Source: Quadrisphaera sp. RL12-1S (GTDB lineage: Bacteria > Actinomycetota > Actinomycetes > Actinomycetales > Quadrisphaeraceae). From it: a stretch of DNA of 64,000 nt. The stretch is from positions 124,001-188,000 of the forward strand of contig NZ_JACNME010000003.1 in NCBI RefSeq assembly GCF_014270065.1. The letters run 5' to 3'. Positions 1 to 64,000 of this stretch are shown here, piece by piece (positions within the stretch are counted from its first letter, which is position 1; each line of letters opens with the position of its first letter). Under the pieces are notes generated by a model. The model searched no databases, was not told where the DNA came from, and was given only the letters and a program-made list of their open reading frames with translations. The position numbers were made by a program, and so were the translations under genes.

Positions 1-409
1 ACGTCCACCGCCGCTGCTCGCGCACGAAGCGGCTGCGCTCGCGCAGCACTCCCCGCTCGGCGCCGCTGCGCCAGCGCGCCTCGAAGGTGACGGTGCCCTC
101 GTCGTCGAAGGGGCCCCCTCCGGTGGTGTCGAGCACGTCCAGGCGCAGCCAGCGCTGCTGCTCGTCCAGCTGCAGCTCCTCGGCGGACGGGCGGGTGGAG
201 GGGTGCCAGGTGCGCGCGAGGTGGGCGGTGTCGCGCAGGGCGAAGGCGCTGTAGCGCGAGCGCATGAGCGCCTCGGCCGTGGGGGCGTCGGCCTCGCCGC
301 GGTGGAACCGGGCGCAGCAGGCGCCGTAGACCTCCCCGCTGCCGCAGGGGCACCGCGCGTCGTCCGCCGCGCCCGCGCCGTCGGTGGTGCGCTCTACGGT
401 CCCCGCCAT
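1..409 (-). CDS. YchJ-family (UPF0225) metal-binding protein, 3' end outside window
   Basis: Translating the minus strand from the ATG at 409 gives 136 codons with no stop before the window edge. Residues 19-33 carry the SEC-C-like cysteine cluster CPCGSG...CC, followed by AEALMRSRYSAFA and TWHPSTRPS, which are hallmark blocks of the YchJ/UPF0225 family. Family members are small zinc-binding proteins of unknown function, so no role is assigned. The start codon overlaps by two bases the start of the divergent PNPOx-like gene, so at least one of the pair must have little or no leader. Most of the expected family length is present; only the C-terminus is missing. Confidence 0.85.
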   Translation of the reverse strand, partial: MAGTVERTTDGAGAADDARCPCGSGEVYGACCARFHRGEADAPTAEALMRSRYSAFALRDTAHLARTWHPSTRPSAEELQLDEQQRWLRLDVLDTTGGGPFDDEGTVTFEARWRSGAERGVLRERSRFVREQRRWT

Positions 410-920
410 GACGACCAGTGTGGAGCCGCGCGCCGAGCGACCGACCATGCCCGACGGCTACGGGCTCCCCGAGACCACCGACGGCCTGCTGGACTGGGCC
501 GCCGTCGAGGAGCGGCTGGTGGCGGCGCAGCACTACTGGCTGGCGACCGTCCGGCCCGACGGGCGCCCGCACGTGGTGCCCCGCTGGGGCGTCTGGGTGG
601 ACGGCCGGTTCTGGTACGACGGCGCGGCCACCACCGTGCACGCGCGCAACCTCGCCACCGGCCCGGCCTGCGCCCTGCACCTCGAGAGCGGCGAGCAGGC
701 CGTGGTGGTCGAGGGGGCGTCGCACCCGACCCGCGCCGACGCCGAGGGCCTGGGGCAGCGCCTGGCAGCGGCGTTCGCCAAGTACCACCACGCCGGGTAC
801 TCCCCCGGCCCCGACGCCTGGTCAGGAGAGGACGGCGGAGGGCTGCGCGTGCTGGTGCCGGTCAAGGCCCTGGCCTGGACCTCCTTCCCCACCGACTGCA
901 CGCGGTTCACCTTCGGCTGA
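408..920 (+). CDS. Pyridoxamine 5'-phosphate oxidase-fold protein
   Basis: A 170-residue protein with the split-barrel flavin/F420-binding signature: AQHYWLATVRPDGRPHVVPRW at about residues 42-62, then WVDGRFWYDGAATTVHARNL. Small actinobacterial proteins of this type bind FMN, F420 or heme and often act as redox enzymes; the substrate cannot be read from sequence. The ATG at 408 overlaps the divergent ychJ start codon (CCATG shared). A second in-frame ATG at 447 would remove 13 unconserved residues and relieve the overlap, so the start is uncertain. Transcription runs toward the ssrA terminator. Confidence 0.8.
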   Translation: MTTSVEPRAERPTMPDGYGLPETTDGLLDWAAVEERLVAAQHYWLATVRPDGRPHVVPRWGVWVDGRFWYDGAATTVHARNLATGPACALHLESGEQAVVVEGASHPTRADAEGLGQRLAAAFAKYHHAGYSPGPDAWSGEDGGGLRVLVPVKALAWTSFPTDCTRFTFG

Positions 921-993
921 CGCGCTCTGCGACCCCACCCACGCCCACAGCCAGCACCTGACCGTGCACGGCGAGGGCGCGGCGAGGGCATGA

Positions 994-1025
994 CGAAGGG
1001 CCCGACCTGGTGGTCGGGCCCTTCG
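994..1025. terminator. GC-rich hairpin terminator for ssrA
   Basis: A perfect 14-bp stem (CGAAGGGCCCGACC and its complement) closes a 4-nt TGGT loop. It starts 5 bp beyond the tmRNA 3' end on the minus strand and about 75 bp beyond the stop of the PNPOx gene on the plus strand, so it could serve both. There is no clear U-tract, as is common in high-GC actinobacteria. Confidence 0.75.
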
Positions 1026-1030
1026 CACGG

Positions 1031-1401
1031 GGTGGAGGTGGCGGGAATCGAACCCGCGTCCGCCGTCGTACCCCCAGGGCTTCTCCGGGTGCAGACCGTG
1101 AGTCGTTCTGCTCGGCCCCAGCGCTCACACGGACGTTGCGCTGACAGGCCCAGTCACCTTGGTTTCCCACCGACCCCGGTGACACTGGTCGGTGGTGGAG
1201 CCCCCTAGCTGACGCCGGTACCCGGGCCGGGAGCACTCCCGGGCCGACGGACTTTCAACTCAGCTGATCAGGCAGCGAGAGCGAAGTCGGTGCTCTTGGA
1301 ATCGGCACCTATGGGTTTGCAAGGAACGTTAACGAGATGACCTTGCCTTCTCGACCCGCTTCCCCTGGTTCGACGATGCGACGTCGAGACCTGGCACCCC
1401 C
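1031..1401 (-). ncRNA. ssrA: tmRNA (ssrA)
   Basis: Transfer-messenger RNA that rescues stalled ribosomes together with SmpB. The 5' acceptor strand GGGGGTG (1401-1395) pairs with CACCTCC at the 3' side (1040-1034). A T-arm GCGGG-TTCGATT-CCCGC precedes it, and the 5' end continues with the tmRNA-typical CGACGTCGCATCGTCGAACC. An internal reading frame (1306-1268) encodes ADSKSTDFALAA, a typical actinobacterial degradation tag. The acceptor is followed by A-CCC, so CCA is not fully encoded and must be completed by processing or nucleotide addition. A possible -10 box TAGACT lies at 1424-1419, 17 nt before the mature 5' end. The partner smpB is at 4255-4797. Confidence 0.97.
1268..1306 (-). other. 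tmRNA tag reading frame (ADSKSTDFALAA, stop TGA)
   Basis: The resume codon is GCC at 1306-1304; twelve codons are followed by TGA at 1270-1268. The tag ends in ALAA, the C-terminal signal recognised by ClpXP-type proteases. The tag added to proteins would carry one more N-terminal alanine from the charged tmRNA. Confidence 0.95.
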
Positions 1402-1482
1402 TGTGGAGTTGTGGCGACAGTCTACGCGCTCGTCCGCGTGCGGCGCTCGCGGCTTTCCTGCGCGCAGCACCAGACTGGGGCG

Positions 1483-1935
1483 GTGGACGACGGCGAGATC
1501 GGTCAGGTGGCAGCGGTCGAGCGGCAGCTGCAGCGCTCGCTGGGAGCGTGGGTGGGCGTCAGCGCGGTGGGCGGCACGGCCGCGATCGCTGCGGGCCGGT
1601 CCCGGAAGGACCCGCTGCTGCGCGCGTTCGGCCTGCAGACCCTGCTCTGGGCGGCGGTGGACGCCGGGGTGCTTTCGGCGAGCACGCGCGGGGGGACACC
1701 GCCCGCGGGACGGCTGCGGACGCTGCTGCTCGCCAACACCGCTGCGGACGTCGGGTACGTGGGCGTCGGGACCGCGCTCGCGGCCCGGCCCGACAGGGTG
1801 CCGCGGCGCCTGCGGGGCCGGCGCACCAGCGACGCGGCCCTGCGCGGCCACGGGCTCGCCGTGGTGCTGCAGGGCCTGGCGCTGCTGGTCATCGACTCGA
1901 CGGCCGCGGCCCGCCTGCGCCCACCCCGCTCCTGA
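1483..1935 (+). CDS. Small integral membrane protein, DUF6992-like
   Basis: About 150 residues from a GTG at 1483; other GTG codons upstream, such as 1411, keep the frame open but would run into the ssrA promoter region. The protein has roughly four hydrophobic segments (near ASAVGGTAAIAA, FGLQTLLWAAVDAGVL, LLLANTAADVGYVGVGTALA and GLAVVLQGLALLVIDSTAA). The block LLANTAADVGYVGVG resembles the uncharacterised DUF6992 family of bacterial membrane proteins. It is divergent from ssrA. Function is unknown; the family assignment is from recall and should be treated as tentative. Confidence 0.65.
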   Translation: MDDGEIGQVAAVERQLQRSLGAWVGVSAVGGTAAIAAGRSRKDPLLRAFGLQTLLWAAVDAGVLSASTRGGTPPAGRLRTLLLANTAADVGYVGVGTALAARPDRVPRRLRGRRTSDAALRGHGLAVVLQGLALLVIDSTAAARLRPPRS

Positions 1936-1954
1936 CCGCCCTCCCCCACCTCCT

Positions 1955-2130
1955 CCACGATCACGCACATGAGCGCCACCTCCCCCGGGAGCACCGGCGC
2001 GCACTGGGCAGGCTGGGCCCCGGTGGACAGGCTGAGCTCCGCTTCCGGGCCCTGACCCGGGTCTGAGCCTGCCCACCGGGCGTCAGAGTCCCCAGCGGGG
2101 GCGGTCACCTGACGCGCAGCCGCATGATCG
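1955..2130. repeat. Pair of repeat arms matching those at 3177-3258
   Basis: One arm near 1957-1983 (ACGATCACGCACATGAGCGC...) and one near 2110-2130 (CGCAGCCGCATGATCGTCG) each match, at roughly 80-88%, an arm of the hairpin element at 3177-3258. The two elements bracket the SPFH gene. Here the arms are about 130 bp apart; there they sit back to back. Confidence 0.5.
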
Positions 2131-2187
2131 TCGTCGCGGTGTGGCCCGGGTCGACGACCGGACAGCGCAGAGCGCCCCGCGGGTGCC

Positions 2188-2862
2188 TCAGGTGGTCGCG
2201 TCGCCGACGCGGACGACGACCGTCGAGCCCGTCCCCTTCGCCGCCTCCTGGACCGTGCGCAGCTGCAGAAGCGCGGGGTTCTCGCCGAGCATCCGCGCCG
2301 CGTTGGCGAGCGCTCGCGTGGCAGCGACCTCGCCGCGCGCCCGCTCGAGGGCCGCCTGGCCCTCCTGGACGGCGGTCGCCGTGGCGAGCAGGGCCCGGCG
2401 CAGCTCCCCCGGCACGCTGACGTCGCGGACCGACGCCTCGGCCACAGCGATGCCCAGCCGGGCCGCCTCGGCGGCGACGCGCACGGTCAGGACCGGCGCC
2501 GCCTGCGCACGGCCCGCGAGCAGCTCCGCCAGCGGAGCCGCAGCGGCCCAGTCGCGCACGGCCAGCTGCAGCGTCATCCGCAGCTCGGCCTCCGGGTCGG
2601 CCGACGCGTCGAGGAAGGCGACCGGGTCGGTGACCGCCCACCGGGCGGACGCGCTGACGCGCACGCCCGGGACGTCCGCGGCCGCCAGCTCCTGCCCGGT
2701 CAGGACGAGGAGCTGGTCGCGGACGTCGACCACCTCGACGGTGCGCCGCCGCCGGCGCCCGCGCAGCCGGTGGCGGCCGGCTCCGAGGACGGCGACGACG
2801 CGCCCGTCGTAGCGGACCACCGCCCTGCGGCCCTCCCGGACCACCTGGTGCTGGGTGAACAC
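2188..2862 (-). CDS. SPFH/band-7 (slipin-like) protein
   Basis: 224 residues from GTG at 2862, chosen because GGAGGCG lies 7-8 nt upstream and homology begins here (VFTQHQVVREGRRAVVRYDGRV). The SPFH fold covers roughly residues 5-170, with VEVVDVRDQLLVLTGQEL and VRVSASARWAVTDPVAFL as typical blocks. A C-terminal helical part (EGQAALERARGEVAATRALANAARML) has the coiled-coil character of flotillin/slipin proteins. The usual N-terminal membrane anchor is absent, so this is a soluble or peripherally bound version. Family members organise membrane microdomains or protease complexes. It sits alone between smpB/oxidoreductase and ssrA, and is flanked by the repeat pair described at 1955 and 3177. 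Confidence 0.8.
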   Translation of the reverse strand: MFTQHQVVREGRRAVVRYDGRVVAVLGAGRHRLRGRRRRRTVEVVDVRDQLLVLTGQELAAADVPGVRVSASARWAVTDPVAFLDASADPEAELRMTLQLAVRDWAAAAPLAELLAGRAQAAPVLTVRVAAEAARLGIAVAEASVRDVSVPGELRRALLATATAVQEGQAALERARGEVAATRALANAARMLGENPALLQLRTVQEAAKGTGSTVVVRVGDATT

Positions 2863-3266
2863 GTCGCTCGCCTCCGTCCGTCGTCGTCGTCGTGAGCAGC
2901 ACGACGACGACCGGCGCCCAGCGGCCCGGACGGGCGCCGACGGCGCACGGGTCCGAGCACAGCTCGCCGCGCCCTGACGGGCGCAGCCGGGCCACCGGTC
3001 GCCGCCAGAGATGAGGTCTCGAACCTCAGCGCGTGACAAGCGCCAGCATCCGTGTGCTGCGCTGCCCGCTGGTGCGGGACGCGACCGGTGATCCACCGGG
3101 GCGCCGCTGGTCGGGCAGCTCGACCATCATGACGACGACGACACCCCACCGGCCAGCGGTTTTCCACGCCGGACGTGACGCTCAGCCGCACGATCGTCGC
3201 CGGGAGGAGGGATGTGCCGGCCCTCCCGGCGACGATCACGCGCATCTGCGCCACCTCAGCAGGAGC
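2863..3266. other. Gene-free stretch between SPFH gene and oxidoreductase
   Basis: About 400 bp with no supportable gene on either strand. It contains the SPFH ribosome binding site at its left edge and the hairpin repeat at 3177-3258. The remainder is GC-rich sequence with no recognised motif. Confidence 0.6.
3177..3258. repeat. Hairpin repeat element with 16-bp perfect stem
   Basis: A perfect 16-bp inverted repeat, GATCGTCGCCGGGAGG (3192-3207) and its complement (3222-3237), encloses a 14-nt loop. Outside the stem, the arms continue as CAGCCGCACGATCG and GATCACGCGCATCTGCGCC, which recur near 1957 and 2110. It probably works as a terminator for the oxidoreductase gene (stop at 3267); whether it is a dispersed repeat family is open. 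Confidence 0.6.
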
Positions 3267-4190
3267 TCAGGTGGTGAGGACGAGCTTCCCGCGCACGTGG
3301 CCGTCCATCTGGGCCTTCCACGCGTCAGCCGCGCGCTCCAGCGCGAACGCCTCCTGGACCTCCACACGCACCGCGCCGTCCGCTACGAGCGCCGCCAGCT
3401 GCGCGAGCTGCTCGGCGTGCGGGGTGACGAAGCAGTAGACGCCCCCGGCCTCCGCGACGGCCTGGGGGTCGACGTTGGACGCCGTGCGCGCGGGGTCCTT
3501 CGCGAGCTCGGCGGACTGCCGGATCGCGTCTCCGCCGACGTAGTCGACCGCGGCGTCGACGCCCTCCGGCGCCAGCGCGCGCACGGCGTCGACGAGCCCG
3601 TCGCCGTACGCCACCGGCTCAGCGCCGAGGGAGCGGACGAAGTCGTGGTTGCGCTCGCTCGCCGTGCCGATCACCCGGGCACCGCGGGCCTTGGCGATCT
3701 GGACCGCGAGGTGGCCGACGCCGCCCGAGGCGGCGTGCACGAGCACCGTGTCGCCCGACCCGGCTCGCACGGCCTCCAGCGACTGCAGCGCCGTGAGCCC
3801 CGCCAGCGGCAGCGCGCCGGCCACCTCCCACGAGAGCGCGGGCGGCTTCAGCGCCCAGTGGCGCTGCGCACCGGCCACGAGCTCGGCGTAGCAGCCGTCG
3901 CGGACGAAGTCCTTGCGCAGGTACCCGAGCACCTCGTCACCGGGCGCGAGGTCGCGCACGGCCGGGCCGACCGCCTCGACCACGCCGGCGGCGTCCCAGC
4001 CGGCGATCGTGGGGAGGAACGACGGGAAGGCCCCCTGCAGGTACCCGGCGCCCACCTTGAAGTCGACCGGGTTGACCCCGGCCGCCTTGACGCGGACGAG
4101 CACGGAGTCGGGCCCGACCACGGGGTCGGGCTGCTCGCCGACCTCCAGCACCTCGGGACCGCCGTAGGACGAGTGGTAGACAGCGCGCAC
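3267..4190 (-). CDS. NADP-dependent quinone oxidoreductase (zinc-free MDR family)
   Basis: 307 residues, the usual length for the QOR branch of medium-chain dehydrogenases. The N-terminal GroES-like part runs MRAVYHSSYGGPEVLEV...VKAAGVNPVDFK...PTIAGWDAAGVVEAVG. The Rossmann part contains the nucleotide-binding loop HAASGGVGHLAVQIAK near residue 152. The catalytic-zinc cysteine found in alcohol dehydrogenases is absent, as in crotonases/quinone reductases of this family. Substrate cannot be deduced. It lies downstream of smpB on the same strand with a 64-bp gap, so co-transcription is possible but a functional link is not evident. Confidence 0.88.
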   Translation of the reverse strand: MRAVYHSSYGGPEVLEVGEQPDPVVGPDSVLVRVKAAGVNPVDFKVGAGYLQGAFPSFLPTIAGWDAAGVVEAVGPAVRDLAPGDEVLGYLRKDFVRDGCYAELVAGAQRHWALKPPALSWEVAGALPLAGLTALQSLEAVRAGSGDTVLVHAASGGVGHLAVQIAKARGARVIGTASERNHDFVRSLGAEPVAYGDGLVDAVRALAPEGVDAAVDYVGGDAIRQSAELAKDPARTASNVDPQAVAEAGGVYCFVTPHAEQLAQLAALVADGAVRVEVQEAFALERAADAWKAQMDGHVRGKLVLTT

Positions 4191-4254
4191 GGGTCACACC
4201 CTGCGCCGCGCGGCGCCCTCCCGCGACCCGGAGGACGACGACGGCCGACCGGGG

Positions 4255-4797
4255 CTACTCCCCGACGCGGGTGCGGGTGCGCATGGCGCGCTGGGCCTCG
4301 CGCTCGTCAGTGGCGTTGCGCAGCGCCTGGCGCTTGTCGAAGGTCTTCTTGCCCTTCGCCACACCGATCTCGACCTTGGCCCGGCCGCCGCGGAAGTACA
4401 GCTGCAGCGGCACCAGCGTGTAGCCGGACTGTCCCGCGGCCTGCGCCAGCTTGTCGATCTCCGCGGCGTGCAGCAGCAGCTTGCGGCGTCGGCGCGGCTC
4501 GTGGTTGGTCCAGGTGCCCTCGGTGTACTCGGGGATGTGCACGGCCTCGAGCCACGCCTCACCCCGCTCCACCTCGGCGAACCCGTCCACCAGGGAGGCG
4601 CGGCCCTGCCGCAGCGACTTCACCTCGGTGCCGGTGAGCACCAGACCCGCCTCGAAGACGTCCTCGATGGCGTAGTCGAAGCGGGCTCGCCGGTTGGAGG
4701 CCACCACGGTGCGCGTGGTGGTGTCACGGCCGGTGGCGGCTGCGGGCTTGTTGGTCTGCGGCGCGTGCCACTCCCCGCGCCCACCTCGTCCGGCCAT
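4255..4797 (-). CDS. smpB: SsrA-binding protein SmpB
   Basis: 180 residues. The OB-fold core begins at about residue 33 with [37 protein letters not shown], followed by [24 protein letters not shown] and the basic tail GKKTFDKRQ, all diagnostic of SmpB. It binds tmRNA and brings it to stalled ribosomes. The N-terminal 30 residues are an unconserved extension. Upstream, TAGACT (4809-4804) is followed by GGAGGG and then the ATG, so the gene may be expressed from a leaderless or very short-leader mRNA. In related bacteria smpB normally follows ftsX and its peptidase directly; here about 8 kb separates them. Confidence 0.96.
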
Positions 4798-5511
4798 CCC
4801 TCCAGTCTACGGACGCCCGCCACCGGGTTCTCGGCCGTCGCCGACCCAGACGACGACTGCCGAGCGTGACTGGGCGCCACGACGCCTGCTGTAGACCCGT
4901 CGCGGGGAGGACCGACCACCAGACCAGGTCCCGGACGGGTGAGAGCCGGTCATCGCCGTGGGTGACGCGGGCGGCGTCGGGGTCTCTGCGCAGCCGTCGG
5001 GGCCACTCGGGGAGGCTGAGCCAACGGACCCAGCGACGACCCATGTCGATCTTCGTTCACCGGGGGTGGAGTGAGACGGACCACCGAACAGGGCATCTGA
5101 GACTCCAGCACTCGGCGTGACGACGTCGGCCGCAGTGGCCCGACGGCCGTCCGGTCGGCGGTCGCCAAGTGCGACACGCTGCCCGCCGGGCACCGCGGTG
5201 CCTTCGGTGGTGATCTCCCATGCGCAGGGACGGTCAGCCGTGTGGGGCCGGTCAGGGGTCGTGAGGAGGAGCCTTCGCCCGGTGGCTCCCCGCGAGAGCT
5301 CCGACGGCGAGGGCCCCGCTCCACGGTCCTCCTGGTGGTCGCGGCCGCTGCGGCTGACGTGCAGACGCAGCTGGCCTCCGCGACCCGGACCTCTCACTAA
5401 TGTCACCAGTGGATGCACGGGAGCACTAACGATTAGCGCTGTTAGCGTTCCCGCACTCGCGGCGCTGTGTGCTCCGCGAACGGGATTCGCCGCTCGACGA
5501 AGGAGTCACTC
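4798..5511. other. Gene-free stretch upstream of the MFS gene
   Basis: About 710 bp. The left end holds the smpB promoter. The right end holds the candidate LacI site (5433-5446) and the ribosome binding site GAAGGAG of the MFS gene. Open frames in between lack any conserved motif, have biased composition expected of non-coding GC-rich DNA, and are not called. Confidence 0.55.
5433..5446. promoter_or_regulatory. Candidate operator of the LacI regulator, site 1
   Basis: TTAGCGCTGTTAGC lies about 65 bp before the MFS start. It matches 11 of 14 bases of TTAGCACTACTAGC at 8086-8099, between the LacI gene and the esterase gene. An adjacent inverted repeat CTAA-CGA-TTAG covers 5426-5436. The shared motif at both promoters of the cluster is seen directly; binding by the local LacI protein is inferred. 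Confidence 0.5.
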
Positions 5512-6900
5512 ATGAGCGCCCCCTCTCCGGATGCACCCCTGTTCGCGCCCACCGCAGCGGCAGCTGCCGCGGTGGTGACCGTCCCACCGCCTCTCCCGCC
5601 GTCAGCACCGGTGCCCCCGTTCGCGCCAGGTGGCCTGCCCTCCGCCTCGGCCCTGCGCGAGCCGGCGGGGTACCGCACCAAGTACATGCTGGCGTCCATC
5701 GGCCTGTTCCTCGCGACCTTCGCCCCGAGCCTGGGTGGCCTGGCCGTCAAGGTGCAGTCGCTCGTGCCGCTGGAGCAGGCGGGCACGGTGCTGGGCGTGG
5801 TCACCGGCATCGGCGGCCTCTTCGCGATCGTCACGCAGCCGCTCATCGGCCGGCTCTCGGACCGCACGCGCTCGCGCCACGGCATGCGCAAGCCGTGGAT
5901 CATCGCGGGCACCATCGGCACGTTCCTGTCCCTCCTGGTCATCCCGCTCGCGCCCAGCGTGCTCGTGCTGGCCGTCGGCTGGTCAGGCGTGCAGTTCTTC
6001 CTCAACGTGGTGCAGGCCGGGCTCACCGCGACCGTCGCCGACCAGGTGCCCGAGGCCCGGCGCGGCCGAGTCGCTGGGATGGTCGGCGCCACGGCCCCGA
6101 TCGGCATCGTGCTGGGAGCCGTCGGCCTCACCGCTCTGCCCAACGACCTGCTCCGCATGGGCATCCCCGCCGTGATCGGCCTGGTCGCGGGTCTCTTCTT
6201 CGCCTTCACCCTCAAGGACCGCGTGCTGCGCTCCGCTCCCGAGCCGTTCCAGGTGAAGACCTTCCTCGCGGCGTTCGTCTTCAACCCTCTCAAGCACCGC
6301 GAGCTGGGGTGGGCCTGGCTGACCAAGGCGATGTTCGTCTTCGGGTACGCCTCGGTCGTCACCTACACCCCGCTGTACCTGGCCTCGAGCTTCGGCATGA
6401 GCGAGGTGGCGGAGCAGCTTCGCTTCAACCTGTGGCTCACCCTCACCATGACCAGCTTCAACATCCTCTTCGCCTTCGTCGGCGGCGCGTTCAGCGACCG
6501 GCTGGGCAGGCGCCGCGTCTTCGTGAGCACCGGCGCCGTCATCGCGTCGGCGGGTGTGCTGCTGTTCGCCCTCGCTCCGCAGTTCGGGGTCTCCACCGGA
6601 CTGGTGGCGCTGCTGGTGGCGCAGGCGCTCATCGGCATGGGCGGTGGTCTGTTCCTCGCCGTCGACATGGCCCTGTGCATCGAGGTTCTTCCCGACCGCG
6701 ACCAGCTGGCCAAGGACCTCGGCGTCCTCAACACCGCCAACGTGCTGCCGGTGGCCTTCGGCCCGTTCCTGGCCGGGCTGGTCTTCATCCCCGTGGGTGA
6801 CTCGCTGTTCGGTGCCGGCTACGCGACCTGGTTCGCCTCCGCTGCCGTCGTGTCGCTGGTGGGCGGCCTGCTCGTCTACCGCATCAAGAACGTGCGCTGA
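5512..6900 (+). CDS. MFS transporter
   Basis: 462 residues from ATG at 5512, supported by AAGGAG 8 nt upstream. About twelve hydrophobic segments are visible, with the MFS loop motif GRLSDRTRSRHGMRKPW after the second segment and a matching GGAFSDRLGRRRV in the second half. The N-terminal 40 residues are proline/alanine-rich and cytosolic. The protein is probably a solute:cation symporter. Its linkage to a LacI regulator and two esterase-fold hydrolases suggests a carbohydrate or ester-linked sugar substrate, which is inference. It converges on the LacI gene across a strong terminator. Confidence 0.85.
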   Translation: MSAPSPDAPLFAPTAAAAAAVVTVPPPLPPSAPVPPFAPGGLPSASALREPAGYRTKYMLASIGLFLATFAPSLGGLAVKVQSLVPLEQAGTVLGVVTGIGGLFAIVTQPLIGRLSDRTRSRHGMRKPWIIAGTIGTFLSLLVIPLAPSVLVLAVGWSGVQFFLNVVQAGLTATVADQVPEARRGRVAGMVGATAPIGIVLGAVGLTALPNDLLRMGIPAVIGLVAGLFFAFTLKDRVLRSAPEPFQVKTFLAAFVFNPLKHRELGWAWLTKAMFVFGYASVVTYTPLYLASSFGMSEVAEQLRFNLWLTLTMTSFNILFAFVGGAFSDRLGRRRVFVSTGAVIASAGVLLFALAPQFGVSTGLVALLVAQALIGMGGGLFLAVDMALCIEVLPDRDQLAKDLGVLNTANVLPVAFGPFLAGLVFIPVGDSLFGAGYATWFASAAVVSLVGGLLVYRIKNVR

Positions 6901-6949
6901 CCCGGGCTGGTCCGGGCCGACCCCCGGACCGCCCTGGCGCCGCACGCGC

Positions 6950-6995
6950 CGAGGGGCCGCCGGCCGGTGCTGGTGCACCGGCCGGCGGCCCCTCG
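6950..6995. terminator. Bidirectional terminator between convergent MFS and LacI genes
   Basis: A perfect 21-bp stem begins CGAGGGGCCGCC on the left and encloses a TGGT loop. It starts 50 bp past the MFS stop and ends 26 bp before the LacI stop. Confidence 0.85.
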
Positions 6996-7020
6996 TGGCA
7001 CTCCACCCCGGCTCCAGGGA

Positions 7021-8049
7021 TCAGCCCGCAACCGGCGAGCTCTCCCGCAGCACGAGGTGCGTCCCGAACAGGCGCGTGACGTCGACCATCGCCTCGCGGT
7101 TGCCGACGGCGTGGTGGAGCGTGCGTGCGCACTCCGTGCTGGCCCGGTCCGCGGGGACGGCCACGCTGGAGACCGTCGGTCGGACCACGGTGTTGATCGG
7201 GTTGTCGCCGTAGGAGACCAGCTCCACGCGATCGGGAACGGGGACACCCAGCTCCGCGAGGTGGTTGACCAGCCCGCCGACCATCTGGTCGTTGAGCACG
7301 AACACCCCGGTGCGGCCACCCCCGACGTCCAGCTGGCCGAGGGCGCGGCGATAGCCCTCGGCGTCGCCGGCGTCTCCCACCACCTGCTGCACCTGCCCCA
7401 CCGGGTCACCGCCGCGGGCGCGGCGCAGCTCGTCGAGGAAGCCGATGGTGCGCATGCTCAGCGCCCGGCTCGTGTGCGGCGGCGCGAGCACGGCGAACCG
7501 CTCGAGCCCGCGCGTGAGGAAGTGCTGCGCGACCTGCTGGCCGGCGTCGTAGTCGTCCACCACGATCGATGCGCAGCCGCTCGCCGCCCGGTTGAACAGG
7601 ACCACCGGGACGTCGAAGTCGGCACCGTCCACGAAGGCGACGTCCTCGTCCGTCAGGCCCACCATGATCACTCCACGCGAGAACGATGACGACGCGAAGG
7701 CGCGCTTGTCGCTCAGCCTCCCTCGCTCGAAGGGGACGACCACGACGTCCACCTGGATCTTGCCGGCGTCCACGTACTGCTGGACGCCTCGCACGAAGAG
7801 CGTGGAGGGCCCCGCCTCGAAGTCGCTGGGGAGCAGCACGCTCCACAGCGGCGGAGCTGCCGTGCTGCTGCGCCGCTTGGAGGTGGCCCTGACGTATCCC
7901 AGTGACCGCGCCGTCTCGAGCACGGTATCGCGCGTGGCGTCCGCGATGCGGAACTCCTGCGCGCGTCCGCTGAGGACGAGCGAAGCCGTGGTGGACGAGA
8001 CCCGGGCCTTCTCCGCGACGTCCCTGAGACGCACCTTGGCGTGCCGCAT
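7021..8049 (-). CDS. LacI-family transcriptional regulator
   Basis: 342 residues. The N-terminal helix-turn-helix reads VRLRDVAEKARVSSTTASLVLSGRAQEFRIADATRDTVLETARSLGY, including the hinge-helix region, and is followed by a periplasmic-binding-protein-like sensor domain. LacI proteins of this kind repress catabolic genes until a sugar ligand binds. The gene is divergent from the esterase operon and convergent with the MFS gene, and candidate sites lie at both target promoters (5433, 8086). The ligand is unknown. Start at ATG 8049 is preceded by GGAGGGGG about 6-8 nt upstream. Confidence 0.9.
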   Translation of the reverse strand: MRHAKVRLRDVAEKARVSSTTASLVLSGRAQEFRIADATRDTVLETARSLGYVRATSKRRSSTAAPPLWSVLLPSDFEAGPSTLFVRGVQQYVDAGKIQVDVVVVPFERGRLSDKRAFASSSFSRGVIMVGLTDEDVAFVDGADFDVPVVLFNRAASGCASIVVDDYDAGQQVAQHFLTRGLERFAVLAPPHTSRALSMRTIGFLDELRRARGGDPVGQVQQVVGDAGDAEGYRRALGQLDVGGGRTGVFVLNDQMVGGLVNHLAELGVPVPDRVELVSYGDNPINTVVRPTVSSVAVPADRASTECARTLHHAVGNREAMVDVTRLFGTHLVLRESSPVAG

Positions 8050-8085
8050 CGGAACCCCCTCCGGACGAGTCAGTGGGGCTGAAAT

Positions 8086-8099
8086 TTAGCACTACTAGC
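8086..8099. promoter_or_regulatory. Candidate operator of the LacI regulator, site 2
   Basis: TTAGCACTACTAGC, 11 of 14 identical to the site at 5433-5446, lies in the 150-bp region between the divergent LacI and esterase genes. An imperfect palindrome GCTGAAATTTAGC (8078-8090) overlaps its left half. Confidence 0.5.
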
Positions 8100-8199
8100 C
8101 TGTCGTCATCAGCCACGGACAGCAGCCGACGACGGCGCGCTCGTCCGAGCACCGACCGGCGCCCGCAGCGGCGCACCGACGCCGAGACGGGACCCGCCC

Positions 8200-9048
8200 A
8201 TGGCGCTCATGACCCTCGACCTCCAGAGCCGACACCTACGCGGCGGGACGCTGGTCGACGTCGTCCTGCCCGACCTGCCCCCCGGCGCCTCACCCCGCGA
8301 CTTCTACGGGAGCGGCCGGCGCTACCCCGTGCTTTACCTCCTCCACGGGACCTTCGGCGGGCACTCGGACTGGGTGCGCCGGACCAACATCGAGACCTAC
8401 GCCACCGAGCGCGACCTGGTGGTGGTGATGCCCACCGCCCACAACAGCAACTACTCGGACTGGCCGTCCTTCTCGCTCGGCTATGACGGGTACGGCTACC
8501 TCACCCACGAGCTCATGCCCCTCGTGGAGAACTGGCTGCCCGTCTCGACGCGCCGCGAGGACACCTTCATCGCTGGGCTGTCGATGGGTGGACGCGGCGC
8601 GGTGAAGTACGCCGTGAACTTCTCCGAGCGGTTCGCTGCTGCCGCCGTGCTGTCGGCCGCCCCGGTCGACCTGGCCCCGCTCACCGAGGAGCAGCTGGCC
8701 ACCAGCACCGACCTCATGGACTTGCGCCTGCGCGGCCAGGCCGCCAACGCAGGGGGGCTGGACGCCTTCCGCGCCTCGGACGAGAACGTGTGGGCCACCA
8801 TCGACAGGCTCGCCGGGACCGGAACCCTGCCGCGGCTCCTCTTCACGATCGGCAGCGACGACCCGCTCGAGCCGCGGTGGGCGGCCTTCGAGTCTCACGC
8901 GCGAGAGATCGGCCTGGACGCCACCTTCGAGCGGCGGGAAGGCTACTCCCACGAGTGGCGCTTCTGGGACCTCGCCGTCGAGCGGGCGCTCGACTTCTTC
9001 GGGGTGGAGCCCACCGGAACCTTCGCGCCCACCGGGCCGCGTCGATGA
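8200..9048 (+). CDS. Esterase of the EstD/esterase-D-like alpha/beta hydrolase family
   Basis: 282 residues, PF00756-type. YPVLYLLHGTFGGHSDW near residue 45 forms the oxyanion-hole region. The nucleophile Ser lies in GLSMGGRGAVKYA near residue 128, an acidic residue in IGSDDPLEP and a His in YSHEWRFWD complete a likely triad. There is no signal peptide, so it acts in the cytosol. Family members hydrolyse acyl esters such as feruloyl, acetyl or tributyrin esters. It is the first gene of a tightly coupled three-gene operon: its stop overlaps the next start as ATGA. Confidence 0.87.
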   Translation: MALMTLDLQSRHLRGGTLVDVVLPDLPPGASPRDFYGSGRRYPVLYLLHGTFGGHSDWVRRTNIETYATERDLVVVMPTAHNSNYSDWPSFSLGYDGYGYLTHELMPLVENWLPVSTRREDTFIAGLSMGGRGAVKYAVNFSERFAAAAVLSAAPVDLAPLTEEQLATSTDLMDLRLRGQAANAGGLDAFRASDENVWATIDRLAGTGTLPRLLFTIGSDDPLEPRWAAFESHAREIGLDATFERREGYSHEWRFWDLAVERALDFFGVEPTGTFAPTGPRR

Positions 9049-10565
9049 GCGCCGACGCAGCGCTGCTGCAGGTGCCGTCAGGCCTGCCGGTGCTGCGACC
9101 CGGGACACCGCTGGAGGGAGACCGCGACTACCTCCCCGCAGCGCTCAGGGGCAGCGACCTGGTGGTCAACGAGAGCGGCAACAACTCTCTGCCGTACCCC
9201 GACGGTCTGCGCGAGCACCACGGCGAGCTGGTGCCCGGGCAGCAGAACACCTGGTACTGCTACGTACCGCGCAGCCTGCGCCCCGGCACCGCCCCACCGC
9301 TGGTCGTCTCCGTGCACGGCGGCCTCATGACGGGCTGGGGCCAGGCCGTCTACAGCTCGTGGACGGTGGTGGCCGAGCGCGAGGGACTGGTGGTGGTCTT
9401 CCCCGACGCCACGTCGCGCCGAGTGTGGACCCTCGAGGTGCCCCCGGACCAGGTGGCGGCGGTGTGCACGCCCAACCCGAGCGGTATCTGGCTCGACCAC
9501 CCCGCCGAGCGCGCGGAAGACCACGCCGACATGCGCTTCCTCCACGCCCTCATCGACTGGGCGGTGGCTGAGCACCACGTCGACCCCTGCCGTGTCCACC
9601 TGCACGGGATGTCGATGGGTCACGTGATGAGCGACCAGTTCGCCCGCCACGCCGGGCACCGCCTCGCCGGCCTCGCCGGCTCCGGAGGGCTGACGGCGCC
9701 GCAGCTCCTCGTCGACGACGACGGCGCACCGCGGAACGCCGGCGGCCCGGTCCCGGTGCTGATGTGCCTGGCCGAGCACGACACCGCTCCCCCGTTCACC
9801 GGCAGCAGCGTCCGCGAGGTGCTGCGCAGTGACCTGGACTACTGGAAGGCCGTCAACGGCGTGGAGGGCCCCCCGCAGATCGCCGTGCGGGGACGGGACA
9901 ACTACGCCTTCTACGCCGGGCGCCGTGCCGACGTCGTGCTGCGCGACGTCAAGGACCGCGACCACGGCCAGACGATCGACGACGCCGAGGTGGTCTGGGA
10001 CCTGCTGTTCTCCGGGGTGCGCCGCACCGCGGACGGCCGCCTCGAGCACTCGGCGCCGCTGGTTCCGCGCGCGGGCGACGCTGTCGCCGTTGCCGTCGCC
10101 GAGGGCGCCGACCACGCTTGGGTCGGCCAGCGGGCCGTGCCCGTCGGGGGCGCCGTCCTGCGCCGCCAGGTGCTCAAGCACCACGGCGTCGAGGGTGACC
10201 CCCTGGTCCGCGCGCAGCACCTCTACGCACCGGTGGGCTTCCTGGGCGCTGCCTTCGGCGTGCGGGTCAGCACCAGCGAGGACGGGACGACGGCCGAGGC
10301 CGAGCTCCCTGATGGCCGCCACCTCGCCGTCGCACGAGGCAGCGCCGCCTGCCTCGTGGACGGCAGGGTCCGGGCGATGGACGCCGAGGCGGTCTTGCTC
10401 GGGGGGCAGCTGTGGCTGCCGGTGGAGTGGTTCGCCGTCGACCTCCTCGGCCTGCGCGCCTCGGCCTGCGGACGCGTCCTCTACGTCACCGACCACCACG
10501 CCGAGCTCTCGACGCACCTGGCCCACCTGATCGAGGACCTGCTGGATGCGGGGACCAGCGCATGA
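9045..10565 (+). CDS. PHB-depolymerase-like hydrolase fused to a copper-amine-oxidase-N-like domain
   Basis: 506 residues from ATG 9045, which overlaps the esterase stop by 4 bp. Residues about 60-330 are an alpha/beta hydrolase like LpqC/poly(3-hydroxybutyrate) depolymerases: PLVVSVHGGLMTGWGQ, nucleophile in HGMSMGHVMSD, an Asp in CLAEHDTAPPF and His in DRDHGQ. The C-terminal 130 residues (AVPVGGAVLRRQVL... LYAPVGFLGAAFGV... LWLPVEWFAVDLLGL... VLYVTD) resemble the two-half repeat of CuAO N-terminal-like domains, normally cell-wall or extracellular. No signal peptide or membrane segment is seen, so the fusion appears cytosolic. The substrate is unknown; ester-linked plant phenolic or oligomeric material is possible. 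Confidence 0.8.
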   Translation: MSADAALLQVPSGLPVLRPGTPLEGDRDYLPAALRGSDLVVNESGNNSLPYPDGLREHHGELVPGQQNTWYCYVPRSLRPGTAPPLVVSVHGGLMTGWGQAVYSSWTVVAEREGLVVVFPDATSRRVWTLEVPPDQVAAVCTPNPSGIWLDHPAERAEDHADMRFLHALIDWAVAEHHVDPCRVHLHGMSMGHVMSDQFARHAGHRLAGLAGSGGLTAPQLLVDDDGAPRNAGGPVPVLMCLAEHDTAPPFTGSSVREVLRSDLDYWKAVNGVEGPPQIAVRGRDNYAFYAGRRADVVLRDVKDRDHGQTIDDAEVVWDLLFSGVRRTADGRLEHSAPLVPRAGDAVAVAVAEGADHAWVGQRAVPVGGAVLRRQVLKHHGVEGDPLVRAQHLYAPVGFLGAAFGVRVSTSEDGTTAEAELPDGRHLAVARGSAACLVDGRVRAMDAEAVLLGGQLWLPVEWFAVDLLGLRASACGRVLYVTDHHAELSTHLAHLIEDLLDAGTSA

Positions 10566-11851
10566 CCGCTCCACCCACCGCTGGGCCCGCGAGCCCCGGG
10601 ACCGCGGTCAGCGACGGCGGCGCCAGCGCGCAGCCGGGGAGGGCGCACAGCATCTGGACCAGCGCCTTCGTCGCCGTGACGGCCGTCAACGTGGTCATCA
10701 ACCTCGCGCAGTACATGATGATCGCCGTCATCCCCCCGTACGCCGCTTCGCTGGGGGCCTCAGCCGTGGCGGTCGGCACGATCACCGGTGCCTTCGCCGT
10801 CACCGCCCTGGCGGTCAGGCCCCTCGTCGGACCGGTGACCTTCCGCGTCCGGGCCAACGTGCTGCTGGCGATCACGGTCGGCGTGATCGCCGCGGCCTTC
10901 ACCTGCTACGGCCTTGCAGGCTCCTACGGCGTGCTCGTGCTGGGCCGCCTGCTCCACGGCCTGGGCATGGGCCTGCTAGCTCCGGTCGCTCTGGTCATGG
11001 CCAGCGACGCGCTCCCGCCGGGCCGCATGGCCTCCGGCATCGGCATCTTCTCCCTGGGCCAGGCCGTGGCCATGGCGGCCGGGCCGGCGCTCGGGCTGGC
11101 TCTCGTGGATCTGGTGGGCTACCGCGCGACGTTCTTCGCCAGCGCCGCCTTCATGGCTCTAGCGCTGGTCATGGCGCTGCGCATGAGCAGCCCGGCGCCC
11201 GCGGAGTCCGGCCGGCTGTCGATGTCCTGGAGGCGCATGGTGGCCCCGGAGGCCCTCCCCGCCGCGGTGATCATCTTCTTCCTCGCCGGAGCCTTCGCGG
11301 CGGTGAACTCCTTCATCGTCCTCTACGGGCACAGCCTCGGCGTCGCCGACATCGGGCTCTACTTCACGGCCTACGCGGTGACGATGCTGCTCGCCCGTCC
11401 AGTGGCCGGCAAGGTGGCCGACCGGTTCGGTCCCGGGAGCGTCATCATCACCGGGGCCGTGCTGTTCGGCGCCTCGTTCGCGCTGGTCGCCACCGCGCAG
11501 TCGCTGGCGGGGTTCGTGCTGGCCGGTGTGGTCTCCGCGCTCGGGTACGGAGTCTGCCAGCCCGCCGTGCAGACCCTCGCGCTGACGTCCGTGGAGCGCG
11601 AACGCCGGGGAGTGGCCGGCAGCACCACCTACATGGGCGTCGACCTCGCCTACCTGGTGATGCCGGTCCTGGCCGGGGCGTTCGTCTCCTCGGTGCACAC
11701 CACCGGGGTCACCGAGAGCGACAGCTACTCCCTGATGTTCGCGTGCATGGCGGTCCCGGTGGCGCTCGGACTCCTCACCTTCCTGTGGGCGGGGGTGAGG
11801 ACCCGACGTCGGGGCAGGGCGCGTGAGCGGGGTGCTCGGTCGACGTGGTGA
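10562..11851 (+). CDS. MFS transporter, third gene of hydrolase operon
   Basis: 429 residues; ATG 10562 overlaps the previous stop as ATGA. About twelve membrane segments are visible after a 30-residue polar N-terminus. Typical MFS features include GRLLHGLGMGLLAPVALVMASD and AVAGKVADRFGPGSV-like loop (RPVAGKVADRFG). The sequence resembles the sugar-efflux/YfcJ-like MFS group. Co-translation with two hydrolases suggests it imports their substrate or exports a product; it is not closely similar to the MFS protein at 5512. Confidence 0.85.
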   Translation: MTAPPTAGPASPGTAVSDGGASAQPGRAHSIWTSAFVAVTAVNVVINLAQYMMIAVIPPYAASLGASAVAVGTITGAFAVTALAVRPLVGPVTFRVRANVLLAITVGVIAAAFTCYGLAGSYGVLVLGRLLHGLGMGLLAPVALVMASDALPPGRMASGIGIFSLGQAVAMAAGPALGLALVDLVGYRATFFASAAFMALALVMALRMSSPAPAESGRLSMSWRRMVAPEALPAAVIIFFLAGAFAAVNSFIVLYGHSLGVADIGLYFTAYAVTMLLARPVAGKVADRFGPGSVIITGAVLFGASFALVATAQSLAGFVLAGVVSALGYGVCQPAVQTLALTSVERERRGVAGSTTYMGVDLAYLVMPVLAGAFVSSVHTTGVTESDSYSLMFACMAVPVALGLLTFLWAGVRTRRRGRARERGARSTW

Positions 11852-12255
11852 CGACCGATCGGTCGAGCTCGGCAGCGACGACGCGTGAAGAGGCCTCGCT
11901 CGACGGTCATCGAGCTGTCAGCTCGTGCCGTCGGCCGGCAACCGCGTCCCACGGTCACGTGCGTTCGCGCGGACATCATCAGTGTCCCGCTGGCCGCACG
12001 ACGAGCCTGTCTGCGACGACCAGCACCGGTCGGCCGATGAGGTGACGCAGAGGCCTCACAGCGTCCGGTGAGCGATCCCATCTGCGACGGCTGGATCAGG
12101 ACCAGGCACCGAGGCCAGGATCGTGATCACTTCGTGCTGGTCCGCGAGGGTCGAGGCACCGACGCTGTCCCCATGCCGCCAGAAGGCGTTGCTGCAGAGG
12201 ACGACCTCGTGCGGCTCGCGTCCACGCCGACGGCGACGCCGCGTCGGGAGCGGAC
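11852..12255. other. Gene-free stretch containing a 24-nt repeat
   Basis: About 400 bp between the MFS gene and the lipoprotein gene. A palindrome CGACCGATCGGTCG lies at 11852-11865. The segment 12067-12090 is a near copy (one-base gap) of a segment at 53393-53416 near the end of the EamA gene. A 64-codon open frame starting at 12068 is not credible as a gene. Confidence 0.55.
12067..12090 (-). repeat. Dispersed 24-nt sequence, core CGCAGATGGGATC
   Basis: Read on the minus strand, this segment matches 23 of 24 positions of 53393-53416, differing by one inserted base. A more diverged version is at 48407-48429, in the truncated EamA copy. The flanking sequences at 12 kb and 53 kb are otherwise unrelated. 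Confidence 0.55.
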
Positions 12256-12981
12256 GTGCTGACGCGCCCCCTGGCCGGTGTCCTCACCGCCGCAGCCGTC
12301 GCCGGCGCGCTCACCGCCTGCGGCGGCAGCGGCCCCTTCGGGCTGCCGCAGGCCTGCACCGCCATCGGCAGCTCTGAGGGAGTCGACGTCGACTTCACCA
12401 CCGCCCTGCCCTTCGAGGGCGGTGACTACTTCGCGGAGGTGAGCGTCCCCTCCGCGAGCGCCAGCCGCACCATCGGCTTCGCGGGCAACGACGAGTACAA
12501 CCTGTACAGCCGCGTCGAGGCGGATCTGGACGACGAGCCCACCCGCGTGGCCGTCCGGGTCACCACCGAGCGCGGTGAGGTCGCCTACCAGGCCAGCACG
12601 ACCATCACCCCGCAGCTGTTCCAGCCCAACGGTGCGGGCTGTGACGGGGACAACTACCGCATCAGCCTGCGAGCCACCCGAGACGGACAGCTCCTGCCTC
12701 GCGACCCTGACGAGGTGACCACCGATGACCTGGGACGCATCTCTGTCGTCGTCCCCACCGGCTGCGGCATCAGCGAGGCCACCGACGGGTACTCCTCCTA
12801 CGAACGGGTGGGAGGAGTCCTCTCCGATGGCGCCGGGCACGCACCTGCAGACTGGAACACGCCCTACCAGCGGGGATGGGCCGCCATCGACGGCGACACC
12901 CTGACCTTCTCCGACGAGCGCGGCCACCGCGAGACCTTCCGCAGGGTGCCGGACAACCAGGCCCCTGCGCCCTGCGGGTGA
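12256..12981 (+). CDS. Predicted lipoprotein of unknown function
   Basis: 241 residues from GTG 12256, with GGGAG about 7 nt upstream. The N-terminus MLTRPLAGVLTAAAVAGALTACGG is a lipoprotein signal with lipobox LTAC (cysteine at residue 22). The rest is a secreted, mostly beta-type sequence with four more cysteines and no family that I recognise. It lies at the right edge of the inserted segment, convergent with the M23 peptidase gene. Confidence 0.7.
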   Translation: MLTRPLAGVLTAAAVAGALTACGGSGPFGLPQACTAIGSSEGVDVDFTTALPFEGGDYFAEVSVPSASASRTIGFAGNDEYNLYSRVEADLDDEPTRVAVRVTTERGEVAYQASTTITPQLFQPNGAGCDGDNYRISLRATRDGQLLPRDPDEVTTDDLGRISVVVPTGCGISEATDGYSSYERVGGVLSDGAGHAPADWNTPYQRGWAAIDGDTLTFSDERGHRETFRRVPDNQAPAPCG

Positions 12982-13144
12982 AGGGCACCCCAACCGCTGC
13001 CGACAGCGGGCGGGCCATCTCGACGGGGGATCCCCGTCTGCGGCGTCGGGCTTCGTCGTCGGCGCACCGCGACCTGCGCCGAGGCTCGGCGGCCAGCAAG
13101 AGCTCGCCCCCCTGGCCGGTGGCACCGGCCCTGGAGCAGCCGCC

Positions 13145-14440
13145 TCAGAGCCACCCGGCCATCGGGTCGGTGGGAGCGCCGTCGATGCGCACCTCGAAGT
13201 GGAGGTGGCAGGCGGTGCCCACGCCGGTGGCGCCCGAGTAGGCCACCAGCTGGCCCTTCTTGACGTCCTGCCCGACCGAGGCCTGGAAGCGCGACAGGTG
13301 CGCGTAGGCGGTGGCGAGGTCCCGCCCGTTCACCGTCCCGTGGTCGATGACGAGGTAGTTGCCGTAGCCCGAGACGGGCCCGGCGCGCACCACCTCGCCG
13401 TCGGCGGCGGCGTACACGGGGGTGCCGCAGGCGGCGGCGAAGTCGGTCCCGGCGTGCAGCCGGACCACGTGGTAGACGGGGTGCATCCGGTAGCCGAAGC
13501 CCGACGTGACGACCATCGACGACAGCGGGTTGCCCAGCAGGCCGCGCTGCGGCGCCGCTGAGCCACCACCGCCGCCGGAGCCGCCGCGGGCCCGGGCGCG
13601 GGCGCGCAGCTGCGCGGCGATGTCGTCGCTCTCGGCCTGCGCCTGGTCCACCTGCTGCTGGTAGGCCTTCTTCTGCGCCTCGAGGTCGGCGAGCGCGGCC
13701 TCCTTGGTGGCCTCCAGCTGCGCCAGCTCGTCGGTGGCCGCCTGCGCCTGGGCCTCGGCGCGCTGGGTGTCCACGAGGTGGTCGGCGGCCTGCTGGCGCA
13801 GATCGGCCATCTGCTGGCGGACGGCCTCCAGGCGGTCTGCGCGGTGCTGCTGCTCGGCGCGGACCTGCGCCAGGCGGGAGGTGGACCCCTGCTGCAGGCG
13901 GGCGGCGGCGTCCACCAGCGCCAGCCGGTCGGCCAGGTCGCTGGGCCCCTCCCCGCCCATCACGGCCGCCGCGAGGCCGGCGTCGACACCGCCACCGCGG
14001 TAGGTGGCCGAGACCAGGCGGGAGACGCGCTTCTCGGCCTCGGCGAGGTCGGACTCCCCCCGCGCCAGCTCCTGGGTGGCCACCTGCTCTGCGGCCTCGG
14101 CGGCCGCCAGCTGGCCGGCCAGCTCGACGTCGCGGTCCTTGGCCGTGCGCACCTCGCCCTGCGCCGTCGCCAGGGCCGCCTGGGCCACCGGCTGGCGGGC
14201 CTGGACGTCAGCGAGCTCGGCGGCGGCCTGCTGGGCCCGCTCGCCGGTGTCGGCGAGGCCCTCCTGCGCCTGCGCGAGGGCGTCCTTGACCTGCTGCTGC
14301 TTGGCCTTGAGCTGCTCGACGGTGTCGGCGCTGGCGCTGGTGGCGCCGTCGGCCACCCCGGCCGCGCCGGCAGCACCGACGAGCAGGGCGACCGCCAGCG
14401 CGAGCGCTGGCAGCCGTCGTCGTCGTCCCGGTCCCCCCAC
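13145..14440 (-). CDS. M23 (LytM) murein endopeptidase with long coiled coil
   Basis: 431 residues. A signal/anchor segment (LPALALAVALLVGAAGAAG) is followed by a coiled coil from about residue 40 to 300, a glycine-rich linker, and a C-terminal LytM domain. The zinc ligands appear intact: RLHAGTDF, AYAHLS and CHLHFEV. It should cleave peptidoglycan cross-links outside the membrane. It follows ftsX by only 6 bp, so FtsEX probably controls its activity as in EnvC-type or coiled-coil hydrolase systems. GTG start. Confidence 0.93.
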   Translation of the reverse strand: MGGPGRRRRLPALALAVALLVGAAGAAGVADGATSASADTVEQLKAKQQQVKDALAQAQEGLADTGERAQQAAAELADVQARQPVAQAALATAQGEVRTAKDRDVELAGQLAAAEAAEQVATQELARGESDLAEAEKRVSRLVSATYRGGGVDAGLAAAVMGGEGPSDLADRLALVDAAARLQQGSTSRLAQVRAEQQHRADRLEAVRQQMADLRQQAADHLVDTQRAEAQAQAATDELAQLEATKEAALADLEAQKKAYQQQVDQAQAESDDIAAQLRARARARGGSGGGGGSAAPQRGLLGNPLSSMVVTSGFGYRMHPVYHVVRLHAGTDFAAACGTPVYAAADGEVVRAGPVSGYGNYLVIDHGTVNGRDLATAYAHLSRFQASVGQDVKKGQLVAYSGATGVGTACHLHFEVRIDGAPTDPMAGWL

Positions 14441-14446
14441 GACGGC

Positions 14447-15361
14447 TCAGACGCGCAGGTAGCGCGAGAGCGTGGTGACGGACGCGACACCGGCCAGCAG
14501 CACGGCGATGCCCAGGAGCACCGGCGCCACCATCCACACCTGGTGGGTGCCGACGTAGCCGAACAGCGGCAGCGCCTGCACCAGCCACCCCTGCACCCCG
14601 AACCGCACGGCGGTGTAGAGCACGCCCACGGCCAGCCCGGCGCCGACCACGGCGGCCAGCACGCCCTCGAGCAGGAACGGCAGCTGGATGAGCAGCTTGG
14701 AGGCGCCGACCAGGCGCATGATCCCGGTCTCGCGGCGGCGGCTGAACGCCGACAGCCGGATGGTGGTGGCGATGAGCAGGGCGGCCGCCACGATCATGAT
14801 GACGGCGAAGCCGCCGGCCACGGCGGTGGCCACGTTGAGCACGGTGAAGAACGGGTCCAGGACGCGGCGCTGGTCCTGCACCTCCTCCACGCCGGGGGTC
14901 CCGGCGAAGTACTGGGTGACCACCTCGTACTTGGTGGGGTCCTTGAGCTTGACGCGGTAGGACTCGTTGAGCTGGTCCTCGGTGGCGGAGTCGGCGATGG
15001 CGGTGCCCTTGAACTGCTCCTGGAAGCGCTTGTAGGCGTCCGCCTTGGACTCGAACTGCACGGACTCCACGTACGGCGCGAGGGTGGGCGACTGCAGCTC
15101 GGTCAGCACCTCCTGGCGCTGCGCGGCGGTCACCTCTCCCCCGGTGCACGTGGGGGCCTCGGAGTCCTTGGCGCACAGGAACACCGACACCTGGACGCGG
15201 TCGTACCAGTAGTCCTTCATCTGCCCGACCTGCAGCTGCAGCAGGGCCCCGGCACCGACGAAGACGAGCGAGACGAAGGTGACCAGCACCACCGAGACGG
15301 TCATGGCCGTGTTGCGGCGCAGACCGCTGAGGATCTCGCCGCCCAGGAAGCGCAGCCTCAC
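14447..15361 (-). CDS. ftsX: Cell division protein FtsX
   Basis: 304 residues from GTG 15361, overlapping the ftsE stop (GTGA). One N-terminal membrane segment ([24 protein letters not shown]), a large extracytoplasmic loop with [10 protein letters not shown] at its start, and three C-terminal segments form the usual four-helix FtsX. It partners FtsE to drive cell-wall hydrolysis at the septum. [14 protein letters not shown] is the conserved cytosolic loop of this permease family. Confidence 0.96.
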
Positions 15362-16146
15362 CAGGACACCCCCTGCTGGGTCGGGTGCAGGGGCTGCACG
15401 GGCGGCACGGGCGGCACGGGCGGCACGGCGGGCAGCTGCGCGCTGACCAGGCCCGTGACGGGGGCCAGGCCGTACCCGCCGGCCACCTCGTCGCGGACGA
15501 CGACACCGCCCTCCAGCTCCACGACGCGCTTCTTGCTCGCGTCGACCAGGCCGTGGTCGTGGGTGGCCATGACGATGGTGGTGCCGGTGCGGTTGATGCG
15601 CTCCAGCAGCTTCATGATGCCGTCGCTGGTGGCCGGGTCGAGGTTGCCGGTGGGCTCGTCGGCCAGCAGGATCGCCGGCCGGTTGACGAAGGCGCGGGCC
15701 ACGGCCACGCGCTGCTGCTCGCCGCCGGACAGCTCGTTGGGCAGCCGCCGCTCCTTGCCGGCCAGGCCGACCAGCTCCAGGGTCTCGGGGACCACCTGGG
15801 CGATGTGGTGGCGGCTCTTGCCGATGACCTGCAGCGCGAAGGCGACGTTCTCGAAGACCGTCTTGCTGGGCAGCAGGCGGAAGTCCTGGAAGACCACGCC
15901 CATCTGGCGCCGCAGGTGGGGCACCTTCCAGCTGGACAGGCGCGCGACGTCGCGGCCCGCCACGTGCACGTGGCCGCGGGTGGCGACGTCCTCGCGGAGC
16001 ACGAGGCGCAGCAGCGTCGACTTGCCCGAGCCGGACGCCCCCACGAGGAAGACGAACTCCCCGCGCTCGATGTCGAGGTTCACCCGGTGCAGGGCGGGTC
16101 GCTTGGACCGCGGGTAGGTCTTGGAGACGGACTCGAAGCGGATCAC
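15358..16146 (-). CDS. ftsE: Cell division ATP-binding protein FtsE
   Basis: 262 residues. Walker [14 protein letters not shown] (about residue 36), signature [14 protein letters not shown] and Walker [14 protein letters not shown] are intact. The family core ends near residue 225; after it comes a proline-rich tail with [12 protein letters not shown] encoded by 9-bp repeats (15391-15427), not usual in FtsE. It energises the FtsEX complex at division. Starts at GTG 16146 and lies 156 bp after prfB on the same strand. Confidence 0.96.
15391..15427. repeat. Short tandem repeat (9-bp unit) in the 3' end of ftsE
   Basis: About four direct copies of GGGCGGCAC (the first has CTG in place of CGG) encode VPP units of the FtsE tail. 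Such repeats are prone to slippage in steps of three codons, so tail length may vary between strains. Confidence 0.75.
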
Positions 16147-16270
16147 GGTCGCCTGCCAGCTCGGGTGCGGGTGTGCGTCCTCGAGGCTATGCAGGCAGGG
16201 GGGCCCGAACCGGGCATCTCGCCCGGCGTGTCGCCTCCGGCGTGGCTGTGACGACGACCGCGACGACGAC

Positions 16271-16295
16271 GGCGGCGGGCGCCTGTCCCGCCGCC
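16271..16295. terminator. Candidate terminator after prfB
   Basis: GGCGGCGGG (16271-16279) can pair with CCCGCCGCC (16287-16295) across a 7-nt loop, 8 bp beyond the prfB stop on the minus strand. No U-tract. It would partly separate prfB from ftsE. Confidence 0.55.
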
Positions 16296-16302
16296 CGCCC
16301 GG

Positions 16303-17442
16303 TCAGTTCTCGGACGCGCGCTCGCGCTGGCGGCGCCAGCGGATGCCCGTCTCCAGGAAGTCGTCGATCTCGCCGTCGAAGACCGAGGCGGGGTTGCCGA
16401 CCTCGTGCTCGGTGCGCAGGTCCTTGACCATCTGGTACGGGTTCAGCACGTAGGAGCGCATCTGGTTGCCCCAGCTGCCGGAGTCGTCGCCCTTGAGCGC
16501 GTCGAGCTCTGCCTGGCGCTCCTCGCGGGCGCGGACCAGCAGGCGGGCCTGCAGCACGCGCAGCGCGGCGGCCTTGTTCTGCAGCTGGCTCTTCTCGTTC
16601 TGGCAGCTGACCACGATGCCGGTGGGCAGGTGGGTCAGGCGGACGGCGGAGTCGGTGGTGTTCACCGACTGCCCCCCGGGGCCGGACGAGCGGAACACGT
16701 CCACGCGGAGGTCGTTCTCCGGGATCTCGATGTGGTCGGTCTCCTCGGTGACCGGGAGCACCTCCACCCCGGCGAAGGACGTCTGGCGGCGGCCCTGGTT
16801 GTCGAAGGGGCTGATGCGCACGAGGCGGTGGGTGCCCTGCTCGACCGAGAGCGTCCCGTACGCGTAGGGCGCGTGGACGGCCATGGTGGCGGACTTGATG
16901 CCCGCCTCCTCGGCGTAGGAGGTGTCCATGACCTCCGCCTTGTGCCCGTGGCGCTCGGCCCAGCGCAGGTACATGCGCAGGAGCATCTCGGCGAAGTCGG
17001 CGGCGTCGACGCCGCCGGCCTCGGCGCGGATGGTGACGAGCGCCTCGCGCTGGTCGTACTCCCCCGACAGCAGCGTGCGGACCTCGAGCTCGCCGAGCGC
17101 CTTGCGGATGCTGGCGAGCTCCTTCTCGGCCTCCGCCCGCGTCTCCTCGGCCGTCTCGGCGTCACCCTCGGCGGCGGCTTCGTCGGCCATCTCCACCAGG
17201 GTGTCGAGGTCGTCGATGCGGGCGCCCATCTTCTCCAGGCGCTCGAGCTCGGACTGCGCGTGCGACAGCTTGCTCGTCACCGCCTGGGCGTTCTCGACGT
17301 CGTCCCACAGGTCGGAGGCGGAGGCCTGCTCGGTCAGCTGGGCGACGGTCGCTGTGAGCGCGTCGACGTCGCTGACCTCGCGCACCGTCCGGTAGGTGGT
17401 GCGGAGGGAGGAGATCTCAGCGGGGAGGTCGACGGCTGCCAC
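16303..17442 (-). CDS. prfB: Peptide chain release factor 2
   Basis: 379 residues from GTG 17442. The domain order is normal: N-terminal helical domain, the SPF codon-recognition loop ([14 protein letters not shown] near residue 210), the GGQ motif ([17 protein letters not shown] near residue 250) and the basic tail. It terminates translation at UGA and UAA. The coding frame is continuous from the chosen start with no internal in-frame TGA, so the programmed frameshift used in many other phyla is not present. TACCCT (17456-17451) lies 8 nt upstream, consistent with a leaderless transcript. The open frame extends far upstream, but that part overlaps the divergent dehydrogenase gene. Confidence 0.95.
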
Positions 17443-17450
17443 GACCGGCA

Positions 17451-17456
17451 AGGGTA
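17451..17456 (-). promoter_or_regulatory. Putative -10 box for leaderless prfB transcript
   Basis: TACCCT, followed by 8 nt and the prfB GTG, fits the actinobacterial TANNNT pattern. No Shine-Dalgarno sequence is visible before the start. The -35 region is unclear. Confidence 0.5.
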
Positions 17457-17476
17457 CGACGGCGGATGATGCGGCC

Positions 17477-18397
17477 ATGAACGAGCAGCTCCCGCTGGTG
17501 GTCGTCCCCGAGGACGACGGCGTCGCCGCGCTGTCCGCGGCCGGGGTGCGGACGGTGGTGGTGGCGCCCGAGGCGGACGTGCCGGCCGCCGCGCGCGGCG
17601 CGTCGGTGCTGGTGGTCGGGCCCGCCGAGTCGGCGCAGGAGGTGGAGGCCGCGCTGGCGCAGGTGGCGCAGCTGCCCGACCTGCAGCTGCTGGTGAGCCT
17701 GGGCCAGGGCAGCGAGCAGTGGGGCGACCTGCCGCCCGGCGTCTCGATCGCCACCGCGCGGGGCGCGCACGGCGGGTCGACGGCGGAGTGGGTGCTCGCG
17801 GCGGTGCTGGCGCAGCTGCGCCTGCTGCCGGAGCACCTCGACGCGCAGCGCGAGCACCGCTGGGGCGGGCGCACCGCGCGCACCCTCCTGCGCTCCCGCG
17901 TGCTCGTGCTGGGTGCGGGCGACCTGGGCGAGAACGTGCGCGCGCGGCTGCTGCCGTTCGGGGCGTCGGTCACGGTGGCGGCGCGCGGGGCGCGCGAGGG
18001 CGTGGTCAGCATGGAGGCGGCGCGCGAGCTGCTGGGCACGACCGACGTGCTCGTCGTCGTCCTGCCCCTCACCGACGCGACCCACCACGTGGTGGACGCG
18101 GACCTGCTGGCCGCGCTGCCCGACGGCGCGTTGGTGGTCAACGCCGGGCGCGGGCCGCTGGTCGACACGTCGGCGCTGCTGGCGGAGCTGCAGAGCGGGC
18201 GGCTGCTCGCCGCGCTCGACGTCACCGACCCCGAGCCGCTGCCCGCCGACCACCCCCTGTGGGACGCGCCGGGCCTGCTGCTCACCCCGCACGTGGCCGG
18301 CAACACCGAGGGCGCCGGCGAGCGCGCGTGGGCGCAGGTGGCCGAGCAGGTGAGCGCCTTCGCGCGCGGGGAGCGCCCGCCCAACCTCGTGCGCTGA
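17477..18397 (+). CDS. D-isomer-specific 2-hydroxyacid dehydrogenase
   Basis: 306 residues from ATG 17477. The NAD-binding motif is [21 protein letters not shown] near residue 140. Catalytic Arg ([16 protein letters not shown]), Glu ([15 protein letters not shown]) and His ([14 protein letters not shown]) are all present. The enzyme should reduce 2-oxoacids or oxidise D-2-hydroxyacids; glyoxylate/hydroxypyruvate reductases are close types, but the substrate is not determinable. It is divergent from prfB with 34 bp between starts. Confidence 0.9.
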
Positions 18398-18436
18398 GGC
18401 GGAGCGCCGCCGTGGCGGTGGCGCCGGTCGACGGGG

Positions 18437-18442
18437 TACCTT
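18437..18442 (+). promoter_or_regulatory. Putative -10 box for leaderless padR-like transcript
   Basis: TACCTT is followed by 7 nt and ATG 18450. No Shine-Dalgarno-like sequence separates them. Confidence 0.45.
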
Positions 18443-18449
18443 GTGGCGC

Positions 18450-18824
18450 ATGGAACCTGGTGGCACAGCACTGCCGCAGCTGCGCCGCGGCGTGCTGGAG
18501 GGCTGCGTGCTCGCGCTGCTGTCCGACGCACCGCGCTACGGGTTCGACCTGGTGCGCTCCCTGTCCACCACGGGCCTGCTGACCAGCGAGGGGACGATCT
18601 ACCCGCTGCTCGCGCGGCTGCGCAAGGACGGCCTGGTGGAGACCAGCTGGCAGGAGTCGGCCACCGGCCCGCCGCGCCGCTACTACTCGACCACCCCCGC
18701 TGGTGCGGCAGCGCTGGCCGCCTTCAGCACCGAGTGGGCCCGCTTCCGCGACGGCGTCGACGCCGTGCTCGCACACCCCGGCGCCCCCACTCACCCGCAG
18801 CCCGTGGAAGGACACCTCCCGTGA
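18450..18824 (+). CDS. PadR-family transcriptional regulator
   Basis: 124 residues. Winged-helix signature [53 protein letters not shown], then [10 protein letters not shown], the typical wing of PadR. Such proteins are small repressors often released by phenolics or envelope stress. The stop overlaps the next start by one base (TGATG), and the next gene encodes a membrane protein of the kind usually paired with PadR regulators, so the pair likely forms an envelope-sensing unit. Confidence 0.9.
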
Positions 18825-19513
18825 TGGCCGAGACCCGCTCCCCCGCCGTCGCCAGCTACCTGGCCCGGCTCGACGAGGCCTCCCGCCTCCTGCCCGACGA
18901 CCTGCGCGCAGAGCTGGTCGGCCAGGTCCGCGAGCACCTGGCCGAGCTGGAGCACAGCGGCCTGGACGACGTCGGGCTGCGCGTGGCGCTCGAGCGCTTC
19001 GGCACGCCGGAGCAGCTGGTGGCCGCCGAGGCGGAGCAGGCGGGGCTCGTGCTCGCCCCCGCCGACCAGGTCAGGACGACGACGACCGCCGCGGTCGACC
19101 TCCCGGCTGCGCCGGAGCGGCCGGTGTGGGGCGGCCTGGAGCTGTCCGCGGTGCTGCTCGTGCTGCTGGGGGGCTTCGTGGTGCCCGTGCTGGCGCCCGT
19201 GGTGGGGATGGTGCTGGCGTGGCTGTCGCCGCGGTGGACCCGGCGCACCAAGGTCGGCACGACCCTGGTGTTCTGCTCGCCGGTGGTGCTCGTGATCGCA
19301 GGGACGCTGCTCTACCTGGTGACGGGTGTGTGGACGAACCGCACCCCGCAGTCGGACGACGGGTACTGGGACAGCGCCTACCCGGTGGTCTCGCACGGCG
19401 GCGAGATCTTCACAGGGATCTTCCTCGCCCTGCTGGTGCTCAGCCTGGTCGGCTGGCTGGTCGCAGGGCTCTGGCTGGCCCTGGCCGGCCGGGAGCCTCG
19501 ACGCACCGCCTGA
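18824..19513 (+). CDS. HAAS/DUF1700-type membrane protein paired with PadR
   Basis: 229 residues from ATG 18824, with GGAAGG upstream. The N-terminal 70 residues are a HAAS-type helical signalling domain (VASYLARLDEASRLLPDDLRAELVGQVREHLAELE...ALERFGTPEQLVAAE). Four hydrophobic segments follow. HAAS proteins are commonly encoded next to PadR regulators, as here, and are thought to modulate them from the membrane. Function is otherwise unknown. Confidence 0.82.
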   Translation: MAETRSPAVASYLARLDEASRLLPDDLRAELVGQVREHLAELEHSGLDDVGLRVALERFGTPEQLVAAEAEQAGLVLAPADQVRTTTTAAVDLPAAPERPVWGGLELSAVLLVLLGGFVVPVLAPVVGMVLAWLSPRWTRRTKVGTTLVFCSPVVLVIAGTLLYLVTGVWTNRTPQSDDGYWDSAYPVVSHGGEIFTGIFLALLVLSLVGWLVAGLWLALAGREPRRTA

Positions 19514-19882
19514 CCGCCCCCCGACACCGCCCACCCACCCGCCCGCTGCACCACTGGGTGGTCTCGTGCCCACTGGGTGGTCTCACGCCCGGCAGGGCTC
19601 CTGGACCCGGGCTGGAGCCCACCCACCGGGCACCACACCACCCGGCACCTGCGACCGCGAGAAGCCGACGCCCCTCGGACGCGCTCGTGCAGCTGACGCT
19701 CATCGGACCGACCGACGGGGCGTCAGCGGCGGCGAGGGGTCCCGGCCCCCGGGCGCAGCGGAACCGGGCGCAGAACGACCGTGGACGCTGTGTCCCGGTG
19801 TGGGGGTCCACACCGGGACACAGCGTCCACGGTCGAGGTGGACAGCCAGCCGAGCCGGCCCTGGCCGGCCGCGGGACGCGGG
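19514..19882. other. Convergent intergenic region with a long terminator
   Basis: About 370 bp between two convergent genes. Apart from the 28-bp-stem hairpin at 19776-19835 and a GTGGTCTCGTGCCCACTGGGTGG-like local duplication around 19550-19585 (repeated CACTGGGTGGTCTC), I see nothing. Confidence 0.55.
19776..19835. terminator. Very long perfect hairpin between convergent genes
   Basis: A perfect 28-bp stem (left arm begins CGACCGTGGACGCTGTGTCC) with loop GGGT. It ends 47 bp before the AIM24 stop. Its length and perfection exceed an ordinary terminator stem, but position and symmetry fit bidirectional termination. Confidence 0.75.
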
Positions 19883-20596
19883 TCAGTTCAGGAGGTCGTT
19901 GAGGAAGCCGCCCTGCTGGTTCCCGTGGCCGCCCTCGCCGCCGAGGGGCCGGCCCTCGCTGGGCTGGACCAGCACGAAGCCGGGGCCGTGGAAGAGGTAC
20001 TGGAACGCCTCGCCGGAGCCGCCGCGCAGCAGCGAACGCACGTTCATGCTGTTCACCAGCTGCGGGCGCAGGTGGCTGGACCAGGCGACGGCCGCCTGGA
20101 TGTCCACACCGGTGGGCTGCTGGGAGCAGTCGAGCAGCACGGGCGGTCCGTCACTGGTGAGGGCGACCACGCCGTGCCCGCTCACCTCGACGTTCCACAT
20201 GCCGCCCGACAGGCGCCCGGCGCCCTGCACCCGGCGGATGTCCCACTCGAGGCTCGCGTCGAAGGCGAGGAGGTTCTTGCCGTCCACGCTGATGCCGTCA
20301 CCCTCGAGGAGAATGAGGTGCACGTGCTCGGCGGTGTTGGCGAAGAACACCTCGCCCTGCCCGGACACCCGCATCAGCGGCGTGTCCTCGCTGGTCACGA
20401 GCTTCTTGATGAACTTGGCCATCGAGCCGGAGCCTTCGTGGTCGAAGCGCACGCTGCCCTGGTAGGCCACCATCGAGCCCTTGGCGGCCAGGACGTCCTG
20501 GCTGAGCGAGACCCGCAGCATCGCGGAGTTCTGCAGCACCCAGCGCTCGCTGGTCTGCTTCTCGGCGGTGGCTGCGTCGAAGAGGTTGCTGCGCAC
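19883..20596 (-). CDS. AIM24-family (TIGR00266-like) protein
   Basis: 237 residues of AIM24 fold: MLRVSLSQDVLAAKGSMVAYQGSVRF, GEVFFANTAEHVHLILLEGDGISVDGKNLLAFDASLEWDIRRV, and GHGVVALTSDGPPVLLDC. The C-terminus is glycine-rich and ends in a predicted amphipathic stretch (GGFLNDLLN). The bacterial family is widespread, cytosolic, of unknown function and sometimes linked to envelope or stress responses. It appears monocistronic, with terminators on both sides. Confidence 0.88.
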   Translation of the reverse strand: MRSNLFDAATAEKQTSERWVLQNSAMLRVSLSQDVLAAKGSMVAYQGSVRFDHEGSGSMAKFIKKLVTSEDTPLMRVSGQGEVFFANTAEHVHLILLEGDGISVDGKNLLAFDASLEWDIRRVQGAGRLSGGMWNVEVSGHGVVALTSDGPPVLLDCSQQPTGVDIQAAVAWSSHLRPQLVNSMNVRSLLRGGSGEAFQYLFHGPGFVLVQPSEGRPLGGEGGHGNQQGGFLNDLLN

Positions 20597-20654
20597 AGGA
20601 GGAACCCTGGCAGCCCGGGCCCCGGAGGTCCAGTGCCTCCGGGGCCCGCGACCG

Positions 20655-20700
20655 GCTGACGGGCCACCTGCCCGGTCTCCCGGGCGGGTGACCCGTCAGC
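20655..20700. terminator. Terminator after the whiB7 unit
   Basis: A 21-bp stem starting GCTGACGGG with two G-U-type mismatches and a TCTC loop, 5 bp beyond the stop at 20706 on the minus strand. It should end the transcript carrying whiB7 and the 65-residue gene. Confidence 0.8.
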
Positions 20701-20705
20701 GGACC

Positions 20706-20903
20706 TCAGGCGGCGGGAACCGGCCGCGCCAGGGCGCGCCGCGCGGCGCGCTCGACGAGCCGCTGGGCCCGCTCGACCAGCCGGGCCGCGCGGACCGCGT
20801 CCCGCTGGGACGCCTCCAGGCGGGACCAGCACGCCTGGGACCGCAGCTCCGCGCTGCGCTGGTGGTGCTGGGACAGCACCTGTTCGGGGTGGAAGGTGTG
20901 CAC
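20706..20903 (-). CDS. Small basic protein downstream of whiB7
   Basis: 65 residues from GTG 20903, supported by GAGGAG about 8 nt upstream. The sequence (HPEQVLSQHHQRSAELRSQACWSRLEASQRDAVRAARLVERAQRLVERAARRAL) is rich in Ala/Arg and is probably one or two amphipathic helices. I recognise no family. It lies 40 bp downstream of whiB7, ahead of their shared terminator, so it is likely co-transcribed with it. Confidence 0.55.
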   Translation of the reverse strand: MHTFHPEQVLSQHHQRSAELRSQACWSRLEASQRDAVRAARLVERAQRLVERAARRALARPVPAA

Positions 20904-20943
20904 GACAGGCTCCTCGGGGGTGGCCCCGGGCAGCCGCCGCCGG

Positions 20944-21201
20944 TCAGGCGACGGCACCCACGGGCTCGGGCAGGGGGTGCTTGCGGGGACGGCCGCGGGG
21001 CCGCTTGCGGGGCACGACGACTCCGGCCAGGACCAGCTCGCCGCCCCAGACGCCCCACGGCTCGGAGCGGGCCAGGGCGCCGTCCAGGCACTCGGTGCGC
21101 AGCGGGCAGCCCGTACACAGCGCCTTGGCGGCCTCGACGTCCTGCGGGAGCTCGGCGAACCAGAGCTCCGGGTCGTTGACCCGGCAGGGCAGCGACGACA
21201 T
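20944..21201 (-). CDS. whiB7: WhiB7-type iron-sulfur transcription factor
   Basis: 85 residues. Four cysteines at 6, 29, 32 and 38 (C-x22-C-x2-C-x5-C) would bind a [4Fe-4S] cluster. The turn GVWGG at 50-54 contacts the primary sigma factor, and the C-terminal AT-hook RGRPRK at 69-74 is the mark of WhiB7 as opposed to other Wbl proteins. WhiB7 activates intrinsic resistance genes after ribosome-targeting antibiotics. GAGAGGAA precedes the ATG. Its place next to uvrD2 matches mycobacteria. A promoter with an A-tract, a 91-codon leader frame and a hairpin lie upstream (21263-21694). Confidence 0.93.
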   Translation of the reverse strand: MSSLPCRVNDPELWFAELPQDVEAAKALCTGCPLRTECLDGALARSEPWGVWGGELVLAGVVVPRKRPRGRPRKHPLPEPVGAVA

Positions 21202-21262
21202 GGGGTGTTCCTCTCGGTGTGGCGGTGCTGCGGAGCGGTCGGGGGGACCGTGAACAGCACGA

Positions 21263-21297
21263 AGGCCGCGGTCCCCTGGGTCGGGGATCCGCGGCCT
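21263..21297 (-). promoter_or_regulatory. Hairpin in whiB7 leader, candidate attenuator
   Basis: On the minus strand AGGCCGCGG-A-TCCCC pairs with GGGGA-CCGCGGCCT around a 6-nt loop: 14 bp with one bulged base. It sits between the leader frame stop (21319) and the whiB7 start (21201). The sequence after it is moderately T-rich but has no clean U-run, so terminator or anti-sequester function is uncertain. Confidence 0.55.
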
Positions 21298-21318
21298 GTC
21301 GCCGGGAGAGGAGCGGAC

Positions 21319-21594
21319 CTAGCTGGTCAGCACCTGCCGGAGGACAGGGGGGAGCCCCGAGAAGGGCGGGTTCTGGGTGAGGGCGTCTCCGATGACGACG
21401 CGCTGGCGCAGCGCGTCCCCGTGGCCGGCGCCGAGGAGCTCGCCACCGCGGGCTCCGGAGACGGAGCCGAGGGCGGGCCCGTCGGCGAAGGCGCGGGCGG
21501 ACGCGGGCACAGCGGTGCCCCCGAACCCACCGGAGGTGGGCACGCGGAGGTCGCAGGACGACACCTCGAACCGGCTGTCCATGTACTCCGTCAT
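21319..21594 (-). CDS. 91-codon leader reading frame upstream of whiB7
   Basis: Begins at ATG 21594 after a near-perfect Shine-Dalgarno sequence (GAAGGAGGTG, about 6 nt spacing), the strongest in this window. The product (MTEYMDSRFEVSSCDLRVPT...) has no family that I recognise, is glycine/alanine-rich in the middle, and ends PPVLRQVLTS. Its position inside the likely whiB7 transcript suggests a translated upstream frame that couples ribosome stalling to whiB7 expression, as reported for whiB7/wblC leaders, though here it is long. It may instead be an independent small protein. Confidence 0.65.
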   Translation of the reverse strand: MTEYMDSRFEVSSCDLRVPTSGGFGGTAVPASARAFADGPALGSVSGARGGELLGAGHGDALRQRVVIGDALTQNPPFSGLPPVLRQVLTS

Positions 21595-21655
21595 CGCTCG
21601 CACCTCCTTCGTCCTCGCACCGTCCGTTGCAGACGGGGCTGATCTCGTGGGCACG

Positions 21656-21694
21656 AGGCTAGGGGGCCCCGCGCACGACGCACAACAGGTTTTT
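21656..21694 (-). promoter_or_regulatory. Candidate WhiB7-type promoter for leader frame and whiB7
   Basis: Minus strand: AAAAA (21694-21690), CCTG, -35 TTGTGC (21685-21680), an 18-nt spacer, -10 TAGCCT (21661-21656). WhiB7-activated promoters characteristically have an A/T-rich block just upstream of the -35, as here, in an otherwise very GC-rich context. This suggests autoactivation. It lies 62 nt before the leader ATG and abuts the 3' end of uvrD2. Confidence 0.65.
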
Positions 21695-21707
21695 CCGAAC
21701 TCCTCCG

Positions 21708-23849
21708 TCAGGCCCCTGCAGCGGCCTCGCGGAGCACCCCGAGCACGGCCTCGCCGTACCGCTCGAGCTTGGCCGGGCCGACACCGGGGATGCGGGCCAG
21801 CGCGGCGGTGTCCGCCGGGGTCGTCTCCGCGATCGCGACCAGCGTGGCGTCGGTGAAGACGACGTAGGCGGGGACCTTCGCCTCCGAGGCGGTGCTCGAC
21901 CGCCACCCCCGGAGCGCGTCGAAGACGGCCTCGTCGTAGGTGGGCGGGCAGCTCTCGCAGCGGCCCACCTTGCGCTCGGCGGGGGTGTTCAGGGCGAGCC
22001 CGCAGGAGCGGCAGACGCGGGCCAGCCCGGGCCCCTTCTTCGAGCGCGCGCCGCCGGCGCCACCGGCCCCGGAGCTGCGACGGCGCTCGCGCTCGGCGGG
22101 GTCGGCGGGGCGCAGGCCGTCGAGGAAGCGGGACGGCGTGCGGCTGGCCCGCCCGCCCGGCGTCCTGGCGCGCCCCCACGACACCGCGAGGTGCTCGCGC
22201 GCGCGTGTGATGCCCACGTAGAGCAACCGCCGCTCCTCCTCGACCTTGTCGGGGTCGTCCGCAGAGAAGCTGATGGGCAGCAGGCCCTCGCTCACGCCGA
22301 CCAGCCACACGGCGTCCCACTCGAGGCCCTTCGCCGCGTGGAACGAGGCGAGCGTCACCCCCTGCACGGTGGGTGCGTGCTGGGCGGCCGACCGCTCGTC
22401 CACCTCGGCGACGAGCTCGGCCACGCGGGCGCCGGGACGGGCCGCGGCGACGTCGTCCGCGAGCGCCGCGAGCGCCTGCAGCGAGGCCCAGCGCTCCCGG
22501 GCGGCGCCGGCGGCGCTGGGCGGCTCGGCGGTCCAGCCGGCGCTGGCGAGCACGTCCCGCACGGCCTCGCCGAGCGGACGGCTGCCGTCGTCGGAGCGGG
22601 CAGCGCCGCGCAGCAGGAGCACGGCCTGGCGGACCTCGGCGCGGAAGAAGAACTTCTCCCCGCCGCGCAGCACGTAGCCGACGCCCGCGTCGGACAGGGC
22701 GGCCTCGAGGGGCTCGGACTGGCCGTTGGTGCGGAACAGCACGGCGATCTCGGCGGGCGGCGTGCCGGCGTCGATGCGGCGGCGCACCGCGGCGGCCACG
22801 CCGGCCGCCTCGGCGACGTCGTCGTCGTACTCGGTGAAGGTGGGGTCGGGGCCGGGCGGTCGCTGCGCGACCAGCTCCACCCGGGCCCTCACCGCCGCGG
22901 CAGGCGCCCGGTCGAGCAGGCGGTTGGCCAGCGCCACCACCTGCGGCGTGGAGCGGTAGTCGCGCACGAGCCGGACCACCGCCGCCCCGGGGTGGCGCTG
23001 GGGGAACTCCAGCAGGTGCGCGGGGGTGGCGCCGGCGAAGGAGTAGATGGTCTGGCTGGCGTCGCCGACCACGCAGACGTCCTCCCGGCCGCCCAGCCAC
23101 AGGTCGAGCAGGCGCTGCTGCAACGGGGAGACGTCCTGGTACTCGTCCACGGTGAAGTGCCGGTACTGGCGGCGCACGCTCTCGGCCACGTCGCCGCGCT
23201 CGGCGAGGATCCCGCAGGTCAGCAGCAGCACGTCCTCGAAGTCCATGGCGCCGCGGTCGGTCTTGACGTCCTCGTAGGACTGCATGACCCGGCTCATCGC
23301 CCCCGGGTCCAGGCCCGCGGGCGGGGTGCGCCCGGCGCGGGTGACGGCGGCCGGGTAGGCCTCCGGGGTGAGGAGGGCGACCTTGGCCCACTCCACCTCG
23401 GCGGACAGGTCGCGCACGGCCGTGCGGTCCACCGACAGGCGCAGCCGGCTGGCGGCCTCGGCCACCAGGCGCGCCTTGTGCTCGACGAGCACCGGCAGCG
23501 GGCCGCCCACCGCGGTGGGCCAGAAGTACTGCAGCTGGCGCAGCGCGGCGGCGTGGAAGGTGCGGGCCTGCACCGCGGGGACGCCCAGGTCCCGCAGGCG
23601 CGAGCGCATCTCCCCCGCCGCGCGGGAGGTGAACGTCAGCGCGAGCACGCTGCGCGGGTCGTACACGCCGGCGTGCACGCCGTGGGCGATGCGGTGGGTG
23701 ATGGCCCGGGTCTTGCCGGTGCCCGCTCCGGCCAGCACGCAGACCGGTCCGCGCAGCGCGGAGGCCACCGCCCGCTGCTCGGGGTCGAGCGAGGCGAGGA
23801 CGGCGTCGGCGAGGGTCGCGTGCGTGGCCGCGAGGTGAGAGGTGGACAT
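21708..23849 (-). CDS. uvrD2: ATP-dependent DNA helicase UvrD2
   Basis: 713 residues from ATG 23849. SF1A helicase motifs: Walker A LAGAGTGKTR near residue 40, DEYQDV (motif II), GDASQTIYSFAGA (motif III), VRDYRST (IV) and TLASFHAAKGLEWDAVWLVG (V). The C-terminus has the UvrD2-specific four-cysteine zinc module (CRSCGL...CESCPP near 625) and an HRDC domain (ETTPADTAALARIPGVGPAKLERYGEAVLGVL). It unwinds DNA with 3'-5' polarity in repair. Transcription runs toward whiB7. Its start is only 22 bp from the divergent kinase-like gene. Confidence 0.94.
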   Translation of the reverse strand: MSTSHLAATHATLADAVLASLDPEQRAVASALRGPVCVLAGAGTGKTRAITHRIAHGVHAGVYDPRSVLALTFTSRAAGEMRSRLRDLGVPAVQARTFHAAALRQLQYFWPTAVGGPLPVLVEHKARLVAEAASRLRLSVDRTAVRDLSAEVEWAKVALLTPEAYPAAVTRAGRTPPAGLDPGAMSRVMQSYEDVKTDRGAMDFEDVLLLTCGILAERGDVAESVRRQYRHFTVDEYQDVSPLQQRLLDLWLGGREDVCVVGDASQTIYSFAGATPAHLLEFPQRHPGAAVVRLVRDYRSTPQVVALANRLLDRAPAAAVRARVELVAQRPPGPDPTFTEYDDDVAEAAGVAAAVRRRIDAGTPPAEIAVLFRTNGQSEPLEAALSDAGVGYVLRGGEKFFFRAEVRQAVLLLRGAARSDDGSRPLGEAVRDVLASAGWTAEPPSAAGAARERWASLQALAALADDVAAARPGARVAELVAEVDERSAAQHAPTVQGVTLASFHAAKGLEWDAVWLVGVSEGLLPISFSADDPDKVEEERRLLYVGITRAREHLAVSWGRARTPGGRASRTPSRFLDGLRPADPAERERRRSSGAGGAGGARSKKGPGLARVCRSCGLALNTPAERKVGRCESCPPTYDEAVFDALRGWRSSTASEAKVPAYVVFTDATLVAIAETTPADTAALARIPGVGPAKLERYGEAVLGVLREAAAGA

Positions 23850-23871
23850 GACCCGGCCATGATGGCTGACC

Positions 23872-24543
23872 GTGCCGACACCGCCGTCCCACCGTCCACA
23901 GGCGATCTCGACGACGACGGACGCGCTCGTCCAGCGCGCCCGCGACCTCGTGGCCGCGGCCGGGGGCCGCCGGGTGCTGCTGGGGGTGGTGGGCGCGCCC
24001 GGCGCGGGCAAGTCGACGCTGGCGGCGCGGCTGGTGACGGCGCTCGGGCCCGAGCTGGACGGTGGCGCCGCGCTGGTGGGCATGGACGGGTTCCACCTGG
24101 CCCAGGCGACCCTGGAGCGCTGGGGGCGGGCCACGCGCAAGGGCGCCCCGGACACCTTCGACGCCGGCGGCTACGTGGCGCTGCTGCGCCGGCTGCGGGC
24201 CGGTGACGAGGACGTGGTGCACGCCCCGGAGTTCCGCCGCGACCTGGAGGAGCCGGTGGGCAGCGCCGTGCCGGTCCCCCGCGAGGTGGGACTGGTCCTC
24301 ACGGAGGGCAACTACCTGCTGCTCGACGGGCCGTGGGCGCCGGTGCGAGAGCTGCTCGACGAGGTCTGGTTCCTCGCTCCCGACGACGACCTGCGCCTGC
24401 AGCGCCTGGTGGCGCGCCACGAGGCGTTCGGGAAGGCGCCGGACGCGGCGCTGGCCTGGTCGCACGGACCGGACCAGGCCAACGCCGTCGTCGTCGCCGC
24501 GACGGCGCAGCGCGCCGACCTCGTGGTGCGCCTGGTCGACTGA
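23872..24543 (+). CDS. Nucleoside/nucleotide kinase family protein (PRK/uridine-kinase fold)
   Basis: 223 residues from GTG 23872. P-loop GVVGAPGAGKSTLA near residue 40; a substrate-site motif GMDGFHLAQ...GRATRKGAPDTFDAGGY; lid region and TEGNYLLLDGPW. This matches the phosphoribulokinase/uridine kinase superfamily group annotated as nucleoside/nucleotide kinase, which includes fructose and pantothenate kinases, so the substrate is open. It is divergent from uvrD2 and convergent, with 19 bp between stops, with the deaminase gene. Confidence 0.85.
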   Translation: MPTPPSHRPQAISTTTDALVQRARDLVAAAGGRRVLLGVVGAPGAGKSTLAARLVTALGPELDGGAALVGMDGFHLAQATLERWGRATRKGAPDTFDAGGYVALLRRLRAGDEDVVHAPEFRRDLEEPVGSAVPVPREVGLVLTEGNYLLLDGPWAPVRELLDEVWFLAPDDDLRLQRLVARHEAFGKAPDAALAWSHGPDQANAVVVAATAQRADLVVRLVD

Positions 24544-24562
24544 CCGGCTGATCGGCAGCCCG

Positions 24563-25594
24563 TCAGCCCGTGACGCCGTGGGCGGCGGCCACGGCGTCGA
24601 CCTCGGCGAGGTGCTCCGCCACCCGCGCCGGAGGCGCCCAGCTCGCCTCGAAGCCGTTCCGCGCCAGCTGCACCACGTCGGCGGGCGACAGGTCAGCGGC
24701 GCGCGCCAGGGCGAGCAGGTTCTCCTTGAGGTAGCCGCCGAAGTAGGCGGGGTCGTCACCGTTGACGCAGACCTTCGCCCCGGCGCGCAGCAGCGCGACG
24801 ATCTCGGGGGCCTTCATCTGCTCGGTGACGAACCCGTTGGACAGCGGGCACGCCGTGAACCCGAGCCCCCGCTCGACGGCGACGGCGAGCAGGTCCGGGG
24901 CGTCGACGATGTTGGTGCCGTGGTCGATCCGGTCCACCCGGACGTCCTCGAGGACCTGCCGGAGGTGCTCGAGCGTGCCCTCCTGGTCGATGTCGCAGTG
25001 CATCGTGAGCCGGTAGCCGGCCGCGCGGGCGCGGGCGAAGACGGCGGCGAACTGGGCGGGCGGGTGGTCGCGCTCGTCGGAGTCCAGGCCGACGCCGAGG
25101 ATGCGGTCGGCGTAGGGCAGCGACGCCGCCAGCGTCTCCTCGGCGGACGCCACGGGGTGGTCGCGCAGGAAGCACATGATCAGCGCGGCGTCGACGCCCA
25201 GCTCGCGCGGTGCGCGATCGACGGCGTCCAGCAGTCCCTCCACCACCACCTCGAAGGGCACCCCGCGGCTGGTGTGCGCCTGCGGGTCGAAGAACACCTC
25301 GGCCCGGCGGACGTTCTGCCCCGCGGCGCGCACCAGGTACGCCCACGCGAGGTCGGTGAAGTCGCGCCGGGTCTGCAGCACGTCCATCGCCGGGTAGTAG
25401 ACGGCCAGGAAGGACGCGAGGGAGTCGAAGACGTGCGTCGCGCGGACCTCCTCGACCGTCGTCGTCGCCAGCTCCACCCCGTTGCGGGCCGCGAGCTCCA
25501 GGAGCAGCTCGGGCTCCAGGGTGCCCTCGAGGTGCACGTGCAGCTCGCAGGCGGGCAGGTCGGCGACGAGGGCGGCGAGCGGGTCGGTGGCCAT
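24563..25594 (-). CDS. Adenosine deaminase-family protein with altered HAGE motif
   Basis: 343 residues from ATG 25594. An amidohydrolase-fold deaminase: first metal ligands in ELHVHLEGTLEP (near 17-28), YLVRAAGQNVRRAEVFFDPQAH, ACPLSNGFV and the metal Asp in VCVNGDDPAYFGG. The usual HAGE motif (metal His and catalytic Glu) reads MHCDIDQEG: His is kept but Glu is not at its usual place. That suggests a different subfamily such as N6-substituted adenine or another purine deaminase, so I give no gene symbol. A divergent mycoredoxin gene starts about 105 bp away. Confidence 0.85.
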   Translation of the reverse strand: MATDPLAALVADLPACELHVHLEGTLEPELLLELAARNGVELATTTVEEVRATHVFDSLASFLAVYYPAMDVLQTRRDFTDLAWAYLVRAAGQNVRRAEVFFDPQAHTSRGVPFEVVVEGLLDAVDRAPRELGVDAALIMCFLRDHPVASAEETLAASLPYADRILGVGLDSDERDHPPAQFAAVFARARAAGYRLTMHCDIDQEGTLEHLRQVLEDVRVDRIDHGTNIVDAPDLLAVAVERGLGFTACPLSNGFVTEQMKAPEIVALLRAGAKVCVNGDDPAYFGGYLKENLLALARAADLSPADVVQLARNGFEASWAPPARVAEHLAEVDAVAAAHGVTG

Positions 25595-25700
25595 CGGGTC
25601 ACCCCACCACGCCGGCGGCCGCCTGTGGGATGACGACGGCGAGGTCGGGCGTTGACCCACAGCGGAAGACCCGTCCGACCACCGACCACCGAGGAGAGCG

Positions 25701-25961
25701 ATGTCTGCGCCCACGCTGCCCGAGCAGGGCTCCATCACCATGTACACCACCACGTGGTGCGGCTACTGCAAGATCCTCAAGAAGGGCCTGCAGCGCGAGG
25801 GCATCACCTGGAACGAGGTGAACATCGAGGAGGTCCCGGGCGCCGCCGAGTACGTGCAGAGCGTCAACGGGGGCAACCAGACCGTCCCGACCGTGGTGTT
25901 CCCGGACGGGTCCTCGGCCACCAACCCCTCCCTCGCCGAGGTGAAGGCCAAGCTCTCCTGA
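25701..25961 (+). CDS. mrx1: Mycoredoxin
   Basis: 86 residues with a good ribosome binding site (GAGGAGAG). Glutaredoxin fold: ITMYTTTWCGYCKILKKGL with redox pair CGYC at 20-23, QTVPTVVFPDGS with the cis-Pro, and SLAEVKAKL at the end. CGYC together with WC and the actinobacterial context identify mycoredoxin, which reduces mycothiol mixed disulfides. In mycobacteria it also lies between uvrD2 and nudC. The last bases overlap the next frame as CTGA. Confidence 0.92.
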   Translation: MSAPTLPEQGSITMYTTTWCGYCKILKKGLQREGITWNEVNIEEVPGAAEYVQSVNGGNQTVPTVVFPDGSSATNPSLAEVKAKLS

Positions 25962-26584
25962 GGGTCGAGCCGCTCGACGCCGCCGGGCTCGCTCAGCGGG
26001 CCCTGGCGGCGCTCGAGCGCACTCCCGGCCGCCGGCTCGGTGTGGACGCCGCGGTGCCCTCCGACGCCGAGGCGGTCGCCGGGGCCGTGGTGGCGGCCCT
26101 GGAGTCGCAGGGCCGCCCCGTGCTGCGGGTGGACGCCGAGGACTACCTGCGCCCGCGCTCGCTGCGCCTGGAGCACGGCCCGCACGACCCCGACGCCGGC
26201 TACGAGGGCTGGTACGACGTCTACGCCCTGCTGCGCGAGGTGCTGGACCCCCTGGCCCCCGACGGCGCCGGCACCTGGCTGCCCGCGCTCTGGGACGCCG
26301 AGCGCGACCGCGCCACGCGCCAGGAGCGTCGCGCGGCGCCCCCGGCGGCCGTGCTGGTGCTGACCGGGCCGTTCCTGCTGCGCTGGGAGATGTCCGGGGC
26401 GCTGGACGCCGTGGTCCACCTGCAGACCTCCGAGGCGGCGCAGCGCCGCAGGCTGCCGGCCGGTGACGCGGAGCGCGTGGTCGGGGCGTGGGCGCGTTAC
26501 CTGGAGGAGACCGACCCGGCGGCGCGCGCCGACCTCGTGGTGCGCTGCGAGGACCCCCGCCACCCGGCGCTCGTGCACCCCTGA
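25958..26584 (+). CDS. Uridine kinase-like protein with degenerate P-loop
   Basis: About 208 residues. The frame is open from well upstream, but the only candidate start near the family N-terminus (RVEPLDAAGLAQRAL) is CTG at 25958, overlapping the mycoredoxin stop as CTGA; the first GTG, at 26042, would remove the first beta strand. The P-loop position reads VDAAVPSDAEAVAGAV with no GKS/T, while later blocks (VDAEDYLRPRSLRLEHGPHDPDAGYEGWYD, VLVLTGPFLLRW) fit the actinobacterial uridine kinase-like family. It is therefore doubtful as an ATP-dependent kinase. Confidence 0.7.
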   Translation: MRVEPLDAAGLAQRALAALERTPGRRLGVDAAVPSDAEAVAGAVVAALESQGRPVLRVDAEDYLRPRSLRLEHGPHDPDAGYEGWYDVYALLREVLDPLAPDGAGTWLPALWDAERDRATRQERRAAPPAAVLVLTGPFLLRWEMSGALDAVVHLQTSEAAQRRRLPAGDAERVVGAWARYLEETDPAARADLVVRCEDPRHPALVHP

Positions 26585-26643
26585 CCCCGCACCCCGGAGC
26601 GCGGCCGAGCGCTCCGCTGCGGCTCACAGGGGGCCTGGCGCAG

Positions 26644-27594
26644 TCAGCGCCAGACGCCGCCGGAGTCCTCCAGCGGGCCGCCGTACCACTGCTCGATGAT
26701 CCGCCGGGCGATGGAGACCGGCGGCGGCAGGAGCACCTCGCCCCTCCGCAGGGCGGTGGCGAGCCCCTCGCGGGTGAACCAGCGGGCGTCGGTGATCTCG
26801 ACGTCGTCGGTGAGCACCTCCGTGCTCACCGCGGTGCCGCGGAAGCCGAGCATGAGCGAGGCCGGGAACGGCCACGGCTGGTTGCCGAGGTAGTCGACGT
26901 CGCCGACCTCGATGCCCACCTCCTCGAGCACCTCGCGGCGCACCGCGGCCTCGAGGGACTCCCCGGGCTCGACGAAGCCGGCGAGCGTCGAGTAGCGCTT
27001 GTCGGGCCACAGGTCGTTGTGGCCGAGCAGGAGGCGGTCGTCCGCGTCGACCACGGACATGATCACCGCCGGGTCGGTGCGGGGGAAGTGCTCGCTGCCG
27101 TCCGCCGTGCACCGGCGCACCCAGCCGGCCTGCTCCACCGAGGTCGGGGCGCCGCAGCGCGGGCAGCGGGGGTTGACCGCGTGCCAGCGCAGCACCGCCA
27201 CGGCCTGGGTGAGCAGGCCGGCCTCGAGGGCGTCCAGCTCCACCCCGAGGGTGCGCAGGTCCGCCCAGTCGTCACCGCCCCCGGGGTCGAGGGAGGGGTC
27301 GGCCACCTCCTGCGCCACGTACCAGGTGCCGTCCGGCCCGGTGCCCAGCAGCACGCGCACCCCGTTCGGCGCCGTGGTGGGCACGTGCGACGGGGGCACC
27401 AGCGCCAGCCGCGGGCCGCCGTCGCCGCTGCGGGCCACCGGCGTGCGGCCGTCGTGGACGCGCAGCACCCGGACGGCGTCGTCGGACCAGAGCCGCTCGA
27501 GCAGGCCGTCGTCGCCGCGGCGGGCGCCCTGGCGGTCCGAGGCGGAGCGGGACAGGGACAGGTCGGGCAGGGGTGCGGGGGCCACGGCGACCAC
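26644..27594 (-). CDS. nudC: NAD(+) diphosphatase NudC
   Basis: 316 residues from GTG 27594. A zinc-ribbon half (CPRCGAP...CTADGSEHFPR near 145-172) precedes the Nudix domain, whose box GFVEPGESLEAAVRREVLEEVGIEVG (about 215-240) is intact. The diagnostic SQPWPFPxS block appears as NQPWPFPASLM. The enzyme hydrolyses NADH/NAD and removes NAD caps from RNA. Downstream lies the mrx1 unit; upstream is a divergent kinase-like gene. A weak 6-bp hairpin near 26600-26620 could end the transcript. Confidence 0.93.
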   Translation of the reverse strand: MVAVAPAPLPDLSLSRSASDRQGARRGDDGLLERLWSDDAVRVLRVHDGRTPVARSGDGGPRLALVPPSHVPTTAPNGVRVLLGTGPDGTWYVAQEVADPSLDPGGGDDWADLRTLGVELDALEAGLLTQAVAVLRWHAVNPRCPRCGAPTSVEQAGWVRRCTADGSEHFPRTDPAVIMSVVDADDRLLLGHNDLWPDKRYSTLAGFVEPGESLEAAVRREVLEEVGIEVGDVDYLGNQPWPFPASLMLGFRGTAVSTEVLTDDVEITDARWFTREGLATALRRGEVLLPPPVSIARRIIEQWYGGPLEDSGGVWR

Positions 27595-27657
27595 CGTAGG
27601 CAGCCGCCGTCCCGGACGCGCGAGCGGTCAGGACCCCGCGTGCCTGCGGCGGGGCCC

Positions 27658-27663
27658 TAGCGT
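27658..27663 (+). promoter_or_regulatory. Putative -10 box for leaderless kinase-like gene
   Basis: TAGCGT followed by exactly 6 nt and the GTG at 27670, with no Shine-Dalgarno sequence. Confidence 0.45.
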
Positions 27664-27669
27664 TGTCCC

Positions 27670-28626
27670 GTGCGCCGCGACCCGTACCTCATGGCCGCGC
27701 TCGCCAGCGCCGCGCTCCCGGGTGCTGAGCCGACGCGGGTGCAGCTCCTCGACGACGACGGCGCCGACCTCGACGTCGCGCTGGTCGAGGACGAGAGCGG
27801 CACCCGGCACGTCATCAGCGTCCCGCGCAGCGCTGCCGCCGGCGCCGACCTGGAGCGGGAGGCGGCGGCGCTGGGGCTGCTCGCGCGCCTCGCGGAGCCG
27901 GCGCTGGGGGTGCGGCTGCCCTTCGCGGTCCCCGCGGTGGCGGGGTGGACGCCGCTGCCCGAGGGCGGCCGCGCCGTGGTCACCACGTGGGTGCCCGGTG
28001 ACGAGGTGGACGTGGCGGACCTGCGGCCCGGGACGCTGTCCACCTCGCTGGCCCGTGCGCTGGCGGTGGTGCACGACCTGCCCGCCGCGGCCGTCGACGA
28101 CGCCGGGCTGCCGGTGTGGAGCGCCTCGGAGGTGCGCGGCCGGCGCCTGTCCGAGCTGGACCGCGCGGCCTCCACCGGCAGGGTGCCCGCGCGGCTGCTC
28201 GCCCGCTGGGAGCGGGGACTGGAGGAGGTGCGCTGGTGGCGCTTCTCCCCCGTGGTCGTCCACGGCGACCTGGACGGCACCCGCGTGCTCACCGACGGCC
28301 GCGCGGTCACGGGCGTCACCGGCTGGGGCTCCCTCAGCGTGGGCGATCCGGCCGACGACCTCGGCTGGCTGGCCGCCGCGGCGCCCACGGAGTCCCTCGA
28401 CGCGGTGCTGGCCGAGCACGCCTCCGCCCGCCACGAGCCGCTCGACCCGGCGCTGGCGGCCCGCGCCCGGCTGGCCGGCGAGATGGCGCTGGCCCGCTAC
28501 CTGCTGCACGGCGCGCTGCTGGAGGACCACGACGTGCTCGACGACGCCACCGCCATGCTGGAGGACCTCGACGCCTCCCTCGACGACGGCGACCTGCTCG
28601 GTGACGAGCTGGGCTCCGGGGCATGA
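27670..28626 (+). CDS. Aminoglycoside-phosphotransferase-like protein with degenerate active site
   Basis: 318 residues with the APH/choline kinase-like fold: N-lobe around VQLLDDDGADLDVALVED, hinge VVTTWVPGDEVD and C-lobe HGDLDGTRVLTDGRAVTGVTGWGSLSVGDPADDLGWL near 197-235. The catalytic-loop HGD is present, but the Asn expected five residues later is Arg, and the metal-binding Asp of the IDW block is Gly (VTGW). It may be a pseudokinase or bind ATP differently. Its stop overlaps the next start (ATGA). No resistance function should be assumed. Confidence 0.75.
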   Translation: MRRDPYLMAALASAALPGAEPTRVQLLDDDGADLDVALVEDESGTRHVISVPRSAAAGADLEREAAALGLLARLAEPALGVRLPFAVPAVAGWTPLPEGGRAVVTTWVPGDEVDVADLRPGTLSTSLARALAVVHDLPAAAVDDAGLPVWSASEVRGRRLSELDRAASTGRVPARLLARWERGLEEVRWWRFSPVVVHGDLDGTRVLTDGRAVTGVTGWGSLSVGDPADDLGWLAAAAPTESLDAVLAEHASARHEPLDPALAARARLAGEMALARYLLHGALLEDHDVLDDATAMLEDLDASLDDGDLLGDELGSGA

Positions 28627-29477
28627 GGTTCGCCGCGCTCAACCTCGCGTCCGGCCGCGGCTCCGCGCCGCTGCGGGAGGGCCTGGCGCCGCTGGCGGGC
28701 TGCGACGTGCTCGCGCTGTCCGAGGTCGACGACGCCCAGGACCGCTCCGGCGGCCTCGACCAGGCCGCCGGGGCAGCCGCCGCGGTGGGGCTGCCGCACT
28801 GGCGGATGGCGCCCACGCTCACCGGGACCCCGGGGCTGCAGCGCGACTGGGCGCCGCTGGCAGGGACGCTGCGCGGCCCGGACGACGTGCAGGACGACGA
28901 GCAGGACGACGACGGCGACAGCCCACGCCCGTCGCCGCGGCGGCCGACCTTCGGCGTCGCCCTGCTGGTCAGGCGGCCCGTGACCGCCTGGCACGCCCTC
29001 GACCTCGGCACGGGCCGCGGTCGGCTGCCGCTCGTGGTGCCCGACCCGGTCAGCGGGCGCACGGGCGTGCTGCTGTTCCCCGACGAGCCGCGGGCCGCCG
29101 TGGCAGCGGTGCTCGCCGACGGCACCGTGGTGGCGGCCACGCACCTGTCCTTCGCACCGCCGACGGCGCTGCGGCAGCTTCGGCGGCTCTCGGCGTGGCT
29201 GCGCGGGCTCGCCCCCGCCGGACCCGACGGCGCCACACGCCCGGTGCTGCTCGCCGGCGACCTCAACCTGCCGGCGCCGCTGGTGCGCCTGGCGGCGGGG
29301 GCGCCCACGCTCGTGCGCACCCCGACCTTCCCCGGTGCGGCGCCGCGGGTGCAGCTCGACCACGTCGTGTCCCTCGGCGCCCCCGTCACCGCGACGGGGA
29401 GTGCGCAGCAGCTGGCGGTCGGTGACCACCGCGCGCTCGTCGTCGACGTCTACCCCTCGTCGTCCCAGCCGGTCTGA
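28623..29477 (+). CDS. Endonuclease/exonuclease/phosphatase-family protein
   Basis: 284 residues, translationally coupled to the preceding gene (ATGA). The fold blocks are [12 protein letters not shown] (Asn), [11 protein letters not shown] (metal Glu), [28 protein letters not shown] (Asp-x-Asn) and QLDHVVS...[11 protein letters not shown] (Asp-His pair). This is a Mg-dependent phosphoesterase of DNase I type acting on nucleic acid, inositol phosphate or lipid substrates, not distinguishable here. A low-complexity acidic loop ([16 protein letters not shown]) is inserted near residue 85. Its 3' end overlaps the convergent nitroreductase gene by 28 bp. Confidence 0.85.
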
Positions 29478-30247
29478 GGGGTCGCGCACGTTTCGCGGTA
29501 GACGTACTGCGAGGGGGCGCGCCGCTCGCTGCTCGACCAGTCGATGGCGGGGCGGCGCTGGTCCGGCGGCACGTGGCCGATGCGGTACACGGCCATGAGG
29601 TCGAGGTCGTCAGGCACCTCCAGCAGCGCCTCGATGCGCTCCCAGGCTCCCGGGACCTCCATGGGGAAGGACACGAACTGGATGCCGAGCCCCAGCTGGG
29701 TCGTGGTCAGCCAGATGTTCTCCACCGCCGCCCCCAGGGAGAACAGCGAGTAGAACGCCGACAGCTCCCCCGGGCGGTGCTCGGCCTTGTCGAGCAGCGC
29801 GGCCAGCAGCAGCGGGGACCCGGCCACCAGCTTGCGGTTCTCCTCGCCGAGCGTCTGCGGCACGCGCAGGGCGTTCATGAGCTTCTGGCCGCGGCGCGTG
29901 AACACCTGGCCTGTGAACGGACGCAGCGGCGCGGGCAGCTTGTCGAAGAGCATGCCGCTGCGCTGCTGCGCCATCTCGGCGGCGCTGAAGCGGAAGTAGC
30001 GCTTGTACCGCTCGAAGAACGTGCCGTTGGACATGGCCGTGGTCATGCTCTCGCCGCTGATCGCGGCGACGCGCTCGATGGTCGACCGGTCCTCGACCAG
30101 CACGAACCGCCACGGCTGGCTGTTCAGCTGGCTCGGCGCGCGCCCGGCCACCTCCACGAGCAGGCGCTGGTGCTCGGGGCTGACGGGGTCGGGCAGGAAC
30201 GGGCCGTTCGTGGTGCGCCGCCGGCGGATGGCGTCGAGCAGCTCCAC
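29450..30247 (-). CDS. Nitroreductase-family flavoprotein
   Basis: 265 residues. N-terminus [22 protein letters not shown] and [18 protein letters not shown] are the FMN-phosphate binding blocks of the nitroreductase family, and [21 protein letters not shown] forms the dimer/flavin region. A 50-residue insertion ([35 protein letters not shown]) is typical of a group of actinobacterial and cyanobacterial members. Physiological substrate unknown. Confidence 0.88.
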
Positions 30248-30250
30248 GGC

Positions 30251-30634
30251 TCAGGCCCTCCCCGCCCGCGCCCAGGCCGCCGCCGCACCCGCGAGCAGGG
30301 GCGGCGCCAGCGACGCCGCGAGCAGCACGTGCCCCGTCCCGCCCGCGCGGACCCGGGGGACGACGACGAGCGGCAGCAGCGCGGGGGCCAGCAGCGCCGT
30401 CGTCGTCCTGCTGCGGCCCAGGAGCGCGGAGGCGGTCAGCGCGAGCAGCGTCCAGGTGCACGTGGAGACGTAGAGGGCGTGGTGGGGCCAGCGGCTCCCC
30501 CGGCGCCCGCGCCACGCGGCCAGCCCGACGGCGCAGTTCGCGACCCAGCTGGCGGCGGCTGCGCTGGCCAGCGCTGCCGGGACGGCCTGGGCCACCGGGA
30601 CGGCCCGCGGGCCGGTCGCTGTCACGCCGCACAC
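30251..30634 (-). CDS. Small integral membrane protein, unknown
   Basis: 127 residues with about four hydrophobic segments (AAASWVANCAVGLAAW, ALYVSTCTWTLLALTASALL, ALLAPALLPLVVV, VLLAASLAPPLLAGAAAAWA). No conserved family recognised. It ends 3 bp before the nitroreductase start and begins 6 bp after the sigma factor stop, so all are probably on one minus-strand transcript. Confidence 0.55.
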   Translation of the reverse strand: MCGVTATGPRAVPVAQAVPAALASAAAASWVANCAVGLAAWRGRRGSRWPHHALYVSTCTWTLLALTASALLGRSRTTTALLAPALLPLVVVPRVRAGGTGHVLLAASLAPPLLAGAAAAWARAGRA

Positions 30635-30640
30635 GCTAGG

Positions 30641-31228
30641 TCAGCGACCTGGGAGCAGACCCCGCAGCGTGCGCAGCGCCCGCAGGGAGGTGCTGCGGAC
30701 GGTGACCGGCGCGACGTCCAGCAGGGCCGCGATCTCGGAGTCGGGCAGGTCCTCGACGTACCGCAGGACGACGACGGCCCGCTGGCGCGGCGGCAGCTGG
30801 CGCAGCGCCTCCAGCGCCGCACGGCGCTCGTCGAGCAGGAGGACCCGGTGCTCGCCGTCGCCGTCAGCGTGGTGGGACGGCGAGCGCCACAGCGCGTCGG
30901 AGCCGCGCGCGCCCTGGGCCGTGCCGCGGGCGCCCTGGGCCATGACGTGCTCCGCGGAGTGCTCGTGCATCTCGCGGTGGCGCCGCCGCCACGCGCTCGT
31001 GCACGCGTTGACCATGACGCGGCGGGCGTAGAGGTACGGGTCGTCGGCCGCGGCCACGCGCTCCCAGCGCTCGAGCACCGTGGCGAGGACGTCCTGCAGG
31101 AGGTCCTCGGCGTCCTCGCTGGACGCGGTGAGGCCCCGGGCGAGCGCCGCGAGCGCCTGGCCGCGCTGCTGGACGAACACCTCGAAGGCGGCGCGCTCGG
31201 CGGGGTCCGGGCGGCGCCAGCGGCTCAC
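30641..31228 (-). CDS. ECF RNA polymerase sigma factor (SigE-like subgroup)
   Basis: 195 residues. Region 2 reads LTASSEDAEDLLQDVLATVLERWERVAAADDPYLYARRVMVNACTSAWRRR, and region 4 reads ALEALRQLPPRQRAVVVLRYVEDLPDSEIAALLDVAPVTVRSTSLRALRTLR. This matches the actinobacterial ECF group often annotated as SigE-family/SigM-like. Between the regions is a linker with a duplicated AQGARG. The upstream membrane protein overlaps its start by 4 bp (ATGA on the minus strand), implying coupled expression and regulation. Confidence 0.9.
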   Translation of the reverse strand: MSRWRRPDPAERAAFEVFVQQRGQALAALARGLTASSEDAEDLLQDVLATVLERWERVAAADDPYLYARRVMVNACTSAWRRRHREMHEHSAEHVMAQGARGTAQGARGSDALWRSPSHHADGDGEHRVLLLDERRAALEALRQLPPRQRAVVVLRYVEDLPDSEIAALLDVAPVTVRSTSLRALRTLRGLLPGR

Positions 31229-32757
31229 GAGCCGCTCGCGGCGTCGGCCGCCGCGCGGTCGGCGGCAGCGGTGGCGAGGTCGATGACGCGGTGGACGGCC
31301 TGCTCGGCCGACGCGTCGGTGGCGTCACCGGGGACGCTGGCGAGGACGGTGGCGGCGGTGCTGCCGCGGACCACCACGGCGTCGTACCCGTACCGCTGGA
31401 CGCTCGGGGCGTACCCGGTGGTGAGCAGGGCGTCGGGCGTCCCCACGGGTGACAGGCGCAGCGGCACGGGCTCGGCCGCGCCGGTGCCGCGCCCGCACGT
31501 GGTCGCGCTGCGCTCGAAGGCCGTCGCGTAGGCCCGCGCCTCCTCCTCCGTGGCGAAGTCGGACCGGACGACCACGAGCGCCGCGTTCCCCGCCGCCGAC
31601 GGACCGCTGCCCCCCACGCCGAAGTCGACGTGCCCGAGCTCGGGGTCGAGCCACGCCCAGCGCTGCAGCCTGCCGGGCGCTGCGACGCCGGCCAGGGGCG
31701 TGCGCCCGCAGGCGTCGCGCAGCTGGCCGTCGAGCGCGAGCCCCGCGGTGTAGGCGGCGACCGGTCGTGCACCGGGCAGCACCGCGCCGACGTCGGCCGT
31801 GGTGACGGGGCTGCGCGCCAGGTCGAGCGGAGCCTGCGCTCCTGCCCGTCCGTCGGCGCGGGCGGCGGCCGCAGTGGCGAGCTGTGCCACGTCGCTGGCC
31901 AGGAGCTGCTCAGCCGTGGCCTGCTCGCCGCCCTCGGTGAGGTCCACCAGTGCCGAGATGACCGCCACGTGCGCCCCCGCGGCGACGGCCGCTGTGAGCC
32001 TGTACTGGCCGGGGGCGGACGCGGTCGTGGACCCGTACAGGGCGTCGGCGAGCCGCACCTGGAAGACCTGCGGACTGCTCGGCCGTGGTTCCCCCTCCGC
32101 TGGGACGCACGTGCGGGTGCTCGCGTCGAGGGCCCGAACGTAGGCCTTCGCCTGAGCGGGGTCGGCGTACGTGGCCACCCGCGACGTCAGCCACGGCGCG
32201 ACGCGGTCCGTCGAGCCCTGGTCGGCCGAGGCGCCGGGGGTCTGGAGCGACCAGGTCCCCCTGGCCTCGGCCTCAGGAGCCACCACGTCCAGGTCGGCGG
32301 TGCCGCAGGCGTCCGGCTCCGTCACCCAGCCCGGCCGCCCTCGGAACTGGACCTGCGCCCGCGCCCCCGGGAGCACCCACTGGACCTCGGCCGTGGACAG
32401 GCGTCCCGCGGCCTCCGCGGCAGCGGTCATCGCCGGGTCCGCGGGCTGCAGATCTGCCGCCGACGGCGCTGGCGTCGGCGGGCGGCTCGCTGCCACGGGC
32501 GCGGCCCGCTCCGCCGCCACCAGCGACGGCACCACCGCGACGCCCGCGGCGACGGCGACCGCGACCGCCAGCACCGCGGCCGGGGCGACCACCAGTCGTC
32601 GACGACGACGACGCGCGGCGCGGCCGGCAGCCCGCTCCGCGACCGCGCTCAGGTGCTCGGACGACCACGCGCCGTCGTCGTCCTCCACCGCGCGCCGCAC
32701 GGCCAGGGCGAGGGCGCTCTCGCCGTCGTCGGCGTCGCCGCGCAGGTGGCTGCTCAT
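31225..32757 (-). CDS. Membrane protein with duplicated sensor-like extracytoplasmic domain, coupled to ECF sigma factor
   Basis: 510 residues. A cytosolic N-terminus of about 50 residues ([20 protein letters not shown]) is followed by one membrane segment (LVVAPAAVLAVAVAVAAGVAVVP) and a large exported part. The exported part holds two homologous modules (about 120-290 and 310-490), each starting VQWVLPGARAQVQF / VGAVLPGARPVAAY and each with a C...TTC or C...RTC cysteine pair, reminiscent of PknH-type sensor domains. By position it may act as anti-sigma factor, although no zinc-binding anti-sigma motif is visible. Confidence 0.75.
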   Translation of the reverse strand: MSSHLRGDADDGESALALAVRRAVEDDDGAWSSEHLSAVAERAAGRAARRRRRRLVVAPAAVLAVAVAVAAGVAVVPSLVAAERAAPVAASRPPTPAPSAADLQPADPAMTAAAEAAGRLSTAEVQWVLPGARAQVQFRGRPGWVTEPDACGTADLDVVAPEAEARGTWSLQTPGASADQGSTDRVAPWLTSRVATYADPAQAKAYVRALDASTRTCVPAEGEPRPSSPQVFQVRLADALYGSTTASAPGQYRLTAAVAAGAHVAVISALVDLTEGGEQATAEQLLASDVAQLATAAAARADGRAGAQAPLDLARSPVTTADVGAVLPGARPVAAYTAGLALDGQLRDACGRTPLAGVAAPGRLQRWAWLDPELGHVDFGVGGSGPSAAGNAALVVVRSDFATEEEARAYATAFERSATTCGRGTGAAEPVPLRLSPVGTPDALLTTGYAPSVQRYGYDAVVVRGSTAATVLASVPGDATDASAEQAVHRVIDLATAAADRAAADAASGS

Positions 32758-32819
32758 GCTGGGTAGACGCGGACAGGGCGCGCAGCGTTGCTCCGGGTCC
32801 GAGGTCGGTCAGACGGCGG

Positions 32820-32957
32820 TCAGCGGTCGTCGCTGCTGCGGCGGCGGTTGAGCAGGGCCACGACGAGAACGGCCACGACCCCCACGGCGGCGAGCAGCGC
32901 GAGGAGCAGGACGAACCCGAGCGGGGTGAGCACCAGGCCCCAGGGGATCGCCACCAC
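32820..32957 (-). CDS. Small single-span membrane protein
   Basis: 45 residues from GTG 32957: a hydrophobic helix (GLVLTPLGFVLLLALLAAVGVVAVLVVALL) followed by a basic NRRRSSDDR tail. No recognised family. It lies after the long hairpin that follows the VOC gene. A second GTG is adjacent at 32954. Called mainly because of the clear membrane-protein pattern; could be spurious. Confidence 0.4.
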   Translation of the reverse strand: MVAIPWGLVLTPLGFVLLLALLAAVGVVAVLVVALLNRRRSSDDR

Positions 32958-32971
32958 CGGACCGTACCGCC

Positions 32972-33042
32972 GCGGGGTGTGCGTGTCCGCCGCCCGGAGC
33001 CCTGTCCGACAGGGCTCCGGGCGCCGGACACGCACACCCCGC
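32972..33042. terminator. 35-bp-stem near-perfect palindrome after the VOC gene
   Basis: Each arm is 35 nt (left begins GCGGGGTGTGCGTGTCCG) with a single mismatch and a 1-nt centre, so in RNA a few central pairs would open to form the loop. It starts 7 bp beyond the VOC stop on the minus strand and probably terminates it. In DNA it could extrude as a cruciform. Confidence 0.75.
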
Positions 33043-33048
33043 CGCTCG

Positions 33049-33759
33049 TCAGGAGGGCGGCACCGGGACACGGGGACGGAGCTCCAGCGACGTGGACCCG
33101 AGCTGGAGCTCGACCGGGCCGTGTGTCGTGCGGTCGGTCGTGGCCACGACCGTGCGCGGGCTGGCGGTGGCGCACAGGTCCGCCGTCGGGAACCAGGTGC
33201 GGCCCTCGGCGGCGAGGACGAGCAGGCCGTCGTCGTCGCCGACCGCGGCGAACGTGTCGCCGACGCCGTCGCCGAACACCTCCAGCCCCGCGGCCGCCTG
33301 CAGCAGGCGGGCGGCCGCGGGGACGTCGGGGACGGCCACGCCGACCTCGCTGACGCACAGCAGGTGCTGGGGCCCGAACTGGTCACCCCCGAGGCGTGCG
33401 GGCACGCGCCGCCGCGTGATGAGCTCGAGGACGCAGCGGCTGGGTCCGAGGAAGTACAGCGACCGGCTGTCCCAGCTGGGGGCGCCCTCGAACTCGTCAC
33501 GACCGTCCAGGGCGAGCAGGTCGAGGCGCTGCCCCAGCCAGCGCTTCGCCTCGTCGAAGCCGTCGGCCGGCACGGTGATGGCCAGGTGGTCGACGGCGCC
33601 CGAGGAGGGGACCTGCTCCACCAGCCGCAGCTCGGTGCTGCCGACGGCCACCACGAGCGCGTCCCCACCAGGGCGGGTGGGGAGGCCGAGCGTGCTGCCG
33701 TAGAAGCGCTCGGCTGCGGCCAGGTCGTCGACGGGGAGGGTCACTTCCGTGATCTTCAT
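33049..33759 (-). CDS. Two-domain VOC (glyoxalase-fold) protein
   Basis: 236 residues from ATG 33759, where homology begins (MKITEVTLPVDDLAAAERFYGSTLGLP). A second VOC-type half starts near residue 120 (LLCVSEVGVAVPDVPAAARLLQAAAGLEVFG). Paired beta-alpha-beta-beta-beta modules form a metal site in dioxygenases, glyoxalases and resistance proteins of this superfamily; the specific reaction is unknown. Upstream frame extension to 33801 is possible but unconserved. Confidence 0.82.
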   Translation of the reverse strand: MKITEVTLPVDDLAAAERFYGSTLGLPTRPGGDALVVAVGSTELRLVEQVPSSGAVDHLAITVPADGFDEAKRWLGQRLDLLALDGRDEFEGAPSWDSRSLYFLGPSRCVLELITRRRVPARLGGDQFGPQHLLCVSEVGVAVPDVPAAARLLQAAAGLEVFGDGVGDTFAAVGDDDGLLVLAAEGRTWFPTADLCATASPRTVVATTDRTTHGPVELQLGSTSLELRPRVPVPPS

Positions 33760-33855
33760 GTGCCCCAGTGGAGTACCTGCAGCGCGCTTGAGGTGCGACA
33801 CCCCGGGACGGCGCGTTGCCAGGAGCGACGCAGAGCACAGCCGTGGACTCCACAG

Positions 33856-34269
33856 TCATGGCAGCACGGCGACGGCTTCGACCTCCACCAGCTGGTCGGG
33901 CCAGCCGAGCACGCTCACGCCGAGCAGGGTGCTGGGCGCGTCGTGGTCCCCGAAGGCGCGCGCCACCACCTCCCACACCTGCGCGAGCACCTCGCGGCGG
34001 TCGGAAGCGACGTAGACGGTGGTCTTGAGGACGTCGGTGAGGTCGGCGCCGGCCTCGCGAAGCACCGTGCGGAGGTTGGCGAGCACCTGCTCCGCCTGCG
34101 CGACGTGGTCGCCCGGCGCCACCACCCGGCACTCGTCGTCGAGAGGGCACGCGCCTGCGGTGAACAGGAGGCGCCCGGGTCGGTCGGTGGCGGCGGCGTA
34201 GGCGTACGGCACGGTGTCAGCGAGCGTCGCGCTGCGCAGCAGCCGGACCCGTCCGGTGTGGGGGCTCAC
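33856..34269 (-). CDS. RidA-family (YjgF/YER057c) protein
   Basis: 137 residues from GTG 34269. Core motifs: PYAYAAATDRPGRLLFTAGACPLDDE, AEQVLANLRTVLREAGADLTDVLKTTVYVASDR and STLLGVSVLGWPDQLVEVEAVAVLP. The Arg that stabilises the iminoacid carboxylate in true RidA (usually in a PxR-S/T context) is not in its usual position; the end reads APSTLLGVSVLGWP, so it may be another Rid subfamily. It would deaminate or bind reactive enamine/imine intermediates. Confidence 0.82.
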   Translation of the reverse strand: MSPHTGRVRLLRSATLADTVPYAYAAATDRPGRLLFTAGACPLDDECRVVAPGDHVAQAEQVLANLRTVLREAGADLTDVLKTTVYVASDRREVLAQVWEVVARAFGDHDAPSTLLGVSVLGWPDQLVEVEAVAVLP

Positions 34270-34352
34270 TCCCGCACTCTCGCAGCGGCCCTGCGGAGAG
34301 CGCCACAGCCTCCCGACGCTGCTGCCCGGTGCCGAGGGCACCGGTGGTCACA

Positions 34353-34394
34353 GCGAGGGGGGACCCACCGCGGGTGCGGTGCGTCCCCCCTCGC
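34353..34394. terminator. Terminator after the chemoreceptor gene
   Basis: GCGAGGGGGGAC and GTCCCCCCTCGC pair outside an inner ACCGC/GCGGT extension. It starts 10 bp beyond the stop of the minus-strand chemoreceptor gene. Confidence 0.75.
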
Positions 34395-34403
34395 ATGACC
34401 GGC

Positions 34404-35984
34404 TCAGTGCTTGAACCGACCGACCAGGCCGTCGAGGGTGGCCGCCATCTTCGACAGCTCCGCCACGGCGGCGCGGGTCTCCCCGAGGCCTCGGCTGGTG
34501 GAGGAGATGGCCCCGGCTACGGTGTCGAGGCTGGCGGCGAAGGTCGACGTGCCTGCGGAGGCGTCGGAGATCGCACGGCTCATCTCCGTGGTGGTAGCCG
34601 CCTGCTGCTCCACCGCGGCCGAGATGGTCATCTGGAACTCGTTGATCCGGCCGATGATCTGGGTGATCTCGGCGATCGCTGCCACGGCCGAGTCCGTGGA
34701 GGCCTGGATCTGGGTGATCCTGGTGGTGATGTCGGAGGTGGCGCGGGCGGTGCCCTGCGCCAGGTCCTTGACCTCGCTGGCCACCACCGCGAAGCCCTTT
34801 CCGGCCTCTCCGGCGCGAGCGGCCTCGATGGTGGCGTTGAGGGCCAGCAGGTTGGTCTGCTCGGCGATGGAAGTGATGACCTTGACGACGTCGCCGATCT
34901 CCCGGCTGGACGCACCGAGCGAGCTGATGGTGGCGCTGGTGGCCTCGGCAGCAGCCACCGCCTGCGCGGTGACCTCCGCGGCGCGGCTGGTGCTGCGGGC
35001 GATCTCCTCGATGGAGGCGCGCATCTCCTCGGCGCCCGCGGAGACGGTCTCGACGCTGCCTGCCACCGAGCCCGCGGTGCTGGTGGCGGCCCCGGCCTGA
35101 GCGGCGGCCTGCTGCGCACCGCTGTCGATCATCGACGAGGTCGCAGCGAGCTCCTCGCTGGCCGCGGCGACCGCCTGTGCGCTGGCGGCCGCCGAGGCGA
35201 TGGTCACCCGGATCGTCTCCACGAAGCGGTTGAAGGCCCGGGTGACGGCGCCGAACTCGTCGGTGCGGGACTCGTCGAGGCGGGCCGTCAGGTCACCGTC
35301 ACCGCTGGCGACCCCCTCCAGCCCGTCCCCCAGCGCGCGCAGCGGCCGGCGGATGCTGCGCGTCACGACGACGGCGATGGCGGTGAACGCCACCGCGCCC
35401 GCGAGCGTGCCCACCACCACCAGCAGCACAGCGCTGCGCCGGGCGCTGTCGGAGGCGGACTGCCGCACGCCCAGCAGCGAGGACTCCTCCTCGCGCATCT
35501 GCGCGGCGGTCGCGCGGATCTGGTCCATGACCTGCTTGCCCGCGCCGGCCACGACCACCGTCTGCGCCGAGGTGAAGCCCTGGGTGCGGCGCAGGTCGAT
35601 CGTCTGCTGCATCTCGGCGTACTTGCTGTCGATGAGGGGGCGGATCGACGCCACCCGCGCCTGCTGCCGCGGGTTGTCCGCCGTGAGGGTGGCGATGGTG
35701 TCCAGCTGAGCGGCGGTCTCCGCCTTCGCGGCCGTGAACGGAGCGAGGTAGGCGTCATCACCGGTGATGACGTAGCCGCGCTGACCGGTCTCGGCGTCGG
35801 TGAGGCTGCTGCCCAGCGCGTCCACGGCGGCGAGGACCTTGTAGGTGTGGGTCACCATGCCCTGGTTGGCGTGCAGCGCCTCCGTGAAGTGGAGCGCGAA
35901 GCCGCCGAGCGTGCCCAGCAGGATCGTGGCGAGGGTGAAGCCGGCTGCGAGGCGGCGGCCGACGGTCCAGTGGAGGCCTGACAA
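34404..35984 (-). CDS. Methyl-accepting chemotaxis protein with CHASE3-type sensor
   Basis: 526 residues from TTG 35984, chosen because AAGGGGAT lies upstream and the membrane segment starts right after. Order: membrane helix 1 ([20 protein letters not shown]), CHASE3-like extracellular domain ([23 protein letters not shown]), membrane helix 2 ([23 protein letters not shown]), HAMP ([24 protein letters not shown]) and a long signalling coiled coil with the tip [37 protein letters not shown]. It signals to CheA/CheW. No other chemotaxis gene is in the window, but its presence implies motility or a chemosensory pathway. Confidence 0.92.
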
Positions 35985-36090
35985 CGGATCCCCTTCGAGG
36001 TGGCGCCCGTGGGGCCCGGTGCCGGGCCCAGGCGGCACGACGTGCCGTCAGCCTCCCCTTCGGAGGGCGCGGTCACCGCCTTGACGCCCT

Positions 36091-39000
36091 TCACCCCTCG
36101 CCGTCGGAAGTCAGGACCAAGGTCCCTGCCACCAGGGCCTCGAGACCCCGAGCGTCGAGGAGGTCCGCCGGGCGGCTCGTGGTGCCGGTGGCGGCGTAGA
36201 AGAACGCGGCACCCACCTGCTCCAGCGGCACGTCCTTCCAGCGCGACCACGCCAACCGGTACACGGCCAGCTGCACCGCCGCGGCGCGGGCCGCCTCCCC
36301 GGTGGGCGGGCGCCCGGTCTTCCAGTCGACGACGTCGACGCCGCCGCCCTCGTCGGCCGGACGCGGGAAGACGGCGTCCACCCGGCAGCGCACGACGAGC
36401 CCGGCGACCGGCGTCTCCAGGTCCACCTCGACGGCCACCGGCTCCCGGCTCGCCCACTCCGAGGCGAGGAAGCTGGCCTGCAGGGCCGCGAGCTCCTCCT
36501 CGTCGGCGCCGAGCGGCCCGAGGCCGTCGCCGTCGGTCAGGTCGTCGGCCTCGGCGTCGGGGCCCAGCAGCTCGTCGACGTCGAGGAGGGCGGCCGAGCG
36601 GAACCGCTCCTCCAGCCAGGCGTGGAAGGCGACACCGCGACGCGTGGCCACCCGCGGCTGCACCGGCACGGGACGGCGGACCGCCAGCGCGAGCGCCGCC
36701 GGGTCGGCGGCGAGCTGCACCAGGCGGGAGGCCGACAGGTGGGCCGGCAGCTCCACGTCGGGGCTGCCGCCCGCGTCGCCGCGGGCCCGCTCCGCCAGCA
36801 GCGCCTCCACCTCCTCGGCCCAGGGGCCGCCCGCGCCGTGGGGCTGGGGCGCCGCGCCGTCGTCCACCGCGAGCGCCACCGCCGCCTCGCGCACCGCTGC
36901 CGCCGCGGCCTCGAGGGCGGGGCGGCGAGGGCCGAGCGGGTCGAACGGCCAGCTGGCGCGGCGGGGCTCGCGCAGCTCGGGGTTCTCCGCCTCCTCGGGG
37001 GCCTCGGGCAGCTCCGGGACCTCGTCGGCGCTCCCGCCGTGCCCCGGCGCGAGCGCGCGCAGGTGCTCCACCACCTCCACGAGGAACGCCGACGGCAGGC
37101 GCTCCTTCTTGCGCTCCCCGCCCCACCAGGCGCCGCTGAGCAGCAGCAGCGAGCGGGCGCGGGTGAGCGCCACGTACGCGAGGCGCCGCTCCTCGGCGCG
37201 GTGCGCGTGCGCGCACTGCTCGGCGTACGCGGCGCGCTCGGCCTCGGCGCCCTTGGCGTCGAGCGCGGCCTCCCAGCCCAGGTGGGGCAGCGAGTCGGCG
37301 TCTCCGCGCAGCGGGTGCGGCAGCACGCCGAGGCCGGACAGCCAGCCCTGCGAGGTGCGGGGCCTGGTGGGGAAGCCGTTCTCGGCGAGCCCGGCGACGG
37401 CCACGACGTCCCACTCCAGCCCCTTGGAGGCGTGCACGGTGAGCAGCTGCACCGCGGAGCGGCTGGGCTCGGTGCCCTCCTCGCCGCCGTCGCCCAGGCC
37501 GGGGACGGGGTCGTCGGCCTCCGTCGAGGCCTGGTCGAGGCCGTGCTCGTGCTCCTCGGCCAGGGCGAGCCAGGCCAGGAACGCCCGCAGGGAGGACCGG
37601 TGCGACGTGCCGGCCCCGGTGGCCGCGGTGAACGAGGCCGCCACCTCGGCGAGCGCGTCGAGGCCGGCGCGGGCCGCTGCGGGGCTGCTGCCGTCCAGCG
37701 AGGCGCGGGCGGCGAGCTCGACGTCCAGCAGCAGGGCCCTCTCGACGGCGACGACGAGGTCTGCCAGCGGCAGGTCCAGCTCGCGCAGCCGGCGCAGCAG
37801 CAGCCCCGCCTCCCGGACCCGCTCGCGCGCGGCCTCGGACAGGCGGGCGGCGTCGGCGGTCTCCCAGTCGGCGGGGGGCGGGTCGTCGACCGCGTCGACC
37901 AGGCTGGCCTCCTCGGCCAGCTCCGGCGACGAGGGCTGGCCGTCGGGGCTGGCCTCGGCCCGGGAGCGGCGCGAGGTGGCGCGGCGGCGCGACCAGGCCG
38001 CGAGCACTGCGAGGTCACGGGCGCCGAGGCGCCAGCGCGGTCCGGTGAGCAGACGGACCACCGCGTCACCGCGGGTCGGGTCGGCGACGGCGCGCAGCGC
38101 GGAGACGACGTCCACGACCTCCGGCCGCAGCAGCAGCCCTCCGAGGCCGACCACCTCCACCGGGACTCCGCGGGCGCGCAGCGCCTCCTCCAGCAGGGGG
38201 AACTGGGAGCGCGCGCGGCACAGCACGGCGGCGGTGCGCCGCTGGTCCGCGGGCAGGCGGGCGTCGGCGTGCCAGACCACCGCGATCCGGTCGGCCAGGA
38301 GCGCAGCCTCCTCCCCCGCCGTCTGCGCCCACGCGACCTCCACGCGACCGTCGCCGGCGCCCGGGCGCGGCCCGAGCACGGGCAGCGGCAGGCGCGAGGC
38401 GGCCCGCAGCGGCTGGGCGACGACGGCGGCGGCGTCGAGCACGGCGACGTCGTTGCGCCAGCTCGTCGAGAGCGCCAGGTGCGCGGCCGCCGCGCCGTCG
38501 GAGCGGCGGAAGCGGGTGGGGAACGCCTGCAGGCCCCCGGCGCTCGCACCGCGCCAGCCGTAGATGGCCTGGTGGGGGTCGCCGACGGCGGTGACCGGGT
38601 GCCCGCCCCCGAACAGGCGGGACAGCAGCTCGGCCTGGGCGGTGGAGGTGTCCTGGTACTCGTCGAGCAGCACCACGCCCCAGCGGGCCCGCTCCAGCGC
38701 GGCGACGGCCGGCACCTCCGCGGCGATGCGCGCGGCCAGGCGCACCTGGTCGCCGTGGTCGAGCACTCCGAGCTCCCGCTTGCGCTCGGCGTAGCGGCGC
38801 AGCAGCGGGAGCACCCGGCGCCGCTGCGCGAGCACCGCCAGCGCCTTGGCGGCCGGGGCGGGCAGCTTGCCGGGCAGGGCGCTGATGCGCTGCACCACGG
38901 CCGCCAGCGTCGCGTCGACGGCGTCGACGTCCACGAGGTGCTCGGCGCACTCCCCGGCCAGCGCCAGCACGGCGGTGACGACGGTGGACGGGGCGGCGTC

Positions 39001-39603
39001 GAGGTCTCCGAGACCGTCGGCGCCCGTCCCGTCGGCCGAGTCCACCACGTCCGCCGCCAGCTGCCAGGCGGCCGCCGGCCCGATGAGCTGCGAGCGCGGC
39101 TCCACGCCGATGCGCAGACCGTGGTCGGTCACCAGGCCGGCGGCGTAGGCGTGGTAGGTCGCGACCGTCGGGGAGGCCTCGCCCGCGCCGCCGGCACGGG
39201 CGGCGCCGCTCCCCCGGGGGCCCTCGGCGGTCCCAGGGATCTCGGAGGCCGCCGGCAGGGGCAGCAGACCGGCCCGGTCGAGGGCCGCGAGCCGCAGCCT
39301 GACGCGCTCGGCCAGCTCCCCCGCGGCCTTGCGCGTGAAGGTCAGGCCGAGCACGCGCTCGGGCTCGACGAGCCCGTTGGCCACCAGCCACACCACGCGC
39401 GCCGCCATCGTCTCGGTCTTGCCCGAGCCCGCCCCGGCCACCACGAGCAGCGGCGCCAGCGGCGCCTCGATGACCGCGGTCTGCTCCGGCGTCGGCGGGT
39501 GCTGGCCGAGCGCTGAGGCGATGTCGGCGGCGCTCAGCCCCTGCGGCGGGCCGGACGCCTGGACGGGTGCGGCCGTCGTCGTCGTGGTCTCCGCGGTGCT
39601 CAC
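36091..39603 (-). CDS. adnB: AdnB-like helicase-nuclease subunit
   Basis: 1170 residues from GTG 39603, overlapping the upstream adnA-like stop (GTGA). UvrD-type motor: Walker A VVAGAGSGKTETMAARV near residue 52, VLLDEYQDTSTAQAELL, VGDPHQAIYGWRGAS, LLTVHASKGLEWDVVAVAGL and YVALTRARSLLLLS. The C-terminus is a RecB-like nuclease: RRGVAFHAWLEERF, VVRCRVDAVFPRP and VDVVDWKTGRP with the Asp...Asp-x-Lys metal site. It is the lead motor of the heterodimer that resects double-strand breaks in place of RecBCD/AddAB. An acidic, low-complexity insert lies in the 2A/2B region. Confidence 0.92.
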   Translation of the reverse strand: MSTAETTTTTAAPVQASGPPQGLSAADIASALGQHPPTPEQTAVIEAPLAPLLVVAGAGSGKTETMAARVVWLVANGLVEPERVLGLTFTRKAAGELAERVRLRLAALDRAGLLPLPAASEIPGTAEGPRGSGAARAGGAGEASPTVATYHAYAAGLVTDHGLRIGVEPRSQLIGPAAAWQLAADVVDSADGTGADGLGDLDAAPSTVVTAVLALAGECAEHLVDVDAVDATLAAVVQRISALPGKLPAPAAKALAVLAQRRRVLPLLRRYAERKRELGVLDHGDQVRLAARIAAEVPAVAALERARWGVVLLDEYQDTSTAQAELLSRLFGGGHPVTAVGDPHQAIYGWRGASAGGLQAFPTRFRRSDGAAAAHLALSTSWRNDVAVLDAAAVVAQPLRAASRLPLPVLGPRPGAGDGRVEVAWAQTAGEEAALLADRIAVVWHADARLPADQRRTAAVLCRARSQFPLLEEALRARGVPVEVVGLGGLLLRPEVVDVVSALRAVADPTRGDAVVRLLTGPRWRLGARDLAVLAAWSRRRATSRRSRAEASPDGQPSSPELAEEASLVDAVDDPPPADWETADAARLSEAARERVREAGLLLRRLRELDLPLADLVVAVERALLLDVELAARASLDGSSPAAARAGLDALAEVAASFTAATGAGTSHRSSLRAFLAWLALAEEHEHGLDQASTEADDPVPGLGDGGEEGTEPSRSAVQLLTVHASKGLEWDVVAVAGLAENGFPTRPRTSQGWLSGLGVLPHPLRGDADSLPHLGWEAALDAKGAEAERAAYAEQCAHAHRAEERRLAYVALTRARSLLLLSGAWWGGERKKERLPSAFLVEVVEHLRALAPGHGGSADEVPELPEAPEEAENPELREPRRASWPFDPLGPRRPALEAAAAAVREAAVALAVDDGAAPQPHGAGGPWAEEVEALLAERARGDAGGSPDVELPAHLSASRLVQLAADPAALALAVRRPVPVQPRVATRRGVAFHAWLEERFRSAALLDVDELLGPDAEADDLTDGDGLGPLGADEEELAALQASFLASEWASREPVAVEVDLETPVAGLVVRCRVDAVFPRPADEGGGVDVVDWKTGRPPTGEAARAAAVQLAVYRLAWSRWKDVPLEQVGAAFFYAATGTTSRPADLLDARGLEALVAGTLVLTSDGEG

Positions 39604-42600
39604 CGGACGCAGCCGCCCTCGGGGCGCAGCGGGCAGCTGGTGCGCACGGGGCACGTCGAGCACAGGTCGTTGGCGACCGCGTCGAAGGCGCTGGCCGCCA
39701 TGCCGTCGGCGGTGCGCTGCAGCAGGTCGTGCGCCCACTGCGGGTCGGCGGCGTCGGCGAGGCGCTCCTGCGCCTGCACGCCCGGCTTGGCGCGGGTGCC
39801 GCCCAGCTGCACCAGGGCGGCGCCGCCGCTGCGCTCGCCCTCGCCGAGGGCGCCGGAGTCCACCACGGCCTGGTACAGCCCCAGCTGCGGGTGGGCGGCG
39901 AGCTCGTCGGCCTTGGGCGCGCGGGCACCGGTCTTGAGGTCCACCACGCGCAGCGACCCGTCGGGCTCGCGCTCCAGCCGGTCGAGCCGGCCCCTGACGA
40001 GGGCGCGGCCGATGGCGGCGTCCACCTCCACCTCCACGCCGGCGAGGGTGCGCCCCGCGGCGCGGGCGTCGAGCACGTAGGCGGCCAGCAGGCGCACCAT
40101 CCGGTCGGCCTTGCGCCGCTCGCGCTGGCCCACCCAGGTGTCGGGCAGGCCGAGGGTCGGCCACAGCTCGTCCAGGCGGGAGGCCATCTCGGCGTGGCTG
40201 CCCTCGGGCAGCTCCTGGGCGATGCGGTGCACGAGGTTGCCCACGCCCTGCTGCAGCGAGTCGGCCGGGCGCCCGCCGCTGGCCTCCAGGAGCCAGCGCA
40301 GGCCGCACCGGCCGAAGGCCTCCACCGCGGACGGGCTGACCGGGACCGGCTGGTCGGGGTCCCGCAGGGGCGCCGCGTCGGAGACCGGCGGCAGGCCGTA
40401 CCAGTCGCGGGGGTCCGCGCCGGGCACGCCCGCGGCGGCGAGACGGGCCAGCGCGGCGGCGGCGTGGTCGAGCCGGGCCTGGTCGACGCTCGTCCCGGTG
40501 CTGTCCCGCGCGCCCACCGGGGTCAGCAGCACCGAGCGCAGCTCGGCCACGAGCGCGGGCAGCGTGGTGGCGCGCGGGACTGCGCTCAGCGGCCGCTCGG
40601 CGTCGGCGCCGGACGCGCCCTCGGCGGGGGGCTCGGGCGGGCAGACGAGGTCGAGGAAGGGCGAGGGCCGCTCGTCCTCGCTGCGCACCGCCGTCACCAC
40701 CACGCGGCGCCGCGCGCGGGAGACGGCCACCTGCAGGAGGCGGTGCTCGTCGTCGAGGACCTGCCGGCGCGCCGCGGCGGTCGCGGCGGAGGCGGCGACC
40801 GGCTCGTCCGCGGACACGCGCCCGGACAGCACGTCCGCCAGCTCCGGCGCCCCCAGCAGCGATCCGCGCAGGCGGGTGTCGGGCCAGGCGCCCTCCTGCA
40901 GCCCCGGGACGACCACCACCTCCCACTCCCGCCCGGCTGCCGCCGTGGGCGTGAGCAGCTCCACCGCTCCGGCACCCGTGGCGCGCGCGGCCAGGGAGTC
41001 GGCCGGGACGTCCTGCGCCTGCAGGTGCTCGAGGAAGCGCTGCGGAGGCGACCCCGGCTCCCGCTCCTCGTAGCGGGAGGCGGCGTCGAAGAGGGCGACG
41101 ACGGCGTCGAGGTCGCGGTCGGCCAGCGCCGCCGCGGACTCCGCGCCCAGCCCGGACGCCGAGGGGGCCGCGAGCGCCCGCGCGCGCCACCGCTCCGCGA
41201 GCCCCGTGCTGGCCCACAGGGCCCACAGCACCTCCTCGGCGCTGCCGCCCGCCTGCGCGGCGGCGCGGCCGGCGGCGAGCACCTTGGCGACGTGCCACGC
41301 GGGCCGCGCTGCTCGCGCCGGGAGGTCAGGCCAGCGCTCGGGGTGCAGGACGACGTCGACGAGCAGCGCGTCGCTGCTGCGCTGCACCGCCGGTGGGCCG
41401 CCGGGCAGGGGGTCGGTGAGTCGCTGCCGCTCGGCGGCCAGCAGCACCTGGCGCAGCCGGCGCAGCGCCAGCGGGTCCGCCCCGCCGACGGGAGGGGCGA
41501 GCAGGGTGAGCACGTCGTCGACGGTGACCTGCTCCTCCTCGGACAGGACCAGGCGCAGGGCGACCAGCAGCGGCACCACGGCGGGCTCAGCGCGCACGGG
41601 CACCTCGGCGGGCGGGACGACGACGGGCACGCCCGCCCGTCCCAGCTCGCGGCGCAGCGTGCCGGTGCCCCCGGCGCTGCGGACCACCACCGCCATGGCG
41701 CGCCAGGGGGTGCCGGCGCGGACGTGCTCCTCGCGCAGCAGCGCGGCCACGAGCGCGGCCTCCTGCGCGGGGGTGGGCAGCAGGTGGGCCTCGACGCTGC
41801 CGTCCTCGGCGGTGGCGGCGGGCTCGGCGTCGCGGTGGGCCACCGCGCCCGCGCTGCCGGTGCGCCGCGCCACCCGCACCGACGCGGCGGCCACCGACCG
41901 GGCCGAGCGCCAGCGCGTCGGGAGCACGGCGAGCGGCGCCGGACCGGACGGACCCGCGAACCGCTCGGGGGCGCCGGCCAGGAGCGTCGGGTCGCCGCCG
42001 CGGAACGTCGTGGTGGTGGTGTCGGGGTCTCCCAGGAGCAGCAGGTCGCCGCCGCGTCCGGCGAGCAGGTCGAGCAGCTCGGCGGTGGCGGCGGTGGACT
42101 CGTGGTGGTCGTCGACGGCGACCAGCGACAGCCGCGCTCGCTCGGCGGCGAGCAGCTCCGGGTCTGCCCGCAGGGCGGCGCAGGCGTCGTGGACGATGGC
42201 CGCCGGGTCGTGCGCGCCCGGGCTGGCCAGTGCTGTGACCTGCAGGTACTCCGCGAGGACCACGGCGGCGGCGCGCCAGGCGGGGCGGGCGTGCGCGTCG
42301 GCGAGGCGGGCGAGCTCGCGCGGGCCGAGCCCGCGCTCGAGGGCGCGCATGAGCAGGTCGCGCAGCTCCCCGCGGAACGCCGGGACCCCGCGGACCGCCG
42401 CGGCGACGTCGTCCGGCCACGGCGGGACGGGCGCGTCGCCGTCGTCGTGGCCGCGGAGCAGCTCGGCGAGCACCTGGTCCTGCTCGGGGCCGGTGAGCAG
42501 CCGCGGCGCGGGACCCCCGGACGCCTGGGCGGCGCGGCGCAGCAGCGCCCACGCGAGGGAGGGCGGCGTGCGGACGAGCGCCTCGGTGGTGGTGCGGCCC

Positions 42601-42902
42601 AGGCGGGAGCTCACGCGGTCGCGCAGGGACGCCGCCGCGCGGCGGGAGGGGGCCAGCACGAGCAGCGAGGACGGGTCGGCGCCGTCGCGCTCGACCCGGG
42701 TGACCAGCGCCTCCAGCAGCGCCGTCGTCTTGCCGGTGCCGGGTGCCCCGAGGACGACGAGGGGCCCGCCGCCGACGGGGTGCTCGGCCACGCGGCGCTG
42801 CACGGCGTCGAGCTGTGGCGCAGCGGACGCGCCGCTCGTCGTCGTCGTGGTCGTGGCCGACGACGACGCGCGCACGAAGCGCGGCGCGGCGACGGCGGTC
42901 AT
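39600..42902 (-). CDS. adnA: AdnA-like helicase-nuclease subunit
   Basis: 1100 residues from ATG 42902. Walker A VVLGAPGTGKTTALLEA near residue 50; the Walker B position reads VAVDDHHESTAATAELL in place of the DEYQD type, and motif III as GDPDTTTTTFRGG, so the motor looks divergent. The RecB-like nuclease is at the C-terminus (VRGRLDRLEREPDGSLRVVDLKTGARAP), framed by one Cys (FGRCGLRWLLE) and a final CSTCPVRTSC cluster, as expected for an iron-sulfur-stabilised nuclease. It works with AdnB in break resection. An inverted repeat TGGCACG-AC-CGTGCCA overlaps the start codon (42902-42917). Confidence 0.9.
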   Translation of the reverse strand: MTAVAAPRFVRASSSATTTTTTSGASAAPQLDAVQRRVAEHPVGGGPLVVLGAPGTGKTTALLEALVTRVERDGADPSSLLVLAPSRRAAASLRDRVSSRLGRTTTEALVRTPPSLAWALLRRAAQASGGPAPRLLTGPEQDQVLAELLRGHDDGDAPVPPWPDDVAAAVRGVPAFRGELRDLLMRALERGLGPRELARLADAHARPAWRAAAVVLAEYLQVTALASPGAHDPAAIVHDACAALRADPELLAAERARLSLVAVDDHHESTAATAELLDLLAGRGGDLLLLGDPDTTTTTFRGGDPTLLAGAPERFAGPSGPAPLAVLPTRWRSARSVAAASVRVARRTGSAGAVAHRDAEPAATAEDGSVEAHLLPTPAQEAALVAALLREEHVRAGTPWRAMAVVVRSAGGTGTLRRELGRAGVPVVVPPAEVPVRAEPAVVPLLVALRLVLSEEEQVTVDDVLTLLAPPVGGADPLALRRLRQVLLAAERQRLTDPLPGGPPAVQRSSDALLVDVVLHPERWPDLPARAARPAWHVAKVLAAGRAAAQAGGSAEEVLWALWASTGLAERWRARALAAPSASGLGAESAAALADRDLDAVVALFDAASRYEEREPGSPPQRFLEHLQAQDVPADSLAARATGAGAVELLTPTAAAGREWEVVVVPGLQEGAWPDTRLRGSLLGAPELADVLSGRVSADEPVAASAATAAARRQVLDDEHRLLQVAVSRARRRVVVTAVRSEDERPSPFLDLVCPPEPPAEGASGADAERPLSAVPRATTLPALVAELRSVLLTPVGARDSTGTSVDQARLDHAAAALARLAAAGVPGADPRDWYGLPPVSDAAPLRDPDQPVPVSPSAVEAFGRCGLRWLLEASGGRPADSLQQGVGNLVHRIAQELPEGSHAEMASRLDELWPTLGLPDTWVGQRERRKADRMVRLLAAYVLDARAAGRTLAGVEVEVDAAIGRALVRGRLDRLEREPDGSLRVVDLKTGARAPKADELAAHPQLGLYQAVVDSGALGEGERSGGAALVQLGGTRAKPGVQAQERLADAADPQWAHDLLQRTADGMAASAFDAVANDLCSTCPVRTSCPLRPEGGCVR

Positions 42903-42935
42903 GGCACGACCGTGCCACGCACCACCGACAGCCCG

Positions 42936-43898
42936 TCAGACGGGAGAGCCGGGTTCCTCACCGAGGAGCGCCACGCCGAAGCCGGAGACCACCGCCCGCA
43001 CCTCGTCCAGGTAGCCCTGCGCGAGCTCGGTGAGCGGGACGGCGGAGTGGCCGATCCAGCCGATCTCGATGCGCTCGTCGACGTCGAGCGGGACGGCCAC
43101 GATGGACGGGTCGAGGTCGTCGCTGATGATGCCGGTGGAGATCGTGTACCCGTCCAGGCCGATCATGAGGTTGAAGATGGTGGCGCGGTCGGAGACGCGG
43201 ATCTCCCGCGCGCTCGACAGGGTGGAGAGGATCTCCTCGGCGAAGTAGAAGGAGTTGTTCGCGCCCTGGTCGAAGGTGAGGCGCGGCAGGTCCGCCAGGT
43301 CGGCCAGGGTGGCGCGCTCCCGGGCCGCGAGCGGGTTCTTCCGGGAGACGAAGATGTGCGGCTCGGCGAGGAACAGCGGGTGGAACGCGAGCCCGCACTC
43401 GCGCAGCAGCTTGTCGATGACGGCGCGGTTGAAGTCGTTGCGGTAGATGATCCCCAGCTCGCTGCGCAGCGTGCGGACGTCTTCGATGATGTCCCAGGTG
43501 CGGGTCTCCCTCAGGGAGAACTCGTACTGCGCGCCCTCGGTGCGGCGCACCAGCCGCACGAACGCGTCGACCGCGAACGAGTAGTGCTGGGTGGACACCC
43601 CCAGCAGCCGCCGCGACGGGGGCCCGCCGAGGTAGCGCTGCTCCAGCAGCGCCACCTGCTCGACCACCTGCCGGGCGTAGCCGAGGAACTCCGCCCCCTC
43701 GGTGGTGAGGGTGACCCCGCGGGAGGAGCGCACGAGCAGGGGGAAGCCCACCCGCGCCTCGAGCTCCTTCATGGAGGCGGACAGCGTCGGCTGCGCCACG
43801 TAGAGCAGGTCGGCGGCGGCGGAGATCGACCCCTCCGCCGCCACCTCGATGAAGGAGGACAGCTGCTGGAGCGTCACCCCGGTCGCCCGCCTCGCCAT
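42936..43898 (-). CDS. LysR-family regulator divergent from mesX-mesD
   Basis: 320 residues. N-terminal HTH: VTLQQLSSFIEVAAEGSISAAADLLYVAQPTLSASMKELEARVGFPLLVRSSRGVTLTTEGAEFL, then the type-2 periplasmic-binding-like effector domain. The start ATG lies inside a palindrome ATAGTC-TCT-GACTAT, which also carries a perfect TATAGT -10 box 8 nt upstream. It probably controls the divergent methionine synthase genes and itself; the effector may be a methionine-pathway metabolite. It ends 33 bp before adnA and could read into it. Confidence 0.9.
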   Translation of the reverse strand: MARRATGVTLQQLSSFIEVAAEGSISAAADLLYVAQPTLSASMKELEARVGFPLLVRSSRGVTLTTEGAEFLGYARQVVEQVALLEQRYLGGPPSRRLLGVSTQHYSFAVDAFVRLVRRTEGAQYEFSLRETRTWDIIEDVRTLRSELGIIYRNDFNRAVIDKLLRECGLAFHPLFLAEPHIFVSRKNPLAARERATLADLADLPRLTFDQGANNSFYFAEEILSTLSSAREIRVSDRATIFNLMIGLDGYTISTGIISDDLDPSIVAVPLDVDERIEIGWIGHSAVPLTELAQGYLDEVRAVVSGFGVALLGEEPGSPV

Positions 43899-43911
43899 AG
43901 TCTCTGACTAT
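43897..43911. promoter_or_regulatory. Palindromic LysR-type operator overlapping -10 box and start codon
   Basis: ATAGTC-TCT-GACTAT is a perfect 6-3-6 inverted repeat. On the minus strand it contains TATAGT (43912-43907), placed 8 nt before the LysR ATG, consistent with a leaderless, autoregulated promoter. A second short repeat CGTGT...ACACG at 43923-43940 lies on the mesX side. Confidence 0.65.
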
Positions 43912-44020
43912 AGGGAGGGATGCGTGTCTCGTATTACACGATGGCGCGCCTCCACCCCCACGATGAGCGCAGATGACCACGAGACCGGCTCGGACGGTCC
44001 CTGGCTTGGAGTGGGCGCAC

Positions 44021-45028
44021 ATGGCGGACGAGTTCACCTTCAGCACCACCACCACCCGCTTCGACGAGGACTACGCCCCGTCGAGCACCTCGCGGATCAC
44101 CACGAACTTCGCCAACCTGGCCCGTGGTGAGCAGCGCCAGCAGAACCTGCGGCGGGCGCTGGCGATGATCGACCGCCGGTTCAACGACCTCGCGGACTGG
44201 GACAACCCCCGCCAGGACCGCTACGAGGTGGAGGCCGACATCGTCTCCGTGGAGCTGGCCTTCACGGCGGACGCCGCGGGCCGGCGCTTCCCGCTGTTCG
44301 AGGTGCTGGACCTGCACGTGCTCGACCGCTGGACGGGCCAGCGGCGCCACGGGACCGTCGGCAACAACTTCTCGTCCTACGTGCGCGACTACGACTTCAG
44401 CGTGCGGCTGCCGGCGCTCGCCGCAGGCTCGGCAGGCGCTGCCGTGCCTGACGACTTCGGCGACCTGCACGGGAAGCTCTTCACCGAGTTCCTCGACTCC
44501 GCCCTCTACCGGGAGCGCTTCGGCCAGCCCCCGGTGATCTGCATCAGCGTCTCCACCAGCCGCACGTACCACCGGACCGCCAACCGCCATCCCGTCCTGG
44601 GCGTGGAGTACACCCAGGACGCGCCCTCCCTCACCGACGCCTACTTCGCGAAGATGGGGCTGGCCGTGCGCTGCTTCATGCCCCGCGGGGCCGTGGCGCC
44701 GCTGGCGTTCTACCACCGCGGTGACCTGCTCAACGACTACACGGACCTGCAGCTCATCAGCACGGTCGCCACGATGGAGGCGTTCCAGAAGATCTACCGA
44801 CCGGAGATCTACAACGCGAACTCGGCGGCGGGGAGCACCTACCGGCCGAGCCTGGAGCACGAGGACTTCTCACGCCCCCAGGTCCACTACGACCGCGACG
44901 AGCGCAGCCGGCTCGCCATCACCCAGGGCCGCTACACCGAGGAGCACTTCATGACACCGCACCGCGACCTGCTCCAGCGGTGGGTCACCGGCGGTGCGCC
45001 GCTCGCCGGCCAGACGGCGGGGGTGTGA
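44021..45028 (+). CDS. mesX: MesX (DUF1852), partner of folate-independent methionine synthase
   Basis: 335 residues from ATG 44021, chosen because homology begins there (ADEFTFSTTTTRFDEDYAPSSTSRITTNFANLARGE) and GGAG lies upstream; an in-frame ATG at 43973 would add unconserved residues. DUF1852 proteins are encoded next to the core MetE-like protein MesD and are required with it for methionine synthesis without 5-methyltetrahydrofolate, apparently in an oxygen-dependent way. Its own chemistry is not established. Its stop overlaps the next gene's GTG as GTGA. Confidence 0.88.
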   Translation: MADEFTFSTTTTRFDEDYAPSSTSRITTNFANLARGEQRQQNLRRALAMIDRRFNDLADWDNPRQDRYEVEADIVSVELAFTADAAGRRFPLFEVLDLHVLDRWTGQRRHGTVGNNFSSYVRDYDFSVRLPALAAGSAGAAVPDDFGDLHGKLFTEFLDSALYRERFGQPPVICISVSTSRTYHRTANRHPVLGVEYTQDAPSLTDAYFAKMGLAVRCFMPRGAVAPLAFYHRGDLLNDYTDLQLISTVATMEAFQKIYRPEIYNANSAAGSTYRPSLEHEDFSRPQVHYDRDERSRLAITQGRYTEEHFMTPHRDLLQRWVTGGAPLAGQTAGV

Positions 45029-46071
45029 GCGCCGTGCCCACCACCCTGCCGACCTCCATCGTCGGCAGCCTGCCGAAGCCGACCTGGCTCGCCGAGCCCG
45101 AGACGCTCTGGTCGCCGTGGAAGCTCGACGGCGACGCGCTCGTCGAGGCCAAGCAGGACGCCCTGCGCGCCGCGGTGCTGGAGCAGGAGCGGCGCGGCAT
45201 CGACGTCGTCAGCGACGGCGAGCAGACCCGCCAGCACTTCGTCACCACGTTCATCGAGCACCTCTCCGGCGTCGACTTCTCCCGGCGCGAGACGGTCCGC
45301 ATCCGCGACCGCTACGACGCGAGCGTGCCGAGCGTCGTCGGCCCGGTGAGCCGCGAGCGGCCCGTCTTCGTCGAGGACGCCGCGTTCTTGCGCAGCCTCA
45401 CCGACCGGCCCGTCAAGTGGGCCCTGCCCGGTCCGATGACGATGGTCGACACCCTCTACGACGGCCACTACCGCAGCCGCGAGAAGCTGGCGTGGGAGTT
45501 CGCCGCCATCCTCAACGCCGAGGCTCGCGAGCTCGAGGCCGCCGGCGTGGACGTCATCCAGTTCGACGAGCCCGCGTTCAACGTCTTCCACGACGAGGTG
45601 CGCGACTGGGGCGTCGCCGCCCTGGAGCGCGCGGCCGAGGGTCTGCGCGCCGAGACCGTGGTCCACATCTGCTACGGCTACGGGATCAAGGCCAACAACG
45701 ACTGGAAGGCGACGCTCGGGGCCGAGTGGCGGCAGTACGAGCAGTCCTTCCCCCTGCTGCAGCAGTCGTCCATCGACACCGTGTCGCTGGAGAGCCACCA
45801 CTCGCACGTGCCGGTGGAGCTGGTGGAGCTCATCCGCGGCAAGAAGGTCATGCTGGGGGCGGTCGACGTGGCCAGCCACGAGGTCGAGACCCCGCAGGAG
45901 GTCGCCGACACGCTCCGGAAGGCGCTGGCGTTCGTGGACCCCGACCACCTGGTGCCCAGCACCAACTGCGGGATGGCTCCGCTGCCGAGGTCCGTGGCGC
46001 TCGGCAAGCTCACCGCCCTGGCAGCAGGGACCGCCCTGCTCCGCGAGGAGCTCTCCACCGCCAGCCGCTGA
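45025..46071 (+). CDS. mesD: MesD-type core methionine synthase
   Basis: 348 residues from GTG 45025. It corresponds to only the C-terminal catalytic half of MetE: TSIVGSLPKPTWL, SDGEQTRQHFVTTFIEHL, WALPGPMTMVDTLYDGHY, DVIQFDEPAFNVF. Zinc ligands are seen as the HICYGYG His/Cys and the Cys of STNCGMAPL. It transfers a methyl group to homocysteine, with MesX, from a donor other than methyl-folate. Half-length MetE adjacent to DUF1852 is the defining signature of MesD rather than the other core-MetE families. Confidence 0.88.
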   Translation: MSAVPTTLPTSIVGSLPKPTWLAEPETLWSPWKLDGDALVEAKQDALRAAVLEQERRGIDVVSDGEQTRQHFVTTFIEHLSGVDFSRRETVRIRDRYDASVPSVVGPVSRERPVFVEDAAFLRSLTDRPVKWALPGPMTMVDTLYDGHYRSREKLAWEFAAILNAEARELEAAGVDVIQFDEPAFNVFHDEVRDWGVAALERAAEGLRAETVVHICYGYGIKANNDWKATLGAEWRQYEQSFPLLQQSSIDTVSLESHHSHVPVELVELIRGKKVMLGAVDVASHEVETPQEVADTLRKALAFVDPDHLVPSTNCGMAPLPRSVALGKLTALAAGTALLREELSTASR

Positions 46072-46120
46072 CCGCCGCCGGTCGCGGAGCGATCCGCGTC
46101 TGAGCCTCCGCGGGTGCTGG

Positions 46121-46147
46121 GGCTCCCCCGAGGCCACGCGGGGAGCC
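46121..46147 (+). terminator. Terminator after mesD
   Basis: GGCTCCCC (46121-46128) pairs with GGGGAGCC (46140-46147) over an 11-nt loop, 50 bp past the mesD stop. Confidence 0.55.
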
Positions 46148-46589
46148 ACGGCCACGGGGCGGTCAGAGGCGGCTCGAGCCGGTCACGGCCGAGCGGTCGC
46201 CCACTGCGAGGGCGGAACGGCCCCACCCCGAGGGGGTGCACCTGCTCGACGGGCAGGTGGTCGATGACGAGGTCCACCGCACCGGGAGGGCAGCCCGCCC
46301 CAGTCTCCTCGTCCAGCCGAGGACGGTGGCTGCTCGGTGACGAGCGTGGAGGACGCGCTGCGACCGGGTCTTCGCAAGGCGCTCCACCTGTGCGCTGGCG
46401 CGACAGGCGCCGACCGGTGCACCGACGCGCTCACGGTGACCACCGGGCCGCCGTCGGGACACCCGGAGGCAACCCCTCCTGGCGACGGTGCCGCCCGGGC
46501 AGGGCGACGTCGTCGTGCAGAAGACCAGGGCCTCTCGACCGATCAGCCGCGCGGAGGCCCCCGGTCCCTGTCTCCACTGGGCTGCGTGT

Positions 46590-46636
46590 GGTGCGTCGCT
46601 GGGGAGGCCTGCTCAGACGCTCCCCAGCGACGCACC
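46590..46636 (-). terminator. Terminator after GH43 gene
   Basis: A perfect 16-bp stem GGTGCGTCGCTGGGGA with a 15-nt loop, starting 10 bp past the stop of the minus-strand glycosidase gene. Confidence 0.75.
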
Positions 46637-46645
46637 GGTAGGTGG

Positions 46646-48073
46646 TCAGGGCACTGCGCGGAAGGTGGCGTCGGCTCGGTCGGTGGCGTTGGCGATGGTG
46701 GTCACCTTGAGCTCGAAGCCGCTGTGGCGCAGGTACAGCGACGGGTCGCTGGACGAGCGGTAGCTGGTCCAGGAGGCGTCTGCCAGGCCGCTGACCGCGG
46801 TGAAGGTGGCGTCGCTGCGGGAGCGGGCTGTTCCATCGGGGGCGGCCAGCACCACCGACCCCCCGGAGTTGGTGAGGTACTGCCCGGGGAAGCCCACCGC
46901 CTCGAAGGAGACGCCCGAACCGGTCAGCCCCGTGACCTGGCGGAACTGCGCGTCGGACTGGGGGTCGAAGGGCAGCTCGTCGATGCGGCCGCGGAAGTTG
47001 GCGTGGCGGACGTACCGCTCGGGGTAGTTGGAGGACTTCAGCCTGGTGCTCGAGGTCCCACCGAAGCGGCTCAGCAGTCCGTCGTACTGCGCCTGGGTGA
47101 TCGTCTTGACGTCGTTGTGCTTGGAGCCGAGCGGGGCGGTGAAGTCGCGCTTGCTCTTGAGCGACCAGGTACCCGACGCGATGTCGCCCTGCCAGACCTC
47201 GAACTTGTTGTTCGGGCAGTAGTTGTCACCCCACAGCCACCAGGTGGAGGGGTTGCTGAGGGACTGCACGGGTGTGGGTGCCTCGACGCAGCCTGCGGCC
47301 TTGGGGGGCACGGAGTACTCGGTGAAGCTGCCGGGGGCCAGGGAGGACGAGCGGGCGCCGGCGAGACCTCCGACGGGGTCGCTGCGGTAGTACAGGTAGT
47401 TGGTCCCCCCGACCCCTGTGATCACCGCGGAGTCGATGACTCCGCCGCGCCCGCCGTTGTCGAAGAAGCGCACAGGACTGGTGAACGTCTGGAAGTCGCT
47501 GGTGTACACGGCCATGATCACCCCGTTGGGGCCGCCTGCCGGGTGCGCGGAGTAGGTCACGGCGTACTGGGACCGCGACGCGTCCCAGAAGACCGCCGGT
47601 GCCCAGGTGTAGGAGTCGGGGTTGGCCCCGTTGATGGAGATGAGGCGGTCAGCGGACCAGTTGACCAGGTCGGGTGAGGTCCACATGTGGATGTTCGGGT
47701 TCGGGCGTGCGAAGTCGACCCCCGGGGCCAGGTCCGTGGCGAAGATCGCCCACGTGCCGTCCTGCAGCCGGAGCAGGTAGGGGTCGCGGATGCCGCCGGT
47801 GCCCGCCGTGGGATCGAGGATCGGCTTGTTGTCGTTGAGTGCGGTCCACTCCAGACCGTCCTTGCTGACGGCCAGGTGGACGTTGTTGGAGTTGCCCGAG
47901 CCGTTGGGGCTCTCCTTGAAGTAGGTCATGACGTAGGCGGCGTCGCCGGTTGCTGCCTGTGCGGGTGGGGCGCTGGCGGTGGTCGAGGCGCCGAGCAGGC
48001 TGGCGCAGAGGGTCGCGGCCGCTGCTAGCGCTGCCAGGCGCCGGTGACGCACTCGACCGAGGTGTGACGTCAT
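46646..48073 (-). CDS. Secreted GH43-type glycosidase with AbfB (arabinose-binding) domain
   Basis: 475 residues from ATG 48073, with GGAGGAC upstream. A signal peptide ends near ASAPPAQAA (residue 41). The five-bladed propeller region has YVMTYFKESPNGSGNSNNVHLAVSKDGLEWTAL and GGIRDPYLLRLQDGTWAIFATD, like GH43-clan enzymes. The last 150 residues are an AbfB/CBM42-type beta-trefoil (SSNYPERYVRHANFRGRIDEL... SLYLRHSGFELKV). It likely releases arabinose from plant arabinan/arabinoxylan outside the cell. A LacI-type palindrome lies upstream (48113). Confidence 0.85.
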   Translation of the reverse strand: MTSHLGRVRHRRLAALAAAATLCASLLGASTTASAPPAQAATGDAAYVMTYFKESPNGSGNSNNVHLAVSKDGLEWTALNDNKPILDPTAGTGGIRDPYLLRLQDGTWAIFATDLAPGVDFARPNPNIHMWTSPDLVNWSADRLISINGANPDSYTWAPAVFWDASRSQYAVTYSAHPAGGPNGVIMAVYTSDFQTFTSPVRFFDNGGRGGVIDSAVITGVGGTNYLYYRSDPVGGLAGARSSSLAPGSFTEYSVPPKAAGCVEAPTPVQSLSNPSTWWLWGDNYCPNNKFEVWQGDIASGTWSLKSKRDFTAPLGSKHNDVKTITQAQYDGLLSRFGGTSSTRLKSSNYPERYVRHANFRGRIDELPFDPQSDAQFRQVTGLTGSGVSFEAVGFPGQYLTNSGGSVVLAAPDGTARSRSDATFTAVSGLADASWTSYRSSSDPSLYLRHSGFELKVTTIANATDRADATFRAVP

Positions 48074-48424
48074 GAACTGCGTCCTCCCATCCTCACGTGC
48101 CGCTCTGCATGTGTGAGCGCTCACTCTCATGGCTTTCCCAGCCGGACGCAACCCCTTCGCCACAGCCACCCGGAGCAGGTGAGAGGGCACTGAGTCACCG
48201 CATCTCGTTGCCCTCCTGAGGTGCGACCGCTCACTCAGCTCCACCTCAGGACGCGCCTGCCCCACGGATGTGATCATGTCCGTGGCGGCCGCAGGCGGCC
48301 GCCTCGCCCGGGCCTGCTCGACGCTCTGGCTCGCCACCGAGCGGCGCCGCGAACCTCCGCCGACAGGCCCACGCACAGGGGCACTGGCCCTGTTCGGGGC
48401 CGCCCTCCGTCTCACAAGGGATCG
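48074..48424. other. Promoter region of GH43 gene and end of truncated EamA copy
   Basis: About 350 bp. It contains the GTGAGCGCTCAC palindrome, an inverted repeat GAGGGCA...TGCCCTC at 48183-48215, and, from 48407, sequence homologous to that preceding the full EamA copy. No gene supported. Confidence 0.55.
48113..48124. promoter_or_regulatory. Palindromic LacI-type operator upstream of GH43 gene
   Basis: GTGAGCGCTCAC is a perfect 12-bp palindrome with the GAGCGCTC core common to LacI-family sugar repressor sites. It is 40 bp upstream of the glycosidase start, where it would block transcription. It differs from the sites at 5433/8086, so another LacI-type protein, outside the window, is implied. 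Confidence 0.6.
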
Positions 48425-48945
48425 TCACCCGGACGAGCGCGAGGAGTCGCTCCGCGAGATCCGCTCCGCAACCGCGCGGTGCAGCCCCTGGGAGACGGCG
48501 ATCCCGACCAGCACCACCACCGCGCCCACCGGCTGGTTCCACTGCACGTGCTCACCCAGCACGCTCACCCCCACCACGGCAGCGACCCCCGGGGTCAGGT
48601 AGGTGACGCTGCTGGCGGTGCTGGCCCCGGCGGCCGCGACGATGCGGAAGTCCAGCACGTAGGCCACCCCCGAGCACAGCGCTCCCAGCGCGAGCGTCGC
48701 GATCACCACGGTCGGTGTCACCGTCGCCGTCGGAGCCGCACCGGTGATGGCGAGAACCGGCCACATCAAGCCCGCGGCCAGCAGCACCTGCGCGGTGGCC
48801 AGCGCCAGCGGTCCTTCGCCGCTGCCGGCGAGGTGGCGCCGGGAGTAGGGGAAGGCGACGCCGTAGCAGGCCACTGCTCCCAGGCAGGCCAGCACGCCGA
48901 CCAGCTCACTGCCGGCGAAGCCCCGCCAGACGCCGAGGACGACGG
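48425..48945 (-). pseudogene. Truncated duplicate of EamA transporter gene
   Basis: The minus-strand reading GVWRGFAGSELVGVLACLGAVACYGVAFPYSRRHL... to the C-terminus matches residues about 155-328 of the intact EamA protein at 53412-54398, with DNA identity by eye above 90% over about 520 bp. Homology stops abruptly near 48945, where copy one continues into GGGCAC repeats with no start codon of its own. The missing N-terminal half removes about half of the ten helices, so it is very unlikely to work. Confidence 0.8.
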
Positions 48946-48950
48946 GCCAG

Positions 48951-48980
48951 GGACGGGCACGGGCACGGGCACGGGTACCC
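48951..48980. repeat. Hexanucleotide tandem repeat at duplication breakpoint
   Basis: Three to four copies of GGGCAC lie exactly where homology between the two EamA copies ends. Confidence 0.7.
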
Positions 48981-49049
48981 GGCGTCGGGCTCCACGCGAG
49001 GCCGGGGGCCAAGTGGCGGTGGAGCGGGGATGGCGGCCAGCATCAGGGG

Positions 49050-49403
49050 ATGGGCAACATCATCAAGGTCCTTGCCCGCGTCGAGGTAGAAGACCTTCCG
49101 AGTGCCGTTGAGACCTATCGAGCCCTGACCGGAGGGACGCCGGCGCGGCTCTTCTCCTTCGGATCGATCGAGCTCGCATGGGTGGACCCTTTCCTGCTCT
49201 TGTCGGGGCCCATCGATGAGTTGCAGCGTGTGCGGCGCGTCGCCACGGTGCTGGTCGGTGACATCGCGGTGGCGGCCCAGGCGGTGGCGTCACTGGGTGG
49301 GCAGGTGCTCGAGGGACCCGGCGCGGGCCCGAACGGCACCCGCATGATCGCGCGCCATCCGGACGGCGCGCTGTTCGAGTACGTAGAGACGCTGATGGCG
49401 TGA
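49050..49403 (+). CDS. Single-domain VOC-family protein
   Basis: 117 residues. NIIKVLARVEVEDLPSAVETYRALTGGTPARLFSFGSIELAWVDPFLLL and VASLGGQVLEGPGAGPNGTRMIARHPDGALFEYVE are typical of short glyoxalase/bleomycin-resistance-like proteins. The final Glu of FEYVE sits at the usual metal-ligand place. Substrate unknown. It is oriented opposite to the truncated EamA copy. Confidence 0.78.
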   Translation: MGNIIKVLARVEVEDLPSAVETYRALTGGTPARLFSFGSIELAWVDPFLLLSGPIDELQRVRRVATVLVGDIAVAAQAVASLGGQVLEGPGAGPNGTRMIARHPDGALFEYVETLMA

Positions 49404-49517
49404 GCAGGTGATGCACGGACCGGACTCACTGGCTGACGATCGGGTGTCGTACGGGGATCCTCGACTGGGCACCTCAGCCGCTTCGTCACTGCGACCCTGC
49501 CCTGCCGAGCAACACCC

Positions 49518-50207
49518 TCACGGCATGAGTTGGCCGACCACCATCGCGACGGCGATCACGACGTAGCTGACCGCGAAGACCCGGTTCGCGGCCGCCACCA
49601 GCGCCGGACGACGACGCAGCAGCGGACGCAGCACCGTCGCAGCGAGGCCGTAGCCGGTGAAGACCACGAGCGTCAGCGCCATGAACACACCTCCCAGCGC
49701 GGCCATCGCTGCGGTCGCGCCCGCGCCCGGTGGCACGAACTGCGGCAGGAAGGCGAAGAAGAACAGCGTCAGCTTCGGGTTCAGCAGGTTCAGCACCACC
49801 CCTTCACGCACCACTCGCGCCACGGACACACGCTGCAGCACGACGGTCGCCGCGCCGCCGGTGCCAGTGCCACTGCGGGAGGTGTCGCCGGTGTCGGCGC
49901 TGGCACTGATGCTGGCCACCAGGTCCTGCCCGGCGTCCGTCCACGTCATCACCGCCAGGTGCAGCAGGTAGGCGATCCCGGTCCACGTCAGCACCGCGTA
50001 GGCCACGGCGCTGGTGTGCAGCAGCGCCGCCAGCCCGGTGATGGCCGCCAGCAGGTGCGGGACGATGCCCAGCGTGCACGCCGCAGCAGCCAGCACCGCC
50101 GCGCGACGGCCCCGCAGCAGCCCAGCGCTGACGGTGTAGACCGCGCCGGTGCCCGGGGTGGCCACGATCACCAGGCTGGTCACCAGGAACGCCACCGTCA
50201 CGACCAC
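49518..50207 (-). CDS. LysE/RhtB-family exporter
   Basis: 229 residues with six hydrophobic segments. The N-terminal signature AFLVTSLVIVATPGTGAVYTVSAGLLRGRRAAVLAAAACTLGIVPHLLAAITGLAALL and LNLLNPKLTLFFFAFLPQFVPPG are diagnostic of LysE amino-acid exporters. The loop after helix 3 is longer than usual (about 25 polar residues, SASADTGDTSRSGTGTGG). It overlaps the upstream B3/B4 gene by 10 bp, so both are one operon opposite the MocR regulator. Confidence 0.88.
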   Translation of the reverse strand: MVVTVAFLVTSLVIVATPGTGAVYTVSAGLLRGRRAAVLAAAACTLGIVPHLLAAITGLAALLHTSAVAYAVLTWTGIAYLLHLAVMTWTDAGQDLVASISASADTGDTSRSGTGTGGAATVVLQRVSVARVVREGVVLNLLNPKLTLFFFAFLPQFVPPGAGATAAMAALGGVFMALTLVVFTGYGLAATVLRPLLRRRPALVAAANRVFAVSYVVIAVAMVVGQLMP

Positions 50208-51031
50208 CCACCGACCTCTCCAGCGGCAGGCAGGGCCAGGGCCGGGGCAGCCTCACTCACCATGACCGGCACTGCGGCGACGTCGACGCGGCCCAGCGCC
50301 TCGACCAGCGCCGCAGCGAGCTCACCCAGGTCGTCCTCGGCCCGCTCGTGCAGCGCCTCTGCGACCACGAGCGCTCGCCGCGTCGCCGGGCTGATCACCG
50401 AGCGCCCTGACTGGCGCCAGCACCAGCGCCGGGAGTGGGCGTGCCCGGCGTCATCGACGTAGGCCACCTCACCGGGCTCGGGGTGCTCGATGTCACCGGC
50501 GAAGGTCTCGTGCTCCTCCTCGCCGACGGCGCGGGTCACGCGCAGGCAGCCCTGCACCCGGTCGAGGTCGATGATGGCGACCGGGACCGCCCAGCGCATC
50601 GACAGGGCGTTGCCGAGGTCGACCAGCGGATGTAGCCGGGGCAGGTCGCCGTGGGTGCGCAGCCGGCGCAGCAGCGACTCCGCGGCGCAGCGGTACTGGG
50701 TGGGACGCACCCCGGTCGTCGCGAACGCCGCCCGCCAGGCCTTGATCGAGTCCAGGGAGGACTCCGCGGGCCGGTGCTGCTGGCTTCGGACGATGTGCAG
50801 GTGCTCAGCGGCCGCGGCCCGCAGCGGCGCGAGCAGCTGCGCGTCAGAGCCTTCGCTGCTCACGTCCCCCACGGGGGTCGGCAGGTCCACGACGCACGCC
50901 AGAGCGCGCAGGGAGGGAAAGGTGCGCCAGATCCAGGGGTCGTGCGCGAAGTCGCGGACCGGTGCTGCCGTCGCGGGGGTGCATCCGGGTGCGGCGCCGT
51001 CGCGGGAGGTTGTCGAGCGGTGGTGGTCCAC
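50198..51031 (-). CDS. B3/B4 tRNA-binding-domain protein
   Basis: 277 residues from GTG 51031. The central part (SLDSIKAWRAAFATTGVRPTQYRCAAESLLRRLRTHGDLPRLHPLVDLGNALSMRWAVPVAIIDLDRVQG) matches the B3/B4 domain of phenylalanyl-tRNA synthetase beta chains, here as a free-standing protein. Such proteins may edit aminoacyl-tRNA or bind amino acids. It forms an operon with a LysE exporter and is divergent from a MocR regulator, suggesting response to an amino acid or amine. Confidence 0.82.
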   Translation of the reverse strand: MDHHRSTTSRDGAAPGCTPATAAPVRDFAHDPWIWRTFPSLRALACVVDLPTPVGDVSSEGSDAQLLAPLRAAAAEHLHIVRSQQHRPAESSLDSIKAWRAAFATTGVRPTQYRCAAESLLRRLRTHGDLPRLHPLVDLGNALSMRWAVPVAIIDLDRVQGCLRVTRAVGEEEHETFAGDIEHPEPGEVAYVDDAGHAHSRRWCWRQSGRSVISPATRRALVVAEALHERAEDDLGELAAALVEALGRVDVAAVPVMVSEAAPALALPAAGEVGGWS

Positions 51032-51096
51032 CCCACGATGCTGGGAGCCCGGTGGTCATCCGGGAAGGACCAACCACGGGTGGGAACGGTGGACCA
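51024..51096. promoter_or_regulatory. Three TGGWCCA-type motifs between the B3/B4 operon and the MocR gene
   Basis: TGGTCCA (51024-51030), AGGACCA (51066-51072) and TGGACCA (51090-51096). MocR/PdxR-type regulators typically bind repeated TGG(T/A)CC-like motifs in their own divergent promoter. The outer two overlap start codons of both genes. Confidence 0.5.
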
Positions 51097-52540
51097 AACG
51101 GGGACTGGAGCTGACTTCCTTCAACTGGACACCGCCGCAGCACCCACCTCCGGGCGCGCGACGTGGCTGGCAGCACGGATCCGCGACGCGGTGAGCGCCG
51201 GGACCATCGGCCTCGGGGACCTGCTTCCGCCCAGTCGTCAGCTCGCTGGGGAGCTGGGGTGGTCGCGCGGGGTGGTGGTGGAGGCCTACCAGCGCCTGGG
51301 TGAGCAGGGACTGGTCAGTGCCCGCTCGCGCGGCGGCACCCGGATCGCCCTGGTTCCCGCCGCGGCCGCCCAGCCGCCCTCACCGCCGGCTGCGCCGGTG
51401 AGCTCACCATCCCCGGCCGTGGGCGGTGGCGACGTTCTCGATCTCACCCCCGGGGTCCCCGACCTGTCACTGTTCCCGCGTTCTGCGTGGCTGCGCGCCG
51501 AGCGGGAGGTGCTGACGCAGCTGCCCGCCTCGACCCTGCGCTACGGCGACCCGGCCGGGGACCTCTCCCTGCGCCAGGCGCTGGTGAGCTGGCTGGCGGT
51601 GCAGCGCGGGCTGCGCACCACCGCTGACGCCGTCGTCATCGTCACCGGGGTCGCCCAGACCCTGGCCCTGACCGCCCACGTGCTCACCCGCGCCGGGCAC
51701 TCCCGCGTCGCAGTGGAGGACCCGGGCTCGCGTGGCGCCCGCGACGAGCTCGCCTACTGGGGCCTGGCGCCGGTGCCGGTCCCGGTGGACGCCCAAGGAC
51801 TGCGCGTCGAGGTCCTGGAGCAGGGCCCGGCACGGGTGGTGGTGACCACGCCCGCCCACCAGTACCCCACGGGGGTGGCGATGAGCCCCCAGCGACGCAC
51901 CGAGCTGCTGCGGTGGGCGGCGCGCACCGGGGGGCTCGTGGTCGAGGACGATTACGACGCCGAGCACCGCTACGACCGGGCCCCCACCCCCGCGCTGCAA
52001 CCCTCGGCGCCGGAGTCGGTGCTGCACACCGGCAGCGTGTCCAAGGCACTGGCGCCGGCGCTGCGCCTGGGGTGGGCGGTCGTGCCCGAGCACCTGCGGG
52101 AGGCGTTCGTGGAGGCCAAGCACGCCAGCGACATCTCCAGTCCGGGCCTTGCGCAGCTGACGTTCGAGCGGCTGCTCAGCAGCGGGATCTACGACCAGCA
52201 CCTGCGCCGGGTGCGACGCCACCAGCGGGTCCGCCGGGATGTGCTCGTGGCGGCCCTGGGAGCCGTGACCGCCGGTGTCCCCGGTGCTCGGGTCACCGGT
52301 GTGGCCGCGGGGCTGCACCTGCTGCTGGAGCTGCCCGGTGTCGACGACGCGGCGCTCGTGCGGGCGCTTGCTGCGGAGGGGGTGGTCGTCGATGCGCTGA
52401 GTCGGCACCGAGTGCAGGAGGGGCCCGGTGGACTGGTGCTGGGCTACGCGAGCCTGGCCCCGCACCGTCTGCACCTCGCGGCAGCGGCGATCGGATCGGC
52501 GCTGCACGAGGCAGGAGTCCGGGTAGACGGTCGCCGCTGA
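51089..52540 (+). CDS. MocR/PdxR-type PLP-dependent regulator
   Basis: About 483 residues. GntR-type winged helix (TWLAARIRDAVSAGTIGLGDLLPPSRQLAGELGWSRGVVVEAYQRLGEQGLVSARSRGGTRI), a linker, then a fold-type I aminotransferase domain with the PLP lysine in HTGSVSKALAPALRLGW and PHQYPTGVAMSPQRR-like block (TPAHQYPTGVAM). Two GTG candidates (51080 and 51089); neither is decisive. Likely regulates the divergent B3/B4-LysE operon and itself in response to PLP adducts or an amino compound. Confidence 0.87.
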   Translation: MDQTGTGADFLQLDTAAAPTSGRATWLAARIRDAVSAGTIGLGDLLPPSRQLAGELGWSRGVVVEAYQRLGEQGLVSARSRGGTRIALVPAAAAQPPSPPAAPVSSPSPAVGGGDVLDLTPGVPDLSLFPRSAWLRAEREVLTQLPASTLRYGDPAGDLSLRQALVSWLAVQRGLRTTADAVVIVTGVAQTLALTAHVLTRAGHSRVAVEDPGSRGARDELAYWGLAPVPVPVDAQGLRVEVLEQGPARVVVTTPAHQYPTGVAMSPQRRTELLRWAARTGGLVVEDDYDAEHRYDRAPTPALQPSAPESVLHTGSVSKALAPALRLGWAVVPEHLREAFVEAKHASDISSPGLAQLTFERLLSSGIYDQHLRRVRRHQRVRRDVLVAALGAVTAGVPGARVTGVAAGLHLLLELPGVDDAALVRALAAEGVVVDALSRHRVQEGPGGLVLGYASLAPHRLHLAAAAIGSALHEAGVRVDGRR

Positions 52541-52732
52541 GGGCAACCCGCCGCTTCACCGGGGAGTCTCACAGACCACCCCCGACCAGACGCCGCGGAG
52601 CGAGCCCATGCACCACTGGTCGGGGTGGCAGGGTGCTGCCGGCCGGTGCTCTGCGAAGCCGTGGTCCAAGCCCGATGACTGGGGTGGGTCGTGCTCCCAG
52701 ACGCTTCCAGGGGCCAAGACGGTTGATCTGTC

Positions 52733-53242
52733 CTAACGCTGGGCCGCGGCCGGAGCTCGAAGGCTCGGGTCGCGAATCTCGATCGGATTCCACGTGTCGT
52801 CTAGATCTCCATAGGCGTCGATCAGAGTCCTATCTCCCAGCGGCTGACCCAGGTCCACAGTCAGGGACGTCGGTGGTTCCCCAAGGCAGTTCGCGGACAA
52901 CATCCAGCGCGCGCGGGTGCGCACGGCGATGGTTGCGGTGGTAGCGGAGAGGTCGACGTGTGGACGCGTGATGCTTGGTGGAGCTCCGCTGTCACAGCCG
53001 GGTTCCTGCACCATCACAGTCACCGTGGAGCTTTTCGGATCGGGGACATAGTCGGCGGGCAGGAACCACATCGCTTCCTGGGTCCGCGAGGCCGCCGCCC
53101 AGATGCCCGCGGCGACGATGATGAGCACGGCCAAAGGCACGAGGCTGCGCCACCGGCTCGGTGTCGCAGGGGACGGATGGATCGGGAGCCGCAGCGTCGA
53201 GATGTCCTCAGGAAGCGCGGGCTGGGGGCTGGGCGCGCTCAT
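52733..53242 (-). CDS. Hypothetical single-span membrane protein
   Basis: 169 residues: a proline-rich cytosolic N-terminus, one helix (LVPLAVLIIVAAGIWAAA) and an exported domain with two cysteines (EPGCDSG and SANCLGE). No recognised family. Codon third positions are clearly less GC-rich than its neighbours (for example TTCTCGG, AGATCTCC stretches), which may mark recent acquisition. Confidence 0.6.
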   Translation of the reverse strand: MSAPSPQPALPEDISTLRLPIHPSPATPSRWRSLVPLAVLIIVAAGIWAAASRTQEAMWFLPADYVPDPKSSTVTVMVQEPGCDSGAPPSITRPHVDLSATTATIAVRTRARWMLSANCLGEPPTSLTVDLGQPLGDRTLIDAYGDLDDTWNPIEIRDPSLRAPAAAQR

Positions 53243-53392
53243 GGGCCGAGCATGAGCGCGTGAGCGGCAAGCGTCTAGGCCATCGACGAGATGATCGCGT
53301 TGACCGGGCAGGGGCTCCCACCGTGCTCCTCAGAGGACCGGTGACCGAACGCCCCGGCGCGCGTGGTGGCGGCTCGGCGCTCGGGGTCGGTG

Positions 53393-53416
53393 TCCGTCGC
53401 AGATGGGATCCTCACC
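53393..53416 (+). repeat. Dispersed 24-nt sequence, second copy
   Basis: CCGTCGCAGATGGGATC followed by CTCACC spans the stop codon of the EamA gene (on the other strand). It nearly equals the minus-strand reading of 12067-12090. Confidence 0.55.
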
Positions 53417-54398
53417 CGAACGAGCGCGAGGAATCGCTCCGCGCAATCCGCGCCGCAACCGCGCGGTGCAGCCCCTGGGAGACAGCGATCCCGACCAGCA
53501 CCACCACCGCGCCCACCGGCTGGTTCCACTGCACGTGCTCACCCAGCACGCTCACCCCCACCACCGCAGCAACCACCGGCGTCAGGTAGGTCACGCTGCT
53601 GGCGGTGCTGGCCCCGGCGGCCGCCACAATGCGGAAGTTCAGCACGTAGGCCACTCCCGAGCACAGCGCCCCCAGCGCGAGCATCGCGATCACCACGGTC
53701 GGTGTCACGTGTGCCGTCGGGGCCGCGCCGGTGATCGCGAGCACCGGCAGCATCAGGCCCGCGGCCAGCAGCACCTGCGCGGTAGCCAGCGCCACTGGCC
53801 CTTCCCCGCTGCCGGCGAGATAGCGCCGGGAGTAGGGGAAGGCGATGCCGTAGCAGGCCACCGCCCCTAGGCAGGCCAGCACGCCGGCCAGCTCGCTGCC
53901 GGCGAAGCCTCGCCAGATGCCGAGGACGACGGCGACCCCGGCGAAGCCGATCAGCAGGCCGGTGGTGCGCGCTCGGGTGGGCCGCTCTTCGCGGAAGGCG
54001 GCCAGGATGACCACCAGGGTCGCCAGCGGGGTGGTGGCATTGATGATCCCGGCCAGCACCGAGGACACGCTCTGCTGGCCGATGGCGAACAGAGTGAAGG
54101 GGGCGGCGTTCAGCAGCAGCGCCAGGACGAGCAGGTGGGCCCAGGTGCGCCGGGTGTGGGGCAGGCGGGTGTGGGTGGCTGCGCTGATGACCAGCAGGGT
54201 GACGGCGCCGAGTGCCAGGCGCCAGAAGGCGACCTGGACGGGGGTGAGTGCTCGTAGGCCGATGTGGATGAAGGCGAAGGAGCAGCCCCACAGCAGGGCC
54301 AGGGCTGCGAAGGCTGGCACCCAGCGCGATGCGGACGACGCCCCCACGGTCGCGGTGGAGGCCGAGGGTGATGGCGTGGCCCCGCTCTTAGTGATCAT
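53412..54398 (-). CDS. EamA-family (DMT superfamily) transporter
   Basis: 328 residues from ATG 54398; a TTG further upstream keeps the frame open but adds no conserved sequence. Ten hydrophobic segments in two EamA repeats: FAALALLWGCSFAFIHIGLRALTPVQVAFWRLALGA and the second starting WRGFAGSELAGVLACLGAVACYGIAF. DMT transporters of this type export or import metabolites; substrate unknown. A truncated near-copy lies 5 kb away at 48425-48945 in the same orientation. Confidence 0.9.
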   Translation of the reverse strand: MITKSGATPSPSASTATVGASSASRWVPAFAALALLWGCSFAFIHIGLRALTPVQVAFWRLALGAVTLLVISAATHTRLPHTRRTWAHLLVLALLLNAAPFTLFAIGQQSVSSVLAGIINATTPLATLVVILAAFREERPTRARTTGLLIGFAGVAVVLGIWRGFAGSELAGVLACLGAVACYGIAFPYSRRYLAGSGEGPVALATAQVLLAAGLMLPVLAITGAAPTAHVTPTVVIAMLALGALCSGVAYVLNFRIVAAAGASTASSVTYLTPVVAAVVGVSVLGEHVQWNQPVGAVVVLVGIAVSQGLHRAVAARIARSDSSRSFG

Positions 54399-54547
54399 GT
54401 TTGGGACGGTAGGGCTGGCTCGGGTGCGCAATCACTCCGCTTTGCGCCGTCGTAGGCCTATCGCTGGTCGTCTCGTAGGCGGACCGCTGACCGCCCTCTC
54501 TGAGATCCCGCGCCGTCGCGGCGCGTGAGACCCCGTCGCGCAGCGAC

Positions 54548-54582
54548 GGCTGTCTCGGAAGGACGCCCCTTCCGAGACAGCC
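54548..54582. terminator. Terminator after the serine recombinase gene
   Basis: A perfect 15-bp stem GGCTGTCTCGGAAGG with a 5-nt loop, 8 bp past the recombinase stop on the minus strand. Confidence 0.75.
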
Positions 54583-54589
54583 GCCGACC

Positions 54590-55210
54590 TCACCGCGGAG
54601 CCGACGTAGGCGCCGCGGGGCAGCTCGCAGTCGCCTTCGCCGACGCGCGCTGCAGGGCGCGGTAGACCGTTGCGCGCGAGACCGAGAACAGCTCCCCGAC
54701 CTCGGTGGCGCTGTGACGTCCCTCGCCCATCAGCTCCACCAGGTGCGCCTCCTGCGTTCGGCTCAGCTTCGGCGGCTTGCCCCGCAGGTGACCCTTGGCG
54801 CGGGCGACCTTCATGCCCTCGCGGGTGCGCATCCGGATCAGGTCGGCCTCGAACTCGGCGACCATCGCCAGGACGTTGAACAGCAGCCGGCCCACGGGGT
54901 CGGTGGGGTCGTGCAGCGACCCGCCCAGGCTCAGGCGCACCTGGCGGGTGGTGAGCTCCTCCAGGATGGCTCGGGCGTCGGGCAGAGAGCGGGCCAGGCG
55001 GTCGAGCTTGGTGACGACGAGGGTGTCGCCGTCGCGGCAGGCGGCCATCGCTTCTCGCAGGCCGGGTCGGTCGCGGTTGGTGCCGGTCAGGCCGTGGTCG
55101 ACGTAGAAGCGGCTGGCCTCGACGCCGAGGTCTGCCAGGGCGTTGCGTTGGGCGGTGAGGTCTTGGCCGTCGGTGGAGCAGCGGGCGTAGCCGATGAGCA
55201 GTCCGGTCAT
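54590..55210 (-). CDS. Serine recombinase (resolvase/invertase family)
   Basis: 206 residues, the length of Tn3-type resolvases. Catalytic Ser in IGYARCSTDGQDLTAQRNAL near residue 12, TKLDRLARSLPDARAILEEL, and FNVLAMVAEFEADLIRMRTREGMKVA, then a C-terminal HTH (LVELMGEGRHSATEVGELFSVSRATVYRAL). It would cut and rejoin DNA at a resolution or inversion site. No transposase or plasmid gene is next to it, and no res-like repeat array is evident in 55211-55493, so it may be a remnant of a mobile element. Confidence 0.9.
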   Translation of the reverse strand: MTGLLIGYARCSTDGQDLTAQRNALADLGVEASRFYVDHGLTGTNRDRPGLREAMAACRDGDTLVVTKLDRLARSLPDARAILEELTTRQVRLSLGGSLHDPTDPVGRLLFNVLAMVAEFEADLIRMRTREGMKVARAKGHLRGKPPKLSRTQEAHLVELMGEGRHSATEVGELFSVSRATVYRALQRASAKATASCPAAPTSAPR

Positions 55211-55493
55211 GGTGTTCTCCTGAGCTGGCCGGCCTCGGGCGCCTCATCGCGCTCGGGCCGGCGGCGGCGTGAGCCGTTGCTTCTTCACGGTGAGTACACC
55301 GGTGGATGGGGGCGATGGCCGGTGCGAGGCCTCACCCGGTCAGCCCCTCGTCGGGGCGCCGAGGCGTCTCGCTGACGATCGCTCAGCAAACGGTCACGGC
55401 ATACGCGTCAGCAGCTCGGTGCTAAGCCGTGGCGTCGAGGCGGGCGAGATCGACCGGGGCGCTACGCGTGGGGCGGGAGTGTGCCGGTCCTGA

Positions 55494-56222
55494 TCACAGC
55501 CCGAAAAGCTCCGTGCGTGCGAGGGCGTGGGCCTCTACCGCGGGCAAGCCGAGCATCCGCAGGACGCGTTCGGCGAAGTCGTCGACGACGCTGCTCGCCT
55601 CGAGCTGCGGATCGGTGTCCAGCAGCTGCAGCAGGCCGAGCAGCACACCGCCCACCGCGGTCAGTGCGAGTCCGACCGGCACGTCGTCGAAGCGGCCGGC
55701 TCGCTGCGCAGCCTCGATGTCGGTGGCGGCGTCGGTCAGCATCCCGTTCTGGTCGGTGAGGACCCGAGGACCTAGGCCCAGCACCACGCGGACCAGCAGA
55801 GGGTGCTGGCGCTGCAACCGGCCCGCCAGCCGGAAGCGGGTGATGAAGGTCAGGGCCGGGTCTCCCCCCCCGGGGACCTGGCCCGCCAGGAGGGCCGCGA
55901 AGTCGTCCACCGCAGCCAGGGCTGCGGCCTCGAAGAGCTCCTCCTTGGTCTGGAAGTGACCGTAGAAGGTTCCGAAGCCCACGTCTGCGGCCTCGGTGAC
56001 CTCCTGGATGCTCACCGCGGTCCTGCCCTCGGCCAGGAACTGCTGCCCGGCGCGCAGAAGGGCCTGACGCGTGCGGGCCTTGCGTCGCCCCCCGCGTCCA
56101 GAAGTCACTGGACCGGCCGTGGCCCGCTCGCCGCCATCGTCAGCGGCCGACCTCGCCGCAGCTGCGGGCGCAGGAGCCGGTGCTTGGCGCACTGAGGGAG
56201 TGGGGTCGCCGGCGGAGTCCAT
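55494..56222 (-). CDS. TetR-family repressor of the divergent MFS gene
   Basis: 242 residues with an Ala/Pro-rich N-terminal extension of about 45 residues. HTH: RTRQALLRAGQQFLAEGRTAVSIQEVTEAADVGFGTFYGHFQTKEELFEAAALAAVDD. The start ATG (56222) follows TATAAT by exactly 6 nt, so it is probably leaderless, and a palindrome ATGTCGG-N8-CCGACAT brackets that box. It probably represses itself and the efflux gene until a toxic ligand binds. Confidence 0.9.
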   Translation of the reverse strand: MDSAGDPTPSVRQAPAPAPAAAARSAADDGGERATAGPVTSGRGGRRKARTRQALLRAGQQFLAEGRTAVSIQEVTEAADVGFGTFYGHFQTKEELFEAAALAAVDDFAALLAGQVPGGGDPALTFITRFRLAGRLQRQHPLLVRVVLGLGPRVLTDQNGMLTDAATDIEAAQRAGRFDDVPVGLALTAVGGVLLGLLQLLDTDPQLEASSVVDDFAERVLRMLGLPAVEAHALARTELFGL

Positions 56223-56284
56223 GTCGGCATTATATCCGACATCCCATCGTGATCGATGCTTTCATCGAGTACGATGCTTTCATC
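56220..56284. promoter_or_regulatory. Divergent TetR/MFS promoter with palindrome and two tandem operators
   Basis: ATGTCGG (56221-56227) and CCGACAT (56236-56242) flank TATAAT (56234-56229, minus strand), which is 6 nt from the TetR start. Two identical GATGCTTTCATC boxes (56255-56266, 56273-56284), each an inverted GATG-N4-CATC, are 18 bp apart, about 30 bp before the MFS start. The stretch is unusually AT-rich for this genome. Confidence 0.7.
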
Positions 56285-56314
56285 AATTTTTAGTCCCCGG
56301 ATGAAGGACGTGCC

Positions 56315-58198
56315 ATGAGCCACGCCGACTGCTCCGCCGCTGGACCCGACCGAGGTGATGCAAGGTCGGACTGGGTCAGTGCTGCCACCTCTGCCCCAGC
56401 AGCCGGAGCGCTCGCGCGGCGATCGCAGGAGCGGGGGGAGGGGCACCCTCTGCTCGGCGGTCCACTTCCGGCGCGCGAGGAGGTGCCGCCGACCGGACGC
56501 GCTGGCAGCCGCGGGGTGTTGTTCGCGATGTGCACGGCTCTGGTGCTGGTGGTGGCCTCGGTCTCGGCGCTGAACCTGGCCCTGCCCGATCTGGCCGTCA
56601 GCCTGCAGGCGACCAACGCCCAGCTGACATGGATCGCCGACAGCTACACCGTGGCCCTGGCCGCCCTCGTCCTGCCCATCGGCGCCCTGGGAGACCGCTG
56701 GGGACGGCGCAGCGTCCTGGTCGCGGGGACCGGCGTCTTCGCCGCCGCAGCAGCCGCCGCCGCACTGACCACCGACGCCGACACCCTCATCGCCTGGCGG
56801 GCACTGATGGGCCTAGGGGCTGCGATGATCATGCCCGGCACCCTGTCGACCATCACCGCCGTCTTCCCCGTCGCCCAGCGCGCCCGCGCAGTGGCGACCT
56901 GGTCCGGCTTCGCCGCTGCCGGGTCGATCATCGGGATGCTGGTCGCCGGGTCGCTCCTGGAGCGCTGGGGCTGGGAGTCGATCTTCGTGGTCACCGCGGC
57001 CGTGGCCGTGGTGGCCGGGGTGCTGTCCGCACTGCTGGCCCCCGACACCCGCGAGCAGATCGGCGAGCAGACCCGTGGACAGACCGGTGCGCCGGAACAC
57101 CGCGGGGGCCGGCGCCGGGGCTTCGACGTGACCGGGGCGCTGAGCACCGCCGTGGCCGTCGGCGCGCTGGTGTTCGCCATCATCGAGGGCAACGAGGCTG
57201 GCTGGCACGAACCGGAGGTGCTGGCGGCCTTCGCCGCCTGCGCGCTGGGCCTGGCGGTCTACCTGTGGGCCGGGCTGCGCCGCGCCGACCCCCTGCTGGA
57301 CCCCCGCCTGTTCACCAGGGCCGGCTTCACCCACGGCGCCACCACCGTGGTGGTGCAGTTCATGGCGGTCTTCGGGTTCTTCTTCGTCGGGCTGCAGTAC
57401 CTCCAGCTCATTCTCGACTACAGCCCGCTGCGCAGCGCGCTGGCCATGGCCCCGGTCGCCGTGGTGATCCTGCCGGCCTCCCGGGTCGCACCCCGCCTGG
57501 CCGCCCGTGTGGGGTCCCGCGTGGTCATGGTCACCGGCCTGGCGCTGCTGGCGACAGCGCTGTTCATGGCCTCCCAGCTCCAGGTCGAGTCCGGCTACGG
57601 CCCGTTCGTGGCGGCCCTGGCTGTGGCGGGCCTGGGGATGGGGCTGGCCAGCAGCACCGCCACCAACGCCATCGTCACCTCCCTGCCCGGGAACAAGCAG
57701 GGCGTGGCCTCGGCGATGAACGACACCACCCGCGAGGTCGGCTCCGCCGTCGGCATCGCGCTGATGGGATCGGTCTACAGCAGCCACTACACCGACGCCC
57801 TGCCAGCACTGCCGGCAGGACTGCCCGCCCAGGCCGTGCAGGCCGTCAACGACTCCGCCGCAGCGGGGCTGGCGGTCGCCGCCCAGTCAGGCCCGCTGGC
57901 CCCGGCGCTGACCGCCGCGGTGCAGGGCGCCTTCGTCGACGGCCTCACCGCCGCGATGTCCACCGTGGGCCTGATCGTGCTCGCCGCAGCCGCCTTCATC
58001 ACCATCGACAGCGCACGCCGATCTTGCCGCGCCCGCCGGGACCGCCGGGACCGCCACCCGGTCGAACGACAGCTGCACCGACCCCCCTTGGGGTGTGGCG
58101 TGCGCCCGAGCGCTAGGGCGTGCTCACGGACCCGCCCGTCGGAGTCCCCGACGTCGAGCCCCAACGCCGGCACGCCGCCCACCGCCACATCCCTGTGA
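56315..58198 (+). CDS. DHA2-type (14-helix) MFS drug exporter
   Basis: 627 residues from ATG 56315 with AAGGA upstream. A 65-residue polar N-terminus precedes about fourteen helices. Motif A: LPIGALGDRWGRRSVLVAG; family motif C-like GAAMIMPGTLSTITAVFP; and NDTTREVGSAVGIALMGSVYSSHY near the end. Multidrug exporters of the EmrB/QacA/LfrA class have this layout. The last 60 residues are basic, serine- and proline-rich and atypical; the frame may have extended past the original stop. Regulated by the divergent TetR gene. Confidence 0.88.
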   Translation: MSHADCSAAGPDRGDARSDWVSAATSAPAAGALARRSQERGEGHPLLGGPLPAREEVPPTGRAGSRGVLFAMCTALVLVVASVSALNLALPDLAVSLQATNAQLTWIADSYTVALAALVLPIGALGDRWGRRSVLVAGTGVFAAAAAAAALTTDADTLIAWRALMGLGAAMIMPGTLSTITAVFPVAQRARAVATWSGFAAAGSIIGMLVAGSLLERWGWESIFVVTAAVAVVAGVLSALLAPDTREQIGEQTRGQTGAPEHRGGRRRGFDVTGALSTAVAVGALVFAIIEGNEAGWHEPEVLAAFAACALGLAVYLWAGLRRADPLLDPRLFTRAGFTHGATTVVVQFMAVFGFFFVGLQYLQLILDYSPLRSALAMAPVAVVILPASRVAPRLAARVGSRVVMVTGLALLATALFMASQLQVESGYGPFVAALAVAGLGMGLASSTATNAIVTSLPGNKQGVASAMNDTTREVGSAVGIALMGSVYSSHYTDALPALPAGLPAQAVQAVNDSAAAGLAVAAQSGPLAPALTAAVQGAFVDGLTAAMSTVGLIVLAAAAFITIDSARRSCRARRDRRDRHPVERQLHRPPLGCGVRPSARACSRTRPSESPTSSPNAGTPPTATSL

Positions 58199-58232
58199 CA
58201 GCCGGACTCCGAGAACCACACCGTGGAGAGCG

Positions 58233-59201
58233 ATGACCCATCACCCGCGCGCCGCACTGGTCGACGTCCACGCCCACTTCCTCACCGACCGCTACGTTCG
58301 CCAGGCGAAAGCTGCGGGGATCAAGCACCCCGACGGGATGCCCACCTGGCCGTCCTGGGACGCCGGAGAGCACCTGGCGCTCATGGACCGCACCGGCATC
58401 GCGACCGCTGTGCTGTCAACCTCCTCCCCGGGTGTCCACTTCGGTGATCCCGCCGCCGCAGCCGACCTCGCACGTCACATGAACGACACCGCCTCACAGC
58501 TGACCCTCGACCACCCAGGACGCTTCCGCTTCTTCTCCACCCTCCCGCTGCCCGACGTCGAAGCGTCCCTGACCGAGCTGGAACGCTCCGCCGCGCTGCC
58601 CGGCTGGGAAGCAGTGGCGCTGATGACCAGCGCAGGCGGGCACTACCTGCACGAGCCCCTCTTCCAACCGCTGCTCACCGCCCTCGACGAGCGCGAAGCC
58701 GTGGTGCTCCTGCACCCGACATCACCCGAGCGGACACCAGGCCTGGACATGCCCCGCCCGCTGATGGAGTTCCTCTTCGAAAGCGCACGTGCGGTGGTCG
58801 GGCTGACGATGAGCGGCACCCTGCTCCGGCACGCGAAGGTGAAGATGGTGGTCACTCACAGCGGGGGCGTGCTGCCCCTGCTCGCCGACCGCGCTGACCT
58901 CATCAAACAGTCCTCACCGGACCTGTCCGGCGCTCCATCCGTGCGGGCGCAGCTGGCGCGCCTCTGGTACGACCTGGCGGGCACGCCCGAGCCCGCAGCC
59001 CTTCCTGCGCTCCTCGGGCTCGTGCAGACCGACCGCCTCCTGTACGGCAGCGACTACTGCTTCACCCCGGACTCAGCGGTGCAGGTGCAGCAGGCCTCTC
59101 TGGACGCGGCGGAACACGAAGAAGCTGTGGGCTGGCGAACCGCTACGGCCAGCAACGCCGCGCACTTGCTGGGAGCTGGGCGTGTCAGGCCAACTCCCTA
59201 A
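58233..59201 (+). CDS. Amidohydrolase of the ACMSD-like (amidohydrolase 2) family
   Basis: 322 residues from ATG 58233 with GGAGAG upstream. Metal ligands: HAH in LVDVHAHFLTDRY (near 10-13), His in LLHPTSPER, His in MVVTHSGGVLPLLADR, and Asp in LLYGSDYCFTP. TIM-barrel members decarboxylate or hydrate aromatic acids (aminocarboxymuconate-semialdehyde decarboxylase, gamma-resorcylate decarboxylase). It lies 34 bp after the efflux gene, so is likely under the same TetR control; together they may handle a toxic aromatic compound. Confidence 0.85.
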   Translation: MTHHPRAALVDVHAHFLTDRYVRQAKAAGIKHPDGMPTWPSWDAGEHLALMDRTGIATAVLSTSSPGVHFGDPAAAADLARHMNDTASQLTLDHPGRFRFFSTLPLPDVEASLTELERSAALPGWEAVALMTSAGGHYLHEPLFQPLLTALDEREAVVLLHPTSPERTPGLDMPRPLMEFLFESARAVVGLTMSGTLLRHAKVKMVVTHSGGVLPLLADRADLIKQSSPDLSGAPSVRAQLARLWYDLAGTPEPAALPALLGLVQTDRLLYGSDYCFTPDSAVQVQQASLDAAEHEEAVGWRTATASNAAHLLGAGRVRPTP

Positions 59202-59368
59202 TCAATCCGATCACTGGCCCTAGAAGGCCGGTTCGATGAGCTATCGGCGGTAGACGCCCCGCGCGTGCCTCCGCTCCCCGGCGGTGCGGACGCCGAGGGT
59301 CTCGGTAGGGATCGCCTTCCGAACAGAGCGCTGGCGTCTCAGGGACCCGGAACTGATAAGGCGGCCGG

Positions 59369-59405
59369 CCGGCGCCCCCGCCGTCCCGAGCGGCGGGGGC
59401 GCCGG
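59369..59405. terminator. Bidirectional terminator between amidohydrolase and SDR genes
   Basis: A perfect 15-bp stem CCGGCGCCCCCGCCG with a 7-nt loop, ending 5 bp before the SDR stop. Confidence 0.75.
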
Positions 59406-59410
59406 GGTGC

Positions 59411-60193
59411 TCAGACGGCGATGCGTCCGCCGTCGACCGGCAGCACCGCACCGTGGACGAAAGAGGCCTGCGGGCTGGCCAGGTAGGCGATCGCGGCAGC
59501 GACCTCGTCGGCCTCACCGGGACGCCCGGCGGGGCCCTGGGAGGCGAGCTGGTCCAGCGCCTCGCCCATAGCCGCGGTGCCCTCGGTGCGGGTGGGACCG
59601 GGGCTGACGGCATTGATGCGCACCCCGGACGGTCCGAACTCCGCGGCCCACGCCTTGGTCAGCAAGGTCAGGGCGGCCTTGCTGGAGCCGTACAGCGCCA
59701 TCCCGGCCATGCCGAAGGAGGCGACCATCGTGGTGACGTTGATGATCGCGCCCTCACCACGCTCGGCCATGCCCGGGGCGAGCTCGGCGACCAGGAAGTA
59801 GGGCACCTTGACGTTGAGGTCGTAGACCTGGGCGAAGGTCTCCTCGTCGGTGTCGGCGGTGGGGCCGAAGGGAAAGACACCGGCGCTGTTGACCAGGACG
59901 TCGACGTGGCCGCCGCCGAGCTGGAGGGCCTGCTGGGCCACCGTCCGCGCGGAGGCGGCGTCGCGCAGGTCGGCGCGCACGAAGTCGGCCTCGCCGCCGC
60001 GGGCGCGGATCGCAGCCACTGCGGCCTCGCCGCGGCCAGCGTCGCGGCCGGTGATGAGGACGTGCGCGCCGAGGTCTGCCAGGCGGGCAGCGGTCGCGCG
60101 GCCGATGCCGCTGGTGCCGCCGGTGACCAGGGCGGTCCGCCCGGTGAGGGGGTGCTGCGCGGTGCCGGTCGCTGCCGCCGTGGTGGTGGTGGT
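59411..60193 (-). CDS. Short-chain dehydrogenase/reductase
   Basis: 260 residues from ATG 60193 with TTGGAGGACTG upstream. Classical SDR: cofactor motif TGGTSGIGRATA near residue 25, NSAG near 103, catalytic Ser near INVTTMVASFG, and YGSSK (Tyr/Lys) near 165; ends in VLPVDGGRIAV. Arg in ITGRDAGR after beta-2 suggests NADP preference. Substrate unknown. Divergent from a TetR gene that probably controls it. Confidence 0.9.
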   Translation of the reverse strand, partial: TTTTTAAATGTAQHPLTGRTALVTGGTSGIGRATAARLADLGAHVLITGRDAGRGEAAVAAIRARGGEADFVRADLRDAASARTVAQQALQLGGGHVDVLVNSAGVFPFGPTADTDEETFAQVYDLNVKVPYFLVAELAPGMAERGEGAIINVTTMVASFGMAGMALYGSSKAALTLLTKAWAAEFGPSGVRINAVSPGPTRTEGTAAMGEALDQLASQGPAGRPGEADEVAAAIAYLASPQASFVHGAVLPVDGGRIAV

Positions 60194-60245
60194 CATCAGT
60201 CCTCCAAGAGTGGAACGAACGATCCAGACTCTGGGGGAGCAAGAA

Positions 60246-60274
60246 TGGAATGTCAAGTCCAAAACGGTTACCGT
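60246..60274. promoter_or_regulatory. TetR/SDR control region
   Basis: TGGA-N8-TCCA inverted repeat (60246-60261) contains TTGACA on the minus strand (60256-60251). TACCGT (60269-60274) lies 6 nt before the TetR GTG. These fit divergent promoters with an operator between; the SDR -10 box is not clear. Confidence 0.5.
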
Positions 60275-60280
60275 GGTGTC

Positions 60281-60895
60281 GTGGCGCCCCCAGCAGATCC
60301 CGCGACCCTGACGGCCAAGGGCCGCACCACCCGGGCGCGCATCATCGACGCGGCGGCTGGGCTGGTCTTCGTGCACGGGGTGGAGCGCACCGCCCTGGAG
60401 GCGGTGCGCAACGAGGCAGGGGTCAGCGCTTCGCAGCTGTACCACTACTTCGCTGACAAGCAGGACCTGGTGCGGGCCGTCGTGGCCCGCCAGAGCGAGG
60501 CCGTGCTGGCGGCGCAGCAGCCGTGGTTGGCGCAGTTGGACTCCCTGGCCGCGTTCCGGGCCTGGGCCGACGCCCTGGTGGAGCTGCAGCGCCAGCGCCA
60601 CTGCGTGGGTGGGTGCCCGATCGGGTCGATCGGCATCGAGGTGGGTGAGGATGACCCGCTGGTACGCGCTGACGTCGCGGTGGGGTTGCAGCGCTGGCAG
60701 GACGCGCTGACGGAAGGACTGCGCCGGGTGCGCACCAGCGGCGAGCTGCCTGCGGACTTCGACGTGGAAGTCGCCGGGCTGGCGCTTCTGGCCGCTGTCC
60801 AGGGCGGATTAGTACTGACCCAGGCCCGCCGCGACCCCGAGCCGCTGCGGGTGGCCCTGGCCACTGTGCTGGACTCCTTCGAGCAGCAGCGCTGA
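60281..60895 (+). CDS. TetR-family regulator divergent from SDR
   Basis: 204 residues from GTG 60281 (leaderless -10 TACCGT 6 nt upstream); an in-frame ATG at 60245 is the alternative. HTH: GRTTRARIIDAAAGLVFVHGVERTALEAVRNEAGVSASQLYHYFADKQDLVRAVV. The ligand domain contains HCVGGCPIGSIGIEVGEDDP, a block typical of the TetR group (LmrA/YxaF-like) that often controls a divergent SDR or flavin enzyme. Confidence 0.88.
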   Translation: MAPPADPATLTAKGRTTRARIIDAAAGLVFVHGVERTALEAVRNEAGVSASQLYHYFADKQDLVRAVVARQSEAVLAAQQPWLAQLDSLAAFRAWADALVELQRQRHCVGGCPIGSIGIEVGEDDPLVRADVAVGLQRWQDALTEGLRRVRTSGELPADFDVEVAGLALLAAVQGGLVLTQARRDPEPLRVALATVLDSFEQQR

Positions 60896-61136
60896 CACAC
60901 CACCCCACCGGCCAGCTCCGCGGCAGAGCCGTCTCACTCGCGGACCGCTTCGCGAACGGCCCGTGCGGTGGCCGCCCCTACCTGCGTCACGCTCAGCCAC
61001 CGCGTCTCACATGCCCCGTCCGGTGGTCCGTCTCATCGGGCCACCTCGAACGAACCCCGGCCGGACGTCTCCGAGGGTGAGGCGGCGGCGCGAGCAGCGA
61101 CGACACGGGCGCCCTCGTCGTCGTCGTGAGCGCCCG

Positions 61137-61160
61137 ACCGGGCCGTACGCACGGCCCGGT
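61137..61160. terminator. Terminator between convergent TetR and ATL genes
   Basis: Perfect 10-bp stem ACCGGGCCGT around ACGC. The rest of the 295-bp gap (60896-61190) holds nothing recognised. Confidence 0.6.
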
Positions 61161-61190
61161 GGACGATCCCTGCGCTCGCCCTCCGGTTCG

Positions 61191-61538
61191 TCAGCCGGCG
61201 GCGTCCTCGGGGCCGTCCCAGCGGCACCGCGCCAGGTCGAGGCGGCTCGTGCCCAGTACCAGCGGGTGGCCCTCGTCAGCCCAGTGGATCATCGCGCGCG
61301 GTGTCAGCCCCTCGGGCAGCGAGCCGTCGGCGCGCACCACCCGCCACCAGGGGAGCTCGTGGCCGTGCTGGCTCATCACCGCGCCGACGGCGCGGGCTGC
61401 GCCCCAGCCGGTGAGCTCGGCGACGTCGCCGTACGTCAGCGCCATGCCCTCGGGGATGGCGAGGACGAGCGGCCCGACGTCGTCGATGTAGGCGCGTCCC
61501 GGCGGCCGCTGCCGCCGGGGTCCGGCCTGGGGGCTCAG
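61191..61538 (-). CDS. Alkyltransferase-like (ATL) / MGMT-fold DNA-binding protein
   Basis: About 115 residues: VLAIPEGMALTYGDVAELTGWGAARAVGAVMSQHGHELPWWRVVRADGSLPEG is the MGMT DNA-binding fold. The position of the reactive PCHR cysteine reads PWWRVVR, so it cannot accept alkyl groups and should act as an ATL, flagging alkylated guanine for nucleotide excision repair. No ATG, GTG or TTG precedes the first helix; the best start is CTG 61538, overlapping the idi stop as CTGA. An internal ATG (MALTYG) would cut the fold. Confidence 0.8.
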   Translation of the reverse strand: MSPQAGPRRQRPPGRAYIDDVGPLVLAIPEGMALTYGDVAELTGWGAARAVGAVMSQHGHELPWWRVVRADGSLPEGLTPRAMIHWADEGHPLVLGTSRLDLARCRWDGPEDAAG

Positions 61539-62113
61539 CGGCGGGCCCCGCGCAGGTCGGGCAGCGCGCTGAGCTGGCCCAGCTGCAGCACGGCCCACGG
61601 GGAGATCGCGAACGGCGTGCGGGCGGCGAGCGCCACAGCGTCGTCCCACTCGACCCACGCCCACTCCGCGACCTCGTCGGGGTCGGGCACGGGGTCGGCG
61701 TCCGCGACGGCCGTGAAGACCGGGCAGAACTCGTTCTCCACCACGCCGGAGGCATCTACGGCGCGGTAGGCGAACTCGGGCAGGCGCTCCACGAGGTCGC
61801 GCACCTCCAGGCCCAGCTCCTGGCGGGCACGGCGGCGCACGGCGTCCTCGAAGGGCTCCCCCGGCGCCGGGTGGCCGCACACGGAGTTGGTCCACACGCC
61901 CGGCCAGGTCAGCTTGGAGACCGCGCGGCGCGTCAGCAGCAGCCGGCCGCGGGTGTCGCTGACGTAGCAGGAGAACGCCAGGTGCAGCGGGGTGTCCGCG
62001 GTGTGCACGCCCGCCTTCGGGGTGCTGCCGACAGGACGGCGCTGGGAGTCGAGCAGCACCACGAGCTCGGGCGCGCTGGTCTCGGCGCCGGGGGCGGCCA
62101 GGGAGGTCGTCAC
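61535..62113 (-). CDS. idi: Isopentenyl-diphosphate delta-isomerase, type I
   Basis: 192 residues from GTG 62113. Nudix-related isomerase: LHLAFSCYVSDTRGRLLLTRRAVSKLTWPGVWTNSVCGHPAPGEPFEDAVRRRARQELG contains the catalytic Cys (SVCGHP), and VVENEFCPVF the catalytic Glu. It interconverts IPP and DMAPP for isoprenoid synthesis. Upstream 18 bp away is the ThiF/rhodanese gene. Confidence 0.93.
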   Translation of the reverse strand: MTTSLAAPGAETSAPELVVLLDSQRRPVGSTPKAGVHTADTPLHLAFSCYVSDTRGRLLLTRRAVSKLTWPGVWTNSVCGHPAPGEPFEDAVRRRARQELGLEVRDLVERLPEFAYRAVDASGVVENEFCPVFTAVADADPVPDPDEVAEWAWVEWDDAVALAARTPFAISPWAVLQLGQLSALPDLRGARR

Positions 62114-62130
62114 CGCACGAGCGTAGGCGC

Positions 62131-63264
62131 TCAGGCCACCACCAGGTCGGGGTCGACCTCCGCCGCCCACGCCAGCAGGCCCCCGCGCAGGTGCGCCACC
62201 TCCGTGCGGCCGGCAGCGCGCAGCGCGCGCACGGCCCGCTCCGAGCGGGCGCCGGAGCGGCAGTGCACCACAACCCGCCCCGGCCGCAGCGGCGGCAGGA
62301 CCCCGGCCACGGCGTCCTCCAGTGGGACGTGGACGGCGCCCGGCAGCGCCCCCAGCTGCCGCTCCGCCTCCGTCCGCACGTCCACGAGGACGACGTCGAC
62401 GCCGCCGGCCAGCGCCTCGGCGAGCTCGCGCGGCGTCACCTCGGCGTCAGCGGGCAGCGGCTCCTCGGCGCGCGGCTGGGGCACCGCGGCACGGGCGGCA
62501 CCGGCGGGCCCGGTGCGCACGCCCACGGTCCGCCAGGACATCGCCATCGCGTCCAGCACCAGCAGCCGGCCGAGCAGCGGCTCCCCCGCCCCCACGAGCA
62601 GCTTCACCGCCTCGACCGCCATCACCGAGCCGACCACGCCGCACAGCGCACCGAGCACGCCGGCCTCGGCGCAGGAGGCGACGGAGCCGGGCGGTGGCGG
62701 CGCGGGGAACAGGTCGCGGTACCCCGGCGCCCCCGAGGGGTGACCGGGCCAGAACACGGCGACCTGGGCGTCGTGCTGCAGCAGCGAGCCGAAGACCTCG
62801 GGCACGCCCAGCTGCTCGCAGGCGTCGGCCACGGCGTAGCGGGTGGCGAAGTTGTCGGCGCCGTCGACCACCAGGTGGCACCCGGCGAGCAGCCGCGCGG
62901 CGTTGTCGGCGGTGAGGCGCTCGGGCGCGCGGACCACGGAGGTCCAGGGCGCCTGGCGGGCCAGCGCGTCGGCGGCGGAGTCGACCTTGGGCCGTCCGAC
63001 GTCCGCGGCGCCGTGCAGCACCTGCCGCTGGAGGTTGGAGGTCTCGACGTCGTCGTCGTCGACGACCACCAGCTCACCGACGCCCGCGGCCGCGAGGTAG
63101 GCGAGCACCGGGGAGCCCAGGCCCCCCGCCCCGACCACGCCCACGCGCGCGGCGCGCAGCCGGCGCTGGCCGAGCTCACCGACGCTGGGCAGCAGGAGGT
63201 GGCGCGACCACCGCTGGCGCTCCTCGGGGGTCAGCGGGGGCCCGGGCTCGACGAGCGGCTCCAC
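62131..63264 (-). CDS. ThiF/MoeB-type adenylyltransferase fused to rhodanese domain
   Basis: 377 residues from GTG 63264. E1-like domain: RHLLLPSVGELGQRRLRAARVGVVGAGGLGSPVLAYLAAAGVG (nucleotide motif), DDDDVETSNLQRQVLHGAADVGRPK and DGADNFATRYAVADACEQ. Catalytic Cys is probably in SCAEAGVLGALCG. A C-terminal rhodanese domain (about 275-377) has its Cys in VVVHCRSGARSERAVRAL. Such fusions adenylate ThiS/MoaD/CysO-type carriers and load sulfur for molybdopterin, thiamine or cysteine. The zinc CxxC pairs of classic MoeB are not evident. Confidence 0.9.
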   Translation of the reverse strand: MEPLVEPGPPLTPEERQRWSRHLLLPSVGELGQRRLRAARVGVVGAGGLGSPVLAYLAAAGVGELVVVDDDDVETSNLQRQVLHGAADVGRPKVDSAADALARQAPWTSVVRAPERLTADNAARLLAGCHLVVDGADNFATRYAVADACEQLGVPEVFGSLLQHDAQVAVFWPGHPSGAPGYRDLFPAPPPPGSVASCAEAGVLGALCGVVGSVMAVEAVKLLVGAGEPLLGRLLVLDAMAMSWRTVGVRTGPAGAARAAVPQPRAEEPLPADAEVTPRELAEALAGGVDVVLVDVRTEAERQLGALPGAVHVPLEDAVAGVLPPLRPGRVVVHCRSGARSERAVRALRAAGRTEVAHLRGGLLAWAAEVDPDLVVA

Positions 63265-63334
63265 CTCGCCACTCTCGCACGCCCACCCCTTGCCGCACTC
63301 TCCCCGGAAAGGGCGGGAAGGGGGGCTGGGCGGG

Positions 63335-64000
63335 TCAGCGCAGGTCGGGCGCGAGGCGGCGGTTGCACGCCGCCAGGACGGCACGGACGACGGCGGGCTG
63401 CGCGCCGCCCTCGAGCGCCGTGCCGACCAGCTGCTCGCTCCCGCGCGCGGTGGCCGTGCCCACCATCACCGTGACGGCGGCGCGGCCGTCGAGCTCGCAG
63501 GGGCGCACCGCCTCGACCTCGGCGCGCAGGCTGCCGCCCGCGGCGGACTCCAGCGCGCGCAGCGTCGCCGACGCCAGCGCGCGAGGACCGCCGGCGGGGG
63601 TGTTCGCGGACTCAGCGACACCGGTGTGCACCGCGCGGCCGCGGGCCAGGACCACGGTGGCCGTGGTGGACAGGCCCTCGGTGACCACCTGCACGCGCTC
63701 CAGCACGAGGCGCTCGCCGCCGTCGCCCTTCGGCTCCGGGGTGACGTCGCCCAGCCACTGCGGGGCGGGGGTCGCGGCCACGGAGGAGGCGCTCAGCGGG
63801 GGCACCGAGATGCGCCCGGTGCGCGGGCGGTCGGTCTTCTCCGGGGTCACGGCCGGCATGGGCACGCGCGCCCCGCGGGGCGCCGCGGGGACCTCCGCGG
63901 CGGCGGGCGCCTCGGGGGCGGCGGCCTCGTCCGCCGGCGCGGCAGGGCCAGCCGCAGCGACCGGCGCGACCAGGGCCACCGGGCCCGGACCGGGCTCGGC
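63335..64000 (-). CDS. Uncharacterised protein, 5' end outside window
   Basis: At least 222 codons with no stop before the window edge. The left half is Pro/Ala-rich and disordered (APEAPAAAEVPAAPRGARVPM). The last 130 residues (RLVLERVQVVTEGLSTTATVVLARGRAVHTGVAESANTPAGGPRALASATLRALESAAGGSLRAEVEAVRPCELDGRAAVTVMV) look like a small alpha/beta domain seen in actinobacterial hypothetical proteins, function unknown to me. A GTG at 63979 is in frame, but the frame continues upstream. Confidence 0.65.
   Translation of the reverse strand, partial: AEPGPGPVALVAPVAAAGPAAPADEAAAPEAPAAAEVPAAPRGARVPMPAVTPEKTDRPRTGRISVPPLSASSVAATPAPQWLGDVTPEPKGDGGERLVLERVQVVTEGLSTTATVVLARGRAVHTGVAESANTPAGGPRALASATLRALESAAGGSLRAEVEAVRPCELDGRAAVTVMVGTATARGSEQLVGTALEGGAQPAVVRAVLAACNRRLAPDLR

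Follow-up and report, generated by a model that had tools for sequence, protein, structure and literature searches.

How is the whiB7 gene of Quadrisphaera sp. RL12-1S switched on, and what does the 91-codon reading frame between its promoter and its start codon contribute? A sequence-only reading of the window (the whole stretch of 64,000 nucleotides that was analysed) had proposed an antibiotic-sensing attenuator in this leader. Attenuation through a translated leader frame (uORF) has been described experimentally for whiB7/wblC genes (reviewed in PMC11550727; for mycobacteria PMC13236596 and PMC4128351). We find that the locus is very probably a uORF attenuator switch of the whiB7/wblC type. 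The proposal gains support from the conservation of its parts in genus and family and from the finding of a candidate antiterminator. That the leader might be a variant of the known switch is not borne out; no variant feature was visible, and it looks like an ordinary member. All features described below lie on the minus strand.

The gene itself (20944..21201, ATG at 21201) encodes an 85 aa protein with a Whib domain (Pfam Whib, E 3e-15), a GVWGG turn and the AT-hook core RGRPRK, and was identified as an orthologue of whiB7 with relatives across Actinomycetota; the protein of Q. granulorum DSM 44889 is 99% identical to it. In one other Quadrisphaera genome (G011; leader L093, 1501-1743) whiB7 runs out of frame after GVWGG and the AT-hook lies in another frame, which reflects either a sequencing error or a disabled gene. 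The promoter elements proposed earlier were all located exactly as first described. The A-tract AAAAA (21690..21694) stands 4 bp (CCTG) before the -35 hexamer TTGTGC (21680..21685), and an 18-bp spacer separates the latter from the -10 hexamer TAGCCT (21656..21661). The A-tract, the expected contact of the WhiB7 AT-hook, is kept in 6/6 Quadrisphaera genomes and the -35 hexamer is kept within the genus. The pattern WWWW-N4-TTG-N21-TANNNT matched once in the window and never in 100 shuffles; genome-wide (4.6 Mb) it also matched once, at whiB7, with no match for the reversed control. As a search for a WhiB7 regulon, this strict pattern found nothing in the whole genome except whiB7 itself. The upstream neighbour of the promoter, ending at 21708, is a gene that we take to encode a UvrD-type helicase. 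In WblC-type promoters an AT-rich motif precedes the -35 by about 3 nt, and a spacer of 17-18 bp works best (PMC7157823); the whiB7 promoter here matches the WhiB7/WblC type in its A/T block by the -35, its spacer length and its TANNNT. Between the start site and the Shine-Dalgarno sequence of the leader frame, a small possible hairpin was noticed by eye (21618..21638) in a segment that is conserved in the genus. Such a hairpin seems to be present in most leaders and is kept within genera; the Nocardioides version often has the loop CUGACAA or CUGGCAA.

A strong Shine-Dalgarno sequence (GAAGGAGGTG, 21601..21610) precedes the leader frame (21319..21594), which extends from an ATG at 21594 over 91 codons to a UAG stop at 21321-21319, confirming the frame that the sequence-only reading had placed there. 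A 91-codon open run is by itself little proof, because at 75% GC the chance of finding one is considerable (P about 0.35); three of the five other reading frames over the region are likewise open. GC at codon positions 1/2/3 is 73/58/93% in the leader frame and 79/56/95% in whiB7, and high third-position GC is found also in the leader frames of other family members. We surveyed whiB7 leaders in 80 named genome loci, 13 family genomes and 149 order genomes, with thresholds of at least 25 codons for the uORF and 16-19 bp for the spacer; 16 loci missed by the whiB7 motif were dropped and a few genomes were present twice. The survey yielded 101 whiB7 loci, among which 98 had a WhiB7-type promoter and 96 also a leader frame with a Shine-Dalgarno sequence, these leaders sharing descent and not being independent loci. 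The spacer measures 18 bp in 90 of the 96 leaders, and the median distance from the -10 to the uORF start is 70 nt. The leader frames are 37 to 160 codons long (median 83, quartiles 66.5 and 96), with 37 codons in Rhodococcus, 41-56 in Mycobacterium, 108-129 in Actinomadura and 160 in Frankia, and at least 91 codons in 36/96 actinobacterial leaders. The frame, which had been called unusually long, is thus of ordinary length.

Across six Quadrisphaera genomes, the conserved blocks of the leader are the promoter, the start region, the Shine-Dalgarno sequence, the uORF 3' end and the terminator. Gaps inside the uORF alignment are multiples of three, and a uORF with its Shine-Dalgarno sequence lies between promoter and whiB7 in a conserved frame; it is presumably translated. 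A search against Rfam matched no family.

The predicted terminator is a hairpin formed by GGCCGCGGAUCCCC and GGGGACCGCGGCC (21264..21296), with a folding energy of -30.3 kcal/mol and z -4.75. A hairpin had been claimed between the frame and whiB7 and is indeed present, but its stem is not the perfect 14 bp first described; it has 13 bp and one bulged A. Hairpin and frame are both kept in close relatives. The RNA directly 3' of the hairpin reads UUCGUGCUGUU; the hairpin itself is strong and conserved. Efficient intrinsic termination is not guaranteed, because UUCGUGCUGUU is a poor U-tract. Since a U-tract is nearly absent behind the hairpin throughout the Quadrisphaera leaders, termination may depend on how strong the hairpin is, or on helper factors. 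The presumed termination of transcription at this predicted hairpin is the weakest link of the switch.

A second hairpin, GUGCUG...CAGCAC (21225..21260), occupies the gap between the terminator and whiB7, and its ends are nearly invariant in the genus. In genomes G004-G007 its counterpart covers the whiB7 Shine-Dalgarno sequence, with a two-sided base change between leaders L094 and L095. The weak U-tract would suit a hairpin that controls whiB7 translation by masking its Shine-Dalgarno sequence and not transcription termination; the coverage of that sequence in L090 and L094-L097 and the one apparent two-sided change, L094 versus L095, point the same way. However, accessibility of the Shine-Dalgarno sequence was not below the level obtained with shuffled upstream sequence (68 leaders, median p 0.63; 0.34 for the window), and the known members of the class work by transcription termination (PMC11550727, PMC13236596, PMC4128351). 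Control by masking is, in our judgement, very improbable at this locus. As a general second layer of control, masking of the whiB7 Shine-Dalgarno sequence gave no signal among the 68 leaders.

An attenuator of the proposed type also involves a structure that competes with the terminator. This part was missing from the first description, and we add it here as a predicted antiterminator hairpin (21281..21360) in which the last 13 codons of the uORF, its stop and the spacer pair with the terminator 5' arm. When folded up to, and without, the terminator 3' arm, the Quadrisphaera leaders form one long hairpin where CGGGGCUCC...CCUGUCC.CCGG pairs with CCGG.GACAGGCCGCGGAUCCCCG. At its apex, the hairpin GACC-AGCUA-GGUC (21316..21328) contains the UAG stop, with UA in the loop and G paired. 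Terminator and antiterminator are mutually exclusive because both use the terminator 5' arm GGCCGCGGAUCCCC, and on adding the 3' arm to the fold the terminator wins. Trimmed antiterminator segments fold with energies of -43.7 (the window), -48.2 and -59.3 kcal/mol and z-scores of -3.7, -4.2 and -5.4, and seven family leaders from three genera, differing in sequence, fall between z -3.7 and -5.4, the trimming to the structure favouring low z. The two other family genera (z -3.7 to -4.4) have the same layout in a different sequence, namely an outer stem on the terminator arm, a middle stem and an apical hairpin at or beside the UAG. Unselected 69-nt segments with the uORF stop at their centre, taken from all 96 leaders, have a median z of -2.5; around the whiB7 stops at these loci the median is -0.2 (paired p 8e-12).

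The second Quadrisphaera clade has C-G in place of a U-A pair (CCUGC/GCAGG for CCUGU/ACAGG). Its uORF also carries a 12-nt insertion, which the fold accommodates by forming a new apical hairpin. G011 keeps the inner part of the antiterminator, but another pairing takes the place of the outermost stem. Support from covariation is thin, the six genomes of the genus amounting to two clades. RNAalifold, run on a sequence-based MAFFT alignment of the family that was misaligned, did not recover the long hairpin. Proof of the antiterminator was also sought by comparing the energy of the duplex between uORF tail and terminator arm with shuffles. For the window this gave p 0.31, unexceptional for the GC content, and modest values for the relatives; across leaders 6/75 were below 0.05, with a median p of 0.31 for the tail and 0.57 for a control stretch. 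This test is weak because GC-rich DNA pairs with almost anything, and the conserved architecture is the better evidence. The antiterminator, overlapping both the uORF end and the terminator 5' arm, is a prediction backed by conserved architecture, with limited covariation.

These parts suggest how the switch would work. WhiB7 together with the housekeeping sigma factor would activate its own promoter, the AT-hook sitting on the A-tract by the -35; RNA polymerase would transcribe the leader and the 91-codon frame would be translated at once. A free-running ribosome would reach the UAG and cover the last codons together with the stop and the spacer behind it, so that the antiterminator could not close; with the antiterminator blocked, the GC-rich terminator hairpin would form and transcription would end before whiB7. 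If ribosomes stalled or did not start, owing to an antibiotic or to amino-acid shortage, the last 13 codons would be free to pair with the terminator 5' arm, resulting in read-through into whiB7 and probably into the small gene behind it. The promoter, the frame, the putative terminator and antiterminator and their conservation are read directly from the DNA; translation of the frame, termination at the hairpin and a rise of whiB7 under translation inhibitors by way of read-through are what we infer from them.

The uORF stop deserves separate mention. UAG ends 60 of the 96 leader frames, UGA 26 and UAA 10; at the same 96 loci whiB7 ends with UGA in 80 cases, UAG in 15 and UAA in one. The preference of the uORF for UAG over that of whiB7 has a Fisher p of 3e-11, a value inflated by related genomes, and all 13 family genomes (13/13) have UAG at this place. 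A frequent context is CCGGUC-UAG-N-GACCGG, that is, a stop within a short hairpin, and the preference may come partly from CUAG pairing. It is conceivable, if rather doubtful, that the stop, which across Actinomycetota would lie within the antiterminator's apical hairpin and is preferred as UAG, is itself part of the sensor. If so, the switch might sense a ribosome that arrives at a release-factor-1 stop and is slow to leave it, it might also answer termination or recycling stress, and the length of the frame might set the sensitivity to partial inhibition.

An attenuator could also depend on the peptide, if a dedicated stalling sequence in the uORF responded to one particular amino acid or drug, as in erm or trp leaders. 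Two Pro-Pro pairs lie close to the uORF end, and mycobacterial whiB7 reportedly responds to alanine starvation (Poulton et al., cited in PMC11550727). However, the peptide sequence is unconserved even inside the genus, the second Quadrisphaera clade lacks the Pro-Pro pairs and no codon run in the uORF is outstanding, which makes a dedicated stalling peptide decidedly improbable. The sequence-only reading had further suggested that the frame gives a stable protein, partnering WhiB7 in a two-protein system; its real start signals, its coding-like composition and its conservation as a frame in the genus are compatible with that. Among the four closer Quadrisphaera genomes, however, dN/dS is 0.8-2.6 for the leader frame versus 0-0.1 for whiB7, so the amino acids of the peptide, about 1 or above in dN/dS, show no purifying selection within the genus. 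The peptides of the second clade (G012 and G011) share only 24-27% identity with that of the window, whereas G012 retains 96% identity in whiB7. The peptide matched no family in Pfam or NCBIfam, AlphaFold models of five leader-peptide sequences had a mean pLDDT of 44 and were without secondary structure, and the best-conserved residues are C-terminal, where the bases also serve RNA pairing. We rejected the leader peptide as a stable protein on its dN/dS, its divergence and its structureless model, and consider a two-protein system of this kind extremely unlikely. Selection appears to preserve translation of the leader and the folding of its RNA, and not the peptide. That the open frame and the GC-rich hairpin arose by chance in DNA of 75% GC, and that whiB7 is transcribed from elsewhere, deserves virtually no credence, common as such frames are at this composition, in view of a promoter that is unique genome-wide and a whole layout that recurs in 96 leaders, 90 with the 18-bp spacer.

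The attenuator preferred here shares with the leaders of erm, vmlR, vga(A), msrD and other ARE-ABCF genes the principle that stalling on a uORF switches a terminator or a Shine-Dalgarno hairpin; in those leaders the uORFs are very short and stalling is tied to the start site or to a specific peptide, in contrast to the long frame and unconserved peptide found here. As in the trp and ilvB attenuators, ribosome position would choose between terminator and antiterminator, but the present frame contains no run of regulatory codons. The attenuator type itself is already known from Mycobacterium and Streptomyces. For the wblC leader of Streptomyces coelicolor, Lee et al. 2022 reportedly described uORF-mediated attenuation with an antiterminator, and to that extent the two leaders are alike. 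That leader also has an auto-activated promoter with an AT-rich motif by the -35 (PMC7157823). The whiB7 leaders of M. tuberculosis, M. bovis and M. marinum (PMC4128351, PMC13236596) likewise have a WhiB7 promoter, a uORF behind a Shine-Dalgarno sequence and, as predicted here, a terminator hairpin between uORF and whiB7, over roughly 350-450 nt. They differ in that the sampled mycobacterial uORFs have 41-56 codons and UAA stops, compared to 91 codons and UAG here, and in that the published terminator has a U-rich tail in place of the poor U-tract. The antibiotic-sensing whiB7 switch thus seems to be intact in an environmental actinobacterial family, and with the 96 leaders surveyed, frame length, UAG preference and the stop-codon hairpin can now be compared as candidate tuning parts. 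We know of no study of the whiB7 switch in the family of Quadrisphaera.

Behind whiB7, at a distance of 40 nt, lies a 65-codon Arg/Ala-rich ORF (20706..20903) with its own Shine-Dalgarno sequence, which is probably helical and probably co-transcribed with whiB7. It is under purifying selection, with dN/dS of 0.17-0.35 among the four closer Quadrisphaera species, and it matched no family in Pfam or NCBIfam. If the locus has any second protein, this small Arg-rich ORF is a better candidate than the leader peptide. The small ORF was noted behind whiB7 in the window and in L086-L092, and short basic ORFs of a similar kind (xxLLxxxLARxRxxE...) also trail the gene in several further actinobacterial genera, among them Nocardioides, Actinomadura and Labedaea. 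The pair formed by whiB7 and the small ORF is followed by a gene for an AIM24-family protein (19883-20596; Pfam PF01987, E 6e-35), and an AIM24-family gene lies close behind whiB7 in genomes G008 and G011 too.
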